Source of the DNA: Halomonas sp. BDJS001
GTDB taxonomy: Bacteria; Pseudomonadota; Gammaproteobacteria; Pseudomonadales; Halomonadaceae
Assembly: GCF_026104355.1 (NCBI RefSeq)
Contig: NZ_CP110535.1
Coordinates: forward strand, 4,588,001 to 4,652,000
Direction of reading: 5' to 3'
Length of the DNA: 64,000 bases
Positions 1 to 64,000 of this stretch are shown piece after piece. The notes below the pieces were generated by a model, which did not search any database, was not told where the DNA came from, and saw only the letters and a program-made list of their open reading frames with translations. Positions within the stretch are counted from its first letter, which is position 1, and each line of letters opens with the position of its first letter. Both the position numbers and the translations under genes were made by a program.

Positions 1-386
1 GGGGTGCCGTCGTAAACAATATAAACGCCTTGGATACCGGGGCCATCGGGGTTTTCAGCGAGAAACTCGACTAGCGCATTAAGATCGCCAAAGCCCATTT
101 CATAGGCCCCGGATGCCACGCGGTTAATTGCCCCTGCAGAACCACTGCCAGAGTCAATCTGAACGTCTAGCCCTTCTTCGGCAAAGTAGCCCTTCTCAGC
201 GGCCATTAAAAACGGTGCGGAGGGGCCTTCAAAGCGCCAGTCCAGCTGAAAGCGAATCTGGGTGTCGTCGGCATGGCTAATAGCCGGGATTAAAACCAGC
301 GCTGCCGCGCAGCCAGTCAACAGGCGCGCAGGAGAAAAACCGGGCGTTGAAGTAGAAAAACGGCGTTTCGGAGTGGGCGTCATCAT
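1..386 (-). CDS. ABC transporter substrate-binding protein, NMT1/THI5 type (N-terminal part, runs off the window)
   Basis: Read on the minus strand this opens with a basic stretch and a hydrophobic signal segment ending SHADD, as expected for a periplasmic binding protein. The mature part begins with the pattern QLDWRFEGPSAPFLMAAEKG, followed by YFAEEGLDVQ and an INRVASGAYEMGFGD stretch, which is typical of the NMT1/THI5-like family that binds thiamine precursors, taurine/sulfonates, nitrate or related small molecules. The ligand cannot be told from this part. Candidate ATGs lie at 395, 386 and 383; 386 is preferred because an AAGG sits about 9 bases upstream. About 128 residues are visible; the C-terminus lies outside the window. 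Confidence 0.8.
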   Translation of the reverse strand, partial: MMTPTPKRRFSTSTPGFSPARLLTGCAAALVLIPAISHADDTQIRFQLDWRFEGPSAPFLMAAEKGYFAEEGLDVQIDSGSGSAGAINRVASGAYEMGFGDLNALVEFLAENPDGPGIQGVYIVYDGT

Positions 387-398
387 CGTGAGCATACC

Positions 399-408
399 TT
401 GTATACAA
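399..408. promoter_or_regulatory. Perfect palindrome TTGTATACAA, possible GntR-type operator
   Basis: A perfect 10-bp palindrome lies just upstream of the substrate-binding protein start, overlapping its likely promoter/leader. Half-sites of this form (TTGTAT/ATACAA) are typical of FCD-type GntR regulators, which often control catabolite transporters. No GntR gene is in the window, so the assignment is inference from the motif alone. Confidence 0.4.
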
Positions 409-557
409 AATATGCTTTAGCGTTGCAGCAATGCTGCCATTATTACTTTTTTATTTAATTTTCATTCTGTTAGGTGGAAATATAAGTGCCACTTTCCGCC
501 GTCACATAGCCAAAACGGTGCATTTGCACTCAGACAATGCACCAAGTTAAAACATAT

Positions 558-586
558 TAGACGTTGGTCTAAATTGGCGGTATACT
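558..586 (+). promoter_or_regulatory. Sigma-70-like promoter TAGACG-N17-TATACT
   Basis: A -35-like TAGACG (558-563) and a -10-like TATACT (581-586) are separated by exactly 17 bases. Transcription would start near 593 and run straight into the hairpin at 607-635, giving a transcript of only about 40 nt unless it reads through into the BCCT remnant. The promoter is predicted only. Confidence 0.35.
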
Positions 587-606
587 ATGACCAGTTTCCT
601 GTCCTC

Positions 607-635
607 GCGCCATTCCTTGAATGGCGCTTTTTTTT
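607..635 (+). terminator. Intrinsic terminator, 9-bp stem and eight Ts
   Basis: Perfect 9-bp stem GCGCCATTC/GAATGGCGC (607-615 and 619-627) with a 3-base loop, followed by eight Ts (628-635). It lies upstream of the BCCT remnant, so it acts either as a leader attenuator for that gene or as the end of a very short RNA. Confidence 0.7.
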
Positions 636-732
636 ATCTGTTATTTGGCACATTAATCAGCACTTCGCCGCTTAACAAAAGGCGTTGATAGGCTGCTGTT
701 TTAGCCAGCCCTGCCCCTACAAGGTATTCAAC

Positions 733-1094
733 ATGAATCACCCCGCCTCTACCGGCGAAGCCCCTGACACTGACAGTTCTGAGCGGCTTTCACTCGGCGA
801 TTCTATTGTTTTGATCTTGAGCATCGGCTTTATCGTCACGTTTTTTGTCGCTATCACTTTACGACGTGACGTTAGTCGCTGAGTCCATCAGCAAAGGCTT
901 CGCTTGGACAGCGTTAGCCTTGGGTAGCTACTTCTAATTGCTTCTGCTGCTCACTTTCTTTATTGCGATGGGATTGACGGTCACATCTGCCGCAAAAGCC
1001 AAAATCGGCAATTTAAATGCACCAGAAATGAGCACGTTTAAGTGGCTGTCGATTATTTTATGTACGTTACTTGCAGGTGGTGGGGTATTTTTTG
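733..1094 (+). pseudogene. BCCT-family betaine/choline/carnitine transporter, N-terminal fragment
   Basis: ATG 733 begins MNHPASTGEAPDT, then a first membrane helix (SIVLILSIGFIVTFFVAI). A frameshift near 865 moves the homology to the frame reading ESISKGFAWTALALGSYF, a TAA interrupts that helix near 935, and homology continues as LLLLLTFFIAMGLTVTSAAK to LSIILCTLLAGGGVFF. This is the start of a BCCT symporter, which takes up compatible solutes such as glycine betaine. The coding stops exactly at the TTTTTTG repeat (1088-1094). The remainder resumes at 6820 after the insertion. The gene is dead: frameshift, stop codon and insertion. Confidence 0.85.
1088..1094. repeat. 7-bp direct repeat TTTTTTG, left copy
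   Basis: TTTTTTG here and at 6820-6826 brackets the foreign segment. Joining the BCCT parts at one copy restores the family sequence GGGVFFAAGEP in frame, so this marks the insertion point. It is either a target-site duplication or microhomology used in recombination. Confidence 0.75.
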
Positions 1095-1440
1095 TTTCAC
1101 GATGACTCCAGGGCCTTGGTCATGCGCGTCCCATACATCCTCAACTTCCTGGGCCTGCGGGGGACTTGGCAGGAAGGCGACCTCGAAGCCGCGATCATCC
1201 GCGAAATGGAATCTTTCCTGCTGGAGCTGGGCGCGGGCTTTTCCTCCTTGCCCGGCAGAAGCGCGTCCAGATCGACGACGAGGATTTCCACCTTGACCTG
1301 CTGTTCTACAACCGCCATCTACGCCGACTGGTGGCGGTGGAATTGAAGATCGGCGAGTTCAAGGCGGCCTACAAGGGGCCGATGGGGCTTTACTTGCGCT
1401 GGCTGGACAAGCACGAACGCGAGCCGGAAGAAGCCTCGCC
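1095..1440 (+). pseudogene. YhcG/DUF1016-type PD-(D/E)XK nuclease fragment, frameshifted
   Basis: The reading frame gives VPYILNFLGLRGTWQEGDLE and then IIREMESFLLELGAGFS. A 1-base frameshift near 1245 shifts homology to the next frame, which reads LARQKRVQIDDEDFHLDLLF and YNRHLRRLVAVELKIGEFKA. This is the C-terminal nuclease part of the DUF1016 (YhcG) family; the FHLDLLF and VELK residues match the D and ExK of a PD-(D/E)XK core. The N-terminal domain is missing and the end merges into relaxase sequence around 1440. It is non-functional. Confidence 0.8.
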
Positions 1441-1701
1441 GCTGGGGACGTCGCGGCCAACGTCCGCCGGCTGGAAGCCCTGCGCCGGATCGGCATCGTG
1501 GAGCGCGTGGCCGGCGTCTACCGGCGCAGCGTCATGCTCGCCAGTGGTCGTTACGCAATGCTTGATGACGCTATAGGGTTCTCGCTGGTGCCGTGGAAGC
1601 CGGTAATCGAACAGCGTTTAGGTCAGCGGCTCGCCGCGACGGTGCACGGCGACAGAGTTTCATGGGAGACCGGACGCCAGCGTGGGCCATCAGTGGGATG
1701 A
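1441..1701 (+). pseudogene. Relaxase (DUF3363, RlxS-like) C-terminal fragment
   Basis: From about 1441 the frame reads GDVAANVRRLEALRRIG, then GVYRRSVMLASGRYAMLDD, then FSLVPWKPVIEQRLGQ and a final GRQRGPSVG before TGA at 1699-1701. The SGRYAMLDD and VPWKPVIE patterns are typical of the extreme C-terminus of DUF3363 relaxases, which nick oriT of Tn4371-like conjugative elements. Only about 87 residues survive and the nuclease domain is absent. It ends 12 bases into the convergent gene at 1690. Confidence 0.7.
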
Positions 1702-2091
1702 CTTTCCCTCCTTTGGGAGCAATTCTCTAGCCATTTCTATTGCCTCCTCACGTGAAGCAGCAAGAAGTAGAGGGTAGCCCCAGAACTTGGCGAAAAGGAC
1801 TGCGAATGCCTTGTAGCTCATGCGTTTGGCCTGGTTCGGTTCGATCTGAATCATTGCCAGAACCAGCTTTCGCAATTCAACCTTGTGCTTTTTCATCCAG
1901 AGCGCGAGGTGTTTCTTCTCTTCCGGCGAGTGCTCGTGTTCTTCTGCAGGTGGGGTATCGCTCAAGATGACGAAGGGCTCCCCGCGCTGCAAATTGGCCT
2001 CGAACTCGTCGAAGTCCTGCTGGTGATCATGTCCAGGTTCTTGCGTGATATTCATCCAGACCAGGGGGAAGTCAGAGCTATCCATCGACAT
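1690..2091 (-). CDS. Small STAS/SpoIIAA-like protein of unknown function
   Basis: This 133-residue protein begins MSMDSSDFPLVWMNITQEPG after an AAAGGAAA ribosome site. Its build (a short beta-rich start, a QRGEPFVILSD strand, an EEKKHLALWMKKHKVELRKL helix and a C-terminal AASREEAIEMARELL helix) resembles small SpoIIAA-like domains in which a protein reports its own protected state, but no specific family is firmly recognised. Its start overlaps the end of the upstream membrane-protein gene by 14 bases, so the two are translationally coupled and lie downstream of the siderophore receptor. A role linked to siderophore uptake is guessed from the operon only. Confidence 0.6.
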   Translation of the reverse strand: MSMDSSDFPLVWMNITQEPGHDHQQDFDEFEANLQRGEPFVILSDTPPAEEHEHSPEEKKHLALWMKKHKVELRKLVLAMIQIEPNQAKRMSYKAFAVLFAKFWGYPLLLAASREEAIEMARELLPKEGKSSH

Positions 2092-2533
2092 GGTTGTTTC
2101 CTTTGCCGTTGATGCGACGCCAGGTGGTCACAATAGCGAACACGCCGGGCAATGTAATGAAGAAGACTGCTGAGAAGGCAATGTGCCAACCGTCGCGCAA
2201 CCCATCGAAGACTCCCCCGAGGGTATTCAGAACCACAAGCAGGCTACCGAGGATCAGCACAATCCGCTGAGTCATGCGGGTTCCGTTCAGAGCTAGAAGC
2301 ACCGTGATGATCCAGCAACCATAGAACGCGGAAAACATCCACAGCACTCCAGGCTCAAACGTAATTGCCAGTATTTCTCCTTGCGCTCTCACGAAGTCGT
2401 TGACGTAAAAGAACAACTGGATGGTGACGAAAAGTACGGCACCAACGGCTGTCGTCACCCAGGATAAGGCGGCCTTATTTGGGGTGTTCGTGGTGAGCTC
2501 TTGTTCGGTGTACAGGGGGGGATGAGTGGGCAT
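2078..2533 (-). CDS. Four-helix inner-membrane protein, siderophore receptor operon
   Basis: The protein has 151 residues if it starts at ATG 2533, which has AGAAAGAT just upstream; the longer frame would need a TTG. Four hydrophobic helices are visible: AALSWVTTAVGAVLFVTIQL, the segment around VLWMFSAFYGCWIITVLLA, IVLILGSLLVVLNTLGGVF and AFSAVFFITLPGVFAIVTT. The C-terminus is basic (WRRINGKGNN) and probably cytoplasmic. It lies about 70 bases after the receptor gene and overlaps the following small gene. No family name can be given; small membrane proteins like this are often found beside FpvA/FhuE-type receptors. Confidence 0.65.
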   Translation of the reverse strand: MPTHPPLYTEQELTTNTPNKAALSWVTTAVGAVLFVTIQLFFYVNDFVRAQGEILAITFEPGVLWMFSAFYGCWIITVLLALNGTRMTQRIVLILGSLLVVLNTLGGVFDGLRDGWHIAFSAVFFITLPGVFAIVTTWRRINGKGNNHVDG

Positions 2534-2606
2534 AAGATCTTTCTCGATAATCAATGGTTATAGGGTAGGGGATTTCCAACTGTTGCAGCGTTCGCCTGAA
2601 AGCAAA

Positions 2607-4820
2607 TCAATACCTGTAGTTCAGCGTCACCATCACATTGCGTGGTGAGCCATAACCCACGGTGTCGAAATCGCCCTTCTGTAGCGCGTATTGCTTGTCA
2701 AAAACGTTGTTGATGTTGATGGCTACGTTGGTCTGCCCCGTGATGGAGTAACGTCCCATCAGTGATACCAGCGCATAGGAATCCTGTTCCCCGCCCAACG
2801 AACTGGTGCCAGTGTTGGGCGCTTGGTAGAAGCTGCTTTGCCATTTGACGCCTCCGCCTAGCGTCAACTTGCTCCAATCCCCTGGCAACTGGTAGGTGGT
2901 GAAAAGCTGAGCGGTGGTGCGCGGTAGTTGTGAATTCAAGCGGACACCATCGCTATCTTGCGCCGTAAAATGAGCGATACCTGCGTAGATGTTCCAGCCA
3001 CGCGCCAGTTCGCCCTGCAAGTCCAGCTCAATCCCGCGCGACTTCGTTCCATCCGCGCCTTGATAAGCTTGGGCACCGCTTGGCGTATAGGTTCCCGCTA
3101 CTATCTGTGCCGCGTTGTCCAGCTTGGTCTCGAACAAGGCCACCGACGCATTAAGACGCCCATCCATGTAAGCGCCTTTGAGGCCAATTTCCGTGGTTTT
3201 CCCCTTCGACGGGGTGAGCACGTTGCCGCTACTGTCGCGATAGTCGGTTTGCGGATTGAATATCCCTGTGTAGCTCACGTAGGCCGAATAGGTCTTGTTG
3301 ATGTCGTAAATCAAGCCGGCATACGGAGTGAACTCACTGCTCTTCTTGTAATGCAACGACGAATCACCGGTGGCATCGTCGATCTCGTAGTTGCTGAAGC
3401 GGCCGCCGACAATGAGTTTCAGTGGCTCGGCCAGCGAGAAGCGGGCTGCGTTGTAGACACCGCTCTGCTTGGTTCGGGTGCGGGTCGGTATCCGCGCCAT
3501 GGCATCGAAGTCAGGGCGGGGAAAGGCAGGGCTCAGCTCATAGACATTCACTGGCGCAATGCCCGCATAGAACGGCGCGATATCCTCCTGGTTAGCCGTG
3601 CGGCGCGAGCTCGTCGCGCCCACCACCAGGTCATGCTGGCGACCGAACAGCTCGAAGGGGCCGCTCGCCATCACGTCGAAGGTGTTCTGACGGCTGTGAC
3701 CTTCGGACGCCAGCGCTACCGGATAAGCACCGGAGGGATAAAAGCCTAGTCCTGTGGCGCGGTCGGGGCGGCCAATCAGTCCGAGCAGCTCGGCATCGAA
3801 ATCGGTGCGGTAATGGTTAGCGACAGCCCGGATGTTCCACCCGTTGTCAAAGCGATGTTCGATATCGGCAAACGCCGTCTTGAGGGTATTATCCCAGTGG
3901 CTCCAGTCCTGCGCATAATTCTTGGAGCGTGAATATTCCGCCTGGGTGCCGTCGCTGAACCAAAGTGGCAGTCCTCCCCAGGTGGCGCCCTTCGGTGTGA
4001 TGTTCTGATAGTCATAGCCAAGGCTCACCATCGTATCCGGCGTTAGATCCGCCTCAATGATGCCGTAGAATGACTTTCTCTCCGGTTTGTAGCCGTCGAG
4101 ATACGAATGCCCATCTTGGTATGTGCCGACGAGGCGCGCGCGGATGCGATCGTCCTCGGTCAACGGCGTCGAGATGTCGCCTATGCCGCGATAGGTGTTC
4201 CAACTCCCAGCACCAAGTGAAGCGGCAACTGAGAAGTCACGAGTCGGTCGCTTGCGCACCAAATTGATGGCGGCCGACGGGTTGCCGGTGCCGGTCAGCA
4301 AGCCGGATCCGCCACGCACGACTTCAACACGATCATAGAATGCGGTGTCGATAGAACCGATGCCGCTCCCATTGACGATGTTGCCGATGTCGGTGGGGAT
4401 GCCGTCGTACTGAACGTTGTTGATCAGGAAACCGCGCGAATAGAAACTAGTTCGTTCGCTGTCAGACTGGTACGACGCAACGCCCGTGGTGTTATCCAGC
4501 ACGTCTTGCACCGAATTCAACTGCTGATCATCCATGCGTTGGCGTGTGATCACCGTCACCGCCTGGGGTGTTTCCTGCAGGGACAGCGGCAGGTGCGTTG
4601 CTGCCGCTGTCTCGCCCGTCGTATAGGAGCCAGTACCTTCGGTGGTCGCCGTATCCATGCGGCCCGTTACGGTTATGGCAGGCAAAGCAATCTCCCCTTG
4701 AGATATTCCCCCTGCCCTGGGTTGGATCTGCGCTGACTCGGCGGCGAATACGCCCTGCACGCTTATGAGACATGCCGCCGCAACTGCCGAGCCAAGCACG
4801 GTGCGGGGTGCGCTCCTCAT
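2607..4820 (-). CDS. TonB-dependent siderophore receptor, FpvA/FhuE-like
   Basis: This outer-membrane receptor imports a ferric siderophore using TonB energy. It has 737 residues from ATG 4820, chosen because GTCCTT on the plus strand (AAGGAC on the coding strand) sits 4-5 bases before it and a signal peptide (RTVLGSAVAAACLISVQGVF) follows at once; upstream in-frame starts lack a ribosome site. After a TonB-box-like LPAITVTGRM, the plug reads SLQETPQAVTVITRQRMDDQ, then YSRGFLINNVQYDGIPTDIG and VEVVRGGSGLLTGTGNPSAA. The barrel ends in NVMVTLNYRY with the usual terminal aromatic residue. There is no N-terminal STN signalling domain, so surface signalling to a sigma factor is unlikely; the upstream AraC gene is a more likely regulator. 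Substrate unknown, probably a hydroxamate or mixed-type xenosiderophore. Confidence 0.9.
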   Translation of the reverse strand: MRSAPRTVLGSAVAAACLISVQGVFAAESAQIQPRAGGISQGEIALPAITVTGRMDTATTEGTGSYTTGETAAATHLPLSLQETPQAVTVITRQRMDDQQLNSVQDVLDNTTGVASYQSDSERTSFYSRGFLINNVQYDGIPTDIGNIVNGSGIGSIDTAFYDRVEVVRGGSGLLTGTGNPSAAINLVRKRPTRDFSVAASLGAGSWNTYRGIGDISTPLTEDDRIRARLVGTYQDGHSYLDGYKPERKSFYGIIEADLTPDTMVSLGYDYQNITPKGATWGGLPLWFSDGTQAEYSRSKNYAQDWSHWDNTLKTAFADIEHRFDNGWNIRAVANHYRTDFDAELLGLIGRPDRATGLGFYPSGAYPVALASEGHSRQNTFDVMASGPFELFGRQHDLVVGATSSRRTANQEDIAPFYAGIAPVNVYELSPAFPRPDFDAMARIPTRTRTKQSGVYNAARFSLAEPLKLIVGGRFSNYEIDDATGDSSLHYKKSSEFTPYAGLIYDINKTYSAYVSYTGIFNPQTDYRDSSGNVLTPSKGKTTEIGLKGAYMDGRLNASVALFETKLDNAAQIVAGTYTPSGAQAYQGADGTKSRGIELDLQGELARGWNIYAGIAHFTAQDSDGVRLNSQLPRTTAQLFTTYQLPGDWSKLTLGGGVKWQSSFYQAPNTGTSSLGGEQDSYALVSLMGRYSITGQTNVAININNVFDKQYALQKGDFDTVGYGSPRNVMVTLNYRY

Positions 4821-5240
4821 AGTGTCCTTGCAGTGCCTGCCCAAACGAGAACGGACGGAGCGCTCGTTCGGCATATTTTTTGGCCAACGGTACTTCCCAG
4901 TGGTTGTGATGGTGGTCATAAACAATACTCATTTGCACTTAGATGCCACATTAAACACTGGGGATAAGTCTGTCACATAGCGAAACCAGGCCAGATTGTT
5001 ATTCATTTAGGCCAGGAGCGGTGTTTTTAGCAGAATGGCCGTAATGAAAAATATACTAGTTTAGTTTTGCAATGATGCATTTGGTCAGCGTCGTTACGCT
5101 ACGCTCTCGACGAGGAGTCAATCTTCACCATTACCACGACCTGTGCGAAATGTCGGAAACATCGCTAGGAAGGAAAGCTGACGATGGATATCGACCGGCG
5201 CTCACGAGCTAAGATACCCTGACCCAATCAGGGGGGAGAT
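4821..5240. other. Intergenic region upstream of the siderophore receptor
   Basis: About 420 bases between the receptor start and the end of the AraC gene. It should hold the receptor promoter on the minus strand. AT-rich patches near 4917-4935 and 4995-5010 resemble Fur boxes only weakly (about half the consensus positions), so none is called. A 6-bp-stem hairpin at 5217-5233 lies just after the AraC gene. Confidence 0.5.
5217..5233 (-). terminator. Hairpin after the AraC-family gene
   Basis: CCCTGA/TCAGGG stem with a 5-base loop lies 8 bases beyond the AraC stop codon. On the minus strand it is followed by a mixed, not T-rich, stretch, so termination is weakly supported. Confidence 0.35.
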
Positions 5241-6080
5241 TTAATCGGGAAGCGTGATGCCGGGAACGGAGGCGAGCTCCGCGCCGCTCATGCGATCAGA
5301 GAGGTATCGTGCCGGAGGCTTGCCCACCGCTTTGCGGAACATCGTTACGAACCCGCTCGCGTTTTCGTACCCCAGCTCCAATGCCACCGTTTGCACGCTT
5401 TCCCCCTTGGTCAGACGTTGAAGGGCAAGGATCACATGCAACTGCCGACGCCAGCGTCCGAAGCTCATGCCAATGTCGTGCAGCAGAAGACGGCTCATGC
5501 TTCTCTCGCTCATGCCAATGCGAATAGCCCAGTCGGCTTTCGAGGTTTTGTTTGTGGGATCGGCCAACATCATTTCTGCCAGGTGGCGCAATCGCGAGTC
5601 GCGCGGCATGGGCAGATGCAGGTCTTCCACTGGCGCTGCAACCAGCTCATCAAGCAATGTGGCAATTAAGCGGTCTTCCCGACCTCCCAGAGGGTACAAC
5701 TCAGGAAAACCGGCCGCCCGGAGTAGCAATTCGCGCAGTAATGGCGATACAGAAATCGTGCAACAGGTTTTTGGAAGATCCGGTGTGGCGTCTGGCTCAA
5801 CAAATAGGCAATAGCATTCCGTTTCACCCGCACCTCGCGCCGCATGTGGCAAATCTCCCGGTATCCATATGGCACACTGCGGCGGCACGATCCAGACGCC
5901 GTCTTCAATTTCGCAGTTGAGGATGCCTCGTACGGAGTAGATCAGCTGCGCCTTGCGATGCTGATGTCTCGCGTTCTCCCAGTCCTTTCCTACCGATGTG
6001 GCACTCAAGGCAACAACGGGGCGCGACACGCTATCGACGTCCCTTGGCACAGTTAGATCGGTGATTGCGACGCTCGACAT
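5241..6080 (-). CDS. AraC-family transcriptional regulator with N-terminal cupin domain
   Basis: The protein has 279 residues from the first ATG (6080); the open frame extends to a TTG at 6107. The N-terminal half is a cupin sensor domain (HQHRKAQLIYSVRG, then VWIVPPQCAIWIPGDLPHAA). The C-terminal hundred residues hold two helix-turn-helix motifs, the first around SKADWAIRIGMSERSMSRLL and the second around QTVALELGYENASGFVTMFR, followed by the AraC signature end GKPPARYLSDR. This is the short cupin/AraC type (NimR-like) rather than the PchR type normally tied to siderophores. It lies in the same direction as the receptor operon and 420 bases upstream of it, so control of that operon is plausible. 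Confidence 0.85.
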   Translation of the reverse strand: MSSVAITDLTVPRDVDSVSRPVVALSATSVGKDWENARHQHRKAQLIYSVRGILNCEIEDGVWIVPPQCAIWIPGDLPHAARGAGETECYCLFVEPDATPDLPKTCCTISVSPLLRELLLRAAGFPELYPLGGREDRLIATLLDELVAAPVEDLHLPMPRDSRLRHLAEMMLADPTNKTSKADWAIRIGMSERSMSRLLLHDIGMSFGRWRRQLHVILALQRLTKGESVQTVALELGYENASGFVTMFRKAVGKPPARYLSDRMSGAELASVPGITLPD

Positions 6081-6349
6081 GTTGTTTCGTAGAACCACGG
6101 ATGGCAAATTAAGCGTTGGCCTAAACGAGAAATATTATGGCCATCTTGCTCAGTGGCGTCCAGTGTTTGCAAAGCTAAGGTGCGATTGACGGGCTGCAGG
6201 GGATGACTTCGTGCCCCCAAGCGAGCCAGCACGCCTCGGCGTCCTTGGCTGGGATGCGCTACACACCGGCGTGGCGTGGCTGGTTTCCACACGGTTGTCG
6301 GTGCCACCCAGAGCAATGAGGACGGCGGATCAACTGGGGAGGGCGTGCA
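6081..6349. other. Relic sequence with no recognisable gene
   Basis: The stretch between the AraC start and the LysR fragment gives no convincing translation in any frame. In Tn4371-like elements a traF protease gene lies at the matching position, but no traF motif could be recognised here. Confidence 0.35.
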
Positions 6350-6541
6350 ATGGAACTGCGACATCTTCGCTGATTTCTCGCCGTGGCTGAAGAACTGTAC
6401 TTTGCCCGCGTAGCCATGCGATTGCACATCGAGCAGTCGCGGCTTTCGCAGCAAATCAAAGGGCTGCACGACGTAGGCTTCGCACAGTCCGATGAGGTTG
6501 GTGACAGCATCGTGATCGCCGGCGCATGGAGTGCAACGTAA
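6350..6541 (+). pseudogene. LysR-type regulator fragment (TraR-like), internally deleted
   Basis: ATG 6350 reads MELRHLR, a TGA, then FLAVAEELYFARVAMRLHIE and QSRLSQQIKGL, which is the winged helix-turn-helix start of a LysR regulator. At about residue 42 it jumps to GFAQSDEVGDSIV, which looks like the effector-binding half, and stops at TAA 6539-6541. So the gene has a nonsense codon and a large internal deletion. In Tn4371-type elements a LysR-type gene (traR) sits directly before traG, as here. Confidence 0.7.
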
Positions 6542-6568
6542 TGGACAGCGGCAACCCACGGACATCAA

Positions 6569-6778
6569 CTACGCCTTGGCTCGCCCTGGTTCGACTTCTT
6601 TGGCACGCCGGTCTATTACCCCTGGCGAATGTTCGAGTGGTGGTTCTTCTTCGACGCCTATGCGCCGCATATCTTCCACATAGATGATGTGATCGCGGGC
6701 GGCAGCGACCTTCTGGCCGTGGTGGTCGCCATCGCCATGTCGGTATGGCGCTCGCACAGTCGCGCCTCGTCACGACCT
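6569..6778 (+). pseudogene. TraG/VirD4 conjugal coupling protein, N-terminal fragment
   Basis: The frame reads SPWFDFFGTPVYYPWRMFEW, then WFFFDAYAPHIFHIDDVIAG and a hydrophobic helix VVVAIAMSVWRSH. The PW-xx-FEWW-xx-FDAYAP pattern is typical of the N-terminal membrane region of TraG coupling proteins of Trb-type conjugation systems. The ATPase domain is missing because the sequence runs into the BCCT gene at 6820. It is the right-hand end of the inserted segment. Confidence 0.7.
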
Positions 6779-6819
6779 AAGGCTCGGCGCGCTGCGCTGA
6801 TACCGCCGACAACAGGCCC

Positions 6820-6826
6820 TTTTTTG
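6820..6826. repeat. 7-bp direct repeat TTTTTTG, right copy
   Basis: Right-hand copy of the repeat at 1088-1094; the BCCT reading frame resumes directly from it (FFAAGEPVYHF). Confidence 0.75.
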
Positions 6827-7423
6827 CCGCCGGGGAGCCGGTTTACCACTTCATCGTCACGCCGCCCGCCTTTGAGAGCGAAGCAGGCACGGAGGAAGCC
6901 GTTTCCAACGCCTTGGCACAGTCGTTTATGCACTGGGGATTTATTGGCTGGGCGGTATTGGGATCGCTAACCGCTATCGTGCTGGCCCATTCGCACTATG
7001 TGAAAGGCCAGCCGTTACAGCCACGCACCCTGCTCTATCCACTAGTGGGAGAGCAGCTAATGCGTGGCCCTCTGGGTGGCATCATTGATGCCTGCTGTGT
7101 CATCGCCGTCGTGGCCGGCACAGTGGGCTCGATTGGTTTTTTAGCGACTCAGGTCAGTTTTGGCCTGCATGAAGTGTTCGGCCTTCCCAACAGCTACGGG
7201 GGCGGGCCACGACGATCCAAACCCTTATATTCGCGCCTTCTGGGGAATCGCCATGGCAGTTATGGCGGCGGTGCTGTTATATATGGGCGCTGGTCAAATT
7301 TCGGCCCTTCAACAATTTATTGTTATTACCGCGATTCCGGTGTCGTTGATTCTACTGCCGTCACTTTGGAATGGCCCGCAGGCGGCCTACGCCATGGCCC
7401 ATGAACAGGGCATTATTGATTAA
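6820..7423 (+). pseudogene. BCCT-family transporter, C-terminal remnants
   Basis: The sequence resumes the BCCT protein with FAAGEPVYHFIVTPPAFESE and continues through SFMHWGFIGWAVLGSLTAIV to SFGLHEVFGLPNSYG near 7198. It then changes frame and jumps to PYIRAFWGIAMAVMAAVLLY and the C-terminal SLWNGPQAAYAMAHEQGIID, ending at 7423. Compared with normal BCCT proteins (500-650 residues), roughly the middle 250 residues, including the substrate-binding helices, are missing at about 7200. So this gene carries both an insertion and an internal deletion. Confidence 0.85.
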
Positions 7424-7447
7424 GAGAGCTGCGCTACAGTGCTTACC

Positions 7448-8269
7448 TTATAGCCCTTCCAGCAGCCGCAAAATCATCTGCGGCTGCTGGTTGGCCTGGG
7501 CCAGCATAGCGATGCCGGCCTGCTGCAGAATCTGCGCGCGCATAAGGTTGGAAACTTCCTTAGCGTAATCGGCATCCTGAATCCGCGACCGAGCATCGGA
7601 GGTATTAACAATGCTGTTATTGAGGCCGTCAATGACGCCTTCGAAGCGGTTCTGCACGGCCCCCAAATAACTGCGCTGACGATCTAACCGCTTAATCGCC
7701 TCATCCACTCTATCTATCGGTTTATCCGTCCCACTGACATCCTCAGTCACGTCCAAACCATCAAGACCCAACCCCGTTAAATTCATGGCGTCAAAGCGAA
7801 CGGCAATGGTATCGCCAGCGTTAGCCCCCACTTGAATGTTCAGTGATTTAGTATCGTTAAACAGGCCAATGCCATTGAAGCTACTTTTCCCGGCGATACG
7901 GTCAATCTCTTCCAAGCGCTGGCCAATCTCGGTTTGAATAGCGTCAAGATCATTAGACGAATTGGTGCCGTTAGCCGCTTGTACACTCAGCTCGCGAATT
8001 CGCTGCAGGTTGTCGTTGATCTGATTGAGCGAACCTTCCGCCGTCTGCACCATGGAGATGCCATCATTGGTGTTGCGGATCGCCTGAGTCATTCCTTTGA
8101 TTTGCGCCGTCATGCGGTTGGCAATCGCTTGGCCAGCGGCGTCATCCTTAGCGCTATTGATGCGCAGCCCAGAAGAGAGGCGCTGCATGGCGGTCTGCAT
8201 GGATTGCTGACTGCCGCGCAGATTATTCTGCACGATAAGCGAGATCACATTGGTATTTAGGCTGAGCAA
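7448..8269 (-). CDS. fliC: Flagellin
   Basis: Structural subunit of the flagellar filament, exported through the flagellar secretion system. The 273-residue protein keeps the conserved N-terminal D0/D1 coiled coil ([13 protein letters not shown], then [20 protein letters not shown]) and C-terminal D1/D0 ([20 protein letters not shown], then [13 protein letters not shown]). The surface-exposed middle is almost absent, so this is a minimal flagellin. The start is a TTG (8269) with GGAGG six bases upstream; no ATG fits. A sigma-28 promoter lies at 8325-8351. No flagellar operon surrounds it, so it is an isolated flagellin gene. Confidence 0.93.
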
Positions 8270-8324
8270 CGCACGCCTCCGGGGGAAGTGAGCCAGCCCA
8301 ACGGAATTGGCGGCTTCAAGGTTA

Positions 8325-8351
8325 CTATCGGCCTAGAAGCAAAAATCATTA
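8325..8351 (-). promoter_or_regulatory. Sigma-28 (FliA) promoter of the flagellin gene
   Basis: On the minus strand TAATGATT, 11 bases, GCCGATAG. Compared with the FliA consensus TAAAGTTT-N11-GCCGATAA this matches 6 of 8 and 7 of 8 positions with exact spacing. The transcript would start near 8318, about 50 bases before the TTG start. The -35 box overlaps the last codon of folK. Confidence 0.75.
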
Positions 8352-8792
8352 ATACTTTTGAGATAAGAGAGTGCGGCCACTGCTCGCTAACACTTCATTG
8401 ACAGGTTTTTTAACGTAATCGTGTCGATAGTAGCCCTCATCGACCACCTCCCCATCCCAGGCCACAATGTCTAGATCCATGGTGCGTGGGCCTGACTTGA
8501 TCGCCCCCCGCACGCGGCCCAAGCGATCCTCCACCCCTTTGAGATAAGCCCGAAAGGCCTCACGCTCAAGCGGTGTGCTCACCAACAGCGCGGCATTGAG
8601 GAAATCGGGCTGATGCTGGTACCCCACCGGTCGGGTGCGAATCGTTTTGGAGCGGGCTAGCAGATTGCATTCGCGACTAATGATATCCAGCGCCTGAGCC
8701 ACATAGTGGTCAGGATCGATATTTGAGCCTAGAGAGATCAAGCACTCGTGGAGCGGGATCGAGTGGGCGGAAGATAGCGTCGTTGGCAGCAT
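8349..8792 (-). CDS. folK: 2-amino-4-hydroxy-6-hydroxymethyldihydropteridine pyrophosphokinase
   Basis: Transfers pyrophosphate from ATP to hydroxymethyldihydropterin in folate synthesis (cytoplasm). The 147-residue protein has the family start ECLISLGSNIDP, the pterin-binding RPVGYQHQPDFLNAALLVST stretch and the signature GPRTMDLDIVAWDG with the two metal-binding aspartates. Length is slightly below the usual 155-165. ATG 8792 has CAGGA 8 bases upstream. It is divergent from a pteridine reductase gene at 8959, so both may be controlled from the shared 166-bp region. Confidence 0.9.
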   Translation of the reverse strand: MLPTTLSSAHSIPLHECLISLGSNIDPDHYVAQALDIISRECNLLARSKTIRTRPVGYQHQPDFLNAALLVSTPLEREAFRAYLKGVEDRLGRVRGAIKSGPRTMDLDIVAWDGEVVDEGYYRHDYVKKPVNEVLASSGRTLLSQKY

Positions 8793-8958
8793 AGCGACAT
8801 CCTGTTAAACGTGACGTCTCGTAGAGCATCCTGGGAGTAGGACACTTCTACTCTTACTCCTAAGCTAGCGCTTCGTGCAAGCTGTGTATAAGTTATTGAC
8901 AAACGTTTCACTCACGCAGAAAGTCTTCCCATACCAATAAAACAAAAGGGAACTCTCT

Positions 8959-9705
8959 ATGTATCATCAAGCAGCTCTGGTAACAGGCGGCGCCACCCGC
9001 TTGGGTCGCTACTTCTCCGAAGCCCTGGCCGATGCGGGCTACGACATTGCTTTACACGTTAATCGCTCGCGAGAGGAGGCCGAAGAGGTCGCCAGGGGTA
9101 TCCGTGCCAAAGGGCGGGAATGTGCCATATTCTCCTGCGATTTTTTAAACGACGATTTAAACGCCTTGATTCAGTCAGCCAAGCAGCGATTCCCTGGGCT
9201 TAACCTGCTGCTGAATAGCGCCTCTGCCTATGAATCAGCGCCGATTGCAATGACCGAGCTTGCGATGCTGGAAACCCAGTTCAGGGTCAATATGTTTACC
9301 CCTCTGCTGCTCACCCGCCACTTTGCCAAAGAGGTTAAAGAGGGCCAGGTGATCAATATCATCGATAACAAAGTGGCCTATCACCAATACCCTTACGCAG
9401 CGTATCTGCTTTCGAAAAAAAGCCTGGCGGAGATGACCCGTATGGCAGCATTGGAGTTCGCTCCGCGCATCCGCGTTAATGGCATCGCCCCTGGCGTAGT
9501 ACTGCCTGCCTCCCAGCGTACCAGCGACTATATTAAGTGGCGTATTGAAGGCATTCCGCTGAGACGCCAGGGGGATCCGGATCATCTTGTACAAGCTTTG
9601 CACTATTTATTGGACAACCCCTTTGTGACGGGGCAGATCCTGTTTGTCGATGGCGGGGAGTCGATCAACCTGGAGGGGCGTCACTCGGAAAACTACTCTG
9701 CTTAA
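8959..9705 (+). CDS. folM: SDR-family pteridine reductase (dihydromonapterin/dihydrofolate reductase, FolM-like)
   Basis: A 248-residue short-chain dehydrogenase. The NADPH site is TGGATRLGRYF (the arginine-containing TGxxxRxG form found in pteridine reductases), followed by HVNRSREEAEEV, LLNSASAYESAP, and the catalytic YPYAAYLLSKKSLAEMTR (YxxxK). The end, FVTGQILFVDGGESI, is typical of the family. FolM reduces dihydromonapterin and, weakly, dihydrofolate. The divergent folK neighbour supports a pterin role over an unrelated SDR function. Confidence 0.82.
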   Translation: MYHQAALVTGGATRLGRYFSEALADAGYDIALHVNRSREEAEEVARGIRAKGRECAIFSCDFLNDDLNALIQSAKQRFPGLNLLLNSASAYESAPIAMTELAMLETQFRVNMFTPLLLTRHFAKEVKEGQVINIIDNKVAYHQYPYAAYLLSKKSLAEMTRMAALEFAPRIRVNGIAPGVVLPASQRTSDYIKWRIEGIPLRRQGDPDHLVQALHYLLDNPFVTGQILFVDGGESINLEGRHSENYSA

Positions 9706-9718
9706 CTGCTCCAAACGC

Positions 9719-9746
9719 AGCGGGGCCACCCGAAGGCGGCCCCGCT
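9719..9746. terminator. Bidirectional hairpin between folM and the MscS-type gene
   Basis: A perfect 9-bp GC-rich stem AGCGGGGCC/GGCCCCGCT (9719-9727 and 9738-9746) lies between two convergent genes, 13 bases after the folM stop. The following bases are TTAAG, so the T-tract is short. Confidence 0.65.
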
Positions 9747-9767
9747 TAAGGCTAAGATGAACACCGT

Positions 9768-12167
9768 TTAGGTTTCATCAACATCATCGTGGTCGGGTTT
9801 CAGGTGATCAGGTTCGCTGGTTTGCTGCACACCTTGAGAGGTGTCGCTCGCCGCCGCCGGGGTAGTCACCGCTGAATCCTCCACCTTCTTCTCTTTAGCG
9901 GTCGACTCCAGCACCCGCACATGGGCAGGCGGTGGATTGCCGTTTTTATTATCGCCAAAGTAGAGCGTGGTATGGGGGAAGGGTATTTCGATACCCGCCT
10001 CATCGAAGCGCATTTTCACCAAGCGATTGTAGGCGCGGCCAACGGCCCACTGATCCCCCGGCGTGGTTTTAATCACCACACGGATATTCACCGAGCTGTC
10101 CGCCAGGGCCGTCACACCGGCCACGGTGAGATCCGCCAGTAGCTTAAAGCCATGCTCTTCACTGGCTTTGAGATCCTCAAAGGCCAGCTTAAGCTGCTCG
10201 ATGGCTTCGTCGATGCTCTCGCTATAGCCAATGCCATATTCGCCCACATGGTTGCCGTACTCACGCATGTAGTTAGACACGGTATCCACGCTGGAGAACG
10301 GAACGATGTGGTAAGTGCCGGATAGGTCGCGAATCCCTACAGAGCGGATACTGAGCCGTTCGGCGGTACCTGTTATGCCACCTACCGTCACCACATCCCC
10401 GGTGTTCATGGCATTCTCTATCTGAATAAACACCCCGGTGATAACGTCCTGCACCAGTTTCTGGGCGCCAAAACCAATCGCCAGACCCAGTACACCGGCA
10501 CCGGCAATCAGCGGGCCGATATTGATGCCAATTTCCGACAGCACGATCATGCCGGTAATGGTCACCATGGCGATTGCCAGGGCATTACGAAATAGGCTGA
10601 GCAGCGTTTTCGCCCGTGCCGACGGCTCTCCGTGGCCGGTTTCCGGGTTGAGCTTATGCTCAATAAGGCTCGCCAGACCCAGCCAAACGGCTAGCGCCAC
10701 AATCAAAATCACCGCCACGCTGGTCAGGTTGCCAACCAGGTTGGCACCGCGTTCAGAGGCGTACCAGGCGGCGAGGTTAAAGGCGCCCCATGCATTCAGC
10801 ACCATCATGATGACCACGATCAGAATAATCGTGCGCAGCACGCGAAGTGCATTGGGAACGTAGCTGTTCAAGCGCTTCTCAAGCAGCGGCAGTTTGCGCC
10901 GCAGGTCGTCGGACAGGGTAATCCGGCGGCCAATGGTTTGGGTAAGAAACGACGACACCAATAGCCCGACAACAATCGCAGCCAACGACTTTAGCGTGGC
11001 AAACATCACAAACGGCAATGCATCGCCAGGGCGCGTCAAGGTCAGAACAAACACCATCAAGAAGTACAGCAGCGCAAACAGATGCCAGGTACGGGCAAAT
11101 AGCTGGAGCGAAACGCGGCTGGCGGTGAGCGTTGATTTTGCCGCCATCTCGTTCAGGTTATCACGCAGGCGGGTGCGGTTCTTAAGCACCACGACCACGG
11201 CGTAGATAAATGCCAGCACCATGATCAGTGTACCAACCGCTTGACCCAGCGAAGCCGCCACGTAGAAGTTAACCAGCGGTACCACCACCATCAGGCCATA
11301 ACCGACCATACCGATCAGCCGCGCTAGCCAGCGGTTCCAGTAGGAGGCCTCCCGGGCAGAGATGGGCAGTAGCCGCAGCCCTTCGTAGCGCGAAGAGAAC
11401 AGCATCCGCACCGCGGCTTTGAGCAGCTCAATAATCAAGAACGCATTCAAGAACAGTGAAGCACGGGTCGAGAGTTCTCCTGCCTCCCCAACAGCAAATG
11501 TCGCCACTAAATTACCGCCCACGTAGGCTAAGCCCACAAGCAGCACATCAATGACTGCCGCAATGGCTACGCAGATGACCAGACGTAGCACGGGGGTTAA
11601 ATTATTGCCATTCAGCGACCAGCCGCTGAGTTTAGTAAACAGCGGCTTAGCCAACCGTCGCACGATGATGAATAGTGCAAAGGTGGCGATAATCACCATA
11701 CCCAGATTAATCGCCGCACTGGTGAACGCGGCCATATCAAAGACACTGTCCGCCTCTTGCCCGGAAAACAGACCGCCGACAATGCCTACCACTTGTTCGA
11801 ACTGGCCCCCCACATCGCTTACCACACGACTGGTGAGCTCAGCTAGCTGGCGCGGCAGCGAGACATCCTCCGGCGCTATTTCACTGCCTTGAGCAGCCGC
11901 TTCCGGGGAGAGTTCAGTAGCAACACCCTCGGGCAGTGCTGAGGCTTGATTGCGTAACATCTCAATCAACTCTTGTCGCGACTGCTCATCCTCTAGCAGG
12001 TTTGCCAGTGCCTCGTAGGACGTAGGTGCCGCTTCTTCAGAGGATGCTGCGCCATCGGCGCTGGCCGACTCACTTGGCGCGCTCTGCGCCATTGCTGGCG
12101 TGGCCATTAAGGCAATCATTGCCAATAGCCAGACACCTAGCCAGGGTAATAAACGAAGTGGCTTCAC
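9768..12167 (-). CDS. MscS-family mechanosensitive ion channel, large multi-helix type (YbiO-like)
   Basis: An inner-membrane channel that opens under tension to release osmolytes on hypo-osmotic shock, important for a halophile. It has 799 residues: signal peptide (WLGVWLLAMIALMATPAMAQ), an acidic periplasmic stretch to about 140, some ten hydrophobic helices from 145 to 560, the pore helix GPLIAGAGVLGLAIGFGAQK, the MscS beta domain (NTGDVVTVGGITGTAERLSI and HIVPFSSVDTVSNYMR), the alpha/beta domain, and an acidic disordered tail. Start is GTG 12167 with a strong AAGGAGG upstream. Large size and signal peptide fit the MscM/YbiO group more than short MscS. Confidence 0.9.
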   Translation of the reverse strand: MKPLRLLPWLGVWLLAMIALMATPAMAQSAPSESASADGAASSEEAAPTSYEALANLLEDEQSRQELIEMLRNQASALPEGVATELSPEAAAQGSEIAPEDVSLPRQLAELTSRVVSDVGGQFEQVVGIVGGLFSGQEADSVFDMAAFTSAAINLGMVIIATFALFIIVRRLAKPLFTKLSGWSLNGNNLTPVLRLVICVAIAAVIDVLLVGLAYVGGNLVATFAVGEAGELSTRASLFLNAFLIIELLKAAVRMLFSSRYEGLRLLPISAREASYWNRWLARLIGMVGYGLMVVVPLVNFYVAASLGQAVGTLIMVLAFIYAVVVVLKNRTRLRDNLNEMAAKSTLTASRVSLQLFARTWHLFALLYFLMVFVLTLTRPGDALPFVMFATLKSLAAIVVGLLVSSFLTQTIGRRITLSDDLRRKLPLLEKRLNSYVPNALRVLRTIILIVVIMMVLNAWGAFNLAAWYASERGANLVGNLTSVAVILIVALAVWLGLASLIEHKLNPETGHGEPSARAKTLLSLFRNALAIAMVTITGMIVLSEIGINIGPLIAGAGVLGLAIGFGAQKLVQDVITGVFIQIENAMNTGDVVTVGGITGTAERLSIRSVGIRDLSGTYHIVPFSSVDTVSNYMREYGNHVGEYGIGYSESIDEAIEQLKLAFEDLKASEEHGFKLLADLTVAGVTALADSSVNIRVVIKTTPGDQWAVGRAYNRLVKMRFDEAGIEIPFPHTTLYFGDNKNGNPPPAHVRVLESTAKEKKVEDSAVTTPAAASDTSQGVQQTSEPDHLKPDHDDVDET

Positions 12168-12324
12168 ACCTAAACCTCCTTTTGGGTGAGTTTGTATTCA
12201 ATCTAACGGCTGCTTAGTTTTACGCAAGCCAATAATAGGCAGCCTAAGTTGCTTACACTCTACACTGCCACCACCGCTTGTGAAAAAGTTGTACAGGGTA
12301 ACATGACTTGATTAATAAGGCGTT

Positions 12325-12756
12325 TCACTGGCAAAGCGGTACCAGCCACTGCTGTGCCAGCAGTAACACCACCGCATAACGCGCACCTTTAGCGGCCACA
12401 ATCCACGCTAGCGCCCGCCACCAGGGCAACCGAAAAACGCCTGCCAGTACAGTGAGGGGGTCACCAACAACCGGTGCCCAGGAAATCAGCAGGCTCAGCT
12501 CGCCAAAGCGGTGGTACCAGCCTTCCGCGCGCGCCAAGCTACGCGGCGATGCAGGAAACCAACGTCGGTTTTGAAACTGACGCGCATAGCGGCCCATCGC
12601 CACGTTGACCATGCTACCGAGCGTATTGCCCACCGTGGCCACCAACCACAGCGCCAGCGGCGGCTCGCCGAGACACCAGAGCCGCGCCAGCCACACTTCC
12701 GACCCACCAGGGAGCAGCGTGGCACTGGCCAGCGCGACAAAAAACAGACTTATCAT
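12325..12756 (-). CDS. yqaA: YqaA-family membrane protein (DedA/SNARE-associated fold)
   Basis: A 143-residue inner-membrane protein of the DedA/VTT-related YqaA group. Visible features are the short re-entrant start LASATLLPGGSEVWLARLWC, GNTLGSMVNVAMGRYARQF, the RAEGWYHRFGELSLLISWAP helix and VVGDPLTVLAGVFRLPWWRA; the G-D and F/R pattern is a family hallmark. Function is not settled in the family, with lipid-related transport proposed for DedA relatives. It lies 17 bases after the IclR gene and is probably co-transcribed. Confidence 0.82.
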   Translation of the reverse strand: MISLFFVALASATLLPGGSEVWLARLWCLGEPPLALWLVATVGNTLGSMVNVAMGRYARQFQNRRWFPASPRSLARAEGWYHRFGELSLLISWAPVVGDPLTVLAGVFRLPWWRALAWIVAAKGARYAVVLLLAQQWLVPLCQ

Positions 12757-12773
12757 TCGTTCAACGACCTAGG

Positions 12774-13595
12774 TTAACGCGGCACCTGCCCACCCAACTG
12801 CTGGGTAATTTCATCGGCCGTTTGGCGAACCAATGCTCCCAGGGTGAGTAAGCGAGCTTCCGGGATTCGCGCCACCGGGCCTGACACCGAGATGGCTGCC
12901 AACGGCGCGCCGTGCTCATCGAACACACAAGCGGCCACGCAGTGCAGGCCAACGGCATGCTCTTCCCGGTCGCAGGCAAAGCCCTGGGCGCGAATTTGCT
13001 CTGTTTCCACCTTCAGTGTGTCGGCTTGATAGAGTGTATTAGCGGTCACTCTTGCAAGTTCGTGACCATTCAGCAACTGAGTCCGTTCATCATCAGGCAT
13101 CCATGCCAACAGTGCTTTACCTACCCCCGAGGCATGCAGCGGTGCACGGGAGCCTAAGCGGGTGATCATGCGCATCATCTGTGGTGATTCATGCTGCGCT
13201 AAAAATACCGCCGTGGTTTCATCGCGAATACCCAAGTTCGCGGTTTCACCGGTTTCAGTGGTTAAACGACGCAGAAAGGGGCGACTTGTAGCCACCACGT
13301 CGCGGGCTTCAAGAAAGCTATTGCCGATACGGAAGGTTTTAACATCGATTCGCCATAGCCCCTGCTCGTTCTCCTGGGTGACAAACCCCTGGCTCTGCAA
13401 GGCTTGTAGCAAGCGGTGGGTGGTAGAGGGTGCCAACTCGGCCATCTCTGCCACTTCTGAAAGGGCTAGCCCAAGTGGGCTTGCTGCGAGATGTTCCAGC
13501 AGCGTTAAGCCACGTACCAGCGACTGGCTATGGCCACCGCTAGCTTTGGCGGTACTCGCCGGACGACCGACCGTCCTGCGTTTGGCTTCACTCAC
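12774..13595 (-). CDS. IclR-family transcriptional regulator
   Basis: The 273-residue protein has a disordered basic start (SEAKRRTVGRPASTAKA), a winged helix-turn-helix at about 25-85 (LTLLEHLAASPLGLALSEVA, then LAPSTTHRLLQALQSQGFV), and the IclR effector domain (HASGVGKALLAWMPDDERT, DREEHAVGLHCVAACVFDEH and PLAAISVSGPVARI). Such regulators sense small acids or aromatics. Start is GTG 13595 with AGGAGA 8 bases upstream. It is preceded by an enoyl-CoA hydratase gene and followed by yqaA; the target is unknown. A GGAA-N5-TTCC dyad at 13735-13747 lies in its upstream region and could be a self-regulatory site. Confidence 0.88.
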   Translation of the reverse strand: MSEAKRRTVGRPASTAKASGGHSQSLVRGLTLLEHLAASPLGLALSEVAEMAELAPSTTHRLLQALQSQGFVTQENEQGLWRIDVKTFRIGNSFLEARDVVATSRPFLRRLTTETGETANLGIRDETTAVFLAQHESPQMMRMITRLGSRAPLHASGVGKALLAWMPDDERTQLLNGHELARVTANTLYQADTLKVETEQIRAQGFACDREEHAVGLHCVAACVFDEHGAPLAAISVSGPVARIPEARLLTLGALVRQTADEITQQLGGQVPR

Positions 13596-13767
13596 CTGGC
13601 TTTCTCCTAAAAGACGCTCTCAAAAAACGCTCCCAAAAGCGCTCCTACTTACGCAAAGCGCCCTTCTCAGGGCGGCCACGAAAAACACAAAGGGCGTCAG
13701 GATAACGTGACAACAGGGCAATTGTCGCGTTTACGGAAACGAATTCCATTCATTCTGTGATGGCACG

Positions 13768-14589
13768 TCAGCGATGCCGCCAGCGCGGTGGCCGCTTGGC
13801 AATAAACGCATCGATCCCCTCACCCACATCCTCGGCCAGCATATTGCAGGCCATGGTTTCCCCGGCAAAGGCGTAGGCTTCGTCGAGCGGCATGGAGAGC
13901 TGGCGGGCAAACATGGTTTTTCCGGTGCGCACCGCAACGGCACTTTTCGCGCAGATACTGGCGGTCAGCTCGTCCGTGGCCACATCCAGCGCGTCGTCTT
14001 CTGCCACGCGATTAATCAGGCCCCACTCGGCAGCCTGCTCAGCGCCGATAAACTCCCCGGTCAGCAGCATCTCCATGGCGCGCTTAGACGCCACGTTTCG
14101 GGAGAGCGCTACCGCCGGGGTGGAGCAAAACAGCCCCACGTTGATCCCGGAAACAGCAAAGCGGGCGCTGCGCGCAGCGACGGCCAAGTCACAGCTCGCC
14201 ACCAGTTGGCAGCCTGCGGCGGTGGCGGTGCCCTGCACTTTGGCAATCACCGGTACGGGCAGGTGCACAATCGCCTGCATCACGTCGCCACAGCGGGCAA
14301 ACAGCGTTTGGTAGTAGGCTTTATCGGGGTTGGCGCGCATCTGCTTCAGGTCATGCCCAGCGCAGAAGGCTTTTCCTTCGGCGGCAATGACCACACAGCG
14401 TACGCTGCTATTGTCGGCAATATCGGCTAACGCGTCGTGAAGCGCTTCCAGCATGGCTTCCGAGAGGGCATTAAAGCGCTCTGGAGTGCTCATGGTCAGC
14501 GTGGTGACGCCTTGATGGTCATGGCGCTGCAGAACGGGAGCGGCTGAAGATGCCTGTTCAGAAGAGAATCCGTCAGAGGTGATGGGCAT
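13768..14589 (-). CDS. Enoyl-CoA hydratase/isomerase family protein
   Basis: A 273-residue crotonase-fold protein. The two oxyanion-hole regions are visible: VVIAAEGKAFCAGHDLKQMR and VQGTATAAGCQLVASCDLAV, followed by GINVGLFCSTPAVALSRNVA and the EQAAEWGLINRV signature. The DLKQM form and SGINVGLFCSTP resemble the ECHDC3-like group rather than the classical FadB-type, whose second glutamate would sit in GxxPGxG; here that position reads LFCST, so classical hydration is doubtful. Start ATG 14589 is chosen because AGGAG sits 6 bases upstream. Confidence 0.85.
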   Translation of the reverse strand: MPITSDGFSSEQASSAAPVLQRHDHQGVTTLTMSTPERFNALSEAMLEALHDALADIADNSSVRCVVIAAEGKAFCAGHDLKQMRANPDKAYYQTLFARCGDVMQAIVHLPVPVIAKVQGTATAAGCQLVASCDLAVAARSARFAVSGINVGLFCSTPAVALSRNVASKRAMEMLLTGEFIGAEQAAEWGLINRVAEDDALDVATDELTASICAKSAVAVRTGKTMFARQLSMPLDEAYAFAGETMACNMLAEDVGEGIDAFIAKRPPRWRHR

Positions 14590-14675
14590 GGTGAACTCCT
14601 GGTTTTGAGTAACACTTTTGCCCATCAGTCTAGCCCACAAGGCTTGTGCGCGACGCTTGCCTACTGTGCCCTCGC

Positions 14676-15626
14676 TTATTTTTTCATTAGCCGGGTATCG
14701 CGGCCTAGGGGATGCGGCTCGCCGCGCTGTTTGGCTAGATCGATTTGGCGTTGGCGTTCGCGAGCGGCGGCGCGGGTCTTCTCCGGCAAAGAATCGATGC
14801 AGTGTGGGCAGCTAATCCCCGGCTCGTAAGCAGAAGACTGCATATCTTCGGCAGAGATCGGCATGCGGCAGGCGTGGCACTGCTCGAACTCGCCTTTGCT
14901 TAAGTCGTGGCGAACCGTCACCCGGTTGTCGAACACAAAACACTCACCGCGCCACAGCGACTGCTCTTCGGGGACTTTCTCCAGGTAGTTCAGCACGCCA
15001 CCTTTCAGGTGATAGACCTCTTCAAAGCCCTCTTTAAGCATAAAGCTGGAGGCTTTTTCACAGCGGATGCCGCCGGTGCAAAACATGGCCACTTTCTTAT
15101 GCTTTTCTGGGTCGTAGTGCTCGCGCACGTACTCGGGAAACTCGCGAAAAGTGGTGGTTTTAGGATCGATCGCCCGCTCAAAGCTGCCAATCGCCACTTC
15201 GTAATCATTGCGGGTATCGATCACCAGCACTTCAGGGTCGGCGATGATGTCGTTCCAGTTTTCCGGCTCGACATAAGTACCCACGGTATCGTTAGGGTCG
15301 ATATCCGGCACGCCGAGGGTGACGATCTCTTTTTTGAGTTTGACCTTGGTGCGGTAGAAAGGCGTTTCGTCGCAATAGGACTCTTTATGGTCAATGTCCG
15401 TCAGGCGTGGGTCAGCGGTGAGCCATGTCAGCAGGGCGTCGATGCCTTCGCGGCTACCCGCCACCGTACCGTTAATGCCCTCTTTGGCGAGCAGCAAGGT
15501 ACCTTTGACACCGTTATTCAGCATGGTTTGGCGCAGCGGCTCACGCAGCGCTTCGAAGTCGTTCAGGGTGACGAATTTATACAGCGCCGCGACCACAATG
15601 GGCGGGGTATCGTTAAACTCAGACAT
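14676..15626 (-). CDS. trhO: tRNA uridine(34) hydroxylase, rhodanese-type (TrhO/YceA)
   Basis: Catalyses oxygen-dependent 5-hydroxylation of uridine 34 in certain tRNAs. The 316-residue protein has the N-terminal UPF0176 domain ([20 protein letters not shown]), then a rhodanese domain with [20 protein letters not shown] and the active-site loop [14 protein letters not shown] (catalytic cysteine), [14 protein letters not shown], and a C-terminal region with CHACRMPIS and ISCPHC cysteine pairs. ATG 15626 has GGAGCAAGAGC upstream. Confidence 0.93.
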
Positions 15627-15837
15627 GCTCTTGCTCCAGGTAGTCGCCCTCGCAAAGGGCGGACCGGGTTAAATGAGGGCAGGATTTTACTTGAAAGTTA
15701 ATCGAAAGTTTAGCGGTAGCGACCTTATTTAATACGTCGATTTATTCGACAGGAACGTGCTGAAAGCTTCACCCCACGGAGGGTCAACAAGGCGTATATT
15801 GTCACTATTACCTCTAACGTAACCTGCGGAGTACAGC

Positions 15838-16527
15838 ATGATTATTCGTCGTTCCAACGAGCGGGGCTATGCCGACCACGGCTGGCTGCGCTCTTTCCAT
15901 ACCTTTTCGTTTGCCAACTACGTTGATCGCAACCATATGGGCTTTCGCGCCCTGCGCGTGATCAATGAGGATCGCGTTACGGGCGGCCATGGCTTTGGCG
16001 CCCACCCGCACCGGGATATGGAGATTATCTCCTATGTGCTGGAAGGTGAAATGGAGCACAAGGACAACATGGGCAATGGCGAGGTGATGCGCCCAGGCGA
16101 TGTACAGCGCATGTCGGCGGGTACCGGGGTGCTACACAGCGAGTTCAATCACTCCAAGGAGAATGAGCTGCACTTCCTGCAGATCTGGATCGAACCCAAG
16201 CAGCTCGGCATCAAGCCCAGCTACGAGCAAAAGGCCTTCCCTGTCGCTGAGCGTCAAGGGCAATGGCGTTTAGTGGCTTCTGAAGAAGGTCGCGAGGGGT
16301 CAGTGAGCATCAACCAGGATGTCAACCTTTACGCAGGCTTGTTTAACGCTGGCGAACAGGCAACAGCACCACCTTCCCGCTACGCTTGGCTGCATGTAGT
16401 GAACGGCGAAATGGAGGTTAACGGTGAGACACTGAGCGCAGGCGATGCCGCAGCGTTTACGCCGGAAGAGTCGATCAGCCTCACGGGGAAAGAAGCGGGC
16501 GAAGTGTTGCTGTTTGATTTGGCCTAG
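15838..16527 (+). CDS. Pirin family protein (YhhW-like)
   Basis: A 229-residue bicupin. The N-terminal cupin holds the metal ligands in FGAHPHRDMEIISYVLEGEM and the GTGVLHSEFNHS stretch (three His and one Glu), as in YhhW, which has quercetinase activity in vitro. The start reads IIRRSNERGYADHGWLRSFH, a strong family signature. The second cupin is degenerate. Physiological substrate is unknown. It is a single-gene unit ending before a hairpin at 16554-16583. Confidence 0.9.
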   Translation: MIIRRSNERGYADHGWLRSFHTFSFANYVDRNHMGFRALRVINEDRVTGGHGFGAHPHRDMEIISYVLEGEMEHKDNMGNGEVMRPGDVQRMSAGTGVLHSEFNHSKENELHFLQIWIEPKQLGIKPSYEQKAFPVAERQGQWRLVASEEGREGSVSINQDVNLYAGLFNAGEQATAPPSRYAWLHVVNGEMEVNGETLSAGDAAAFTPEESISLTGKEAGEVLLFDLA

Positions 16528-16553
16528 CATTTCCCCCCCACCCAAGAACCAAA

Positions 16554-16583
16554 GCTGCCCTGACATTTAAATTAAAGGGCAGC
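16554..16583 (+). terminator. Hairpin after the pirin gene
   Basis: GCTGCCCT/AGGGCAGC, 8-bp perfect stem with an AT-rich 14-base loop. No T-run follows, so it may be a weak terminator. Confidence 0.45.
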
Positions 16584-16707
16584 CAACCTCCCAAGCAGCC
16601 TATCAACGACAAGTACACTACTGGGCTACTACTCAATACCAGTGCAACCTACCCGCAAAAGAGCGCACCTACCACACTCAAAGCCAAAAACACAACCCCA
16701 TTCTTTG

Positions 16708-16721
16708 TAAGAGATCTCTTA
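16708..16721. promoter_or_regulatory. 14-bp perfect palindrome TAAGAGATCTCTTA
   Basis: Perfect dyad located 120 bases upstream of vgrG in an AT-rich stretch, followed by AAAATTTT. It could be an operator for the orphan T6SS island. No matching regulator is in the window. Confidence 0.35.
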
Positions 16722-16842
16722 AAATTTTGTAAGTGATTAATGTAACTTGCCCAAAGTGCGGGCTAAATTGGTTTAATTTCGCTTTTTTTCCGCTACCCTA
16801 ACTCGTTCTCATTTAGCAGATAACGATTCAAGGAGCGGAGCG

Positions 16843-19077
16843 ATGGCGGACAACACGGGCCTGCAGTTTACCCTGACCCTACCCGGGGCCGATGATACCG
16901 CCGTGGTTCGCTTTACCCACCGCGAAGCGCTGTCGGAGCCGTTTACCCTTGCCGTTGACTTTGCCAGCCGTACCCATGATTTGTCGCCTGCCGACTGTTT
17001 GGATCAGGAGGCAACCCTCACCATTTGGCAGGACGGCGAACCGCTACGCCGTGTCCACGGCATTATAAGTGAACTGCATCGCGGCGATCGCGGTCACCGG
17101 CGCAGCTTTTACCGGGTGGAGATTCGCCCCGCTCTGTGGCGGCTATCGCTGCGCCAAAACTCGCGTATCTTTCAAGACACCTCGCCCTATGATGCGATCA
17201 CAACCTTAACCAGCGAGCGCGGTCTCACCGATGTTGAGTTTGCCACCACCCGTACGCCCCTCGACCGAGAGTTTCTGGTGCAGTATCGGGAGACCGATCT
17301 GGCCTTTATCGAGCGTGTGGCCGCCGAAGAGGGCAGCTTCTATTTCCATGAGTTTGAGAATGTTGAGGGCGGTAAACACCATTTGGTCTTTGCCGATGCC
17401 ACGGTGGTACTGCCCAATATCGGCGAACGCACCTACCATAGCCGCGCCGGGGGCACGCCGCCCCGACGTCACTTGCGCAAGCTACGCCAGGTCAGCCGGG
17501 TACGGCCCGCTTCGGCCACACTCAAGGATTATAGCTTCAAGAACCCGCCTTACGCCCAGCTACACGAACACCAGGCGCCCAATCTAGGGGAGCACGCTCA
17601 GCGAGAGGATTACGAACACTACGACTACCCAGGGCGCTATAAGAAAGACGCCTCCGGCAAGCCGTTCACCCGCCACCGTCTAGAATCGCTGCGCGCTGAC
17701 GCCACCACCGCCGAAGCGGAAAGCGACCTGCCGGAGCTCGCTCCTGGGATCTGCTTTACCCTGACGGATCATGATATCGACAGCCTCAACCGCGCTTGGC
17801 AGGTGGTCTCGGTGGTGCACCACGGCGAGCAGCCCCAGGCCCTGGAAGAGGACGGCATGGCGCGGGGTGGCTATGACAGTAACAATAGGGGGAGCAGCGC
17901 TGCGCAAGCAGGCGAGCTGATGACCCGCTACCACAATGAAGTGGTGATCATGCCCCGGGATCAGACCTTCCGCCCGGTGCCCAACCCCAAACCCCGGGTC
18001 GATGGCCCCCAGGTGGCCTTTGTGGTCGGGCCAGCGGGCGAAGAAATTTACTGCGATAAATATGGCCGGGTCAAAGTGCAGTTCCCCTGGGATCGCTACT
18101 CCGCCGCTAACGAAACCGCCAGTTGCTGGGTGCGCGTCGCCCAGGGCTGGGCGGGCGGTGGTTACGGTAGTATGGCGATCCCCAGGATCGGGCATGAGGT
18201 CATTTTGTCGTTCTTAGAGGGAGACCCGGACCAGCCGCTGATCACCGGGCGCACCTACCACGCGGTTAACCGGCCGCCTTACCCACTGCCTGCCTACAAA
18301 ACCCGCACGGTCATCCGCACCCAAAGCCACAAGGCGGACGGCTTTAACGAACTGCGCTTTGAAGATGAAGCGGGCGAAGAGCAAATCTGGGTGCACGCCC
18401 AAAAAGACCTCGACCTGCTGACCCTTAACGACCGCACCGAGGACATCAAGCGCGACAGCACCCTGCATGTCTTTCGTGATCGCACCACCGACATCGACCG
18501 CGACGAAACCCGCACCGTTCATCGCCATGAAGTCCACACCGTGCATGGCAACGAGACCCATACCGTGGACGGTAACGAAACCTTTACCGTGCACAAGAAC
18601 CGCCGCAAAACGGTGGATGGCAACGAAACCGACCGCATCGGCAAAAACTGGTCGAGCAAAGTCGGCAAGAACAAAACCGAAACCGTTGGCAAGGCGTACC
18701 TGCAGAACGTTGGCATGGGCCGCATGGAAAACGTCGGCCTGGGCTACAGCCTCAACGTTGGGGCGATCATGAACACCCTGGTCGGGCTCAGCAAGAGCAC
18801 TCAGGTGGGGCTCAACCACTCGCTCAATGTTGGACGCAATATCACCCTCAAGGCCGGCAACCAGCTCACCCTGCAGGTAGGCAACAGCCGGCTGGTGCTC
18901 ACTGAGGACGCCATCTACCTGGATGCCGGCGAGATCCACGTCAAGGCGGGCACCAAGGTACACGTCGACGGCCCCGATGACGTCCTGCTCAACACCGGCA
19001 CGGCCCAGCCCGCACCGGGAAGTGCCGAGGAAAGCGATGGCCCTGAACCAAGCGACGCTAAGTCGCCGGGGTGGTAG
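16843..19077 (+). CDS. vgrG: Type VI secretion system tip protein VgrG (TssI)
   Basis: The trimeric spike at the tip of the T6SS tube; effectors are loaded on it. The 744-residue protein shows the N-terminal gp27-like base (VDFASRTHDLSPADCLDQEA, FLVQYRETDLAFIERVAAEE), the gp5 OB-fold (YGRVKVQFPWDRYSAANETA, SCWVRVAQGWAGGGYGSMAI, GHEVILSFLEGDPDQPLITG), and the beta-helical needle with repeated NET/HTV segments (about 560-660). It ends in a Pro/Ser-rich tail without an extra effector domain. It is directly followed (3 bases) by the DUF2169 gene and toxin module that it presumably carries. No sheath or baseplate genes are in the window. Confidence 0.95.
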   Translation: MADNTGLQFTLTLPGADDTAVVRFTHREALSEPFTLAVDFASRTHDLSPADCLDQEATLTIWQDGEPLRRVHGIISELHRGDRGHRRSFYRVEIRPALWRLSLRQNSRIFQDTSPYDAITTLTSERGLTDVEFATTRTPLDREFLVQYRETDLAFIERVAAEEGSFYFHEFENVEGGKHHLVFADATVVLPNIGERTYHSRAGGTPPRRHLRKLRQVSRVRPASATLKDYSFKNPPYAQLHEHQAPNLGEHAQREDYEHYDYPGRYKKDASGKPFTRHRLESLRADATTAEAESDLPELAPGICFTLTDHDIDSLNRAWQVVSVVHHGEQPQALEEDGMARGGYDSNNRGSSAAQAGELMTRYHNEVVIMPRDQTFRPVPNPKPRVDGPQVAFVVGPAGEEIYCDKYGRVKVQFPWDRYSAANETASCWVRVAQGWAGGGYGSMAIPRIGHEVILSFLEGDPDQPLITGRTYHAVNRPPYPLPAYKTRTVIRTQSHKADGFNELRFEDEAGEEQIWVHAQKDLDLLTLNDRTEDIKRDSTLHVFRDRTTDIDRDETRTVHRHEVHTVHGNETHTVDGNETFTVHKNRRKTVDGNETDRIGKNWSSKVGKNKTETVGKAYLQNVGMGRMENVGLGYSLNVGAIMNTLVGLSKSTQVGLNHSLNVGRNITLKAGNQLTLQVGNSRLVLTEDAIYLDAGEIHVKAGTKVHVDGPDDVLLNTGTAQPAPGSAEESDGPEPSDAKSPGW

Positions 19078-19080
19078 TCC

Positions 19081-20235
19081 ATGGCGCAAGTGATTAATCC
19101 AACGTCGTTCCCCCATGCGCTGTATCGCAAGCTCGGCCCGGGCGACCAAGAGTATGACGTGGTGGTGGTACGCGCCACTTACCGCTTCACCGAAGACAAC
19201 TGGCCGCTGTTTGAAGCCAGCCACCAGCAGCCGATTCGCTGGCATCCCACGCTAGAGGGTGACAGCGACAACCTGTATGCCCAGGTCATCACCGATGACC
19301 GCGACGTGCTGCTCGGCAAACTCAGCACCGAAGTGCACGTGCATGGCACGCTGCGCTCGCCCACCGGGCGACCGCGCAGCACCTGGCAGGTGCGGGTGCA
19401 GGTAGGCCCAGTGGACAAACGCCTGATCGTACGCGGTCCGCGGGAGTTCCGCTGGCAACTCCTCGGCGGCTGGCGGGTCACTGACCCCACACCGGTGAAC
19501 GAGGTGCCGCTGGACTACCGCTATGCCTTCGGCGGCCACTATAGCCTGCCCGACGAGGACGCCCTCACCAACACGCTCTACTACCCCGATAACCCCGCCG
19601 GACGCGGCTGGTTGCCGTCCCGCGCGGACTACAAGCGGGTATCCAGCGAGGTTGCCCGGTACCTCAAGCCCGACCTGAACGCCGTCACCCGGCTACCCGC
19701 GCCCCAACTGGAAGATCCGGACTGGCTGGTCACCTCACCCTTTGACCGTCCGGCCCCGGCAGGCTTTGGGCCCATCGCCCCCTGGTGGGAGCCCCGGGTC
19801 AGTTACCAAGGCACTTTTGATGACCACTGGAGAACCCAGCGGCTGCCCTATTGGCCCGAAGACTTCGACTACCGCTTTCACCACAGCGCCCCGGCGGATC
19901 TGGTCGCGCCTGACTACCTGCGCGGGGACGAACTGATGATCCTCACCAACTGCCTAGCCAATAGCCGCGCGATCACGGTGGGAGATCGCCAACGCTTTCG
20001 CCACCGCACCCGGCTACCCGGCATCGCCCTGCAAGCCCTCACCGAACACGCCAGTGGCCAGCGCGGCAATACACCGCTAGCCCTCGACAGCGTGGTGATC
20101 GACCTGGATCGGGAAGACGTTAGCCTCACCTGGCGGGCACTGTTTCCGCTCGATGACCCGCTCAAGCAGGTACGCATCCGGCGCACACCGCTGACAGCGA
20201 CCTCATCCACCGGAGGAGCGCGCCATGTCGGATAA
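19081..20235 (+). CDS. DUF2169 family T6SS effector adaptor
   Basis: A 384-residue protein of the DUF2169 family, which acts as a chaperone/adaptor loading PAAR-like effectors on VgrG. Visible features are INPTSFPHALYRKLGPGDQE, VVVRATYRFTEDNWPLFEAS, VPLDYRYAFGGHY (a family signature), FGPIAPWWEPRVSYQGTFDD, and YLRGDELMILTNC. It begins 3 bases after vgrG and overlaps the toxin gene by 11 bases. From base 19352 on, it is nearly repeated at 22419-23300. Confidence 0.9.
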   Translation: MAQVINPTSFPHALYRKLGPGDQEYDVVVVRATYRFTEDNWPLFEASHQQPIRWHPTLEGDSDNLYAQVITDDRDVLLGKLSTEVHVHGTLRSPTGRPRSTWQVRVQVGPVDKRLIVRGPREFRWQLLGGWRVTDPTPVNEVPLDYRYAFGGHYSLPDEDALTNTLYYPDNPAGRGWLPSRADYKRVSSEVARYLKPDLNAVTRLPAPQLEDPDWLVTSPFDRPAPAGFGPIAPWWEPRVSYQGTFDDHWRTQRLPYWPEDFDYRFHHSAPADLVAPDYLRGDELMILTNCLANSRAITVGDRQRFRHRTRLPGIALQALTEHASGQRGNTPLALDSVVIDLDREDVSLTWRALFPLDDPLKQVRIRRTPLTATSSTGGARHVG

Positions 20236-21796
20236 CGCGCACGAGCTAGCCCCCATGTGTGTGACACCTGACGGACTGTGCGAAGAGGGCGACGGCCCAC
20301 CCGGTGCTGACAGCAGCACACCGCGCGATACCCAGGGAGAGTCACCTCAAGGCGAAACCCTTAGCGGCCAAGCCCGTCACGCCGGTAATGCGGAGGCCCG
20401 ATGGAGAGCGTTGACCAGCCACCCTGATTTTTGTCAGGTGGGCGACAAGATTGTGGGTTTCGATTCCTGTGCAACGTTGGGCAACCCCGTCAACTACTCG
20501 CCCAACGTGATCACCGCCGGGCAACGCACCTACCGGGTCGGCGATTTATGCCAAGGCACCGAGGGCAACGCCGGATCGGGGGTGGGCTCCGGCACCTCCC
20601 AGGGCAGCGGCCACGTGCTGTTCATGACTGGGCACGACAACGTCAAAGCCAACGGCCAGCCGGTCGTGCGTGACGGCAGCGAAAGCATGATCAACTGCAA
20701 CGCCGCCGGGGTAGGCGGCGCCAAGGGCTATGTCCACACCAACACCGAAAGCGTCAACAGCCAGCCCGAAGAGAGCAGCGAGCCGCTCAGCGAAGCCGAG
20801 CGGTTTCAGCAACAGGGCGAAGCCAACCTAGAACGCGTGGGTGAGCTACGCGACGCTCTGAATGACAACCCGAACGGCAAAACCGCTGCTGAGGCAGAAG
20901 CCCTCTATGCGGAGGTGCAGCAATTAGTCGGCGAAACCCGCGCTCAACAAGACGCCCTGATGGATGCGCTAAGGGAAGGGCGCATCAGCGGTAACGACTA
21001 TATCGAGAGTAGTTTTGAGGTCGATGAGGCTGCTAATCGTGCAGCAGATATGCAGCAAGAAGCCGAGCGCCAAGTGCGCTATAGCTCCTCATCCGGCCAG
21101 TCGGCCCGCGCAGCGGGCGAGTTTGCCGCCGAAGTTGCCACCCCGTATGGCACCTATTTGGATATCAAAGATACGGTACAGTTATGGGGAGAGGGCCGCT
21201 ATCTCGCTGCATCTGGGATGACTCTGCTAACGGCAGTATCGGTTATTCCGGGGGTAAGGCTTCTACGTAAGGCGGATGACGTCGCGGACGTTGTACGGAG
21301 CACTGATAGAGCAGGGGATGCGGCGGGTAGTGCCAATAGGGGCGGGACGTCAAGTAGCAACGAAGGGCTGCGGGTAGAGCAAAATTCCACTAATATGGAA
21401 GGTGGTGGTCATAATCAGTTGCTGCCAGGAGAAGGGGATGTCGCTCCTTATAGAGTGCTTCAAGCTGCCGGTACTAAGGGGGATAATATTACTCCTCACC
21501 ACATCCCTTCTGCTAGCCATATGGCAAATCATGGTGTCAATAGAAAGGATGGGATTTCTATTAACATGGAGCAACCTACACCTGGAGTGGGAGGTAGGCA
21601 TAGGCGAACTTTTACATACGGCACGAGAGCAGATAGTGGCATGATGCCTCGAGATGCTTTGGCTGCAGGAGTCAGAGATGCACGCCGCATTTACCAGCAG
21701 GATGGTTTATATGACAGCTATATAAGGCGGCAGCTACAAGAGCTTGTTCGGCAGAACAAGACCACACATCCAATTATTTTTAGGAGGGGTAGATAA
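20225..21796 (+). CDS. T6SS effector: PAAR-like DUF4150 carrier with C-terminal HHIPS putative nuclease
   Basis: The 523-residue protein has a DUF4150 PAAR-like domain at about 75-180 (NPVNYSPNVITAGQRTYRVG, LFMTGHDNVKANGQPVVRDG, INCNAAGVGGAKG), helical/coiled-coil sequence at 185-290, a hydrophobic pre-toxin region (ASGMTLLTAVSVIPGVRLL), the linker NEGLRVEQNSTN (379-390) and a toxin domain of about 133 residues. The latter holds GDNITPHHIPSASHMANHG, reminiscent of HNH/ENDO VII-like polymorphic nucleases in which paired histidines bind metal; this is inference. Residues up to about 220 are almost identical to the second toxin. The tail is visibly richer in AT than the carrier. An immunity gene follows at once. 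Confidence 0.88.
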   Translation: MSDNAHELAPMCVTPDGLCEEGDGPPGADSSTPRDTQGESPQGETLSGQARHAGNAEARWRALTSHPDFCQVGDKIVGFDSCATLGNPVNYSPNVITAGQRTYRVGDLCQGTEGNAGSGVGSGTSQGSGHVLFMTGHDNVKANGQPVVRDGSESMINCNAAGVGGAKGYVHTNTESVNSQPEESSEPLSEAERFQQQGEANLERVGELRDALNDNPNGKTAAEAEALYAEVQQLVGETRAQQDALMDALREGRISGNDYIESSFEVDEAANRAADMQQEAERQVRYSSSSGQSARAAGEFAAEVATPYGTYLDIKDTVQLWGEGRYLAASGMTLLTAVSVIPGVRLLRKADDVADVVRSTDRAGDAAGSANRGGTSSSNEGLRVEQNSTNMEGGGHNQLLPGEGDVAPYRVLQAAGTKGDNITPHHIPSASHMANHGVNRKDGISINMEQPTPGVGGRHRRTFTYGTRADSGMMPRDALAAGVRDARRIYQQDGLYDSYIRRQLQELVRQNKTTHPIIFRRGR

Positions 21797-22252
21797 ATGT
21801 CAGAAGAAGCGCTTCAGGAGGCACTCAAAGAGCTCGAAAGAAAAATTGATGGTGGTGAGGTTCAAGAAATTGATAGGGTTATTTCAAAAATAACCTTATT
21901 CGGTAGCGCTTCGAGTATTAAGCCGTTGCTCTGTTTACTTCGCGATGACGCTTTATATGATGAGGGGATGTATTCACTTATTCATGCTGCAGAGTCGTTT
22001 GATGATCGAACCTATACTTGTGAACTTCTCGATGCTTTACCAACTATGTGCCATACCTCTCCCGCTTGGGCATCTATCGTAATTATGAGAGTTCTTAATA
22101 GCGATTCTGCGCGGGGGCAGTTGACGTTACAAGCACGGAATGCCAATCAGGATGCGAAGAAGTCTTTGGCTTGGTTGTTGGAACAGATTAATAATGAGAG
22201 CCCGGCGTTTCTCTCAAAGACAGTCGCACCTCTTATTGCCGCAAAAGGATAG
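21797..22252 (+). CDS. Immunity protein to the first toxin (Imm30-like)
   Basis: A 151-residue, mainly helical acidic protein beginning in the base after the toxin stop codon, with AGGAGGGG as ribosome site inside the toxin gene end. Segments IKPLLCLLRDDALYDEGMYS, LIHAAESFDDRTYTCELLDA and TSPAWASIVIMRVLNSDSAR resemble the Imm30 family of polymorphic toxin immunity proteins. No signal peptide, so it acts in the cytoplasm, which fits a nuclease toxin. The Imm30 label is from pattern recall; position makes the immunity role likely. Confidence 0.75.
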   Translation: MSEEALQEALKELERKIDGGEVQEIDRVISKITLFGSASSIKPLLCLLRDDALYDEGMYSLIHAAESFDDRTYTCELLDALPTMCHTSPAWASIVIMRVLNSDSARGQLTLQARNANQDAKKSLAWLLEQINNESPAFLSKTVAPLIAAKG

Positions 22253-22418
22253 ATAAAATAATAATTAATTCAATATTAGATACAATCAATTTTAATGTTA
22301 ATGCGATTTCGTCGCTAGAGTGTTTCTTGCGATAAGTGTCTATGCAAAAGTAGATCAGATATGAAGTGCAGGTAATTGATTTGCATGTGTTTTAGCTTAT
22401 ATATGGAAACTTAGTTAA
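22253..22418. other. AT-rich junction between the two toxin cassettes
   Basis: 166 bases of AT-rich sequence without a gene, separating the first immunity gene from the abrupt start of the duplicated DUF2169 sequence at 22419. No terminator with a T-run was seen. Confidence 0.45.
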
Positions 22419-23300
22419 TGCGCTCGCCCACCGGGCAACCGCGCAGCACCTGGCAGGTACGGTTACAGGTAGGCCCGGTAGACAAACGCCTGATCGTGCG
22501 CGGCCCCGGGAGTTTCGTTGGCAACTGCTCGGTGGCTGGCGGGTCACTGACCCCACACCGGTGAGCGAAGTGCCGCTGGACTACCGCTATGCCTTCGGTG
22601 GGCACTACCGCCTGCCCGAGGGGGACGCCCTCGCTAACACACTCTACTACCCCGACAACCCCGCCGGGCGCGGCTGGTTGCCGTCCGCGCGGACTACAAG
22701 CGGGTATCCAGCGAGGTCGCTAGGTACCTAAAACCCGACCTCAACGCCGTCACGCGGCTACCCGCACCTCAACTGGAAGACCCGGACTGGCTGGTCACCT
22801 CACCCTTTGAGCGTCCGGCTCCGGCAGGCTTTGGCCCCATTGCCCCCTGGTGGGAGCCCCGGGTCAGCTATCAAGGCACCTTCGACGAGCACTGGAGAAC
22901 CCAGCGCTTACCCTACTGGCCAGAAGACTTCGACTACCGCTTTCACCACAGCGCCCCGGCGGATCTGGTCGCCCCCGATTACCTGCGCGGGGACGAACTG
23001 ATGATCCTCACCAACTGCCTGCCCAATAGCCGGGCGATTACGGTGGGGGATCGTCAACGTTTTCGCCACCGCACCCGGTTACCCGGCATCGCCCTGCACG
23101 CCCTCACCGACCACGCCAGCGGCCAGCGCGGCAATACCCCGCTGGCCCTCGACAGCGTGGTGATCGACCTGGATCGGGAAGACGTCAGCCTCACCTGGCG
23201 GGCGCTGTTCCCGCTCGATGACCCGCTCAAGAAGGTACGCATTCGGCGCACACGGCTGGCGGCGACCTCATCCACCGGAGGGGTACGCAATGTCGGATAG
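22419..23300 (+). pseudogene. Truncated, frameshifted second copy of the DUF2169 adaptor
   Basis: From TGCGCTCGCCC at 22419 the sequence follows copy one from 19352 onward at roughly 90% identity by eye, but the first 90 residues of the protein are missing. Two single-base losses break it: one near 22503 (CCCCGGGAGT against CCGCGGGAGT) and one near 22683 (CCGTCCGCG against CCGTCCCGCG). The last frame runs intact to the TAG at 23298-23300, including YLRGDELMILTNC. It cannot make adaptor; the second toxin presumably depends on the intact copy. Confidence 0.88.
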
Positions 23301-24747
23301 TAGCCTAACCATCTGCATCGGCGATCAAAGCCCCTGCGAAGGCGATGATAAGGCCACCAACGCAGGCACGCCCGAAGACACTTCCGCGGCAGCCCCTCAA
23401 GGCGAACCCCTTAGCGGCCAGGCTCGCCACGCCGGTAATGCGGAGGCCCGCTGGAGAGCGTTGACCAGCCACCCTGATTTTTGTCAGGTGGGCGACAAGA
23501 TTGTGGGCTTCGATTCCTGTGCAACGTTGGGCAACCCCGTGAACTACTCACCCAACGTGATCACCGCCGGGCAACGCACCTACCGGGTCGGTGACCTGTG
23601 CCAAGGCACCGAGGGCAACGCCGGGTCGGGAGTGGGCTCCGGCACCTCCCAGGGCAGTGGCCACGTGCTGTTCATGACCGGGCACGACAACGTTAAAGCC
23701 AACGGGCAACCGGTCGTCCGCGACGGCAGCGAAAGCATGATCAACTGCAACGCCGCCGGGGTAGGCGGCGCCAAGGGCTATGTCCACACCAATACCGAAA
23801 GCGTCAACAGCCAGCCCGAAGAGACCAGCGAACCGCTCAGCGTCGCCGAGCAATTACAGCAAGAGGCACAAGCCAACCTGGAACGCGTAGGCGAACTACG
23901 CGAGGCCCTGAACGACAACCCCACCGGCAAAACCTCGGAACAAGCCCTGGCATTGCGGGCACAGGTAGAGGAGCTTGCCCAGACGGTGGAGCACCAGCAG
24001 CAAGCGATGATGGAGGCCAGGCGCAACGGCACCCTCTCCGACGATGAGCTGCATGATTTGATGGACTACACCAATGAAACCACCGTCAGTGTCCTAGATT
24101 TGCAAGATAACGCTGGACGACAGACCGCGCGTGCCAATGCAAAAGGGACATGGGTTGATTTTCTTATTGGTTTCAACCCGGTTATAGCGGGAGCACAGTT
24201 GCTTGAGGGAGTGGGAGATGGTGTCAGGTCAGGCCAATACGGCCAGGCCATGTTGCCTGTGTTACTTGACAGCACCCCCATTGGGCGCTCGCTCGGCTCC
24301 ATGGTTAAAAAGGTGTTTGGCGGTTTCAAAAAGCCCAAGAGGGTTGACAGAGATTCGTCTAGTAGTTCGGCTAACCCGCGAGAATCTGGTCAGGACAACG
24401 AAGGGCTCCGGGTGGAGGAAAATTCCGGTAATGTTAGGAGGAGGCTACCCGTTCCTGAGAACTTGCCGGAAAATATTCATCCTGGTCAACAGGGTAAGCA
24501 TATACCGGGACACAACAACTTTACTCCTGGGCGTTCGCCACTAGCTGAGGGTATAAACCCGCAACAACTGCTTGATGGTGTACACGATGGCACTCACTCT
24601 ATTGTTAGAATGACTCCTAGGGGGCAGCCTGTAGTTGACTTCGGTAAAACCATTGGTCAATTTGAAGGCAATGGCACTCAATTTGGAATAATACATCACG
24701 GCAAGAATGGAGCGCATATCGTTCCCGCAAACCCGATACAATTTTGA
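23290..24747 (+). CDS. T6SS effector: PAAR-like DUF4150 carrier with C-terminal Ntox50-like toxin
   Basis: The 485-residue protein starts at ATG 23290, which matches ATG 20225 of the first copy; the longer open frame upstream lies in the DUF2169 relic. Residues to about 215 are almost identical to the first toxin (DUF4150/PAAR-like). The middle is helical with FLIGFNPVIAGAQLLEGVGD; the linker NEGLRVEENSGN (370-381) is shared. The tail reads QQGKHIPGHNNFTPGRSPLA, then INPQQLLDGVHDGTHS and TQFGIIHHGKNGAHIVPANP. The KHIPGHNNF-PGRS pattern matches the polymorphic toxin type 50 family, a predicted RNase-like domain. An immunity gene follows 8 bases later. Confidence 0.87.
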   Translation: MSDSSLTICIGDQSPCEGDDKATNAGTPEDTSAAAPQGEPLSGQARHAGNAEARWRALTSHPDFCQVGDKIVGFDSCATLGNPVNYSPNVITAGQRTYRVGDLCQGTEGNAGSGVGSGTSQGSGHVLFMTGHDNVKANGQPVVRDGSESMINCNAAGVGGAKGYVHTNTESVNSQPEETSEPLSVAEQLQQEAQANLERVGELREALNDNPTGKTSEQALALRAQVEELAQTVEHQQQAMMEARRNGTLSDDELHDLMDYTNETTVSVLDLQDNAGRQTARANAKGTWVDFLIGFNPVIAGAQLLEGVGDGVRSGQYGQAMLPVLLDSTPIGRSLGSMVKKVFGGFKKPKRVDRDSSSSSANPRESGQDNEGLRVEENSGNVRRRLPVPENLPENIHPGQQGKHIPGHNNFTPGRSPLAEGINPQQLLDGVHDGTHSIVRMTPRGQPVVDFGKTIGQFEGNGTQFGIIHHGKNGAHIVPANPIQF

Positions 24748-24755
24748 GGTTATTT

Positions 24756-25061
24756 ATGAATTTACCAGGATGGTTGGTTTTATGGGTCTGGCAAGCTTTA
24801 ATCGGAGAAATCTACCCTGAGATCCGAGCGATTGCTTTACGTTACGATGCAAATAAAAATTTACTTATTCGATATTATTTTGACCGTGAGCCAACAGAGG
24901 ATGATGTGGAATCTATAGAGTGTGTTATCACAAATATTCTGGCTCATACTTCATCAAATGAGCAGATTAGAAATATTGAAGAAGAGGCCATATTTTCAGA
25001 ACAGAAAATAGCTGATTTGGATTTGTTGGATGGCTTGGTATATGCGAGGAGAGAATACTGA
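24756..25061 (+). CDS. Probable immunity protein to the second (Ntox50-like) toxin
   Basis: A 101-residue acidic protein, beginning LPGWLVLWVWQALIGEIYPE and continuing RAIALRYDANKNLLIRYYFD and EPTEDDVESIECVITNIL. GAGG lies 7 bases before ATG 24756, overlapping the toxin end. The family is not recognised with confidence; it shows no resemblance to the first immunity protein. The RYYFDREPTEDD pattern is seen in small immunity-like proteins beside CDI and Rhs toxins. It is AT-rich like the toxin tail. Confidence 0.7.
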   Translation: MNLPGWLVLWVWQALIGEIYPEIRAIALRYDANKNLLIRYYFDREPTEDDVESIECVITNILAHTSSNEQIRNIEEEAIFSEQKIADLDLLDGLVYARREY

Positions 25062-25147
25062 AAGTGTTTAATATTTTGATCAGCAATGTACCTTTGCATA
25101 AATTTTCGTACGCTCAAGGTCGACGGCCTCAAGCGCCAACTGCAACA

Positions 25148-25270
25148 CTATTGAAGAGTACTCGGGACGACGACGGATTTCTTAAGTATCTCGGCATAGA
25201 CTTCCAACGGCGTTCGCCACTTCAGTGTCTTGCGTGGCCGAATATTGAGGTAATCTCGTCGAGTTATCCC
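25148..25270 (-). pseudogene. IS30-family transposase, C-terminal relic
   Basis: The minus strand reads RRDYLNIRPRKTLKWRTPLE, then VYAEILKKS and a stop at 25148-25150. LNIRPRKTL-W-TPLEVY matches the end of IS30-type DDE transposases. About 40 residues remain with upstream frame damage; no inverted repeat was found. It marks an old insertion at the edge of the toxin island. Confidence 0.75.
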
Positions 25271-25475
25271 TGGCTGTAGACCGACAGATTTGTGCCCCTC
25301 AGTAGGTACTGTCTCAATAGCCCGCTGGTGTTGAGGGGGCGCCCAACCGCTTGGAACCCCGCTGCCATGGGCTATACGAGTCGGCAAACAGAGCCTGGGC
25401 AGTTGCCCTGCGCAACCCGCAAGCCAGTAGAGCTATTAATATGGCGCACTGGGGCGAATAAGCCTCTGCTCACAG

Positions 25476-25677
25476 CAAGGTGATCCGGCCTCCAAAGCAC
25501 TCATCTACAACTACGCCGCCGGAGGCTTGATCGGCAGCCTGCACGGCGACCTCGCTCACCGCTATCGCGTGGCTGCCGAATCGGCTAGCTGCACCATCGA
25601 CTATGGTCACCACGGCTTTCTGGCAAACGTCATCAATACTCTGAAGAAAAGCAGACTAAAACGGCCCCTACAATGAG
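25476..25677 (+). pseudogene. Degenerate C-terminal relic, possibly histidine phosphatase family
   Basis: One frame gives SKALIYNYAAGGLIGSLHGD, then HRYRVAAESASCTIDYGHHG and a stop at TGA 25675-25677. The spacing resembles the C-terminus of histidine phosphatase family proteins, but the likeness is weak, and no start or active site is present. Confidence 0.3.
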
Positions 25678-25686
25678 GGGCGTTTT
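25658..25686. terminator. Bidirectional terminator before serA end
   Basis: AAAACG-CCCC / GGGG-CGTTTT stem with one bulged G and a short loop; the A-run and T-run on the two sides make it work in both directions. It serves serA on the minus strand (stop at 25706). Confidence 0.7.
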
Positions 25687-25705
25687 GTACCTCTGACGCT
25701 AAGTT

Positions 25706-26950
25706 TTAGCTATTCTGCGCCGAATAAAGAGCACGAATCTTCAGCGTATGCTCCACCTGCTTCAATGCTTCGAGCGCCTGGGGGCCGTAAGCTTTATCTA
25801 CGTCAATGACCACATAGCCGACTTTTTCATTGGTTTGCAGGTACTGACCTGAGATGTTGATGCCGTTTTCAGACAGCACGCGGTTGATCTGCGAGAGCAC
25901 ACCCGGCACGTTATCGTGAATATGCAGCAGACGGTGCTTGTCCGGGTGAGCGGGCAGCGCGACTTCTGGGAAGTTGACCGAGGTCACCGTGGTACCGTTA
26001 TCAGAGTAAGTGATCAGTTTTTCTGACACTTCGATACCGATGTTCTCCTGGGCTTCCAGAGTAGAACCACCTACGTGCGGCGTCAGAATCACGTTTTCCA
26101 GGCCGCGTAGCGGGCTCTGGAACTCCTCGTTGTTGCCTTTCGGTTCAACTGGGAAGACATCAATCGCGGCGCCGTTAAGCTTGCCAGCCTTAATCGCCTC
26201 AGCCAGCGCATCAATTTCCACCACGCTGCCGCGGGCAGCGTTAATCAAGATAGCGCCTTGCTTCATGGCAGCGATCTCTTTCGCGCCAATCATCCAGCGG
26301 GTAGAGGCAAGGTCGGGCACGTGCAGGCTGACCACATCGGCCCGGCCCAGAAGCTCTTCAAGGCTGCCTACTTGGCTGGCATTGCCCATGCCTAGCTTGG
26401 CAACTACATCGTAAAAAATGACGTTAAAGCCTAGCGACTCGGCCAACACAGAGAGCTGGGCGCCGATGCTACCGTATCCCACAATACCCAGCGTTTTACC
26501 GCGCGCTTCGTGGGAGTTTTTCGCGGACTTCAGCCAGCCGCCCTGGTGGGCGCGGGCATTTTTCTCGGGGATACCGCGCAGCAGCATAATCGCTTCTGCC
26601 AGCACCAGCTCGGCCACCGAACGGGTATTGGAGTAAGGTGCGTTAAATACCGCGATACCGCGAGCAAGGGCGGCAGTCAGATCAACCTGATTGGTGCCAA
26701 TACAGAAACAGCCAACGCCGACCAGTTTTTCAGCCGCTTCGAACACTCGCTCAGTGAGCTGGGTGCGGGAGCGAATACCGATGAAGTGAACATCACGGAT
26801 CTTGTCGATCAGCGCGTCTTCATCAAGGGATGTAGGCAGATGCTCGATATTTTCATAACCGGCGTTGTGAAAATTGTCCACCGCACTTTGGTGGACGCCC
26901 TCGAGTAGCAGGATCTTGATCTTGCTCTTGTCCAGGGACGTTTTGGCCAT
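25706..26950 (-). CDS. serA: D-3-phosphoglycerate dehydrogenase
   Basis: First step of serine synthesis: oxidises 3-phosphoglycerate to 3-phosphohydroxypyruvate with NAD. The protein has 414 residues from ATG 26950 (MAKTSLDKSKIKILLLEG, matching the E. coli start); an upstream in-frame ATG would add 10 residues. Domains: substrate/NAD-binding core with KTLGIVGYGSIGAQLSVLAE (GxGxxG), the Arg of NAARGSVVEIDALAE, and the His of LTPHVGGSTLEAQENIG, then a C-terminal ACT domain (HDNVPGVLSQINRVLSENGI) for serine feedback. It is divergent from xseB. Confidence 0.95.
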   Translation of the reverse strand: MAKTSLDKSKIKILLLEGVHQSAVDNFHNAGYENIEHLPTSLDEDALIDKIRDVHFIGIRSRTQLTERVFEAAEKLVGVGCFCIGTNQVDLTAALARGIAVFNAPYSNTRSVAELVLAEAIMLLRGIPEKNARAHQGGWLKSAKNSHEARGKTLGIVGYGSIGAQLSVLAESLGFNVIFYDVVAKLGMGNASQVGSLEELLGRADVVSLHVPDLASTRWMIGAKEIAAMKQGAILINAARGSVVEIDALAEAIKAGKLNGAAIDVFPVEPKGNNEEFQSPLRGLENVILTPHVGGSTLEAQENIGIEVSEKLITYSDNGTTVTSVNFPEVALPAHPDKHRLLHIHDNVPGVLSQINRVLSENGINISGQYLQTNEKVGYVVIDVDKAYGPQALEALKQVEHTLKIRALYSAQNS

Positions 26951-27197
26951 GGCTGAATCAACCTCTATGGTCGGCGGCATGCGCCGTGTATCGGTTCACG
27001 GGAGGCGCATATCGTAGCACAACCCGCGCCGTTCAGGCCGGGTGCGAATGATGAAAAGTCTGCGTGCAGACGATGAATGGATCGCAAGTCGCGCAATAAG
27101 CTGCACTGAAGAGGGCAGACGCCGCCCCCCGGCCTCGGTGTATACTGTGGGCTTATTTAAGCTTATTAAAAAACATACCGGTTTGTAGGCACCCCCA

Positions 27198-27488
27198 ATG
27201 AGCGACACGACACCACCCCCGCAGGACTTTGCCGCGACGGTTGAGCAACTCGAATCCATCGTTGAACGTCTTGAGTCAGGCGAGCTCTCATTGGAAGATG
27301 CACTGACCGCGTTTGAACAGGGCGTGCGGCTAACCCGCGATGCCCAGCAGCGTCTGGATAGCGCCGAACTTAAGGTGCGGGCGCTGAGTGAAGACAGCGA
27401 AGGACGTTTAAACGTCGCACCCTTCGCTGGCCCCGACGACCTCAAGGATGCGGCCGAGGATGATAGCAAGGAGACGCCACCATGGTAG
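27198..27488 (+). CDS. xseB: Exodeoxyribonuclease VII small subunit
   Basis: A 96-residue partner of XseA in the ssDNA exonuclease VII. The coiled-coil core [20 protein letters not shown], then [20 protein letters not shown] and [10 protein letters not shown] is the family signature; the acidic tail is variable. Its stop overlaps the ispA start (ATGGTAG), so it heads the xseB-ispA-dxs-djlA operon. Confidence 0.93.
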
Positions 27489-28375
27489 CCGTGCAGCCTA
27501 GCCAGCTTACTACCCTGCGCCAGACCAGCAATGCCCGTGTAGATGCCACCCTGGCGGCGCTGTTTGATAGCCGCCCTGCGGTAGCGCCGCGACTTGAAGC
27601 CGCCATGCGCCATGGCCTGCTGGCCGGTGGCAAACGCCTGCGCCCGCTGCTGGTCTATATGGCCGGTCACGCGCTGGGGGCTGAAGACAGCGCCCTGGAC
27701 GCCCCTGCCGCGGCCATAGAGTTAATCCACGCCTACTCGTTGATCCATGATGATTTACCCGCTATGGATGACGACGACCTTCGCCGTGGTCAGCCCACGG
27801 TGCATAAAGCCTTTGATGAAGCGAGCGCGATTCTGGCCGGCGATGCCCTGCAGGCGCTTGCTTTCGAAGTGCTGGCCAGCAACGCTCACCCCCGGCTGGG
27901 CCATTTGGTGCACACCCTGGCCTCTGCCGCTGGCCGTGATGGCATGGTGGCGGGGCAGGCGCTGGATTTAGACGCCGTTGGTGGCCACCCGGATGTCGAT
28001 GCCCTGGCCCATATGCACGCCCATAAAACCGGCGCTCTGATTGTCGCCGCTGTGCGCTTGGGCGGTCTGGTTGCCGTTGAAGACTCCGACCCCCGCTTAA
28101 CGGCGCTGACTCGCTACGCCCGCGCCATTGGTCTAGCCTTTCAGATTCACGACGACATCCTGGATGTGACCGGCGACACCGTTACCCTAGGCAAAACATC
28201 AGGCGCCGATGCCGCCCGCGCCAAGCCCACCTACCCCAGTCTGCTGGGGTTAGAGGGCGCTCAGCGCAAAGCGCACAGCCTGATTGACGAGGCCATTGCC
28301 GCGCTCGCCCCGCTGGGCGAACGTGCTGCACCGCTGGCCGACTTAGCCCACTATATGATCGAGCGCGACCACTAA
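27482..28375 (+). CDS. ispA: Polyprenyl (farnesyl) diphosphate synthase
   Basis: Condenses IPP with DMAPP/GPP to make farnesyl diphosphate. The 297-residue protein has the first aspartate-rich motif in [20 protein letters not shown] and the second in [14 protein letters not shown], plus [14 protein letters not shown] and [10 protein letters not shown]. It overlaps xseB by 7 bases and is followed 2 bases later by dxs, so supply of isoprenoid precursors and their condensation are co-expressed. Confidence 0.95.
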
Positions 28376-28377
28376 AG

Positions 28378-30303
28378 ATGCCCATGAAGCTGTTCGACGA
28401 AATCCCCCGCGAGCGCCCCACGACGCCGCTGCTCGACTCCTTTGACCACCCCGCCGCGCTGCGGGCCATGAACGCCAAACAACTCGCCCAACTGGCTGAT
28501 GAGCTGCGCGCCTACCTGCTTTATAGTGTGGGTGTTTCCGGCGGCCACTTTGGCGCTGGACTCGGCGTGGTTGAGCTGAGCGTTGCTCTGCACCATATCT
28601 ACCAAACGCCCAATGACCGACTGGTGTGGGACGTAGGCCATCAGGCCTACCCGCACAAGATTCTCACTGGCCGCCGCGAGGCAATGCTCAGTATTCGCCA
28701 GCACGGCGGCTTGGCGGCGTTTCCTCGCCGCGCCGAGTCCGAGTACGACACCTTCGGTGTAGGCCACTCCAGCACGTCGATTTCGGCGGCGCTGGGAATG
28801 GCGCTGGCAGCCAAGGCACAGGGCGATAAGCGCCGTGTGTGCGCGATTATTGGCGACGGTGCACTCACCGCTGGCATGGCCTTTGAAGCCCTGGCCCATG
28901 CGGGCCACGTAGATGCCAACCTGCTGGTGATTCTCAACGACAACGAGATGTCGATTTCAGAGAACGTCGGCGGCATGGCGACCTATCTTGCCCGGGTGCT
29001 CTCCAGCAAGCCTTATCTGAAAATACGCGAAGAGAGCAAAAAAGTGCTTTCCCACCTGCCCGGCGCACTAGAACTGGCCCGGCGCACCGAAGAGCACATG
29101 AAAGGCATGGTCAGCCCCGCCACGCTGTTTGAAGAGATGGGCTTTAACTACGTAGGCCCCATTGATGGCCACGATCTCGACGCGCTCACCGATACGCTCG
29201 AAAACCTGCGCGACCTGGACGGCCCACAGTTTCTGCATATCAAAACAGTCAAAGGCAAAGGCTTCCTGCCCGCCGAGGCGGATCAGATTGGCTACCACGC
29301 CATTACCAAGCTGGAGAAGCCCAATACATTATCCAATGCGAATGCAGCCAAGAGACCGGTGGTGACCCCACCACCGGCCAAGAAAAAGTACTGCAATGTG
29401 TTCGGCGACTGGCTCTGCGACATGGCAGCCGCTGATTCACTCCTGATGGGCATCACCCCCGCCATGCGCGAAGGCTCCGACCTGATTCGCTTCTCAAAAG
29501 AGTACCCAGAGCGCTATTTTGATGTGGCGATTGCCGAGCAGCACGCGGTAACCCTCGCCGCGGGTATGGCCTGCGACGGCATGAAACCGGTGGTCGCGAT
29601 CTACTCCACCTTTCTACAACGCGGCTATGACCAGTTGATTCACGACGTCGCGGTGCAGAACCTGGATGTTACTTTCGCCATTGACCGCGCAGGCTTGGTG
29701 GGCGAAGACGGTCCCACCCACCACGGCAGTATGGATCTCTCTTTCCTGCGCTGTGTGCCAGGCATGGTGATTCTGGCCCCGGCGGATGAGGCTGAGTGCC
29801 GCGCTATGCTGAGTGCCGCCTATCACCACCCCGGCCCCGCCGCGGTGCGCTACCCCCGCGGCACTGGCCCAGGCGTGGAGATCCCCGCGCACCTTGAGCC
29901 ACTGGCCATTGGTAAAGCGGAAGTACGCCGCCATGCCGCCAACGATGGGGTGCGTATTGCGCTGCTCGCCTTTGGCAGCCTCAATAGCGCCGCAGCAGAA
30001 GTCGCCGAACGACTCAATGCTACCCATATCAATATGCGCTCCATCAAACCGCTGGATCGCGATGCGGTGCTTCACGCCGCCGATGAGCATGAACTGCTGG
30101 TGACCCTGGAAGAGAACGTGATTGCCGGTGGCTCAGGCAGCGCTGTCAATGAACTACTCCACGCCGAAGGCGTTCAGGTAGAAGTGCTCAACCTCGGTCT
30201 ACCGGACGCCTTTGTAGAGCATGGCACGCCTGCGCAGCTGCTTGCCGACTGCCAGCTGGATAGCGATGGTATTGAGCAGGCTATTCGCGCCCGACTTCCG
30301 TAA
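28378..30303 (+). CDS. dxs: 1-deoxy-D-xylulose-5-phosphate synthase
   Basis: Thiamine-diphosphate enzyme joining pyruvate and glyceraldehyde 3-phosphate, the first step of the MEP isoprenoid pathway. The 641-residue protein shows the N-terminal [20 protein letters not shown], the TPP/Mg motif [18 protein letters not shown] with [20 protein letters not shown], the transketolase pyrimidine domain ([17 protein letters not shown]) and the C-terminal domain ([20 protein letters not shown]). An alternative ATG lies two codons downstream. Confidence 0.96.
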
Positions 30304-30335
30304 ACCATTATTTTTAAATTACTTTTGAGATCAAC

Positions 30336-31097
30336 ATGCTATTTCTTATTATTATCTTTGCCTTGATTGGCCTTGCGTTTGGTGGCCCGGTGGGCCTCCT
30401 GATTGGCGGTGGTCTGGGCTGGTGGCTAGGCAAACGCCTTAGCCGTCGTCTGAATATCGCCCGCATGCGCATCCAGGAGGGCTTTCTGGAGTCGATCTTC
30501 TCTGTGATGGGTTGCCTGTGCCAAGCAGACGGCAAAGTGACCGAAGGCGAACTAGACGTTGCCGAAAAGCTGTTTGACCAGATGCGCCTGCAGGGCGAAC
30601 AGCGTGCCAAGGCCCGCGCCGCCTTCGAGCGTGGCCGCGCCGATGACTTTAATCTCGATGCCGAACTGGCGGCCGTTAACCGCCTCACTCAGCGCCAGCC
30701 GGTGCTGCGTCAGGTGTTTATCCAGGTTCAGCTCACGGCCATCGCCGCCGATGGCGTGCTTCACCCCGCCGAGCACGAGATGATTCTGCGCGTCGCCCGG
30801 GGCGTAGGCTGTAGTGATGCGGAAGTCCAGCAGATCGAAGCGATGCTCCACGGCGCCGCCGCTAATTCCCAGGGCGCCAGCGAAGAGGCCCTCAAAAACG
30901 CTTACCGCGTGCTCGGCGTTTCTGAAGACGCCAGCGATGCAGAGATCAAAAAAGCCTACCGCCGCCTAATGAGCCAAAATCACCCGGACAAACTCGCCGG
31001 CAAAGGCCTCCCCGACAGCATGCGCGACGTCGCCCAAGCACGCACCAGTGAAATCGGCAACGCTTATGAGCGGATTCGTGAGGCGAGAGAGGGATAA
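30336..31097 (+). CDS. djlA: DjlA-like co-chaperone (TerB domain plus J domain)
   Basis: A 253-residue membrane-anchored J protein. The N-terminal helix LFLIIIFALIGLAFGGPVGL has the glycine zipper style of DjlA; a TerB-like domain covers about 45-170 (EGFLESIFSVMGCLCQADGK to HPAEHEMILRVARGVGC); the C-terminal J domain reads NAYRVLGVSEDASDAEIKKA with the HPD motif in SQNHPDKL. It stimulates DnaK at the membrane. It follows dxs by 32 bases and probably ends that operon. Confidence 0.9.
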   Translation: MLFLIIIFALIGLAFGGPVGLLIGGGLGWWLGKRLSRRLNIARMRIQEGFLESIFSVMGCLCQADGKVTEGELDVAEKLFDQMRLQGEQRAKARAAFERGRADDFNLDAELAAVNRLTQRQPVLRQVFIQVQLTAIAADGVLHPAEHEMILRVARGVGCSDAEVQQIEAMLHGAAANSQGASEEALKNAYRVLGVSEDASDAEIKKAYRRLMSQNHPDKLAGKGLPDSMRDVAQARTSEIGNAYERIREAREG

Positions 31098-31127
31098 AGG
31101 GAAAAGAGCCTCAGAAAGCGCTGAAAA

Positions 31128-31156
31128 CATTTTGATGGCAAGCCATCATCAAAATG
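31128..31156. promoter_or_regulatory. Operator-like inverted repeat upstream of the Xre/RES locus
   Basis: CATTTTGATG (31128-31137) and CATCAAAATG (31147-31156) form a perfect 10-bp inverted repeat with a 9-base spacer that itself contains part of a GATGGC/GCCATC dyad. It lies 38 bases before the antitoxin ATG, where Xre antitoxins bind to repress their own operon. Confidence 0.65.
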
Positions 31157-31193
31157 ATGCATACTTCGATAGCGTTCAGCGAAGGAGGTGCTT

Positions 31194-31637
31194 ATGGAAG
31201 CGCTCGAACATTATTCCAATAGCCAGCAAGCTGTTAGTGGCGTTAGCGTCTCGGTTAATGTGCTGACGGATAAGATCGCCTTTATTCACGCGGTGCGCGT
31301 CGGCGTCCCGGGCAGCGTGGTAAAACAAGCGATTCAGGCAATGGGCAATAATCGTGAACTGTTTGTCAGACTGCTGGAAACCACACCAGGCAATTTGCAT
31401 CGCTTCTACCATCGCAAAGCACTAAGCCGCACCGACAGCGAAGAGGTACTGGATGTGTTGCGCGTGCTTTACCATGCTCAAACTGTTTTTGGCGATAACA
31501 CTAAAGCCCATGAGTGGCTAAATACGCCGATTCCTGCGCTGGCGGGCGAGACGCCCTTGAATCTTTTTGATACTTTCGAAGGTCGCCAGTTAGTGAGGGA
31601 AGCGCTGCGTAAAATTGAGTTCGGTGAATTTAGCTAA
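31194..31637 (+). CDS. Xre/ParS-type antitoxin (MbcA-like)
   Basis: A 147-residue antitoxin with an N-terminal Xre-like DNA-binding part (TDKIAFIHAVRVGVPGSVVK, then KALSRTDSEEVLDVLRVLYH) and the C-terminal DUF2384 toxin-binding segment (KAHEWLNTPIPALAGETPLN, then FDTFEGRQLVREALRKIEFG). Start is ATG 31194 with an ideal AAGGAGG upstream; an in-frame GTG two codons earlier lies inside that site. It overlaps the RES toxin start by one base (TAATG), so the two are translationally coupled. Confidence 0.9.
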   Translation: MEALEHYSNSQQAVSGVSVSVNVLTDKIAFIHAVRVGVPGSVVKQAIQAMGNNRELFVRLLETTPGNLHRFYHRKALSRTDSEEVLDVLRVLYHAQTVFGDNTKAHEWLNTPIPALAGETPLNLFDTFEGRQLVREALRKIEFGEFS

Positions 31638-32113
31638 TGAAGCTATACCGCATCGCTCCCGAACGCTATATGAATAATTTAAGCGGCCTTGGCGCCAGCT
31701 ACCGGGATGGCGCAAGGTGGAACGCTCCAGGCAACCCTGTCGTCTATTTCGGCACCTCTGCCAGCGTAGCGATGCTGGAACTCGGTAATTATCTGCCCTC
31801 TCCCCGCTTGCTACCCGCCAACTACCGGTTAGGTATTTTCGAGCTACCCGACGATACCGGTAGGGAAACCTGGCCCCAGCACCAGTTACCGGACGATTGG
31901 CACCACTACCCCTACCCTGAAAGCACTCAAACACTAGGCACTGCATGGCTGCAGCGTTGCGATACGCTGATGCTGCTAGTTCCCAGCTGTGCTGTACCCG
32001 GGGCAATGGAGAATATTGCCGTCATTAACCCTCTCCATCCCGCCATTACCGATATTCACTTAATAGACACTCGCCAAGACATTTATAACCAGCGCTTATT
32101 TAGGGGCATTTAA
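31637..32113 (+). CDS. RES-domain toxin (NAD-degrading)
   Basis: The 158-residue toxin partner of the Xre/RES type II system. RES toxins break down NAD. Visible are MKLYRIAPERYMNNLSGLGA (the R), YRDGARWNAPGNPVVYFGTS (the G-RWN-Y core), SVAMLELGNYLPSPRL (the E) and the C-terminal VPSCAVPGAMENIAVINPLH (the S and N-P-H). All the residues that name the family appear intact. No transposon or phage genes adjoin it. Confidence 0.9.
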   Translation: MKLYRIAPERYMNNLSGLGASYRDGARWNAPGNPVVYFGTSASVAMLELGNYLPSPRLLPANYRLGIFELPDDTGRETWPQHQLPDDWHHYPYPESTQTLGTAWLQRCDTLMLLVPSCAVPGAMENIAVINPLHPAITDIHLIDTRQDIYNQRLFRGI

Positions 32114-32218
32114 GCTTAATTTTATAGATCGCAGTGCGGCCTGTTAGGCCTCTACTACATTTAGAAAAAAACGTCGCAAAGAAAGCAACGAGAAGATTAA
32201 GAGCACTAAGGAGCCGTA

Positions 32219-32842
32219 ATGATCACGCTATACACTTTCCCCCACTCCCGCTCGCTACGCGCAGCGTGGACGCTTGAAGAGTTAGGCCTAGAGTATCAGT
32301 GCCAGCACGTAGCGCTGGATAAAGGTGAGGGCCAAACAGCCGAACATTTAGCGCGCCACCCGGACGGTAAGGTGCCGGTGATAAAGGATGGCGAACTCAC
32401 CCTCTTTGAGTCAGCGCCGATTTGCCGTTACCTGGCGGAGCAGTATGGCGATGGTACGCTGCTGCCCAGCGATCCCGCCGCCCGCGCTCAGGTCGACCAG
32501 TGGCTTAGCTTTATTGTTACGGAAATTGAGCAGCCACTGTGGAGTCAGGCCAAACATAAATTCGCCCTGCCTGAAGATAAGCGCGTGACGGCTGTGCTGC
32601 CGACCTGCGCCTGGGAGTTTCAGCGTGCGCTAAGCGCCCTCGAGCGTCGCTACAACGGTCAAGAAAACCTGGTGGGCAATACTTTTACCCTCGCGGATCT
32701 GTTTTTAGCCCATACCTTATCGTGGGCGATCAGCATGAAGCACCGCTTACCCGAGCCGCTGATGGCCTATCGCGAACGCCACATACGACGCCCCGCGATG
32801 GCTAAGGCAATTGAGAAAGAGCAGGCAGCCGCGAAGGGTTAA
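32219..32842 (+). CDS. Glutathione S-transferase family protein
   Basis: A 207-residue protein with the thioredoxin-fold N-terminal half (ITLYTFPHSRSLRAAWTLEE, DGKVPVIKDGELTLFESAPI with the glutathione-binding ES pair) and the helical C-terminal half (GQENLVGNTFTLADLFLAHT). The substrate is unknown. AAGGAGCCGTA precedes ATG 32219. It is a single gene that ends against cheZ with a shared hairpin at 32873-32902. Confidence 0.9.
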   Translation: MITLYTFPHSRSLRAAWTLEELGLEYQCQHVALDKGEGQTAEHLARHPDGKVPVIKDGELTLFESAPICRYLAEQYGDGTLLPSDPAARAQVDQWLSFIVTEIEQPLWSQAKHKFALPEDKRVTAVLPTCAWEFQRALSALERRYNGQENLVGNTFTLADLFLAHTLSWAISMKHRLPEPLMAYRERHIRRPAMAKAIEKEQAAAKG

Positions 32843-32872
32843 TCAAAGTAAACGACAGCTAAGCGCTTTCAA

Positions 32873-32902
32873 AACCGTTGCTGGCAGCGCATGGCAACGG
32901 TT
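32873..32902. terminator. Hairpin shared by convergent GST and cheZ genes
   Basis: Perfect 9-bp stem AACCGTTGC/GCAACGGTT with a 12-base loop; short T-rich flanks on both sides (GTTTG on plus, TTTTG on minus). Confidence 0.55.
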
Positions 32903-32922
32903 GTTTGCAGGTCTGAGTGCCC

Positions 32923-33609
32923 CTAAAAGCCAAGTTCATCAAGCAAATCATCGACCTGATCCTGGCCTGACACTGCGTCAACCTTGTTTTCGCCCACCTG
33001 GGGGCCATTGCGCAGCTTGGCATGTTCATCGCGGTCATCTTCAAGCTTAACGCCATCGGTGACGTTAGGCACATTATCCACTAACACCTGAACAAGCTGC
33101 TCTTCGATGAGCTTGATGACTTCCATCATTTTCTTGATCACCTGGCCGGTGAGATCCTGGAAGTCCTGAGCCATCATGATTTCAAGCAGCTCTTTTTGTG
33201 TAGCCCCGGTTGCGCTGGGAAGCTTGCTGTTCAAAAAGTCCTGGGTGTCTTCGACGAGACTGGGATCACCCTCTACCGCCGCGAGCTGGGCGGCCGCTAA
33301 CTGCCAGCGCTTATTAAGCGCAGCGCCCTCCTCCTCGAGACTGTCTTGCACAGGTTGCGCACGCTCAACGGCATTCAAGGCCCGCTCTGCTGCCTGCTCC
33401 GTCATGGAGGCAACATAATTGAGTCGGTCATTGGCATCCGGTATTGCTTGCGCCGCCTGGGTAATCTGCTGATCTAAGCCCAGCTCTTTCATGCTGTCCC
33501 GCAGCAGGCGCGTCAAGTGGCCTATGCGATGCACCATTTCATCAGTACTGTCTTTTTTGCCCAGTACCGACGGCATGGTCGTGTCGTGGGCGTTGTTAAC
33601 AGTGCTCAT
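32923..33609 (-). CDS. cheZ: Protein phosphatase CheZ
   Basis: Dephosphorylates CheY-P in chemotaxis. The 228-residue protein has the long helical core with the active-site helix MAQDFQDLTGQVIKKMMEVI (catalytic Asp and Gln) and the C-terminal CheY-binding tail QDQVDDLLDELGF. AAGAGGATTGTC precedes ATG 33609. It normally lies beside cheY in flagellar clusters; here it is alone, with its own sigma-28 promoter at 33745-33771. Confidence 0.95.
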   Translation of the reverse strand: MSTVNNAHDTTMPSVLGKKDSTDEMVHRIGHLTRLLRDSMKELGLDQQITQAAQAIPDANDRLNYVASMTEQAAERALNAVERAQPVQDSLEEEGAALNKRWQLAAAQLAAVEGDPSLVEDTQDFLNSKLPSATGATQKELLEIMMAQDFQDLTGQVIKKMMEVIKLIEEQLVQVLVDNVPNVTDGVKLEDDRDEHAKLRNGPQVGENKVDAVSGQDQVDDLLDELGF

Positions 33610-33744
33610 GACAATCCTCTTGTTGGAAAATCTTGTTGAATGTCGTTTTGGGTTTGGCGATAGACATCACTATGCGAATCCGCTGTGGTTTTTCAGGCCA
33701 TTCGGCGTTAAATACATCCAGGTCAGCATTTAACCCTATTACTA

Positions 33745-33771
33745 CTTTCGGCTTAATATCTTAAAACTTAA
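33745..33771 (-). promoter_or_regulatory. Sigma-28 (FliA) promoter of cheZ
   Basis: Minus strand: TTAAGTTT, 11 bases, GCCGAAAG; 7 of 8 and 6 of 8 matches to TAAAGTTT-N11-GCCGATAA with exact spacing. The transcript would begin near 33738, leaving a leader of about 130 bases. Confidence 0.6.
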
Positions 33772-33893
33772 GTTTTCGGCTTAGTTTACAGAGGGATTCT
33801 ACGATTTACAGGAATTTTCGACCCGCTAAAAAGCCAACCAATAAGGTAGGCAAATCGAAAAAGGAGAGTGATTCGACGTCAGGCTATTAACCG

Positions 33894-34589
33894 CTACGCA
33901 GCCGAAACGTGGGGCAACACGGCATTATAAACGGCAAAGTAGTGGCAGACGCTTCCGGCGACCACAAACAGATGCCAGATCGCATGGTTGTAGGGGATCG
34001 CGCGCACGGCGTAAAAAATAACGCCTAGTGTGTAGGTGATTCCACCCGCAGCAAGCAGGACGATCCCCGTTGTCGATAGACTCGTTGCCATCTCGCCTGA
34101 GGCCAGCACGATCAACCACCCCATAAGCAGGTAAATCGCCACGCGCAATATCGAAAAGCGCTGTGGCCACAGCAGTAGGCAGGCAATGCCCACCAGCGCC
34201 AGCGACCATACAGCAGCAAACAAAACCCAACCCGTAGTGCCACGCATATTGACGAGTAAAAAAGGTGTGTAAGTCCCTGCGATGAGTAGATAAATCGCAC
34301 AGTGATCAAGCAGCTGAAAGCGCTGCTTCCAGCGCTGGTGAGGGATGCCGTGGTAAAGGGTTGACGCGGTATACAGTAGAACCAGGGTGGTGCCGTACAG
34401 GCTCAAGCTGACAATTTTCCACGGATCCACATGAGCAGCAACGCTGGCCGCCACCAACAGCACGACCATACCTACCAAGCTAAGCACAGCACCGATACCG
34501 TGGGTGATGCTGTGCAGCCACTCTTCGACAACGCTGAATTCGCTCTGCTTTTCAGCAGATACATCAGATGGGTCACGTACGGCTTTCAT
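33894..34589 (-). CDS. Hemolysin III / PAQR family membrane protein (YqfA/TrhA-like)
   Basis: A 231-residue, seven-helix inner-membrane protein. The family signature residues are visible: EEWLHSITHGIGAVLSLVGM, YTASTLYHGIPHQRWKQRFQ, LLDHCAIYLLIAGTYTPF and the last-helix HAIWHLFVVAGSVCHYFAVY, which together form the metal site of PAQR proteins. YqfA/TrhA is linked to membrane energetics and fatty-acid homeostasis. The start is ATG 34589, with GGAG 9 bases upstream. It lies 28 bases downstream of ribA, so probably co-transcribed. Confidence 0.88.
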   Translation of the reverse strand: MKAVRDPSDVSAEKQSEFSVVEEWLHSITHGIGAVLSLVGMVVLLVAASVAAHVDPWKIVSLSLYGTTLVLLYTASTLYHGIPHQRWKQRFQLLDHCAIYLLIAGTYTPFLLVNMRGTTGWVLFAAVWSLALVGIACLLLWPQRFSILRVAIYLLMGWLIVLASGEMATSLSTTGIVLLAAGGITYTLGVIFYAVRAIPYNHAIWHLFVVAGSVCHYFAVYNAVLPHVSAA

Positions 34590-34616
34590 TCTGAGGCTCT
34601 CCTGACATCCCATGCC

Positions 34617-35261
34617 TCACTCATATCCCCCCTTACGCTCAATATCCACTGCGCTGGCGTGGGTGAAATCATCCAGCGCCATCATGTGGCCAAGCTTGCC
34701 CGCTTTGGTGGATAGATACTGCTCGTTATGGGGGTTAAGCCCGGTGGTGATCGGCAGGCGTTCGACGACATTCACGCCATCGCGGGTTAGGGCATCCACC
34801 TTGCGCGGGTTGTTGGTCATTAATCGCAGTGATGTAATGCCCAGATGGTTAAGCATTGGCACGCACAGGTCATAGCGGCGCATGTCAGCGCCAAAGCCGA
34901 GCTGCTCGTTGGCCTCGACCGTATCTGCCCCCTGATCCTGCAGGTGGTAAGCGCGAATTTTGTTCAAGAGGCCAATGCCGCGCCCCTCTTGGCGCAGATA
35001 AAACAGTACGCCACGGCCCTCTTCAGCAATGCGTTTGAGCGCTTCCTGAAGCTGATAGCCGCAGTCGCAGCGCATGGAAAAGAGCGCATCACCGGTCAAG
35101 CACTCGGAATGCACCCGCCCCAGTACAGGCTCATCGCCGGTCACATCACCCAGGGTTAGGGCGATATGATCCTTGCCGGTGGCCTCGTCCTCGAAACCAT
35201 GCATGGTGAATGTTGCCCAGGGCGTTGGCAGCTGGGAAGCGGCTATGAAGCGAATGGTCAC
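34617..35261 (-). CDS. ribA: GTP cyclohydrolase II
   Basis: First committed step of riboflavin synthesis. The 214-residue protein shows the zinc site [20 protein letters not shown], the phosphate-binding [20 protein letters not shown], and [20 protein letters not shown]. Start is GTG 35261 with GAGG 6 bases upstream. There is no fused DHBP synthase domain. Confidence 0.95.
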
Positions 35262-35434
35262 AGGATACCTCGCGGATTAACCAAACGAGTGTTGGCAAAG
35301 TGGGCAGCTATTCTACCAGGAAGCGGCCCCCGCCTCACGCTGGCAAAGCGGCTAAAATCGATTAGTTAGGCGAGAAAAATTGGCCGGGTGCGACGATTTT
35401 GCCACTGAGTAGACCGCCCTGGCGCTTATCTTCA

Positions 35435-35489
35435 AGTACAATTGCCCGCATACGTTCCCAAGTACATACACCGAGTACAATGCGGGCAA
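35435..35489. repeat. Inverted repeat and AGTACA triplication in the hemE leader
   Basis: TTGCCCGCAT (35442-35451) and ATGCGGGCAA (35480-35489) form a perfect 10-bp inverted repeat with a 28-base spacer, and AGTACA occurs three times (35435, 35461, 35474). It ends 21 bases before the hemE ATG. It may be a leader hairpin or an operator; no T-run follows the right arm. Confidence 0.5.
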
Positions 35490-35510
35490 ATTTCTTAAGA
35501 GCAAGTGTCT

Positions 35511-36623
35511 ATGACCACTACACCGTTACAAAATGATCGTTTTCTTCGCGCGCTAGCGCGCCAGCCTGTCGACCGCACCCCGGTATGGATGATGCGCCAA
35601 GCGGGTCGCTACCTGCCTGAATACCGCACCAGCCGTGCTGATGCGGGCAGCTTTATGGATCTGTGCCGCAATCATGATCTGGCCTGCGAAGTCACCCTGC
35701 AGCCCTTGGAGCGTTACCCGCTGGACGCGGCCATTCTGTTTTCAGATATTTTGACTATCCCCGATGCCATGGGGTTGGGGCTCTATTTTGAAACCGGCGA
35801 AGGGCCTAAATTTCGCAAAACCGTGCGCACCTCAGAAGAAGTGGCGGCACTCAGCGTTCCTGATGCGGAGCGCGACCTGGATTACGTGATGCGCGCGGTG
35901 TCAACCATTCGCCGCGAGCTGAACGGTCGCATGCCGCTGATCGGCTTCTCCGGTAGCCCCTGGACACTGGCAACCTACATGGTGGAGGGAGGTTCCAGCA
36001 AGGACTTCCGCCATCTAAAAACCATGCTCTACGATACCCCGGATACCATGCACCAGTTGCTGGATACGCTGGCTCATGCGGTGACTGACTACCTGAACGC
36101 CCAAATTCGTGCGGGTGCGCAGGCGGTGCAGATTTTTGATACTTGGGGCGGCGCGCTCTCGACGCCGGCTTATCTTGAGTTCTCGCTGCGTTATATGGAG
36201 CAGATCGTCTCCGGCTTGATTCGCGAGCACGACGGACGCCACGTACCGGTCATTCTGTTTACTAAAAACGGCGGCCAGTGGCTTGAGCATATCGCCTGCG
36301 CCGGTGCCGACGCGCTGGGTATCGACTGGTCAACCGAACTTTCTGATGCGCGCGCTCGTGTTGGCCACAAAGTAGCACTACAAGGGAATCTGGATCCTAA
36401 CGTGCTGTTCGCCCGCCCCTCGGCTATCCGCGCCGAAGTGGCTCGGGTGCTGGAGAGCTACGGCCACGGCCCTGGCCACGTGTTTAACCTGGGTCATGGT
36501 ATCAGCCAGTTTACCAACCCAGATAACGTCACCGCCTTTATGGAGGCGCTGCACGAACTCAGCCCGCAGTATCACCGCGATATCCCAACGCACACCAATG
36601 CACAGCACTCAGGAGCCAATTGA
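35511..36623 (+). CDS. hemE: Uroporphyrinogen decarboxylase
   Basis: Converts uroporphyrinogen III to coproporphyrinogen III in haem synthesis. The 370-residue protein opens with the family signature [20 protein letters not shown] and contains [20 protein letters not shown] (catalytic Asp), [19 protein letters not shown] and [15 protein letters not shown]. Start is ATG 35511; an in-frame GTG lies two codons upstream. Its stop overlaps the speE start (TGATG). Confidence 0.96.
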
Positions 36624-37489
36624 TGAGCGATTTACGCGACGACCAGTGGTTTACCGAAGTCTTTGATAGCCACGGCAGCGCTTTCTCACTGAAGATATCT
36701 GAAAAACTGTTGGATGTGCAGAGCCAGTACCAGCATCTGGAGGTCTACGCTACCGAGACCTACGGTAACCTAATGGTGCTGGATGGCTGCGTGATGTTGA
36801 CCGATCGTGATAACTTCCTCTATCACGAGATGATTGCGCACCCGGCGCTGTTTACCCACCAGGATCCCAAACGGGTGGTGATCATTGGCGGTGGCGACTG
36901 CGGCACCTTAAAAGAGGTGCTGCGCCACCCGAGTGTTGAGAAAGTTACCCAAATTGATATCGACGAAGAGGTTACCAAGGCGTCTGAGCGTTTCTTCCCG
37001 TCGTTGGTAGAATCGAATAACGACCCGCGGGCTGAGCTGCTGTTCGCCGACGGCGTCAAGTGGGTGGACGATGCACCTGATGAGAGCATCGATGTGCTGA
37101 TTATCGACTCCACCGACCCGGTTGGGCCCGCTGAAGGGCTATTTAAAACCGATTTTCTCAAGCGTTGCCACCGTATTTTGAAAAGCGGCGGCGTAATGGT
37201 GCAACAGAGCGAGTCACCGCTTTATCACAGCGGCTCGATCATCCGTGAGTTGCGCAACGACATGCTAAAAGCAGGTTTTGACAGCGTTGCCACGCTGCCC
37301 TTCCCGCAGCCAGTTTACCCATCGGGCTGGTGGAGCGTGACATTGGCGGGTAAAGCCACTGATGTTAACGCCTTCCGCGAACAGGCAGCCGCCAGCCACG
37401 ACCTGCCCCTTGAGTACTACAGCGTTGAAGCCCATCGTGGCGCCCTCGCCCTACCGCCATTTATGCGCAAGGCCTTTGCCCCCGAGTAA
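36623..37489 (+). CDS. speE: Polyamine aminopropyltransferase (spermidine synthase)
   Basis: Transfers an aminopropyl group from decarboxylated S-adenosylmethionine to putrescine. The 288-residue protein has YHEMIAHPALFTHQDPKRVV, the cofactor loop IIGGGDCGTLKEVLRH, and DVLIIDSTDPVGPAEGLFKT with the catalytic Asp. ATG 36623 shares its A with the hemE stop; AGGAG lies 7-8 bases upstream. No speD is in the window. Confidence 0.95.
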   Translation: MSDLRDDQWFTEVFDSHGSAFSLKISEKLLDVQSQYQHLEVYATETYGNLMVLDGCVMLTDRDNFLYHEMIAHPALFTHQDPKRVVIIGGGDCGTLKEVLRHPSVEKVTQIDIDEEVTKASERFFPSLVESNNDPRAELLFADGVKWVDDAPDESIDVLIIDSTDPVGPAEGLFKTDFLKRCHRILKSGGVMVQQSESPLYHSGSIIRELRNDMLKAGFDSVATLPFPQPVYPSGWWSVTLAGKATDVNAFREQAAASHDLPLEYYSVEAHRGALALPPFMRKAFAPE

Positions 37490-37524
37490 ACCCTCGGCCG
37501 TTTTGCCCACCTTTTCATCACCGC

Positions 37525-37563
37525 CCACTCCAGCTTGCCCCACAAAGGTGCAAACTGGAGTGG
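37525..37563 (+). terminator. Hairpin after speE
   Basis: Perfect 9-bp stem CCACTCCAG/CTGGAGTGG with a 21-base loop that contains a smaller stem; no long T-run. Confidence 0.45.
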
Positions 37564-37748
37564 ACGCTTGCCTTTCTTGCACCTAGACCTTCGTCTCGAA
37601 TTCGTTGAGTAGCGTTGAAAAGCGCTGAATTAACGCCTGTACCCTTGTTGGCATCTTCCTTGCTAGGTTTAGTTACATGCTACGGCATGCACAACTATTT
37701 CAATGGCTGATTTCAATAACCAATTTCAAGAACTTCGAGGGAAACTAA

Positions 37749-38774
37749 ATGTTCAATAAAAAACACCTAGTGCTGCTGGCATCTGCTGGCTCACTTAGCC
37801 TAGCGGGAATGGCAACTGCTCAAGCCGACACCCTGGAAGATACCATTGAGCGTGGCGCCGTTCAGTGTGGTGTGAGCGATGGTTTGCCGGGCTTCTCAGC
37901 TCCGGACGACGACGGTAACTGGCAAGGTATCGACGTTGATGTATGCCGCGCTGTCGCGGCAGCGGTACTCGGCGACTCAGAGGCCGTCAACTACATTTCA
38001 CTCAACGCTGTGGAGCGCTTCACCGCCCTACAATCAGGTGAAGTCGACGTTCTATCACGTAATACCACTTGGACCACTACCCGCGATACTACTCTGGGCC
38101 TGAACTTCACCGGGGTTACTTTTTACGACGGCCAGGGCTTCATGGTATCCCGTGACCTGGGTATTACCGGTGCTGATGAGCTCGACGGCGCCTCCATCTG
38201 CATTCAGTCGGGCACCACTACCGAGCTGAACCTGGCTGACTACTTCCGTGCTAACGACATGGAGTTCAACCCAATTGTTTTTGATACCTCTGAGCAAACC
38301 GTGGGTGGCTATCAAGCCGGCCGCTGTGACGTGCTAACGTCTGATACCTCTCAGCTGGCAGCGCTACGTATTCAGCTAGATGACCCTGAAGCATCGATGA
38401 TTCTGTCTGACGTTATTTCCAAAGAGCCGTTGGGCCCTGTGGTTCGTCAGGGCGACGACCTTTGGTTCAACATCGTTAAGTGGTCACTGTTCGCGATGAT
38501 TAACGCCGAAGAATACGGCGTCACCAGTGAAAACGCTGAAGAAATGCTTAACTCAGAAGATCCCAACATCGCTCGTTTGCTGGGCCAAGACGGCAACTAC
38601 GGCGAAGGCATGAACCTTGAAGCAGACTGGGCTTACAACATTATTAGCCAAGTCGGTAACTACGCTGAAAGCTTCGAACGTAACGTAGGCATGGGCTCTC
38701 CGCTTGAAATTGAGCGTGGTGTTAACGCCCTGTGGACTGACGGTGGCTTCCAGTACGCTCCCCCGATTCGCTAA
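37749..38774 (+). CDS. aapJ: General L-amino acid ABC transporter, periplasmic binding protein
   Basis: Captures amino acids in the periplasm. The 341-residue protein has a signal peptide (LVLLASAGSLSLAGMATAQA), then TLEDTIERGAVQCGVSDGLP, LNAVERFTALQSGEVDVLSR, GASICIQSGTTTELNLADYF and a C-terminal GVNALWTDGGFQYAPPIR. The length and sequence fit the AapJ/BztA group (broad amino acid uptake) rather than single-substrate GlnH or ArtJ. GAGGGA precedes the start. A strong hairpin follows (38792-38839), which typically keeps binding-protein mRNA more abundant than permease mRNA. Confidence 0.93.
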   Translation: MFNKKHLVLLASAGSLSLAGMATAQADTLEDTIERGAVQCGVSDGLPGFSAPDDDGNWQGIDVDVCRAVAAAVLGDSEAVNYISLNAVERFTALQSGEVDVLSRNTTWTTTRDTTLGLNFTGVTFYDGQGFMVSRDLGITGADELDGASICIQSGTTTELNLADYFRANDMEFNPIVFDTSEQTVGGYQAGRCDVLTSDTSQLAALRIQLDDPEASMILSDVISKEPLGPVVRQGDDLWFNIVKWSLFAMINAEEYGVTSENAEEMLNSEDPNIARLLGQDGNYGEGMNLEADWAYNIISQVGNYAESFERNVGMGSPLEIERGVNALWTDGGFQYAPPIR

Positions 38775-38791
38775 GCGTCTCGCTTGACCCC

Positions 38792-38839
38792 GGCCCGCCG
38801 CCCTCTTCACAGATTTCTGTTTAAAGGGCTTGGCGGGCC
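38792..38839 (+). terminator. Strong hairpin between aapJ and aapQ
   Basis: GGCCCGCC (38792-38799) and GGCGGGCC (38832-38839) pair outside an inner GCCCT/AGGGC stem. No long T-run follows, so it is likelier an mRNA-stabilising or partial terminator hairpin than a full stop. Confidence 0.6.
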
Positions 38840-38875
38840 ATTTGATTGACCTTCCGTGTTGCGGAGACGCCATCC

Positions 38876-40066
38876 ATGTCTGTAAGACCCAACATTCGCC
38901 CCGCCGGCCATAAGCCGCCGTTCTGGCGAGACCGCGCTAAGCGCGCACTTATTTTCCAGCTCATTTTAATCGCCGTTGTGGCGGCTTTCCTGATCTATAT
39001 TATCGGCAATACCCAAGCCAACCTGAACGCCCGCGGCATCACGACCGGCTTTGGCTTCCTGGGCAACACAGCCGGCTTTGGTATTGGTCAAACCTTAATC
39101 GAGTACTCCTCCCAGAGCACCTACGGCCGAACCTTTGTGATTGGCTTGCTCAATACACTGCTGGTCGGTGGACTTGGGGTGCTAGCTGCCTCGATTATTG
39201 GTTTTATCGTCGGTATCGCACGACTATCACCCAACTGGCTGATCGCCAAACTAGCCAACGCTTATATCGAAACGTTTCGTAATATCCCGCTGCTGCTGCA
39301 AATTTTCTTCTGGTACTTCGCGGTACTACGTACCTTGCCCAGTGCCAGAGAGAGCATGGCGTTCGGCGAAGCCATTTTTCTCAATGTACGTGGTTTATTC
39401 CTGCCTCAACCGCTATTTGAATCAGGCTTTGGGCTAATCCCCATCACCTTTGTAGTGGCAATCATTGCCAGTATTGCGCTGATTATCTGGAACAAACGCC
39501 GCCACGAAGCAACCGGTAAACGGCTACCTGCTGGCTGGATATCGCTGGTGATTATCTTCGGCCTGCCCCTGCTGGTACTGGTGGCTACCGGGGTACCGGT
39601 GACCTGGGAAATGCCTGAGCTTACTGGCTTCAATTTCCGTGGCGGGGTAACCGTTATCCCGGAATTTCTAGCGCTCTGGTTAGCACTCTCGATCTATACT
39701 GCCTCGTTTATTGCCGAAATCGTGCGCTCAGGCATCCAGGCTATTCCCCATGGTCAAACGGAAGCTGCCCAGGCATTGAGCTTGCCGCGCAATCTAGTGC
39801 TGCGCCTAGTGGTGATTCCACAAGCCATGCGAGTCATCATTCCGCCGCTCACCAGCCAATACCTTAACTTGATTAAAAACTCATCCCTGGCCACCGCCAT
39901 CGGCTACCCCGACCTGGTATCGGTTTTTGCCGGTACTACGCTCAACCAGACGGGTCAGGCAATTGAAGTCATTGCCATGACCATGGCGGTTTATCTGATC
40001 ATCAGCTTGCTGGTGTCCATGTTCATGAACTGGTTCAACGCTCGCGTTGCGCTGGTCGAACGCTAG
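38876..40066 (+). CDS. aapQ: General L-amino acid ABC transporter permease
   Basis: A 396-residue inner-membrane permease, paired with AapM. It has hydrophobic helices from residue 22 (ALIFQLILIAVVAAFLIYII), the HisM-type permease signature ETFRNIPLLLQIFFWYFAVL and the EAA coupling loop around SGIQAIPHGQTEAAQALSLP, ending with FMNWFNARVALVER. The start ATG 38876 has GGAG upstream; an earlier in-frame start is ignored because it lies in the aapJ hairpin region. Confidence 0.93.
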   Translation: MSVRPNIRPAGHKPPFWRDRAKRALIFQLILIAVVAAFLIYIIGNTQANLNARGITTGFGFLGNTAGFGIGQTLIEYSSQSTYGRTFVIGLLNTLLVGGLGVLAASIIGFIVGIARLSPNWLIAKLANAYIETFRNIPLLLQIFFWYFAVLRTLPSARESMAFGEAIFLNVRGLFLPQPLFESGFGLIPITFVVAIIASIALIIWNKRRHEATGKRLPAGWISLVIIFGLPLLVLVATGVPVTWEMPELTGFNFRGGVTVIPEFLALWLALSIYTASFIAEIVRSGIQAIPHGQTEAAQALSLPRNLVLRLVVIPQAMRVIIPPLTSQYLNLIKNSSLATAIGYPDLVSVFAGTTLNQTGQAIEVIAMTMAVYLIISLLVSMFMNWFNARVALVER

Positions 40067-40081
40067 GCCGGAGGCGACCCC

Positions 40082-41182
40082 ATGATTCACAATAAAGAAA
40101 CCATACCTCAGCGCCCGGCACCAAAAGGTACCATTGGCCCAATTGCCTGGCTACGCAGCAATCTGTTCAATGGCCCCATCAATAGCATTTTTACGCTGCT
40201 GGGCCTGTACGTGCTGTACCTACTCGTGGTGCCAACGGTTCAGTGGGCATTTATTGATGCCGACTGGGTGGGCGATAGCCGTGAAGATTGCTCTCGGGTA
40301 GGCGCCTGCTGGGTATTCGTCAATGCACGTTTTTCCCAGTTTATGTACGGCCTCTATCCAAGCAGTGAGTACTGGCGCGCCAATATTGTGTTCGCCATGT
40401 TTGCGGGCATTATTGCCTGGATGGTCATCCCACGGCTGCCATTTAAGCGCTGGATGGCACTGTTTGCCCTGTTGATCTTCCCGGTAATCGCCTATGTGCT
40501 GTTACACGGCGGCTACTTCGACCTACCGCGTGTTCCCACCCACCGCTGGGGCGGCTTAATGCTGACGCTGCTACTGGCAAGTGTAGGGATGATTGGTGCG
40601 CTTCCTATCGGCATCGTACTTGCCCTTGGGCGACGCTCGAACATGCCTATCGTCAAAACATTCTGCGTGATCTTTATTGAGTTTTGGCGCGGCGTGCCAC
40701 TGATCACCATTCTGTTTATGGCCTCGGTGATGCTCCCGCTGTTCCTGCCGTCAGAACTTAGCGTCGATCGCCTTGTACGCGCCTTGATTGGCCTGACGCT
40801 GTTCCAAAGCGCCTACATGGCCGAAGTGATACGCGGTGGTTTACAGGCGATTCCCAAAGGGCAGGATGAAGCGGCTGCGGCGCTGGGCATGACCTACTGG
40901 AAACGCATGGGGCTGATCGTCATGCCGCAGGCGCTAAAAATGATGATTCCCGGTATCGTTAACACCTTTATCTCACTGTTTAAAGACACCACCCTGGTGA
41001 TGATCATCGGGCTGTTTGACCTGTTGGGCATTGTGCAAGCGGCGCTTTCGGACTCACGCTGGCTGGGCTTCTCGATAGAGGGGTATGTATTTGCCGCGTT
41101 CGTCTTCTGGATTTTCTGTTTCAGCATGTCGCGCTACAGCCAGTACTTAGAGCGCAAGCTAAACACCGGCCATAAGCGCTAG
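40082..41182 (+). CDS. aapM: General L-amino acid ABC transporter permease
   Basis: A 366-residue second permease of the system. It has an extended N-terminus with VDW/SREDCSRVG periplasmic loop typical of AapM, then FIEFWRGVPLITILFMASVM, the EAA loop GGLQAIPKGQDEAAAALGMT, YWKRMGLIVMPQALKMMIPG and the last helices. It begins 15 bases after aapQ with CGGAGGCGACCCC before the ATG. Confidence 0.93.
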   Translation: MIHNKETIPQRPAPKGTIGPIAWLRSNLFNGPINSIFTLLGLYVLYLLVVPTVQWAFIDADWVGDSREDCSRVGACWVFVNARFSQFMYGLYPSSEYWRANIVFAMFAGIIAWMVIPRLPFKRWMALFALLIFPVIAYVLLHGGYFDLPRVPTHRWGGLMLTLLLASVGMIGALPIGIVLALGRRSNMPIVKTFCVIFIEFWRGVPLITILFMASVMLPLFLPSELSVDRLVRALIGLTLFQSAYMAEVIRGGLQAIPKGQDEAAAALGMTYWKRMGLIVMPQALKMMIPGIVNTFISLFKDTTLVMIIGLFDLLGIVQAALSDSRWLGFSIEGYVFAAFVFWIFCFSMSRYSQYLERKLNTGHKR

Positions 41183-41236
41183 TTCGAGTTTAAGTACGAG
41201 TGCCGAATCTCTTTACGTTTTGAGTAGGATTTCAAC

Positions 41237-42013
41237 ATGACACAAGCAGCCACCAGCACCTCTGACACCAGTACTTCTGACCTGATGGTCGAGATGCACA
41301 ACGTTAACAAGTGGTACGGTGACTTTCACGTACTGCGGGATATCTACCTGGAGGTAAAGCGCGGTGAACGTATCGTGGTTTGCGGCCCTTCAGGCTCGGG
41401 CAAATCAACGCTGATCCGCTGCATTAACCACCTTGAAGAGCACCAAAAAGGTGAGATCGTGGTGGGCGGTGTACCGCTGACCCAAGACGTTAAGCGCATT
41501 GAGCAGATTCGCCGCAGCGTCGGCATGGTGTTTCAGCACTTCAATCTGTTTCCGCACTTATCAGTGCTGGAGAACTGCTGTATCGCACCGATGTGGGTAC
41601 AAAAGAAGCCCCGCAAAGAGGCCGAAGCGATGGCGATGGAGTACCTGGAGCGGGTGCGCATTGCCGAACAGGCGACTAAATACCCAGGGCAGCTTTCGGG
41701 TGGTCAGCAGCAGCGCGTGGCGATTGCCCGCTCACTCTGCATGCACCCGGATGTGATGCTGTTTGATGAGCCCACCTCCGCCCTTGACCCTGAGATGATC
41801 AAGGAAGTACTCGACGTTATGGTGGAGCTGGCGGAAGAAGGCATGACCATGATCTGTGTCACCCACGAAATGGGCTTCGCCAAAAAAGTGGCTGACCGGG
41901 TAATCTTTATGGATCAGGGGCAAATCATTGAAGAGAACGCACCGGAGCCTTTCTTCAATAACCCCCAGTCTGAGCGTACCAAACTGTTCCTTAGCCAGAT
42001 TCTGGGACATTAA
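41237..42013 (+). CDS. aapP: General L-amino acid ABC transporter ATP-binding protein
   Basis: A 258-residue ATPase driving AapQM. Walker [15 protein letters not shown]-loop [16 protein letters not shown], signature [15 protein letters not shown], Walker [14 protein letters not shown] and switch His ([16 protein letters not shown]) are all present. The operon aapJQMP is complete. Confidence 0.95.
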
Positions 42014-42053
42014 TACACAGCCCAGACTGCAAAGCAGCTGTGGATAAGTAACT

Positions 42054-42081
42054 CATCATGGGCCTCTCTTGAGGCATGATG
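42054..42081. terminator. Hairpin between aapP and ridA
   Basis: CATCAT/ATGATG outer and GCCTC/GAGGC inner stems with a GG bulge and a TCTT loop. No T-run; a weak terminator of the aap operon or a leader structure of ridA. Confidence 0.4.
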
Positions 42082-42133
42082 GTTAACAGACTTAAAAAAC
42101 AGCCAGTAGAAACAGTTAACGAAGGATAAAAAC

Positions 42134-42532
42134 ATGATTGAAAAGCTGTTTATTGAACGTGCGCCACAGCCCATTGCGCCTTTTTCCCACGCCTGCCGTG
42201 TGGGCGATCTGGTCTTTATCACCGGGCAGATGCCGACAGTGCCAGAAACCAACGAAATGCTACTGGGTACCTTTACCGAGCAAACCCATCGGGTGATGCA
42301 GAACCTGGCGATTGTGTTGGAAGAAGTTGGCAGCGCCTTCGAGTACGTGGTTCAGTCGCGAGTGTTTATCACCAATATGGGCCACTTTGACGAGGTCAAT
42401 AAGGTCTACGCCAGCTACTTCCCCCAGCCGCTGCCCACCCGCACCTGCATTGGGGTAACCGGCTTGGCGGGTGGCGCCGACGTGGAAGTCGATATGATTG
42501 CCTGGATACCGCCTGCTGCCGAGAACGCCTAA
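42134..42532 (+). CDS. RidA family protein (Rid/YER057c/UK114)
   Basis: A 132-residue trimeric protein family that hydrolyses reactive enamine/imine intermediates. The features are LFIERAPQPIAPFSHACRVG, LVFITGQMPTVPETNEM, MGHFDEVNKVYASYFPQPLP and the Arg-containing TRTCIGVTGLAGGADVEVD, which fits the Rid active site. AAGGATAAAAAC precedes the start. It sits after an amino acid uptake operon, suiting a role in amino acid breakdown. Its end overlaps the convergent phosphatase gene by 4 bases. Confidence 0.9.
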   Translation: MIEKLFIERAPQPIAPFSHACRVGDLVFITGQMPTVPETNEMLLGTFTEQTHRVMQNLAIVLEEVGSAFEYVVQSRVFITNMGHFDEVNKVYASYFPQPLPTRTCIGVTGLAGGADVEVDMIAWIPPAAENA

Positions 42533-43122
42533 CCGCCTATTAGGGTAACGCTCGCGGGGAGTAGTGCGGGCTGTTCACGGTGCTGGGTAAGGGGCTTGTT
42601 AGCCAGCGCCGTTAACAAAATCTGTAGCGGGTCACCATGACTCACCAGCAGGATGGTTTCACCGCTAGCCTGCTGCTCCCACGCCGCTATCACCGCCTGC
42701 ATACGGCTCGCCACCTCACATAACGTCTCTACCTGATAGTGACGATGTTCGGCATCCTCGGCATCCAAAGCCCATATACTGGGATAGCGATCGTCTCCCT
42801 GCCCCTCTAATTCGCCAAAATGGCGCTCTCGCAAGCGCGTATCCACACTGGGCACTAACCCGAACCTAGCGGCCACATGAGCGGCGGTTTGGCGAGTGCG
42901 CAAAAAATCTGAATGCACCACTCGGGTTGGCACGGGCCACTGCCAATCGGCAACCAACTGGGCAAGTTGTTGCTCGCCATACTCGGAAAGACCGAAGTTT
43001 TCGATCCCTCGCTCTGGTGAGCTGACAATCACCCCCTGCTGATTCGCCTGGCTATGGCCATGGCGCATTAATAAGTAGCGGTTACGCCAATGGTCGGAGA
43101 GCGGCTGTAAAGTATTTGACAT
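42529..43122 (-). CDS. Histidine phosphatase family protein
   Basis: A 197-residue phosphoglycerate-mutase-like phosphatase. It has the active-site RHG in YLLMRHGHSQANQQGVIVSS, the FLRTRQTAAHVAARFGL phosphate-binding Arg, the RERHFGELEGQGDDRYPSIW segment and the second His in ETILLVSHGDPLQILLTALA. Start ATG 43122 (SNTLQPLSDHWRNRYLL) is favoured over the upstream ATG at 43173 by family length, but neither has a strong ribosome site. Substrate unknown. Confidence 0.85.
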   Translation of the reverse strand: MSNTLQPLSDHWRNRYLLMRHGHSQANQQGVIVSSPERGIENFGLSEYGEQQLAQLVADWQWPVPTRVVHSDFLRTRQTAAHVAARFGLVPSVDTRLRERHFGELEGQGDDRYPSIWALDAEDAEHRHYQVETLCEVASRMQAVIAAWEQQASGETILLVSHGDPLQILLTALANKPLTQHREQPALLPASVTLIGG

Positions 43123-43295
43123 AAGTTCGTCACAAACCCTAGATTGAAGGTGTCTACTTTCGAAAATAATCATTCTTCACGCGGAATGTACACTTACGAA
43201 ACATTTTCCGTTTTCGATAGTGCCAAAACGCAGTGAAGAGAAAAGTGCTTTACCCATAGCAAGAACACAACAATAACGCACCAATGAGGCTTACC

Positions 43296-44258
43296 ATGGC
43301 AACTTCGCTCTTCCGCAAGCGCCCGCTTGCGACGCTTACCGCTATTTCTCTGCTACCGCTTGCTCTGCTCTCAACCCAGGCCCACGCTGAGTGTGAACGC
43401 GGCGATCTGGATGCCATTTACTGCGATGAAGATGGCGATATGGTCGCCGACCGCCCCGCCGATGAGTCTGAGTGGGCCAACCCGGATACGCTAATTTTTG
43501 CTTATACCCCCGTAGAGGATCCGGCCATCTATTCAGATATCTGGCAGCCCTTTATCGACCACCTATCAGAAGTTACCGAGAGGGATGTGCGCTTCTTCGC
43601 GGTACAATCCAATGCGGCTCAAGTTGAAGCCATGCGCAGCGGGCGGCTGCATATCGCCGGGTTCTCCACAGGCCCCACACCCTTTGCGGTGAATTTGGCC
43701 GGTGCCGTGCCGTTTGCATTAATGGGATCCGATGACGGCCAATTTGGTTACACCCTTCAGCTGTTTACCCACGTTGACTCCGATATTCATGACGTTGAAG
43801 ACCTTAAAGGTAAACGCGTCGCCCACACCTCCCCCACCTCTAACTCGGGCAACTTAGCGCCCCGTGCCCTGCTGCCTGAGCTCGGTATTACGCCCGATGA
43901 GGATTACGAAGTAGTCTACTCGGGCAGCCACGACCAATCCATGCTGGGCGTAGTAGCCCAGGACTACGACGCGGCCCCGGTGGCCTCAGAAGTCGTCGAG
44001 CGGATGGCGGCACGCGGCCTTTACGATGAAGAGGACGTGCGCCTGATCTACGAATCCGACCGTTTCCCGACGACCTCGTATAACTACGCCCACAACCTGC
44101 ACCCGGATCTGGTCGAAAAAATCGAAGAGGCCTTTTTCAGCTTTGATTTTGTCGGCACCGAGCTAGGCGAAGAGTTTGAGGGCGTCGAAAAATTCATACC
44201 CATCAACTATCAGGATAACTGGCAGGTGATTCGTACCATCAAGCGGCCAATAATGTGA
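43296..44258 (+). CDS. phnD: Phosphonate/phosphate/phosphite ABC transporter, periplasmic binding protein
   Basis: A 320-residue binding protein with a signal peptide ending STQAHAE. The core TLIFAYTPVEDPAIYSDIWQ, then AVQSNAAQVEAMRSGRLHIA and FSTGPTPFAVNLAG is the PhnD family pattern, followed by DLKGKRVAHTSPTSNSGNLA and VVYSGSHDQSMLGVVAQDYD (ligand-binding S, T and S-H). ATG 43296 is chosen over 43284 because GAGG sits 6 bases upstream. Which organophosphonate is bound is unknown; no C-P lyase genes are in the window. Confidence 0.92.
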   Translation: MATSLFRKRPLATLTAISLLPLALLSTQAHAECERGDLDAIYCDEDGDMVADRPADESEWANPDTLIFAYTPVEDPAIYSDIWQPFIDHLSEVTERDVRFFAVQSNAAQVEAMRSGRLHIAGFSTGPTPFAVNLAGAVPFALMGSDDGQFGYTLQLFTHVDSDIHDVEDLKGKRVAHTSPTSNSGNLAPRALLPELGITPDEDYEVVYSGSHDQSMLGVVAQDYDAAPVASEVVERMAARGLYDEEDVRLIYESDRFPTTSYNYAHNLHPDLVEKIEEAFFSFDFVGTELGEEFEGVEKFIPINYQDNWQVIRTIKRPIM

Positions 44259-44312
44259 GCTATACGCCCGAAAACTTGGAAGAGTAAAACCTGATTTCAA
44301 GTAATAAGGGCA

Positions 44313-44339
44313 GCACCGCCCTCGGCGGTGCGCTTTTTT
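44313..44339 (+). terminator. Intrinsic terminator between phnD and phnC
   Basis: Perfect 8-bp stem GCACCGCC/GGCGGTGC with a CTC loop, followed by GC and six Ts (44334-44339). It lies inside the operon, 22 bases before the phnC ATG, so it should reduce transporter transcription relative to the binding protein. Confidence 0.75.
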
Positions 44340-44360
44340 CTCGACGATGGAAGCGAACAC

Positions 44361-45074
44361 ATGCTGGAAATTACCAATCTGGTCAAACGCTATGGCCACG
44401 ATGAAGCTGTGCTGAAAGGGCTTGACCTCAAGGTAGAGGGAAACAGCGTTGTTTCTATCGTAGGCGCCTCGGGTGCGGGCAAAAGCACCATGTTGCGATG
44501 TATCAATCGCTTGGTAGAACCGACATCCGGCTCTATCAAGCTCAATGGTAATGAACTGGTCAACCTGAAAGGTGCTGAATTGCGCCGTGCGCGGCGCAAA
44601 ATCGGCATGGTATTTCAGGGCTTTAACCTGCTGGATCGTTTAACCGTGATGGAGAACGTATTGGCCGGGCGGCTGGGTTACGTCAATCTCTATCAGGCGA
44701 TTTCCCGCCGCTACCCCCAGGATGATGTTGAGCGCGCCTTTGTGCTCATGGAGCGGGTGGGCATTGCCCACTACGCTAACAAGCGTGCTGATGAGCTCTC
44801 CGGTGGTGAGCGCCAGCGGGTAGGCGTTGTGCGTGCACTCATGCAGGAGCCTGAGGTGCTGCTCGCCGATGAGCCAACCGCCTCGCTTGACCCGCGAACT
44901 TCTGAGCAGATTATGATTCTGCTGCAAAGCCTGGCCAGCGAGCTATCGCTGCCGGTGTTGATCAATATCCACAACGTTGCTCAGGCCAAAACCTATACCG
45001 AGCGCATTGTGGGTCTACGCCACGGTAAGATGATTTTGATGGGCTGCCTGCCGATTTCAACAAAGACGCGTTAG
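44361..45074 (+). CDS. phnC: Phosphonate ABC transporter ATP-binding protein, frameshifted near the C-terminus
   Basis: The ATPase has Walker A VGASGAGKSTMLRC, signature LSGGERQRVGVVRAL, Walker B VLLADEPTASLDP and the His of INIHNVAQAKTY. Start is ATG 44361 (MLEITNLVKRYGHDE). After GLRHGKMI a run of four Ts instead of an expected five shifts the frame: the present frame stops at 45074, while the next frame continues GLPADFNKDALDAIYGGIEA to a TGA at 45155-45157, overlapping phnE by 14 bases as in an intact operon. So the last 30 or so residues are replaced by a short tail. The core ATPase is whole and may still work. Confidence 0.88.
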   Translation: MLEITNLVKRYGHDEAVLKGLDLKVEGNSVVSIVGASGAGKSTMLRCINRLVEPTSGSIKLNGNELVNLKGAELRRARRKIGMVFQGFNLLDRLTVMENVLAGRLGYVNLYQAISRRYPQDDVERAFVLMERVGIAHYANKRADELSGGERQRVGVVRALMQEPEVLLADEPTASLDPRTSEQIMILLQSLASELSLPVLINIHNVAQAKTYTERIVGLRHGKMILMGCLPISTKTR

Positions 45075-45143
45075 ACGCCATCTACGGTGGTATTGAAGCG
45101 CCAGACGACGCGATTACCGAACCGTCTGCGGAGGAGCGCTCCC

Positions 45144-45956
45144 ATGACTCCGCCTGAACCCTCTTCAACGACGCCACGCACGTGGAGAAAGCCACCGTTT
45201 ATCACTAACCCGCTGCTGCGCTACGGGCTGATCATCGTCGCGGTGGTCTATTTGATCTGGGCCTTCGGCTCATTGCCGTTTAACTGGGAGCGTATCTCGG
45301 AAGGTTTGCCACGCGCAGCACGCATTTTTAGCGGTGGCTTTCCACCCAACTTAGAGCGCTACGAGCTACTGATAACAGGCTTTAAAGAGAGCTTCCAGAT
45401 CGCCATTTTGGCTACCCTACTGGGTGTCTTTTTGTCGATCCCATTTGCTGTGATGGCGGCCCGCAACATCGCTCCTCTGCCCGTCTATATTGTGGGCCGC
45501 GCTGTGATCATCGTTTCACGCAGCTTTCACCCGGTGATCGTAGCGATCCTGTTTGTTGCCGCGGTGGGGTTTGGCCCGCTGGCGGGCATTTTGACCCTCA
45601 CTCTCTACTCGATTGGTTTTGTAGGAAAGCTGCTGGCCGAAGAGATAGAAGAGATTGATTGGGGCCAGGTAGAAGCCATGAAAGCCGCTGGCGCGGGGTA
45701 TGTGGCGATTCTGTTTTATGCCGTTTTCCCACAGATACTGCCACGCCAAGTAGGACTTTCCATGTACCAGCTAGACAGTAACCTGCGCGCATCAGCGGTG
45801 GTCGGAATCGTGGGGGCAGGCGGCATAGGCGGTACGCTAATGAACGCCTTTGGCCGCTACGACTACGATTTCGCCTTTGCCATTCTGCTCATTATCATCG
45901 CGGTCATTTTGTTCAGTGAAGGTGTCAGCGGCTGGGTAAGGAAAAAAATATGGTAG
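45144..45956 (+). CDS. phnE: Phosphonate ABC transporter permease (first PhnE)
   Basis: A 270-residue permease from ATG 45144, which has GGAGGAG 8 bases upstream. Helices start at LLRYGLIIVAVVYLIWAFGS; the PhnE-type coupling region reads GKLLAEEIEEIDWGQVEAMK and AAGAGYVAILFYAVFPQILP, and the C-terminus RYDYDFAFAILLIIIAVILF. It overlaps the second permease gene by 7 bases. Confidence 0.92.
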   Translation: MTPPEPSSTTPRTWRKPPFITNPLLRYGLIIVAVVYLIWAFGSLPFNWERISEGLPRAARIFSGGFPPNLERYELLITGFKESFQIAILATLLGVFLSIPFAVMAARNIAPLPVYIVGRAVIIVSRSFHPVIVAILFVAAVGFGPLAGILTLTLYSIGFVGKLLAEEIEEIDWGQVEAMKAAGAGYVAILFYAVFPQILPRQVGLSMYQLDSNLRASAVVGIVGAGGIGGTLMNAFGRYDYDFAFAILLIIIAVILFSEGVSGWVRKKIW

Positions 45957-46759
45957 ATCACGCACAGCAGCTTGCCGACCGTATTTGGCATCGCTATGAC
46001 CGCAAACAGCGTCTTATACGTTACGGCGTACTGCTCGCTACGTTGATGGTAGTGGTTTGGGCGGTACGCGATATTGATATTTTCTGGCCCTGGGTTTGGG
46101 ATGCACCCAACCAAATATCCGGTCTCGGGGCGCGCATGTGGCCGCCCAGTCCCGCAGGATTAAACAGCATTATCTCAGCACTGATTGAAACCGTGCATAT
46201 TGCTACGCTGGCTACCTTTCTGACGATTTTCCTGGCGCTCCCGGTGGCCTACATCGCCGCCCAGAATACAACCCCCAACCGCGCCTGCCTGTGGCTGGGC
46301 CGTTTCATTCTGGTCTCTAGCCGCTCGGTGAATACGATTATTTGGGCGCTCCTTTTCGTGGCCATTTTTGGCCCCGGTGTGTTAGCGGGCATTCTTGCCA
46401 TCGTATTTCGCTCAGTCGGCTTTATCGGCAAGCTGATGGGTGAAGCGATTGAGGAGATTGACCGACGCCCTGTAGAGGCGATGGAAGCGACCGGCGCCTC
46501 CAAGGCAAAAGTGGTCGCCTATGCAATTGTACCCCAGGTCATGCCCGCCTTTTTTGCCATTGTGATACTCCGCTGGGATATCAATATCCGCGAATCGACC
46601 GTGCTGGGGCTAGTGGGTGCCGGTGGTATCGGCGTTATTCTGCAGGGCGCAATTGATACCTTCGCTTGGCCTACCGTAGCAACTATTTTAATTGCCATTA
46701 TTGTGTTGGTGCTGATGGGGGAAGCCGTCACCAGCTTGCTACGTAGCAAGGTGCTGTAG
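45950..46759 (+). CDS. phnE: Phosphonate ABC transporter permease (second PhnE)
   Basis: A 269-residue permease, parallel to the first: GKLMGEAIEEIDRRPVEAME, then ATGASKAKVVAYAIVPQVMP and the final FAWPTVATILIAIIVLVLMG. Two distinct PhnE subunits imply a heterodimeric membrane channel (PhnDCEE). It ends the operon and is followed by a 13-bp stem hairpin. Confidence 0.92.
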   Translation: MVDHAQQLADRIWHRYDRKQRLIRYGVLLATLMVVVWAVRDIDIFWPWVWDAPNQISGLGARMWPPSPAGLNSIISALIETVHIATLATFLTIFLALPVAYIAAQNTTPNRACLWLGRFILVSSRSVNTIIWALLFVAIFGPGVLAGILAIVFRSVGFIGKLMGEAIEEIDRRPVEAMEATGASKAKVVAYAIVPQVMPAFFAIVILRWDINIRESTVLGLVGAGGIGVILQGAIDTFAWPTVATILIAIIVLVLMGEAVTSLLRSKVL

Positions 46760-46790
46760 CCCCACGGTTTAAACCAGGTTGCTTAAGCCT

Positions 46791-46825
46791 TGGCAAGCGT
46801 TTGACCTAACGCCAAACGCTTGCCA
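46791..46825 (+). terminator. Perfect 13-bp hairpin after the phn operon
   Basis: TGGCAAGCGTTTG (46791-46803) pairs with CAAACGCTTGCCA (46813-46825), 9-base loop. No T-run follows. It lies 40 bases before the next ATG, so it is either the end of the phn transcript or a leader structure or operator of the host-attachment gene. Confidence 0.6.
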
Positions 46826-46864
46826 TGGTTAGATGACCATCAACGACATGGAGTATGCACAGCG

Positions 46865-47292
46865 ATGACAACCTATATCGTGGTAGCCGACGCAGCTCGC
46901 GCACGTATTTTTACCCGGGATGCCTTAACGTTGGCGGAAAAGGAGAGCATGGTTCACGCTGAAGGACGCCTGCACGAAGGTGACTTGGTCACCGACGGTC
47001 GAGGCGATGTGCATGAGTCGATGTCCACCACCTCTCGCTCGGCGGGTGAAGAGGGAACGGCTACTAAGCACGAAAACGAGCTGTTTGCGAAAGAGGTCGC
47101 TCAGCGGCTTTACAACGCTCGAGTAGGCAACAGTATGGAGAAGCTCATTATGGTGCGCCGCCTAAATTTTTGGGGCTTTTACGCGATAAGCTCGATGCCC
47201 CTACCCAAAAGCTGGTGATTCATTCCCTATCAAAAGATCTAAGTAAAGCTTCCATGGCCGATATCCAACAAGCAGTTAGTGATTTACGCTAG
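46865..47292 (+). CDS. Host attachment family protein (AtsE-like), frameshifted near the C-terminus
   Basis: The start MTTYIVVADAARARIFTRDA, then HEGDLVTDGRGDVHES and EGTATKHENELFAKEVAQRL fit the bacterial host-attachment family (PF10116), small cytoplasmic proteins of unclear role. Near 47155 the frame should change: reading on in the shifted frame gives PKFLGLLRDKLDAPTQKLVI, HSLSKDLSKASMADIQQAVS and a stop at 47290-47292, the normal family end. The present frame stops at 47218. One base appears to be missing (mutation or sequencing error). An intact protein would have 142 residues. Confidence 0.75.
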
Positions 47293-47323
47293 TAATATCC
47301 AAAACTTAAAGCCCATCTAAGAC

Positions 47324-47350
47324 TAAAGAAAGGGTCGCTCTCGCCGATAG
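47324..47350 (+). promoter_or_regulatory. Sigma-28 (FliA) promoter of the chemoreceptor gene
   Basis: TAAAGAAA, 11 bases, GCCGATAG: 6 of 8 and 7 of 8 matches to the FliA consensus with exact spacing, including the full TAAAG. The transcript would begin near 47357, 60 bases before ATG 47418. Confidence 0.8.
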
Positions 47351-47417
47351 CCTAGAAGACATTATAAACGGTACCTCCCCCTGAGTACTGACATGCACTT
47401 CTACGTCGAGAGCGACC

Positions 47418-49283
47418 ATGCTATCTACCCTCCGAGCACGCATCCTATTGGCCGCATTAGTGGCGATTACCCTCGCCCTGGTGATTAACGGCATTGCCAG
47501 TTACACCACCGTAAAACACCATAATAGCCAGCAAATAACGCGCAATCTTAGCGCCGTAGTTAACGGTAATACGCAAGCTATCAATGAGTGGTTTAACGCA
47601 CGCTATACCATGCTTTCCAGCATGGATGATGCAGCCAATAGCGATGACCCACTTGCCGCACTTCGACAACTGGCTGGCTCAGGCAGCTTTATGACAGCCT
47701 ACATTGCTTATCCTTCCACACCAGACGCTATTTTTTCCGATGGATGGCAGCCCCCCAGCGATTACGACCCGCGTCAGCGGCCCTGGTACCAAGGCGCAGC
47801 CGAAGCGCAAGAGACCATTATTACGGCACCTTACACGGATGCCCAAACGGGGGGCTTAATCGTTACCTTTGCACGCCCTTTCTACCGTAATGGGCAGCTG
47901 GCCGCAGTCATTGGTGCGGATATTACCATCGAGGATGTGATCGAAATTGTTACCGGCATTGCCCCTACGCCATCCAGTTTCGGCTTTTTAACCACTGAAG
48001 ACGGCACCCTGATCGCGCATCCTGACGCTGACATGACGCTCGAACCTTCCACACGTTTGAGCGATGAACTGACCAACACCCGGCTTAGCGAAATCGCCCA
48101 AGCCGATGAACCCCAATCACTTGCACTGCAAAACAGCGATACGTTGCTAATGGGCAATAACGTGGGTGGTAGCAGTGGCTGGCAGTTGATTGTGGCACTG
48201 GACGAAGACGAGGCAACAGCGGGCCTGCGCGCCATCGCCACGACATCGATAGTCACGCTGCTGATTGTGGCCGCAATCACGGCAGTGGTCTTCAGTTTGC
48301 TGCTTTCTCTGCTACTACGCCGCTTGCTGGGAGTTCGTAATGCGATGGATGATATCGCATCGGGAGAGGGCGATTTAACCCGACGCTTGCCCGAAGAGGG
48401 TAATGACGAAGTCACTCAAATTGCCAAGGCCTTCAACCGTTTCGTAGGTAAAATGGAGGCCGTATTAATTGATGTACGCACCAGCAGTGAATCTGTTCAT
48501 CATGCGGCCAATGAGATCGCCATGGGTGGCCAGGACTTATCCCGTCGCACCGATAACGCTGCCGCTAGCCTGCAGCAGACCTCTGCATCGATCGAGGAAA
48601 TCACCAGCACGGTTCAACACACGGCGGCCTCCGCAAAAGAAGCCAACAAGCTCTCCCAAACCGCTTCAGAGGTAGCCAACGAAGGTGGGAAGGTTGTAGC
48701 AAATGTGGTGACCACCATGGAAGACATTACTCACGCTTCGGATAAGATCGGCGAGATTGTCACCTTGATGAACAGCATTTCATTCCAGACCAACCTGCTG
48801 GCGCTTAACGCGTCGGTGGAAGCTGCCCGCGCTGGCGAGCATGGCCGTGGTTTTGCCGTGGTGGCCGATGAAGTACGCAAGCTGGCTGGGCGTAGCAGCG
48901 ATGCCGCCAACGATATCCAAAAATTGATTGAAGATTCACAAAGCAAGGTGAATAACGGCACTACGCTCGTGCGCAATGCTGGCGCCACCATGCAGGATAT
49001 CGTGGCGCATATTACCCGCGTGACCGATGTCTTGGAGGAGATCAATGCGGCCACCAGCGAGCAGAGTGATGGCATTAATCAGGTCAATGTTGCCGTCGCA
49101 GAACTGGATCGCATGACCCAGGAGAACGCGGCCATGGTGGAAGAGTCCACTACCGCTGCCGAGCAGTTGAAAGAGCAAGCCGACCATTTAGCGGTCACCA
49201 TAGGCAGCTTCAAACTCTCTCAGCACCCATCGGCTCCGCTAACGTTAAACTCGCCCAAAGCCAAAGCGTTAGCATCATTTTGA
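47418..49283 (+). CDS. Methyl-accepting chemotaxis protein with dCache sensor
   Basis: A 621-residue chemoreceptor. First membrane helix at 7-28 ([20 protein letters not shown]), periplasmic dCache domain about 35-275 ([20 protein letters not shown] and [20 protein letters not shown] are typical), second helix about 275-302, HAMP ([20 protein letters not shown]) and signalling domain with the hairpin tip [20 protein letters not shown] and [20 protein letters not shown]. The W-xx-P docking for CheA/CheW lies in that tip. There is no C-terminal CheR-binding pentapeptide (ends KALASF). The ligand could be an amino or organic acid, as for many dCache domains. Confidence 0.95.
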
Positions 49284-49287
49284 GGGA

Positions 49288-50214
49288 TTAAGGAATCGGC
49301 GGCAGCGCAATATCGTCGCTGCGCTTGGCCCCGGCCGTCATTTCACGGCACAGGCGCAGGAACTCGCGCACACCGGTGGTGAGGTATTTGTGCCGGTGCC
49401 AGATAAACGTAAACTGACGCTTTAGATCCAACTCCGGCGTCGGCAGCGGCACCAAGCTGCCGCGCCGGAAGGCATCCCGCAGCGCCAGGCGCGAGACACA
49501 GCCAATCCCCAGCCCTGACTCCACAGCACGCTTAATACCTTCCGTATGCTCTAGCTCTAGCAGGGTATTGAAGCGGCTTCGGCGGTGGCGGGCGGCGTGC
49601 TCCAGAGTCATGCGGGTGCCAGAGCCCTCTTCACGCATAATCCAGTCCTCACGCAACAGCTGTTCAAGTTCAAGGTGCTCGCGGCCTGCCAGTGGGTGCC
49701 GCGGCGAGCAAAACACGCACAGCTCATCTTCCACCCAGGGCTGGCTGATGATCATATCATCGTCGCACTGCCCCTCGATCAAGCCTAAATCCAGCGAGTG
49801 CTGGCGCACGCCCTCGATAATATGGCGGGTATTGCGCACAGCTAAGCGCACACGACTCCCCGGATGACGCTGCATAAAATCGCTAATAAGCAGTGTCGCT
49901 AAGTAGTTACCGATAGTTAGCGTAGCGCCTACATCAAGCGTACCAACCCCTTTCTGCCCACGTAGAAGCTCTTCAATCTCTTCACCACGGTCAAGCAGCG
50001 CCACCGCTTTGGGCAATAGCTGAAAACCGAGTGCGTTGAGTTTTAGGCGTTTCCCGATCCGATCCAGCAACTGGCAATCGAACTGCCGCTCAAGCTCCGC
50101 AAGTGCCGTGCTGGTCGCCGACTGAGACATGGCCAGTGCACGTGCCGCATGAGAGACACTTTCATGCTGGGCAACCGCCACAAAGACTTCCAACTGCCGC
50201 AGGGTGTAGTGCAT
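49288..50214 (-). CDS. finR: LysR-family regulator, FinR-like
   Basis: The 308-residue LysR regulator has its winged helix-turn-helix at 1-60 (LRQLEVFVAVAQHESVSHAA, then SQSATSTALAELERQFDCQL) and effector domain at about 90-290 (GTLDVGATLTIGNYLATLLI, SGLGIGCVSRLALRDAFRRG). It is divergent from fpr with 179 bases between them. In Pseudomonas the LysR-type FinR, encoded next to fprA, activates that gene under oxidative stress; this arrangement supports the name. The gene ends 4 bases from the chemoreceptor stop. Confidence 0.8.
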   Translation of the reverse strand: MHYTLRQLEVFVAVAQHESVSHAARALAMSQSATSTALAELERQFDCQLLDRIGKRLKLNALGFQLLPKAVALLDRGEEIEELLRGQKGVGTLDVGATLTIGNYLATLLISDFMQRHPGSRVRLAVRNTRHIIEGVRQHSLDLGLIEGQCDDDMIISQPWVEDELCVFCSPRHPLAGREHLELEQLLREDWIMREEGSGTRMTLEHAARHRRSRFNTLLELEHTEGIKRAVESGLGIGCVSRLALRDAFRRGSLVPLPTPELDLKRQFTFIWHRHKYLTTGVREFLRLCREMTAGAKRSDDIALPPIP

Positions 50215-50393
50215 AGCATCCGCCCTTTATTTGGTCTATATCTATTTTTCAGATAAGCGTTATCAATATAATTCGCTTAACAGATATACCACCCTTTGCT
50301 TAGACTTGCTGGCAACATATTTAAACATTTTTATTCTTTTTAAGAATATATCGATGCAGCCTAGCGCCAGCATCGACTAATGGAGAAAACGGC

Positions 50394-51170
50394 ATGAGTA
50401 AGTTTGCTCTGGAAGAAGTGCTTAGCGTTCACCACTGGAACGACACCCTGTTCAGCTTCCGCACCACCCGCGAACGCAGCCTGCGCTTCAAAACCGGCCA
50501 GTTTGTGATGATTGGCTTGGAAGTGAACGGCAAGCCGCTGATGCGCGCTTACTCTATTGCCAGCCCCAACTACGAAGACCACCTTGAGTTCTTCAGCATC
50601 AAAGTACCCGACGGCCCGCTCACTTCACGCCTTCAGCACCTGAAAGTCGGCGATCAGATCATGGTCAGCCGCAAGCCCACCGGCACACTGGTATGCGATG
50701 ACCTACTGCCGGGCCGTAACCTCTACATGCTCTCCACCGGTACCGGCTTGGCGCCGTTTATGAGCTTGATCCAGGATCCAGAAGTGTACGAGCGCTTCGA
50801 AAAGGTAGTGCTGGTTCACGGTGTGCGGGAAGTTTCTGAATTGGCCTACGCCGACTTCATCACCAAAGAGTTGCCAGCCCATGAGTACCTGGGTGAAGAC
50901 ATCGCTGAAAAGCTGGTCTACTACCCAACCGTTACTCGGGAAGAGTTCCACACCATGGGGCGCCTGACCGATCATATCCGTTCGGGCAAGCTGTTTGAAG
51001 ACACCGGTCTACCGCCCATCGACCCACGCCAGGATCGCGCAATGATCTGTGGTAGCCCCGCCATGCTGGACGATACCAGCGCACTGCTCGACGAGCTGGG
51101 CCTGAATATTTCGCCGCGCATGGGCGAGCCGGGGGACTATGTGATTGAGCGTGCGTTTGTTGAGAAGTGA
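50394..51170 (+). CDS. fpr: Ferredoxin/flavodoxin-NADP+ reductase
   Basis: A 258-residue FAD enzyme moving electrons between NADPH and ferredoxin or flavodoxin. The FAD site is MRAYSIASPNYEDHLEFFSI, followed by PDGPLTSRLQHLKVGDQIMV, the NADP site LSTGTGLAPFMSLIQDPEV, and MICGSPAMLDDTSALLDELG. The C-terminus YVIERAFVEK is the bacterial (FprA) form. GGAGAAAACGGC precedes the ATG. A terminator lies at 51227-51260. Confidence 0.95.
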   Translation: MSKFALEEVLSVHHWNDTLFSFRTTRERSLRFKTGQFVMIGLEVNGKPLMRAYSIASPNYEDHLEFFSIKVPDGPLTSRLQHLKVGDQIMVSRKPTGTLVCDDLLPGRNLYMLSTGTGLAPFMSLIQDPEVYERFEKVVLVHGVREVSELAYADFITKELPAHEYLGEDIAEKLVYYPTVTREEFHTMGRLTDHIRSGKLFEDTGLPPIDPRQDRAMICGSPAMLDDTSALLDELGLNISPRMGEPGDYVIERAFVEK

Positions 51171-51226
51171 GTGGTGAGCGGAAAAATTTTAGCCGCTATG
51201 CCGCTGTAGTGATGCATCACTAGTAC

Positions 51227-51260
51227 AAAGCCCCTGCTGGAGATGATCCGCAGGGGCTTT
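51227..51260. terminator. Intrinsic terminator between fpr and glnK
   Basis: Perfect 11-bp stem AAAGCCCCTGC/GCAGGGGCTTT with a 12-base loop; A and T runs at the two ends make it work for both the fpr and the convergent glnK transcript. Confidence 0.75.
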
Positions 51261-51331
51261 GTGCTGTTTACTACCTACAATTCAAAAACTTACTGCTTTT
51301 TATTACCATTCACCACTCACAGTTCACAAAC

Positions 51332-51742
<411 letters not shown>

Positions 51743-51774
51743 CTAACTACCAGCATACACCGCTATCGGCAGAG

Positions 51775-51803
51775 AATAAAAAAGCCTCCCACTAAAGGGA
51801 GGC
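51775..51803 (-). terminator. Intrinsic terminator after amt
   Basis: On the minus strand GCCTCCC/GGGAGGC, 6-base loop, then TTTTTTATT. It separates amt from the downstream glnK. Confidence 0.8.
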
Positions 51804-51852
51804 CAGAAGGAGCACGCCAGCTCACTAGGTCAGCATCAAATTACTTTCTACA

Positions 51853-53100
51853 TTACTTTTTGACACCAAATTCAGGGTAGGCTTCAAGACCACACTCTGC
51901 GATATCAACGCCTTCGTACTCTTCTTCTTCGCTAACCCGGATGCCCATGATGGCTTTCAGAATGAGCCATACCACCAGACTGGCCAGGAATACCCAAGCG
52001 AAGATACCTACGATGCCGATGATCTGGGCACCGAATGATGCGCCGTCATTGTTCAGCGGCACCGCCAGCACGCCCCAGATACCGACAACACCGTGAACCG
52101 AGATTGCGCCGACCGGATCATCCAGCTTCACTTTATCGAGGGTGACGATGGCTGCGACCACGATGATGCCGCCAATCGCGCCGATAATGGTCGCGCTCAG
52201 TGCGGTCGGAGAGAGCGGATCAGCGGTGATGGCCACCAGGCCAGCCAGCGCACCGTTCAAGGCCATGGTCAGATCCGCTTTGCGGAACCACAGTTTGGCC
52301 AGGATCAGGGCAGCAATAACACCACCCGCCGCTGCTGCATTAGTGTTTACAAACACCTGTGCCACGTTGTTAGCAGAATCGACAGCCGCAAGTTTGAGCT
52401 CAGAACCGCCATTGAAACCGAACCAGCCCATCCACAGAATGAAGGTACCCAGCGTTGCCAGCGGCATGTTGGCACCGGGAATAGCGTGGATAGAACCGTC
52501 TTTACCGTATTTACCTTTACGTGGGCCTAGCACGATCACACCCGCTAACGCAGCCGCCGCACCGGCAAGGTGCACAATGCCTGAACCCGCATAGTCAGAG
52601 TAGCCCACTTCAGACAACCAGCCGCCACCCCAAGTCCAGTAGCCAGACACCGGATAGATAAACGCGGTCATTACCACAGCAAAGGCCAGGAATGCCCACA
52701 GTTTCATACGCTCAGCCACGGCACCCGAAACAATCGACATGGCGGTTGCCACGAACACGACCTGGAAGAAGAAGTCAGACCGCATGGAGTAGTAAGGCGC
52801 GTCATCGCCGCCTGCGGTAACCGCATCCACACTGTTTTCAGCGCCAATCAAGAAGCCCAGATTGGGAAGGAAGCCGCCAGCGCTGCTGGAGTACATGATG
52901 TAGTAGCCCACCAGCAGGTACATGGTGCAGGCAATGGCGAACAGAGCTATATTCTTGGTCAGGATCTCAGCGGTGTTTTTGGAGCGTACCAAGCCCGCCT
53001 CTAACATTGAGAAGCCTGCCGCCATCCACATGACGAGCACACCGCAAATTAGAAAGTAGAACGTATCGAGCGCGTAGCTCAGATCAGTCAACTCATTCAT
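51853..53100 (-). CDS. amt: Ammonium transporter
   Basis: A 415-residue trimeric ammonium channel of the Amt family with 11 helices. Visible are DTFYFLICGVLVMWMAAGFS, SGIVHLAGAAAALAGVIVLG (first pore His), FILWMGWFGFNGGSELKLAA (the family signature) and AISVHGVVGIWGVLAVPLNN (second pore His). The C-terminal tail GVDIAECGLEAYPEF is the PII contact. It lies between two PII genes, 44 bases after the first. Confidence 0.95.
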   Translation of the reverse strand: MNELTDLSYALDTFYFLICGVLVMWMAAGFSMLEAGLVRSKNTAEILTKNIALFAIACTMYLLVGYYIMYSSSAGGFLPNLGFLIGAENSVDAVTAGGDDAPYYSMRSDFFFQVVFVATAMSIVSGAVAERMKLWAFLAFAVVMTAFIYPVSGYWTWGGGWLSEVGYSDYAGSGIVHLAGAAAALAGVIVLGPRKGKYGKDGSIHAIPGANMPLATLGTFILWMGWFGFNGGSELKLAAVDSANNVAQVFVNTNAAAAGGVIAALILAKLWFRKADLTMALNGALAGLVAITADPLSPTALSATIIGAIGGIIVVAAIVTLDKVKLDDPVGAISVHGVVGIWGVLAVPLNNDGASFGAQIIGIVGIFAWVFLASLVVWLILKAIMGIRVSEEEEYEGVDIAECGLEAYPEFGVKK

Positions 53101-53144
53101 TGTAAGTTCCCCGTTGAACTATAGAAATGATCCGAAAAACAGCG

Positions 53145-53839
<695 letters not shown>

Positions 53840-54184
53840 ATGGTGCCTCAAGACCGCATCAGCCGACTGGCCCAGCAGATTGGCGACCGTTTACAAAACG
53901 CCTCCCAGGCGCCGGAAGATATTCAAAAGGGCGTGCAGCAAGTCGTACGCGGTGCCTTTGACCGCTTGGAGCTTGTCTCGCGGGAGGATTTCGATATTTT
54001 AATGGACGTATTGCAACGTACCCGTTCACGGGTAGAGACGTTGGAGCGCCAAGTGGCTAACCTTGAAGCGACCGTTGAAGCTGCTGCCCCAGTGGCCACG
54101 CCAATGGAAGCAGAGGTACCGCCGGTACCGACCCCCGAACCGGACGCCGATACAGATACAGACCAGAAGAATAAGCCTGCTTAA
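53840..54184 (+). CDS. ubiK: Ubiquinone biosynthesis accessory factor UbiK (BMFP/YqiC)
   Basis: A 114-residue coiled-coil protein helping aerobic ubiquinone synthesis. The N-terminal PQDRISRLAQQIGDRLQNAS, VQQVVRGAFDRLELVSREDF, and the trimeric coiled coil DVLQRTRSRVETLERQVANL are the family features; the tail is acidic and Pro-rich. In related bacteria amt, glnK, ubiK and comM are neighbours; here comM is displaced to 62164 by iron-uptake genes. Confidence 0.92.
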   Translation: MVPQDRISRLAQQIGDRLQNASQAPEDIQKGVQQVVRGAFDRLELVSREDFDILMDVLQRTRSRVETLERQVANLEATVEAAAPVATPMEAEVPPVPTPEPDADTDTDQKNKPA

Positions 54185-54318
54185 CCCTTCCGCTTTATGC
54201 GCAGCAATAGGGCATTGGCCTGTTGCTGCGCCTTACTCTTGCTACAAATATTCATTCACTGGGACGGGCAGGTCGGCGAATGCCTCTACCCATCAACCAT
54301 TGTTAACCAAAAAACAAA

Positions 54319-54333
54319 TACGAATCACTATCG
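54319..54333. promoter_or_regulatory. Fur-box-like site upstream of the IutA-like receptor
   Basis: TACGAATCACTATCG matches the 7-1-7 Fur consensus TGATAATNATTATCA at 10 of 14 positions. It lies about 80 bases before the likely start ATG 54412. Confidence 0.5.
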
Positions 54334-54411
54334 TTGACTTTGCCTTACATGATGATAACCTCCGCTTCTTACTTGCTTATTTCCTCTCTTATCGTTTGCG
54401 GATCGTTACCC

Positions 54412-56565
54412 ATGCACGCGCTGTTATTTGCAAAATCGCCTTTTTCCAAATCGCCGTCTTCAACCGCTGCGCTCATTGGCACCGGCCTTTTACTGGGTTT
54501 CTCCAGCAGTGTTTTCGCCCAAAATACGGTGTCAAACGCGGACGAAGAGGAGACCATGGTTGTCGTGGGATCCCGTACGCCCACCCAGATTAGCCAAATC
54601 CCTGGTGCGGTATGGGTCATTGATAAAGAGATGCTGCAACAACAGACCCGCAATGGTGCAGACCTCAAGACAGCACTGGGGCGTCTGGTGCCGGGGCTGG
54701 ATCTGGCACCGCAAGGGCGCACCAATTATGGGCAAAATATGCGCGGTCGTGGTGTACAGGTACTGATCGACGGTGTATCGCTGAACGGTTCCCGTAGTCT
54801 TTCCCGCCAGTTCGATGCCATCGACCCCTTTAATATCGAGCGTGTGGAAGTGCTTTCCGGCGCCAGCAGCCTGTATGGCGGCGGCGCTACGGGTGGCTTG
54901 ATCAATATTATTACCCGCAAGGGCGAAGAAGGCCTGAACTGGCGGACGGAAGCTGGCATCACATCCGGCTTTAACAACAGCGATGATATGGACCGCCGCC
55001 TCTCGCAATCGATCAGCGGTGGAAATGAGTTTGTTCAAGGCTACCTGGGTACAGCCATTAGCGATAACGGCCGCCACTATGACGGTAGCGGCCAGGAAAT
55101 CTTCCCTGATATCGCCCAGACCGACCTGCAGGACAATCGCAGCATTGATGTATTGGGCAACCTCTCTTTCCGCTTGACCGACGAACAGAGTCTGGAATTG
55201 GGTGCCCAGCTCTACCGTTCAGGCTTCGAAGGCAACCGGGGTGTTTATTTTCCCAACCTCGACGCGGCCACGCCCAACTTAAATGATGCCGAGATTCGCG
55301 ATGGCTACCGTTCACAGCGCGATCCGGAAACCGACCGTAAACTCGTCAACATTAACTATCACCACGCCAACCTGTGGGGGCAAAACTTCTACCTGCAGGC
55401 ATTTCACCGGGAGGAGGAGTCCAGCTTCCAGGCATTTCCCTACCCAGTCGACGACGGTCTGCAATTTCGCGCCTCACAGCAAAACACCGACTTAAGCGGC
55501 ATCAAGGCGCTGTTTGAGTCACGCCTGGGTGATGACGTTTCGCTAACCTACGGCCTCGATCTGGATCGTGAAACCTTCGATGCCAGCCAAATGCTGTTCG
55601 ATACCGACATCTCGAACGCCTCCGGCGGTCTGGTGCAACAGGCATCTGGCGTTGAACCCCGTTACCCCGGCTATCAGGTGGACGGGCTCTCAGGCTTTGT
55701 GCAGGGCGACTGGCAAGCCACTCAGGCACTTAAACTCTCTGCCGGTTTGCGCCAGCAGCACATGGACGTCGAAGTGGATGAATTCCAGGGGATTCCTGGC
55801 GGCAAAAATGACTACGAAGCGACGCTCTTCAATGCTAGCGCCCTCTACGACTACCGCAATGGACACCAGAACTGGCTGCAGTTCAGCCAGGGCTTCGAAC
55901 TGCCAGATCCCGCCAAATACTACGGCAAGAGCCCCGACGTCAGTGTCGATAACAACCCGTTATCTGCCATCGAGACGGATCAAGTAGAGCTAGGCTGGCG
56001 CTACCAGGGGGGCAACTGGACGGCCCAAACAGCGCTTTACTACGCCTGGTCGGACAAGGCGGTAGAGAACGCCGAGGATTTAAGCGTCAGCGTTGTGGAT
56101 GAGAAGAAGCGTGACTTCGGCCTGGAAAGCGCCGTGACCCGTTACTTTGATAATGGCCTGGAGGCCGGGGGCACTCTGCACCTGGTGCGTTCCGAGCAGG
56201 AGAACGACCAAGGGGAGTGGGAGAAACGTGACGCCCGCTATGCCTCGCTCTCTTCCGCCACCGCCTTTATCGGCTGGACAGATTATGTTCGCTCGGCGCG
56301 CTTGCAGGCCAACCATAACTTCGACCTGAAGGACGATGCTGACCGCGAGATCGATGGCAATACCACCCTCGACCTATCGCTCAGTCAAGACACCGACTTC
56401 GGCACCCTAAGCCTGGGCGTGCAGAACCTGCTGGATGACCAGTACTCCACCGTCTGGGGTCAGCGCGCCGCCATGTTCTATTCGCCCTACTACGGCCCGG
56501 AATACCTCTACGACTACCAGGGCCGCGGGCGTACTTACACACTAAACTGGTCGATGGAGTACTGA
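54412..56565 (+). CDS. TonB-dependent receptor, ferric aerobactin receptor-like (IutA)
   Basis: A 717-residue outer-membrane receptor. Signal peptide around TAALIGTGLLLGFSSSVFAQ, TonB box EETMVVVGSRTP, plug with NMRGRGVQVLIDGVSLNGSR and SLSRQFDAIDPFNIERVEVL, then SGASSLYGGGATGGLINIIT. The VLIDGV-LN-SR and RQ-DAIDPFN-ERVEV patterns are those of IutA. The barrel ends RTYTLNWSMEY. Start ATG 54412 is chosen because it directly precedes a normal signal peptide; the longer frame (54334) would begin against the Fur-like site. No aerobactin synthesis genes are in the window, so it may serve xenosiderophore uptake. Confidence 0.9.
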   Translation: MHALLFAKSPFSKSPSSTAALIGTGLLLGFSSSVFAQNTVSNADEEETMVVVGSRTPTQISQIPGAVWVIDKEMLQQQTRNGADLKTALGRLVPGLDLAPQGRTNYGQNMRGRGVQVLIDGVSLNGSRSLSRQFDAIDPFNIERVEVLSGASSLYGGGATGGLINIITRKGEEGLNWRTEAGITSGFNNSDDMDRRLSQSISGGNEFVQGYLGTAISDNGRHYDGSGQEIFPDIAQTDLQDNRSIDVLGNLSFRLTDEQSLELGAQLYRSGFEGNRGVYFPNLDAATPNLNDAEIRDGYRSQRDPETDRKLVNINYHHANLWGQNFYLQAFHREEESSFQAFPYPVDDGLQFRASQQNTDLSGIKALFESRLGDDVSLTYGLDLDRETFDASQMLFDTDISNASGGLVQQASGVEPRYPGYQVDGLSGFVQGDWQATQALKLSAGLRQQHMDVEVDEFQGIPGGKNDYEATLFNASALYDYRNGHQNWLQFSQGFELPDPAKYYGKSPDVSVDNNPLSAIETDQVELGWRYQGGNWTAQTALYYAWSDKAVENAEDLSVSVVDEKKRDFGLESAVTRYFDNGLEAGGTLHLVRSEQENDQGEWEKRDARYASLSSATAFIGWTDYVRSARLQANHNFDLKDDADREIDGNTTLDLSLSQDTDFGTLSLGVQNLLDDQYSTVWGQRAAMFYSPYYGPEYLYDYQGRGRTYTLNWSMEY

Positions 56566-56614
56566 GTGCTGGTTCACTACTCGCTGACAACCGCTCAAGG
56601 GTGAGGTAACGGGG

Positions 56615-57598
56615 ATGGCTACACTCGGCTCAATAACGCCATCTTGCGTACCACTCACCACCCATGACCTGCTGGCTATTGGTCAGCGCTTCGGGATCGA
56701 CTACCGCTTTCCCGAAGCGCCTGACCGCTCCCAGCCAGCGCCCTGTGTTGCCCGTGGGCGGGTGATGGACGTCGAGATAGACCCCACGCTGCGGGTGACA
56801 CACTCTGATCTTGACGTCCTGCACGCTTACGCCTCCACTTCACGGCGTGCCGCGCCGTGGTTTCTCAGCGTGATACTCGAGGGCCATATCCAAGTCGGCC
56901 TAGGGCAACAGTCGTTTCAGTTGCAGGCCGGCGGCGCCTTCAGTGCCCATTTCAACGAGCAGACCGGGCTTGAGGTCTTCCAACCCGCACCACAGCATTT
57001 GCGCATCCTCAACCTCTCAATTCTCGCGGACAGCGGGTCTCTCTCTTTCTCGTCTACCAACGTGGCCCCACCGTCAACGCCGGTGCTGCATACCTGGCAG
57101 GTGCCGCCGCTTCTTCGCCATAGTCTTGAAGCGGCACTGGCGTCGAACTGGCCAGCAGAGCGACAGCGCCTATTATGGCAGGGCCTAGCACTCCAGTTGC
57201 TCGCTCACGGGCTGCCCGACGCCTACCTCGAGCCCAGAGAAACAGAGCAAGCAGTAGGCCAATCGCAGGGGCTCTCCCATCGCGATCACCAACGTCTGGA
57301 ACGTTTGCGCAAGCAGCTCGAAGAGCACCCCTACCAGGTGTATCGGCTGGAGCAGATGGCCCGCAATGCGGCCATGAGTCCCAGCAGCCTACGCAGCAAA
57401 TTTCAGCGCTGCTACGGCTGCTCAATATTCGACTATTTACGCCGTTGTCGCCTGACCCAAGCTCAAGACTACTTACGCAAAGGTTATAGCGTGCAGCAAA
57501 CCGCTCACGCCTGTGGCTACCGCCACGCCACCAATTTTGCCACCGCCTTTAAGCGCGCTTTTGGCATTGCGCCCCATGAAGTACACCATCGCCATTAA
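56615..57598 (+). CDS. AraC-family regulator, PchR-like
   Basis: A 327-residue regulator. The N-terminal part includes APWFLSVILEGHIQVGLGQQ, GGAFSAHFNEQTGLEVFQPA and the C-terminal AraC domain EQMARNAAMSPSSLRSKFQR, CSIFDYLRRCRLTQAQDYLR, VQQTAHACGYRHATNFATAF, KRAFGIAPHEVHHRH. This layout is that of PchR/YbtA-type regulators, which bind an intracellular siderophore and activate receptor genes. It lies between two siderophore receptors on the same strand and probably controls one or both. Confidence 0.88.
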   Translation: MATLGSITPSCVPLTTHDLLAIGQRFGIDYRFPEAPDRSQPAPCVARGRVMDVEIDPTLRVTHSDLDVLHAYASTSRRAAPWFLSVILEGHIQVGLGQQSFQLQAGGAFSAHFNEQTGLEVFQPAPQHLRILNLSILADSGSLSFSSTNVAPPSTPVLHTWQVPPLLRHSLEAALASNWPAERQRLLWQGLALQLLAHGLPDAYLEPRETEQAVGQSQGLSHRDHQRLERLRKQLEEHPYQVYRLEQMARNAAMSPSSLRSKFQRCYGCSIFDYLRRCRLTQAQDYLRKGYSVQQTAHACGYRHATNFATAFKRAFGIAPHEVHHRH

Positions 57599-57631
57599 AA
57601 GCCGCAGGGTTGTTTTTGGAGCGGTCAGGAG

Positions 57632-57764
57632 CCTCTGATTAACGTAATGAGCGCAGGCCAGACAAGGCAAAAATCAACGAAAAAGCGGAGTTTACGTGGG
57701 TGTAAATGAGCATTTTGAGGCGATTTTTAACGCCGTATGGGCAAGCGTAATAGTTAATCAGAGG
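57632..57764. repeat. 133-bp MITE/REP-like element with 12-bp terminal inverted repeats
   Basis: CCTCTGATTAAC (57632-57643) and GTTAATCAGAGG (57753-57764) are perfect inverted repeats. Inside, AAAAATC pairs with GATTTTT and TTTAC with GTAAA, so the whole unit can fold into a long imperfect hairpin. It has no coding capacity. Elements of this look (inner GCGGAGTTTAC and AACGCCGTATGG) are, from memory, dispersed in Halomonas genomes. Confidence 0.65.
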
Positions 57765-57849
57765 TTTCCTAAGTTCCTCTGTTGGACATTTTTTGGCAGT
57801 ACGCATACGCCCTTTGTCATTGCGCATACCTTTCAGCAGCCATTAAGCG

Positions 57850-57864
57850 CAATAATTCTCATTA
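57850..57864. promoter_or_regulatory. Fur-box-like site upstream of the FhuA-like receptor
   Basis: CAATAATTCTCATTA matches the 7-1-7 Fur consensus at 9 of 14 positions, about 40 bases before ATG 57903. Match is moderate. Confidence 0.4.
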
Positions 57865-57902
57865 ACACATTGGTTAATTGATGCTTATTGCAGGTACCTC
57901 CT

Positions 57903-60005
57903 ATGTTAATCCCCCATCACCGTTTTCTACGCTCTCCGCTTAGCGTCGCCGTTCTCTCGGCACTGGCTGTTTCTCCGCTATACGCTCAAGAAAGCACCGA
58001 GTTAGCCACCGTCACGGTCACAGCCCAGCAGGCTGCCACCAAAGTGGAAACGCCGACGATCGAAATACCCCAGAGCGTTTCCACGATTACCCGCGAACAG
58101 ATGGATAACCGCGGGGTAAGTACCGTGCAGCGCGCCACCAACTACACGCCCGGTGTTTACAGCAATCAGGTAGGCGCCTCCAATCGCTTCGACTACTTGG
58201 TACTGCGCGGGTTTTCTGACGGCAGCTTGAGCAATACCTTCCTGGATGGCCTGAAAGTCATGGGTGATGCCAACTCCCATAGCAGTATGCGCATCGACCC
58301 ATGGTTTCTGGAAAGCATTGAAGTGGTGCGCGGGCCCGCCTCGGTGCTCTATGGCCGCGCTTCCCCTGGGGGGGTGGTCGCCCTGAACAGCAAGCGGCCG
58401 GAGTTTGAACAGGGAGGTGAGCTGCGTTTCCGGGTCGGCAATAACAACCAACGCAGCGCCGCTTTTGACCTCACCGGGCCTATTGGCAAAGAGCAACGGG
58501 TGGCCTTTCGCCTGACCGGTATTGCCAGCGCCGCGGATACCCAGTTTGGCCCGGCAGAAGAGGAACGCTATGCCATTGCGCCCCGGCTCACCTGGGATAT
58601 CACCGATGACACCAACCTAACCGTAGAAGCCTACCTACAGGATGAACCCGAAGGCGGCTACCACTCCGGCGTACCTTATGAGGGGGCCGTGGTCGCCCAT
58701 AATGGCCGCAAGATCGGCAACAACTTCTTTGATGGTGAAGAGGATTACGACACCTACGAGCGAACCCAACGCATGTTCGGCTACGCCTTGGAACACCGCT
58801 TCAACGACCAGGTGACCGGCCGTCAATTGATGCGCTACCTCAATTCAGACGTGGTACTCAACCAGGTCTACGGCTTTGGCTGGGTATCACCGGAATCTGA
58901 CGAGCTCACCCGCTACTACTCCGGCAGCGATGAGTCCCTGGAAGCCTGGACGCTCGACAACCAGTTAGAAGCCAACATTAGCAGCGGCTTTATGGATCAC
59001 ACGCTGCTGTTCGGGGTGGATTACCAGCAGCGGGAGAACGATGTATCGTGGCCCACTGGGTATTTCCCGCCGCTCAATGCGTTTGACCCGGTTTATGGCA
59101 GCGACCCCATCGAGTTTTACGCCCCGGTGCGTGAACGCCATAAGATCGATCAGACCGGGGTATACCTGCAGGATCAGATAGCCATGGATAACTGGCGCTT
59201 CACTCTGGGTGGCCGCTACGACTGGGTGAGTATCGACAATACCGACCGCGATAGCGGTGACACCAGCTCCCTCAGCGATACCCAGTTCAGTGGCCGCGCC
59301 GGGGTGGTCTACCTGTTTGATAATGGCGTGGCTCCCTACCTTAGCTACTCCACCGCGTTCACCCCCACCAGCTTCGTGGATGAGCGTGGCGACCTGCTGA
59401 AGCCCATGGAGGGCGAACAGTGGGAAACCGGCGTTAAATACCAGCCCAGCGGCAGCCAAAGCCAATACAGCGCGGCGCTGTTCCATATCCGCCAGGAGAA
59501 CGTTGCCACCAAAGAGCAGCCCACCGATCCATACCGCGCAGTGGGGGAGATCGAATCCCAAGGGCTGGAGCTGGAAGCGCAAACCCAGCTAACGGATACC
59601 CTCTCGGTTCAGGCAGGCTATAGCTTCACCGACATCACCTACGCCAAAAGCGATGATGGTAATCAGGGCAACAACGCCATTTATTCACCACGCCATCAAG
59701 TGCAGCTCTGGGGCCACTACGAGGCCAACAAGGGCTGGCTAAATGGCGTAGATATGGGTGTCGGCGTGCGTCACTACGCGGATATCGCCGCTGACCGGGC
59801 CAACACCGAAACCGTGCCCGACTACACCCTGGTGGATGCCACCATTGGCTACGACCTGAGCCATGTTGGCGTTCAAGGTGTCGAAACACGTTTAAACGTG
59901 AGCAATCTACTCGATAAAGACTATGTAGCCTCCTGCAACTCGCTTGAGTATTGCTACTTCGGTGCGGAGCGCGGCGTCACCGCCAGCGTTCACTACCGTT
60001 TCTAA
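57903..60005 (+). CDS. TonB-dependent siderophore receptor, FhuA-like (hydroxamate type)
   Basis: A 700-residue receptor from ATG 57903 (GCAGG upstream). Signal peptide PLSVAVLSALAVSPLYAQ, TonB box ELATVTVTAQQ, plug with IPQSVSTITREQMDNRGVST, VQRATNYTPGVYSNQVGASN, YLVLRGFSDGSLSNTFLDGL, and VVRGPASVLYGRASPGGVVA. The barrel includes YLSYSTAFTPTSFVDERGDL, LEAQTQLTDTLSVQAGYSFT and ends in VTASVHYRF. The PGG and YGRA-PGG patterns are those of FhuA/ferrichrome-type receptors. A terminator (60071-60100) and a FhuD-like gene follow, which supports hydroxamate uptake. Confidence 0.92.
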   Translation: MLIPHHRFLRSPLSVAVLSALAVSPLYAQESTELATVTVTAQQAATKVETPTIEIPQSVSTITREQMDNRGVSTVQRATNYTPGVYSNQVGASNRFDYLVLRGFSDGSLSNTFLDGLKVMGDANSHSSMRIDPWFLESIEVVRGPASVLYGRASPGGVVALNSKRPEFEQGGELRFRVGNNNQRSAAFDLTGPIGKEQRVAFRLTGIASAADTQFGPAEEERYAIAPRLTWDITDDTNLTVEAYLQDEPEGGYHSGVPYEGAVVAHNGRKIGNNFFDGEEDYDTYERTQRMFGYALEHRFNDQVTGRQLMRYLNSDVVLNQVYGFGWVSPESDELTRYYSGSDESLEAWTLDNQLEANISSGFMDHTLLFGVDYQQRENDVSWPTGYFPPLNAFDPVYGSDPIEFYAPVRERHKIDQTGVYLQDQIAMDNWRFTLGGRYDWVSIDNTDRDSGDTSSLSDTQFSGRAGVVYLFDNGVAPYLSYSTAFTPTSFVDERGDLLKPMEGEQWETGVKYQPSGSQSQYSAALFHIRQENVATKEQPTDPYRAVGEIESQGLELEAQTQLTDTLSVQAGYSFTDITYAKSDDGNQGNNAIYSPRHQVQLWGHYEANKGWLNGVDMGVGVRHYADIAADRANTETVPDYTLVDATIGYDLSHVGVQGVETRLNVSNLLDKDYVASCNSLEYCYFGAERGVTASVHYRF

Positions 60006-60070
60006 ACGCTCGTGCTAGGCAGCGGTTCCAGCCCTTATCTAAGCATCGTTAATTTCTTGTAACTCCACCT

Positions 60071-60100
60071 GCCCAGGCCACTCCACCTGGGCATTTTTTT
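60071..60100 (+). terminator. Intrinsic terminator after the FhuA-like receptor
   Basis: GCCCAGG/CCTGGGC 7-bp stem, 8-base loop, followed by A and seven Ts. Confidence 0.85.
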
Positions 60101-60120
60101 CTTGAATGCAGGTTTGCAAA

Positions 60121-60135
60121 CAATAAATATTATCG
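60121..60135. promoter_or_regulatory. Fur-box-like site upstream of the FhuD-like gene
   Basis: CAATAAATATTATCG matches the 7-1-7 Fur consensus at 10 of 14 positions, 42 bases before ATG 60177. With the terminator at 60071-60100, it indicates a separate iron-regulated transcript. Confidence 0.5.
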
Positions 60136-60176
60136 TTTAAATACAGCCCTTATTTTCTGGATGGCCTCTCACCACC

Positions 60177-61064
60177 ATGCGCCACACCAACCTGTTCTCT
60201 TTGCTCGCCCGCTGCGGGTTGTTCGCCGTTTGTATGCTGAGCGTTTCTACTGCCCAAGCGCAGTGGGCCACGGTGGACTGGACGATCGCTGAAACACTGC
60301 TGGCCATTGATGCGCCGGTTAGCAGCGTTGCTCAACAGAGTGACTACCACGCCTGGGTAGGTGAGCCTCATATTCCCGATAGTGCCACCGATATGGGCCT
60401 GCGCACCCAGCCCAATATGGAACTGCTGGCCCAGGTGCCGCCAGAACAGACGCTGATCTCGCCCATGTTCGCCGGTTTGACACCGCGCCTGGAGCGCATC
60501 GCCCCGGTCACTTCATTTTCGCTCTACTCCCCCGGCACCGATACCTGGCAGGAAATGCAAACCCTGACCCGTCAGCTAGGCGAGTTAACCGAGCGCCAGC
60601 CTCAGGCCGAGCGGCTTATTGAAGAGACCCAAGCCTTGATGGCCACCCTGCGCGAATCCCAGCCCCTCTCTCAGTCAGAAATCGCGCCGCTACTGATGGT
60701 ACAGTTCATGGATGCCCGCCACGTGCGGGTGTTTGGGGAAAACAGCTTATACAACGCCGTTCTGAAGCAGCTCGACCTTCCCAATGCCTGGGATCAATCC
60801 ACCAATGCCTGGGGATTTGCGCTGGTAGGGATTGAAGCGCTGGCACGCTACCCAGAAGCAACGCTGGTGATCATCGACCCGCTGCCCACCGGAGTCGAGG
60901 AGAAGCTCGCAAAAAGCGGCCTGTGGCAGCAGCTCCCCAGCGTCAGGCACGACAGGATAGTTCACCTGCCGCCGGTATGGAGCTTCGGCGCACTCCCCTC
61001 TGCTCAACGTTTTGCCCGTGAGCTGACGACGGCACTGGAGACAGCACCAACGGTTAGCCATTAG
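60177..61064 (+). CDS. Iron-siderophore ABC transporter binding protein, FhuD-like
   Basis: A 295-residue periplasmic protein with signal peptide CGLFAVCMLSVSTAQAQ. The fold markers are VDWTIAETLLAIDAPVSSVA, DMGLRTQPNMELLAQVPPEQ, LISPMFAGLTPRLERIAPVT and the C-terminal LVIIDPLPTGVEEKLAKSGL with HLPPVWSFGALPSAQRFARE. Position after a FhuA-like receptor suggests ferric hydroxamate transfer. No FhuB permease or FhuC ATPase is in the window, so it must rely on genes elsewhere. Confidence 0.88.
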   Translation: MRHTNLFSLLARCGLFAVCMLSVSTAQAQWATVDWTIAETLLAIDAPVSSVAQQSDYHAWVGEPHIPDSATDMGLRTQPNMELLAQVPPEQTLISPMFAGLTPRLERIAPVTSFSLYSPGTDTWQEMQTLTRQLGELTERQPQAERLIEETQALMATLRESQPLSQSEIAPLLMVQFMDARHVRVFGENSLYNAVLKQLDLPNAWDQSTNAWGFALVGIEALARYPEATLVIIDPLPTGVEEKLAKSGLWQQLPSVRHDRIVHLPPVWSFGALPSAQRFARELTTALETAPTVSH

Positions 61065-61124
61065 GACAGAGGGTAGCGGGATTTGAAGCCTAATAAACGA
61101 TAGCGCGACCACATCATGCCGCCA

Positions 61125-61622
61125 TTAGTTTTCGTCACCATCTGCCGCAAAGAGCACATTGATGCGTTCAACTTCACTCATTGAGGCTTTCTGTAAGGCT
61201 TTCCAGCTGTCCGGCGGATTACCATTGTTGAGCATTTTCTGAAAGACAGTGTACGCATCATGCTTACTGTCGTAAGCGCGCTTTGTAGCGTCATCATTGA
61301 CCCACGCGTAAATAATGATTTTGCTCGCAGCATCGTAACGAAAGAACAGCCGGTACTGCTGGTAGAACTTTGCTCGTTGCCAATTTGTATGCTCTGTGCC
61401 GAGGGTGTTTCCTTGGCGGTATTGAGTGCCTGATGGATCCTGCGGAATATCATTCAAGGCCAGCTTCATGATCGCTGCTAGGCGCTTGGTTGCCGCCTTG
61501 TTGCGATAACCGGCAGGATCTTTCGATTGAAGATGTCTCACCTTCAAGGTGAGTGCTTCGACTTGTTCCAAGAACAACGGATGGGCATAAATCGTCCATC
61601 CATTAACCTCCAGAGGCTTCAT
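61125..61622 (-). CDS. yhaV: Type II toxin YhaV
   Basis: A 165-residue RelE-superfamily ribonuclease toxin. MKPLEVNGWTIYAHPLFLEQ, AIMKLALNDIPQDPSGTQYR, KFYQQYRLFFRYDAASKIII and YAWVNDDATKRAYDSKHDAY are YhaV features (E. coli YhaV is 154 residues). Its ATG overlaps the prlF stop (ATGA), the usual coupling for prlF-yhaV. Confidence 0.93.
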   Translation of the reverse strand: MKPLEVNGWTIYAHPLFLEQVEALTLKVRHLQSKDPAGYRNKAATKRLAAIMKLALNDIPQDPSGTQYRQGNTLGTEHTNWQRAKFYQQYRLFFRYDAASKIIIYAWVNDDATKRAYDSKHDAYTVFQKMLNNGNPPDSWKALQKASMSEVERINVLFAADGDEN

Positions 61623-61954
61623 TCGTCGTCATCATCCTCTTCGAGCGCCTCTTCGAGGTCTACCTCAATACCTGCGGTAAGCCGTTCGGCCTCGGCAAAG
61701 CTACTGGCAGTCACCGGGCGAATATTTTCTGGATGCGCCAGAAGATCGCGCTCCAGAAAATTAAGGAAGTTGACCATCACAGGGTCGTGTTTGGCCTCAT
61801 CACTTACCCGGGAAAGCACCACTTCACCATCTGGACGCACGGTATAATGGATACGGTCTCGGCGTTTCAGCTTTAGCGCCCGGCGAATCGATGCCGGAAC
61901 AGTCGTTTGATAGCGATCTGTCAGAGTTGAATCGTCTTCGATAAGCGTGCTCAC
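61619..61954 (-). CDS. prlF: Antitoxin PrlF (SohA), AbrB/SpoVT type
   Basis: An antitoxin with a swapped-hairpin DNA-binding domain: DSTLTDRYQTTVPASIRRAL, then RRDRIHYTVRPDGEVVLSRV. The acidic C-terminus (EVDLEEALEEDDDDE) faces YhaV. GTG 61954 is taken as the start because GGGGAG sits 6-7 bases upstream and the length becomes 111 residues, the same as E. coli PrlF; the longer frame to 61993 runs into the repeat operator. Confidence 0.9.
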   Translation of the reverse strand: MSTLIEDDSTLTDRYQTTVPASIRRALKLKRRDRIHYTVRPDGEVVLSRVSDEAKHDPVMVNFLNFLERDLLAHPENIRPVTASSFAEAERLTAGIEVDLEEALEEDDDDE

Positions 61955-61974
61955 TGTTGCTCCCCGCTTGATAG

Positions 61975-62016
61975 CAATGCAAATGTAATGCATACAAAGT
62001 TAATGCAAGCGCATTA
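61975..62016. promoter_or_regulatory. Repeat operator upstream of prlF-yhaV
   Basis: CAATGCA (61975-61981), TAATGCA (61986-61992), TAATGCA (62001-62007) and the inverse GCATTA (62011-62016) lie within 42 bases just upstream of the antitoxin start. PrlF-YhaV complexes repress their own promoter, so this is the likely binding site. Confidence 0.55.
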
Positions 62017-62163
62017 CCTCGTCAAGTTACCCCCAGCTTCTTTAAACCGGTTTCTTAAGCGCTACCAAAGCGTTCTTAATTACGATAGGTTAAGTACTTA
62101 AGGTAATGTAGATTTCGCTTACATTCGAGTTAGAGTTTTATCTAAAAGCAGCGAGGGAAGGCA

Positions 62164-63672
62164 ATGACGCTAGCCATTGTAGCCACGCGGGCAGGCGTAG
62201 GTTTAGATGCACCGGCGGTGCATGTTGAGGTGCATCTGGCTAACGGCTTGCCGGGCCTAACGCTAGTGGGTTTGCCGGAAACGGCGGTAAAAGAGAGCCG
62301 CGAGCGGGTGCGCAGTGCGCTAGTCAATGCAGGCTTTGATTTTCCCAATACCCGCCGTATTACCTTAAACCTCGCCCCCGCTGATCTTCCCAAAGAAGGT
62401 GGCCGTTTTGATCTGCCCATTGCCCTAGGTATTCTTGCCGCCTCCGGGCAAATTCCCGTCGAAGCGCTGGAAGGCATGGAGTGCGCTGGCGAGTTAGCCT
62501 TGGATGGCAAGCTGCGTGCCGTGCCGGGCATACTGCCCTTTGCCCTTGCCACACGGCGAGCAAAGAAAGCGCTGATTATTCCCCGCGCCTGCGCCGATGA
62601 AGCCGCCCTGGCGGGCGATTTGCCGGTACTACCTGCCGATACGCTCTGGCAAGTCGTCGCCCACCTACTCGATCAAGAGAAGATCCCGCCGCACAAGCTC
62701 AGTGCCTCGGTGAAAACCACTGCCCCAGTGGATGATCTTGCCGATGTGCGCGGCCAGCAGCAGGCCCGCCGGGCGCTGGAAGTCGCTGCGGCCGGTGGCC
62801 ATAACCTGTTGTTTGCAGGCCCGCCGGGCACCGGCAAAACCATGCTGGCCAGCCGCCTGCCGGGCATTCTGCCGCCGCTTTCTGAGGAGGATGCCCTGGA
62901 AGTCGCCGCCGTGCGCTCGGTTTGCGGGCTACCGCTGGAAGCTGACTGGGGTAAACGGCCCTTTAGGCAACCCCATCACAGTGCCAGCGCTGCGGCGCTG
63001 GTAGGTGGCGGCTCAAAACCCAAACCCGGCGAGATTTCACTCGCCCACCACGGCGTGCTGTTCTTGGATGAGCTGCCGGAGTTTTCCCGCCATGTGCTAG
63101 AGGTACTTCGACAACCGCTGGAAACCGGCGAGATCCATTTAGCCCGCGCCAGTCATGAACGTCGCTACCCTGCTCAATTTCAGTTAGTCGCGGCAATGAA
63201 TCCCTGCCCCTGCGGCCATTTGGGCGATCCGCGCCAGCGCTGCCAGTGTACCGCCAGTCAAATCCAACGTTATCAAGCGCGGCTTTCCGGGCCACTGCTA
63301 GACCGTATCGATCTGCAAGTGGAAGTCCCTGCCCTGCCGCCAGAACAGCTCACCGCACAAACCCAAGGCGAGTCTTCAGAAGCCGTGCGTGAGCGGGTGA
63401 TGGCCGCCCGAGAACGCCAAATGGCCCGCGGCGCGCTGAATAGCCAGCTAAGCGGCAAAGCCCTGGAGGCCGCCTGTGCGCTTAACGATGAAGAGCGCGC
63501 CTGGCTTGCGGGCGTGCTCGAAAAGCTCAAGCTCTCCGCCCGCGCCTATCACCGCGTACTGCGCGTAGCCCTGACCCTGGCCGACCTTCAGGGCGAACCC
63601 AAGCCCACCCAGCCGCATCTAATTGAGGCCATTGGTTACCGCCAACTGGATCGGATGCTAAAGGGGGCGTAA
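62164..63672 (+). CDS. comM: YifB/ComM family AAA+ ATPase (Mg-chelatase-like), DNA branch-migration helicase
   Basis: A 502-residue hexameric helicase that aids recombination in natural transformation. The N-terminal domain reads LAIVATRAGVGLDAPAVHVE, LTLVGLPETAVKESRERVRS and LNLAPADLPKEGGRFDLPIA; the AAA core has Walker A FAGPPGTGKTMLASRLPGIL, Walker B GVLFLDELPEF and the zinc-type AMNPCPCGHLGDPRQRCQC; the C-terminal domain includes LSARAYHRVLRVALTLADLQ. The gene appears complete, which suggests that competence functions remain useful. Confidence 0.94.
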   Translation: MTLAIVATRAGVGLDAPAVHVEVHLANGLPGLTLVGLPETAVKESRERVRSALVNAGFDFPNTRRITLNLAPADLPKEGGRFDLPIALGILAASGQIPVEALEGMECAGELALDGKLRAVPGILPFALATRRAKKALIIPRACADEAALAGDLPVLPADTLWQVVAHLLDQEKIPPHKLSASVKTTAPVDDLADVRGQQQARRALEVAAAGGHNLLFAGPPGTGKTMLASRLPGILPPLSEEDALEVAAVRSVCGLPLEADWGKRPFRQPHHSASAAALVGGGSKPKPGEISLAHHGVLFLDELPEFSRHVLEVLRQPLETGEIHLARASHERRYPAQFQLVAAMNPCPCGHLGDPRQRCQCTASQIQRYQARLSGPLLDRIDLQVEVPALPPEQLTAQTQGESSEAVRERVMAARERQMARGALNSQLSGKALEAACALNDEERAWLAGVLEKLKLSARAYHRVLRVALTLADLQGEPKPTQPHLIEAIGYRQLDRMLKGA

Positions 63673-63694
63673 GTCCCCGAAAGCCACTAGACGG

Positions 63695-64000
63695 TTAATG
63701 GGTGGCGGCCAATGAGTCCACTAGGCGTTGACACAGCGCATCCAGCTTCTGACCCGTGGTTTCATCGTGTAACGCGCCACTATCATTGAAGGCGCTGCCC
63801 GCTTTTGCCAGCGACAATGGCTGTGGTAGCACGACCAACCCCAGATTGGCTAACAGTTGCTGACCTAGCGGCAGCGCACGGATGCCACCTAGCCCACCAG
63901 GGGAAGCCGACACCAGCGCTGCCCACTTACCGGCAAATAACTTGAGCCCCGGCGTATCCTGGTAGGGCCGTGACAGCCAGTCCAGCGTGTTTTTCAGCAG
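63695..64000 (-). CDS. NADPH-dependent FMN reductase family protein (C-terminal part, runs off the window)
   Basis: The minus strand at the window edge reads LKNTLDWLSRPYQDTPGLKL, then FAGKWAALVSASPGGLGGIR and LPLGQQLLANLGLVVLPQ, ending SLAATH at 63695. The KNTLDWLSRP and ASPGGLGG-R patterns are typical of the flavodoxin-like NADPH-dependent FMN reductase/chromate reductase family. The N-terminus with the FMN phosphate loop lies outside the window. Confidence 0.88.
   Translation of the reverse strand: MLKNTLDWLSRPYQDTPGLKLFAGKWAALVSASPGGLGGIRALPLGQQLLANLGLVVLPQPLSLAKAGSAFNDSGALHDETTGQKLDALCQRLVDSLAATH

Follow-up and report, generated by a model that had tools for sequence, protein, structure and literature searches.

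The shuffling of T6SS effectors is in itself known biology, which includes recombination within the vgrG loci (PMC8546570) and the arrays produced by effector displacement (PMC5361080). A functional VgrG-PIPY spike requires DUF2169 (PMC11883445), and, on the side of the immunity families, Imm30 has been linked to the Tox-SHH nucleases of the HNH/EndoVII fold (PMC3482391). In the locus described here, the new part is the anatomy. The locus is very probably an accessory T6SS spike-and-payload island that was assembled by homologous recombination, a reading that draws on its gene content, on an identical tract with diverged arms, on the recurrence of its toxin-immunity pairings, on the exchange of tails among its relatives, and on its insertion site.

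The island and its insertion site

The island occupies positions 16843-25061 of the window (the whole stretch of 64,000 nucleotides that was analyzed, G000:C1:4588001-4652000), in a Halomonas/Vreelandella genome of 4.97 Mb. The order of its genes, all on the + strand, is vgrG, DUF2169 adaptor, effector A, Imm30, a broken copy of DUF2169, effector B, and an immunity gene, and each was found, by open reading frames and profile matches, where an earlier note on this DNA had placed it. The features are as follows:

16843-19077, + strand: vgrG, the spike tip protein TssI (TIGR03361, 1.6e-180, 601 bits)
19081-20235, + strand: DUF2169 adaptor/chaperone, intact (PF09937, 9.5e-74, 249 bits)
20225-21796, + strand: effector A, with a PIPY/DUF4150-like head (residues ~44-215), a type-A middle, the hinge NEGLRVE (379), and an HHIPS tail (~395-523), from a sub-threshold PF13665 match and alignment
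21797-22252, + strand: Imm30, the predicted immunity gene for tail A (PF15565, 5.4e-14, 52.5 bits against a cut-off of 27)
22419-23300, + strand: DUF2169 remnant, without its first ~90 codons, with two frameshifts, and split over three frames
23290-24747, + strand: effector B, with a PIPY-like head, a type-B middle, the hinge NEGLRVE (370), and a tail of the Ntox50/MafB2 RNase type (PF15542, 1.9e-18)
24744-25061, + strand: MafI2-like gene of 105 aa, the predicted immunity gene for tail B (match to PDB 8hhj_A)
16990-22437, no strand: identical tract of 5448 bp, with 0 differences from its counterpart beside the main T6SS cluster (G000:C1 ~3846-3852 kb, minus strand)
25125-25388, - strand: degenerate transposase remnant, presumably IS30-like, a name taken from its translated motif (77% match in G032, where the matching stretch adjoins a transposase-like ORF at the corresponding site)
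25422-25576, + strand: degenerate Rhs YD-repeat remnant (Rhs ORFs at the corresponding site in G052 match it at 73%)

The vgrG, DUF2169, and DUF4150-type genes adjoin one another, as in synteny type B of PMC11883445. Scans for promoters and terminators gave results near the background.

The island lies between pirin and serA, which are neighbors in 26 of 29 relatives (30 serA loci were examined, one of them the window's own). The same site is occupied by a vgrG-Rhs island in one relative (G052) and by metabolic islands in two others (G045 and G032), and the window itself keeps an Rhs fragment and the IS30-like remnant beside serA. The pirin-serA site is an old accessory hot spot.

The carriers

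Effectors A and B are alike over roughly residues 44-215 of A, where their DNA is ~92% identical over 540 bp, the first 300 bp of the heads being 94% identical, and the two units as a whole share 1355 of 1541 nt (88%), which rules out chance. The earlier note had described the effectors as nearly identical for about 215 residues and as parting there into their toxin tails. The shared head stands, but the divergence does not begin at the tails: it sets in ahead of them, in the middles, at about residue 215 of A, and these middles are unrelated. Directly ahead of both tails, the hinge NEGLRVE recurs, with 32 of 37 nt shared between A and B. Carrier B is a mosaic, which resembles its own neighbor, carrier A, in the head until about 23830, and from there on resembles the carrier at position 2 of Vreelandella titanicae, which its middle matches at 90%.

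The heads are labeled here as DUF4150-like, since their PF13665 (DUF4150) scores, of 20.8 and 22.4 bits, fall under the Pfam cut-off of 31. The label is backed by the DUF2169 neighbor and, more tentatively, by a motif that resembles the P(I/V)P(Y/F) of the literature, and that reads PVNY in effectors A and B, and PVRY in the position-1 carrier of ALS9 and in G059. The structure predicted for the PIPY-like head from five sequences (pLDDT 38.2) was too poor for a fold search. The hinge was also considered as a general signature of DUF4150, and was rejected because it is absent from the distant DUF4150 proteins compared; a counterpart, PGVHVK, is present in a relative from Burkholderia contaminans, and the motif is left as a local feature.

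Toxin tails and immunity genes

Tail B matches Ntox50 (PF15542) with 67.4 bits, against a cut-off of 22.2, and the MafB2 toxin (PDB 8hhj_B) at 2.4e-25, which bears out the Ntox50-like tail that had been proposed for the second effector. When the residues of effector B are compared with the histidines shown to be important in MafB2 (PMC9970974), three catalytic histidines are seen to be kept, in KHIPGH at 403, IIHHGKNG at 467, and AHIVP at 475. By this homology, tail B would be an RNase of the MafB2/YxiD type. The 105-aa gene that follows matches chain A of 8hhj, the "MafB2 immunity protein", at 1.5e-8 over 98 aa, and is a homologue of the MafI2 type. Homologues of this 105-aa gene, 52-53% identical to it, are found on Rhizobium plasmids (L051 and L052), where they are annotated as colicin or hypothetical and have no obvious toxin; one of them adjoins genes of the MafI family, and they are likely to represent orphan immunity.

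Tail A shares 46-49% identity with the C-terminal ends of LXG toxins from Bacillus and with a protein of the cyanobacterium Gloeothece, and in the Bacillus LXG and Gloeothece cases alike an Imm30 gene follows the homologue of the tail. Because of the link between Imm30 and the Tox-SHH nucleases (PMC3482391), tail A is called a likely nuclease, of the HNH/EndoVII type, in an HHIPS-Imm30 pair. The tail has no Pfam match, its profile recovered chance matches only from the PDB, and a structure predicted from four sequences (pLDDT 49.8) was too poor for a fold search. It was not found in phage genome records, and, across 369 genomes of the class, tail A and the small immunity gene returned essentially their own copies only. 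Toward the C-terminus of a distant DUF4150 protein (L113), a PHHIPP motif recalls tail A.

The possibility that the two tails are homologues of one another was rejected, the best BLASTP E value between them being 0.086, so the earlier description of a common head with two toxin tails that are unrelated holds. The claim that each tail has its own, different immunity gene is likewise upheld, on the basis that the same pairings recur across phyla; both pairings rest on this independent recurrence elsewhere, from which protection is predicted. Two pairs known from Neisseria, Bacillus, and the cyanobacteria are now linked, in this way, to PIPY-type carriers of the T6SS.

A second copy at the main T6SS cluster

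The genome contains a T6SS cluster (TssK at 3864763), and positions 16855-22638 of the window align at 99.46% to a module beside this main cluster, 0.75 Mb away. DUF2169, effector A, and Imm30 are the same in that module, and so is vgrG except for its start. All 31 differences are at the ends of the alignment, with 15 in 16861-16989, 16 in 22438-22635, and none in 16990-22437. The contrast between 31 differences in ~330 bp of homologous ends and 0 inside the tract is pronounced (Fisher p ~1e-38), and is to be read with the reservation that polishing of a long repeat during assembly may have contributed to the zero. On the right, the boundary of the tract lies no more than 19 nt into the DUF2169 remnant. 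On the left, the vgrG of the window is chimeric: its first ~90 nt most resemble those of a further orphan vgrG in this genome, one that is fused to a long Rhs-like ORF (82/90 nt, where the main copy matches at 69/90), and are followed by main-copy sequence.

Because the identical tract has ends that are homologous but diverged, the pattern fits a recent homologous recombination or gene conversion between the two loci, for which vgrG and DUF2169 supplied the arms. It does not fit a local duplication, and simple transposition of the 5.4-kb module was rejected, given that both ends are homologous and diverged, rather than abrupt. The direction from the main cluster to the orphan island is favored, as carrier A corresponds to the syntenic carrier at position 1 of the main cluster in V. 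titanicae and PA16-9. That same correspondence makes it rather unlikely that the two-toxin island came whole from another halomonad, and that the copy at the main cluster was made later, by conversion from orphan to main; such an arrival would, though, agree with the absence of the island from this site in the relatives and with the close genome G074, in which the site is empty and which has no vgrG at all.

In total, the genome encodes five vgrGs and two intact copies of DUF2169, one in the island and the other at the main cluster. The supposition that the single vgrG and adaptor of the island must serve both effectors is not supported: as the two sets of the module are identical but for the start of vgrG, that of the window is not the sole possible loader of effector B. 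Single knock-outs of the island vgrG or adaptor could, in turn, be masked by the second copy.

Other features were observed at the main cluster. A PAAR-lysozyme effector (PF05488 and PF00959; L017 14294-15175) stands with a small gene directly ahead of the main vgrG, the first codons of which differ from those of the relatives. A DUF2169 remnant at the same cluster is in frame with a DUF2569 membrane protein, forming a fusion ORF (L017 7438-8184) that probably arose by deletion; an unfused DUF2569 gene is found in ALS9 (L020 5349-5948).

Arrays and cassette exchange in the relatives

The carrier is held by 4 of the 82 genus genomes searched, including the window's own, that of Halomonas sp. 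PA16-9 having been found apart from this search, and the comparison of relatives is thus one of small numbers. Arrays of the same layout are present in V. titanicae BH1, Halomonas sp. ALS9, and PA16-9, with main loci that comprise vgrG, DUF2169, a carrier, an immunity gene, fragments of adaptor and vgrG, more carriers, and orphan immunity genes. In PA16-9, DUF2169 and effector A form one ORF of 948 aa (L050 10858-13704), which represents either a frameshift or a sequencing error.

The comparison of related strains for additional tails, which the earlier note had recommended, yielded Endonuclea_NS_2 (a DNA/RNA non-specific endonuclease), GH-E, and LHH on such carriers. Differing payloads are, in other words, found on the same carrier, with the immunity genes carried along. 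At the sequence level, position 2 of ALS9 and V. titanicae is a direct case of cassette exchange, with a head that is 90.7% identical over 642 nt, unrelated middles, and a GH-E tail and ankyrin immunity gene that are 97.3% identical over 892 nt. The idea that tail exchange diversifies these effectors is, in this sense, borne out by the relatives.

Across species, the heads at position 1 form one cluster, which indicates that the two carriers predate the split of the species. This bears on the view of the island as a snapshot of fresh cassette duplication, in which one DUF2169-effector-immunity cassette would have been duplicated locally in tandem, before one of the tails was replaced. Although such a duplication would account for the 88% identity of the tandem units and the 94% identity at the start of the heads, it is quite improbable, given not only this clustering, but also the unrelated middles, the match of the carrier B middle to position 2 of V. 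titanicae, the existence of two-carrier arrays in several species, and the fact that the front module is common to another locus. What happened recently is that the 5.4-kb front module passed from one of two loci to the other.

A proposed mechanism

In the recombination account preferred here, VgrG would form the spike, and the DUF2169 chaperone would help the PIPY (DUF4150-like) head of A or B to seat on its tip. After injection, the C-terminal tail would act in the neighboring cell, that of B as an RNase and that of A as a likely nuclease, and each immunity protein would protect the producer and its sisters. The front module—from the body of vgrG to Imm30—would have been exchanged recently between the main cluster and the hot spot, using the 5' sequence of vgrG and the sequence of DUF2169 as homology arms, and would now stand ahead of the Ntox50 cassette, which is placed behind the broken adaptor copy. 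Effector B would rely on an adaptor made elsewhere than directly ahead of it, and may be poorly expressed or loaded, its own adaptor copy being broken.

It is possible, if on balance doubtful, that effector B is a displaced relic that is no longer delivered and is kept for its immunity gene, as in the orphan immunity of V. cholerae, which would be compatible with the recombination account. The broken DUF2169 ahead of effector B points in this direction, as do the degraded position-2 effectors of V. titanicae and PA16-9, whereas its 485 codons form an uninterrupted ORF that retains the catalytic histidines, and the genome has intact adaptor genes both 3 kb upstream of it and at the main cluster.

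The DUF2169 remnants (window 22419; L017 8183; L019 14901; L050 18463), which follow different immunity genes and come from different species, start within ~9 nt of the same point in the adaptor. Because of this shared starting point, it may be suggested, tentatively and with less than even confidence, that the truncated DUF2169 behind an immunity gene is a built-in homology arm, through which a module composed of vgrG/DUF2169, an effector, an immunity gene, and a 3' portion of DUF2169 could recombine ahead of a resident DUF2169-effector cassette without deleting it, so that the adaptor fragments would turn these loci into self-extending arrays, with modules passing between the main cluster and the orphan islands. 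In this one genome, a payload exchange that involved the main T6SS cluster and an orphan island can be seen with its two arms and its body, and how the T6SS arrays grow without loss of the resident toxin becomes a testable question.

Comparison with known systems

The vgrG-adaptor-DUF4150 loci of Agrobacterium (PMC8546570) are similar in bringing together vgrG, adaptor, effector, and immunity gene, in their clusters of immunity genes, and in the swapping of payloads through recombination that takes place within vgrG and downstream from the adaptor. The present island differs in its two complete tandem carriers, punctuated by adaptor fragments, and in the identical tract that ties an orphan island to the main cluster within one genome. 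In the displacement arrays of Vibrio cholerae (PMC5361080), a new effector-immunity pair likewise stands ahead of an older one, and the old immunity genes are kept downstream, but the old effectors persist there as 3' ends, whereas here the second effector is intact and the units are marked by adaptor fragments.

In the case of the payloads, tail A shares with the Tox-SHH/Imm30 pairings (PMC3482391) the Imm30 partner and an HH motif in the toxin, and differs in its PHH[IMV]P motif and in matching no Pfam family, its membership of Tox-SHH being putative. MafB2-MafI2 of Neisseria (PMC9970974, PDB 8hhj) is homologous to tail B and its immunity gene, with conserved catalytic histidines, and YxiD-YxxD of Bacillus (PMC12700104) is a related known pair; unlike MafB2 and YxiD, tail B rides on a T6SS PIPY-type head, and not on a Maf or LXG carrier. 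Three things are new in comparison with these systems: tandem carriers that are intact and punctuated by fragments of the adaptor, an exchange tract within a single genome whose arms can be seen, and the occurrence in halomonads of HHIPS-Imm30 and MafB2-MafI2 cassettes mounted on a carrier of the PIPY type.

Follow-up and report, generated by a model that had tools for sequence, protein, structure and literature searches.

The window analysed here, a stretch of 64,000 nucleotides from Halomonas sp. BDJS001 (NZ_CP110535.1, positions 4,588,001 to 4,652,000), contains an AraC-type regulator gene at 56615–57598 and, downstream of it, a TonB-dependent receptor gene at 57888–60005, both on the + strand. 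The receptor coordinates are as listed; judged by eye, translation more probably starts at the ATG at 57903. A short repeat element lies between the two genes, beginning 30 bp past the stop codon of the regulator, and its placement between a regulator and a receptor in the preliminary description of this DNA is correct. A second TonB-dependent receptor gene (Pfam PF00593, PF07715) is found at 54334–56562, directly upstream of the regulator gene. On the other side of the element, upstream of the receptor, positions 57845–57885 carry GCAATAATTCTCATTA, which is conserved in the close relatives compared and which we take to be a candidate Fur-type operator from its resemblance to that motif.

The element had been described as a 133-bp MITE-like unit with perfect 12-bp inverted ends. 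The ends CCTCTGATTAAC/GTTAATCAGAGG at 57632–57764 are indeed perfect, but the length needs correction. The mobile unit, an IS5-type MITE, is 141 bp (57628–57768, + strand) and includes 4 bp more at each end, GGAG on the left and TTTC on the right, because 4-bp duplications sit exactly outside both. Its terminal inverted repeats are 16 bp in length, with the inner 12 bp perfect. The left repeat, GGAGCCTCTGATTAAC at 57628–57643 (+ strand), may be compared with the end GGAACCTCTGATTAA of an insertion sequence considered below; the right repeat, which reads inward as GAAACCTCTGATTAAC, is at 57753–57768 (− strand) and was placed by sequence and by the same comparison of IS ends. Between the repeats is a conserved internal hairpin module at 57649–57749 (+ strand), which scores 101.8 bits with model R1.

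The boundaries are based on related copies, in which the duplications lie at offset 4/4, and on the uninterrupted site in relatives. A total of 54 full copies were compared and 8 duplicate sites were dropped. Among the 46 that remain, the 4-bp duplication found 4 bases beyond the ends of the 133-bp unit is exact in 20, and at least three of the four bases are identical in 35. Random pairing in shuffles yields a mean of 3.9 exact duplications and a maximum of 11, and none of the other offsets matches offset 4. The flanking duplications that had been proposed as a check are therefore present as a 4-bp signature. The target has the form NTAN on the left side in 32 of the 46 copies and on the right side in 35. 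It should be pointed out that 26 of the 46 lack an exact duplication, and that some (e.g. L003, L004 and L059) have none at all. The duplication of the window element itself is imperfect. The left copy, GTCA at 57624–57627, is worn, the uninterrupted site of relatives being CTAA or GTAA (n = 5), and the right copy, CTAA at 57769–57772, is supported by the sequence, by related copies and by the relatives' uninterrupted site.

No open reading frame of 80 codons or more overlaps 57632–57764, and the element can be considered non-coding, as had been stated. The internal self-complementarity first noticed is also borne out, with folds that are far better than those of shuffled sequences: the DNA fold of the 133-bp stretch has z = −5.38, and the RNA fold of the 141-bp element is −52.1 kcal/mol with z = −6.49. 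In each case none of 200 shuffles equals the fold.

The search for other copies was productive. The element's own genome (4,973,483 bases) has 10 matches, of which five are full-length. The end sequence CCTCTGATTAA occurs 11 times in this genome, and 10 of the occurrences are the paired ends of the five elements; the reversed pattern, used as a control, does not occur. Matches were found in 49 of 78 genomes of relatives, with the element's own genome counted, and another genome (G007) has four copies that are 98.5–100% alike. Some copies vary in length. L005, one of the five full-length copies in the element's own genome (C1:3321669–3321831), is 163 bp and is lengthened by a complementary pair of short GATCGGACTCGCGCACGAG-type inserts. 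Inserts of this type are seen in one or both hairpin arms of L005, L008, L009, L010 and L026, and in L008 and L010 such an insert is found in place of the apical part of the hairpin.

The corresponding locus of relatives provides an empty site. The comparison used the 30 best-matching loci from a search of the 78 genomes for the AraC-type gene. Regulator and receptor follow in tandem at all 30, and the element is present at one, the window's own. Thus the element is neither a single copy in its genome nor conserved in position among relatives. The two genes are 307 bp apart in the window. Among the nine nearest relatives (regulator 75–86% identical) the spacing is 153–162 bp, with one exception at 213 bp. 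The excess of about 146 bp in the window is accounted for, give or take a base or two of drift, by the 141-bp element and a 4-bp duplication. Five close relatives read straight through the insertion point as G(C/G)TAAGTTCC, and a sixth has a close variant. The regulator–receptor interval of another genome (G002, L166) contains a tandem run with several copies of the 19-base unit GCATAGCTCTTGTTCCTAT, which other relatives do not have.

Location between a regulator gene and a receptor gene raises the question of whether the element is a regulatory component of the araC–receptor locus, retained to control the receptor. This is highly improbable. The element is missing from 29 of the 30 corresponding loci, relatives conserve the uninterrupted intergenic sequence in its absence, and a scan of 57560–57960 detected no promoter- or terminator-like site. 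The receptor-side intergenic sequence is intact beside the insert and is conserved in relatives that lack the element. Most likely the insertion is specific to this lineage and neutral: it lies downstream of the regulator gene and leaves the sequence upstream of the receptor untouched.

A transposase with matching ends was found, but in another genome. Locus L146 of G063, from another family of the same order, is a complete IS of 1,158 bp with ends GGAACCTCTGATTAA/GGAACCTCTGAATAA, an exact 4-bp duplication and an open reading frame of 330 amino acids. With the NCBIfam model IS5_4, which has a cut-off of 140 bits, the product scores 320.8, and it has the Pfam domains DDE_Tnp_1 and DUF772. This is the sole IS found with these exact ends. 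In the window's genome, searches with PF01609, PF05598 and the L146 protein yielded no IS5-type transposase, and the Pfam families and the L146 protein likewise revealed none in G007, which has the four near-identical copies. Within the genus, the PF01609/PF05598 route did lead to IS elements, but their ends are related and not the same (GGAAGSTCTGAAAAA), and it was set aside. Elsewhere G064 has a 1,274-bp IS with CAGGCTGTTGAAA ends, and MITEs of that genome have the same ends and the same type of duplication; in G040, one IS end matches a MITE of the genome. The YTARGRARCCTCTGATTAA pattern is present in 19 of 390 genomes of the order, with the window's genome counted. In one of the genomes (G215; L130, L147 and L156) the pattern matches 79 times forward and 77 times in reverse, and this genome carries a heavy load of elements of about 213 bp that differ in the interior.

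These observations fit a scheme in which an IS5-family transposase, supplied in trans, would recognise GRARCCTCTGATTAA ends and insert the element into YTAR-like 4-bp targets, with duplication of the target. Since no IS5-type transposase was found in the window's genome or in G007, we infer the enzyme that moved the window copy: an IS of the L146 type probably mobilised the element and was later lost from the lineage. The proposal of a dispersed mobile repeat is well supported by the other copies, the flanking duplications, the empty sites in relatives and the transposase with matching ends in another genome.

The interior of the element is widespread. Of the 390 genomes of the order searched by BLAST, 93 contain the core, and these represent 52 of 142 genera. 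A covariance model detects the hairpin of about 100 nt across the gammaproteobacterial class, in 154 of the 369 genomes sampled and 124 of 272 genera, and many genomes have 11 or more matches; a search of 52 of the loci yielded 43 matches. Carriers of the core include Halomonas, Salinicola, Litchfieldella, Modicisalibacter, Marinobacterium and Pseudomonas chengduensis, and the core is also found on plasmids of Pseudomonas, Halomonas and Candidatus Fukatsuia. Further plasmid searches returned almost solely Pseudomonas records, and the relatives of MITEPsy1 named in PMC3189936 (Klebsiella, pRSB105) are not among them. Searches of phages and of E. coli genomes with blastn, a less sensitive method than the model, gave no match.

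Around this core the ends appear to be exchangeable. In all, 11 end types were distinguished, and 122 of 174 independent copies have the same recognisable type on both sides. This count tolerates up to 3 mismatches in an end, and in 58 of the 174 copies one or both ends are matched loosely or left unassigned. Between L002 and L006, from the same genome, identity is 92.9% in the core and 42.9% in the outer 20 bases; for L002 and L085, which is from another genome, the values are 96.0% and 42.9%. One element, L009, has one end of each type and is the sole convincing hybrid. L240 and L256 were also flagged as hybrids, but their paired end types are similar and they are unconvincing. Ends may have been swapped by recombination between copies, or they may have been adapted to another IS.

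The element might instead be the internally deleted relic of one IS, whereby the interior is leftover IS sequence that is palindromic by accident or as a result of copying from arm to arm. This is the usual proposed origin of MITEs (PMC3189936, in the part of that source used here), and the ends do match those of IS5-type elements. However, the core does not look like the interior of an IS, because nine IS loci searched with the full model and with filters off yielded a single weak match (E 0.021). In addition, a single interior is common to the 11 end types, and the mismatched internal loops of the hairpin are conserved, whereas arm copying would remove them. A relic origin is thus very unlikely. 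The preferred account is that of a 141-bp non-autonomous IS5-type MITE, moved in trans, which has within it a hairpin module with exchangeable ends, and we put its probability at roughly 0.9.

Secondary structural modelling of the core shows extensive covariation. Near-duplicate removal left 77 copies, and 68 of these form one alignment (A1), which omits insert-bearing and shortened copies; RNAalifold predicts 29 pairs, and 26 of these have at least one two-sided change. A second alignment (A2; 63 rows) was collected by BLAST without use of the structure. In A2 a 32-pair structure is satisfied in 93.9% of cells, and 28 of the 32 pairs have two-sided changes. The covariation score is 0.413, compared with 0.150 (sd 0.006) in 500 shuffles, none of which is as high, and with at most 0.085 for slid versions of the structure; the structure was derived from the same sequences, which biases the slid control in its favour, and the size of the effect is well beyond this. 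Mean identity is 0.90 in internal-loop columns and 0.81 in paired columns, a difference that does not reach significance (p = 0.06), and it is 0.34–0.59 in the poorly conserved apical loop. Since copying between arms would erase the mismatched internal loops, selection on the folded form of the hairpin appears to be a better reading than simple arm-to-arm copying.

Whether the folded form acts as DNA or as RNA is a separate question. The internal hairpin might be a structured RNA that is co-transcribed with neighbouring genes, affects mRNA stability or protein binding, and is kept for that reason. The strong covariation and conserved internal loops are consistent with this, as is the position of the element 30 bp past a stop codon, likely a 3′ region; also, the + strand is the more stable as RNA in 52 of 63 copies. 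Covarying base pairs (28 of 32) are a property of structured RNAs, but a DNA hairpin predicts the same. Selection on a transcript is not apparent in two further counts. The wobble test gives 52 G-U and 43 A-C cells, with no excess (p = 0.41). For orientation, 202 matches provided 174 independent copies, 6 of them spanned by an open reading frame, and 165 were classified; relative to tandem flanking genes, 54 elements are oriented along and 50 against (n = 104, p = 0.77). A rough first count had shown an apparent bias (++ 32, −− 12), which was gone after removal of duplicate sites and better choice of neighbours. The poor conservation of the apical loop also stands against an RNA role, and there is no creditable Rfam match: the window stretch gave none at E values up to 1, and for seven loci all matches are below the gathering scores. 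Thus the suggestion that the element gives an RNA hairpin that changes expression finds no support in the wobble, strand or orientation tests or in the promoter and terminator scan, and a structured RNA seems unlikely. With modest confidence, we favour a role at the DNA level, in the spread of the element itself, because the wobble and orientation counts show no selection on a transcript. The hairpin would have been retained since it helps this spread, most likely as folded DNA.

Elements of other shapes appear to share the motif. Larger elements (about 250–590 bp) from other families have the same CCTCTGATTAA ends and two hairpin arms; these are L131, L127, L045, L047, L035 and L148, in families f2, f14 and f16. 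With filters off, the hairpin model matches one or both arms, the stems being shortened, in L131 (E 1.5e-10 and 1.6e-7) and L127 (E 2.3e-7). Matches in L035, L045, L047 and L148 are weaker and near chance (E 0.004–1.6). The elements L143 (141 bp) and L144 match the model at E 7.9e-10 and 1.1e-8. This suggests that one motif may be present in elements of several shapes. The two-armed elements seemingly have a shortened motif; on the broader interpretation given below, it would then be the loops, and not the length, that are recognised. At the other extreme, the elements at about 1552–1577 of L039 and about 1490–1519 of L152 are little more than two head-to-head ends (e.g. CCTCTGATTAATCAGAGG).

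ERIC elements are covered in a review (PMC10969869), and NEMIS is named in PMC3733652. As a group, MITEs of the ERIC and NEMIS type resemble the window element in being hairpin-forming intergenic repeats, and they may lie within transcripts; they have other sequences and ends, and the window element has no sign of transcript-strand selection. Closest in kind is MITEPsy1 of Pseudomonas syringae, which has been shown to transpose and which its authors link to ISPsy2 (PMC3189936). According to the sections of that paper used here, it is also small and non-coding, has a similar TIR pattern (GGAAGGTCTGAAAAAGCC/GTATCCTCTGAAAAAGCC) and generates a 4-nt duplication, CTAG or YTAA; it differs in its length of 100 nt compared with 141 bp and in its ends. 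MITEAba12 (PMC6382973) is about 113 bp, and the TIRs on either side of its central region match those of an IS resident in the genome. It has 9-bp duplications, however, and the IS ends listed are of the GGCTTTGTTGCACAAA type. The Tn3-derived miniature elements termed TIMEs (PMC4133298) have conserved core stretches and similar predicted folds across members, but their ends are of the Tn3 type, and the portion of the paper drawn on reports no exchange of ends around one core.

No prior description of a class-wide covarying core with exchangeable ends was found in Rfam or in the literature searched. The core letters had no match in papers, and a literature search on MITE and IS terms, with subscription journals outside its scope, did not turn up a description of the module.

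Perhaps the conserved unit is the hairpin of about 100 nt and not the ends. It may be an ancient selfish DNA module, spread across the class, whose ends change so that it can ride different IS5-type transposases, and which a host or element factor recognises as a folded single strand via the conserved internal loops. This broader interpretation is tentative, and somewhat less than even odds seem appropriate. Integron attC sites are recognised as folded single strands via extra-helical bases, and their sequence is freer than their structure. The likeness of the hairpin core to attC sites is a working analogy, and membership in that group is not claimed.

Bacterial MITEs are usually regarded as what deletion has left of a single IS, and their interior as unimportant. 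By extrapolation, as no Rfam entry was found for the module, very many intergenic copies might be present without annotation. With one interior structurally conserved in 154 of 369 genomes and behind 11 kinds of ends, it becomes testable whether the core of a MITE can itself be functional, e.g. as a folded-DNA recognition site. With ends that can be exchanged, how elements switch their dependence from one transposase to another becomes testable as well.
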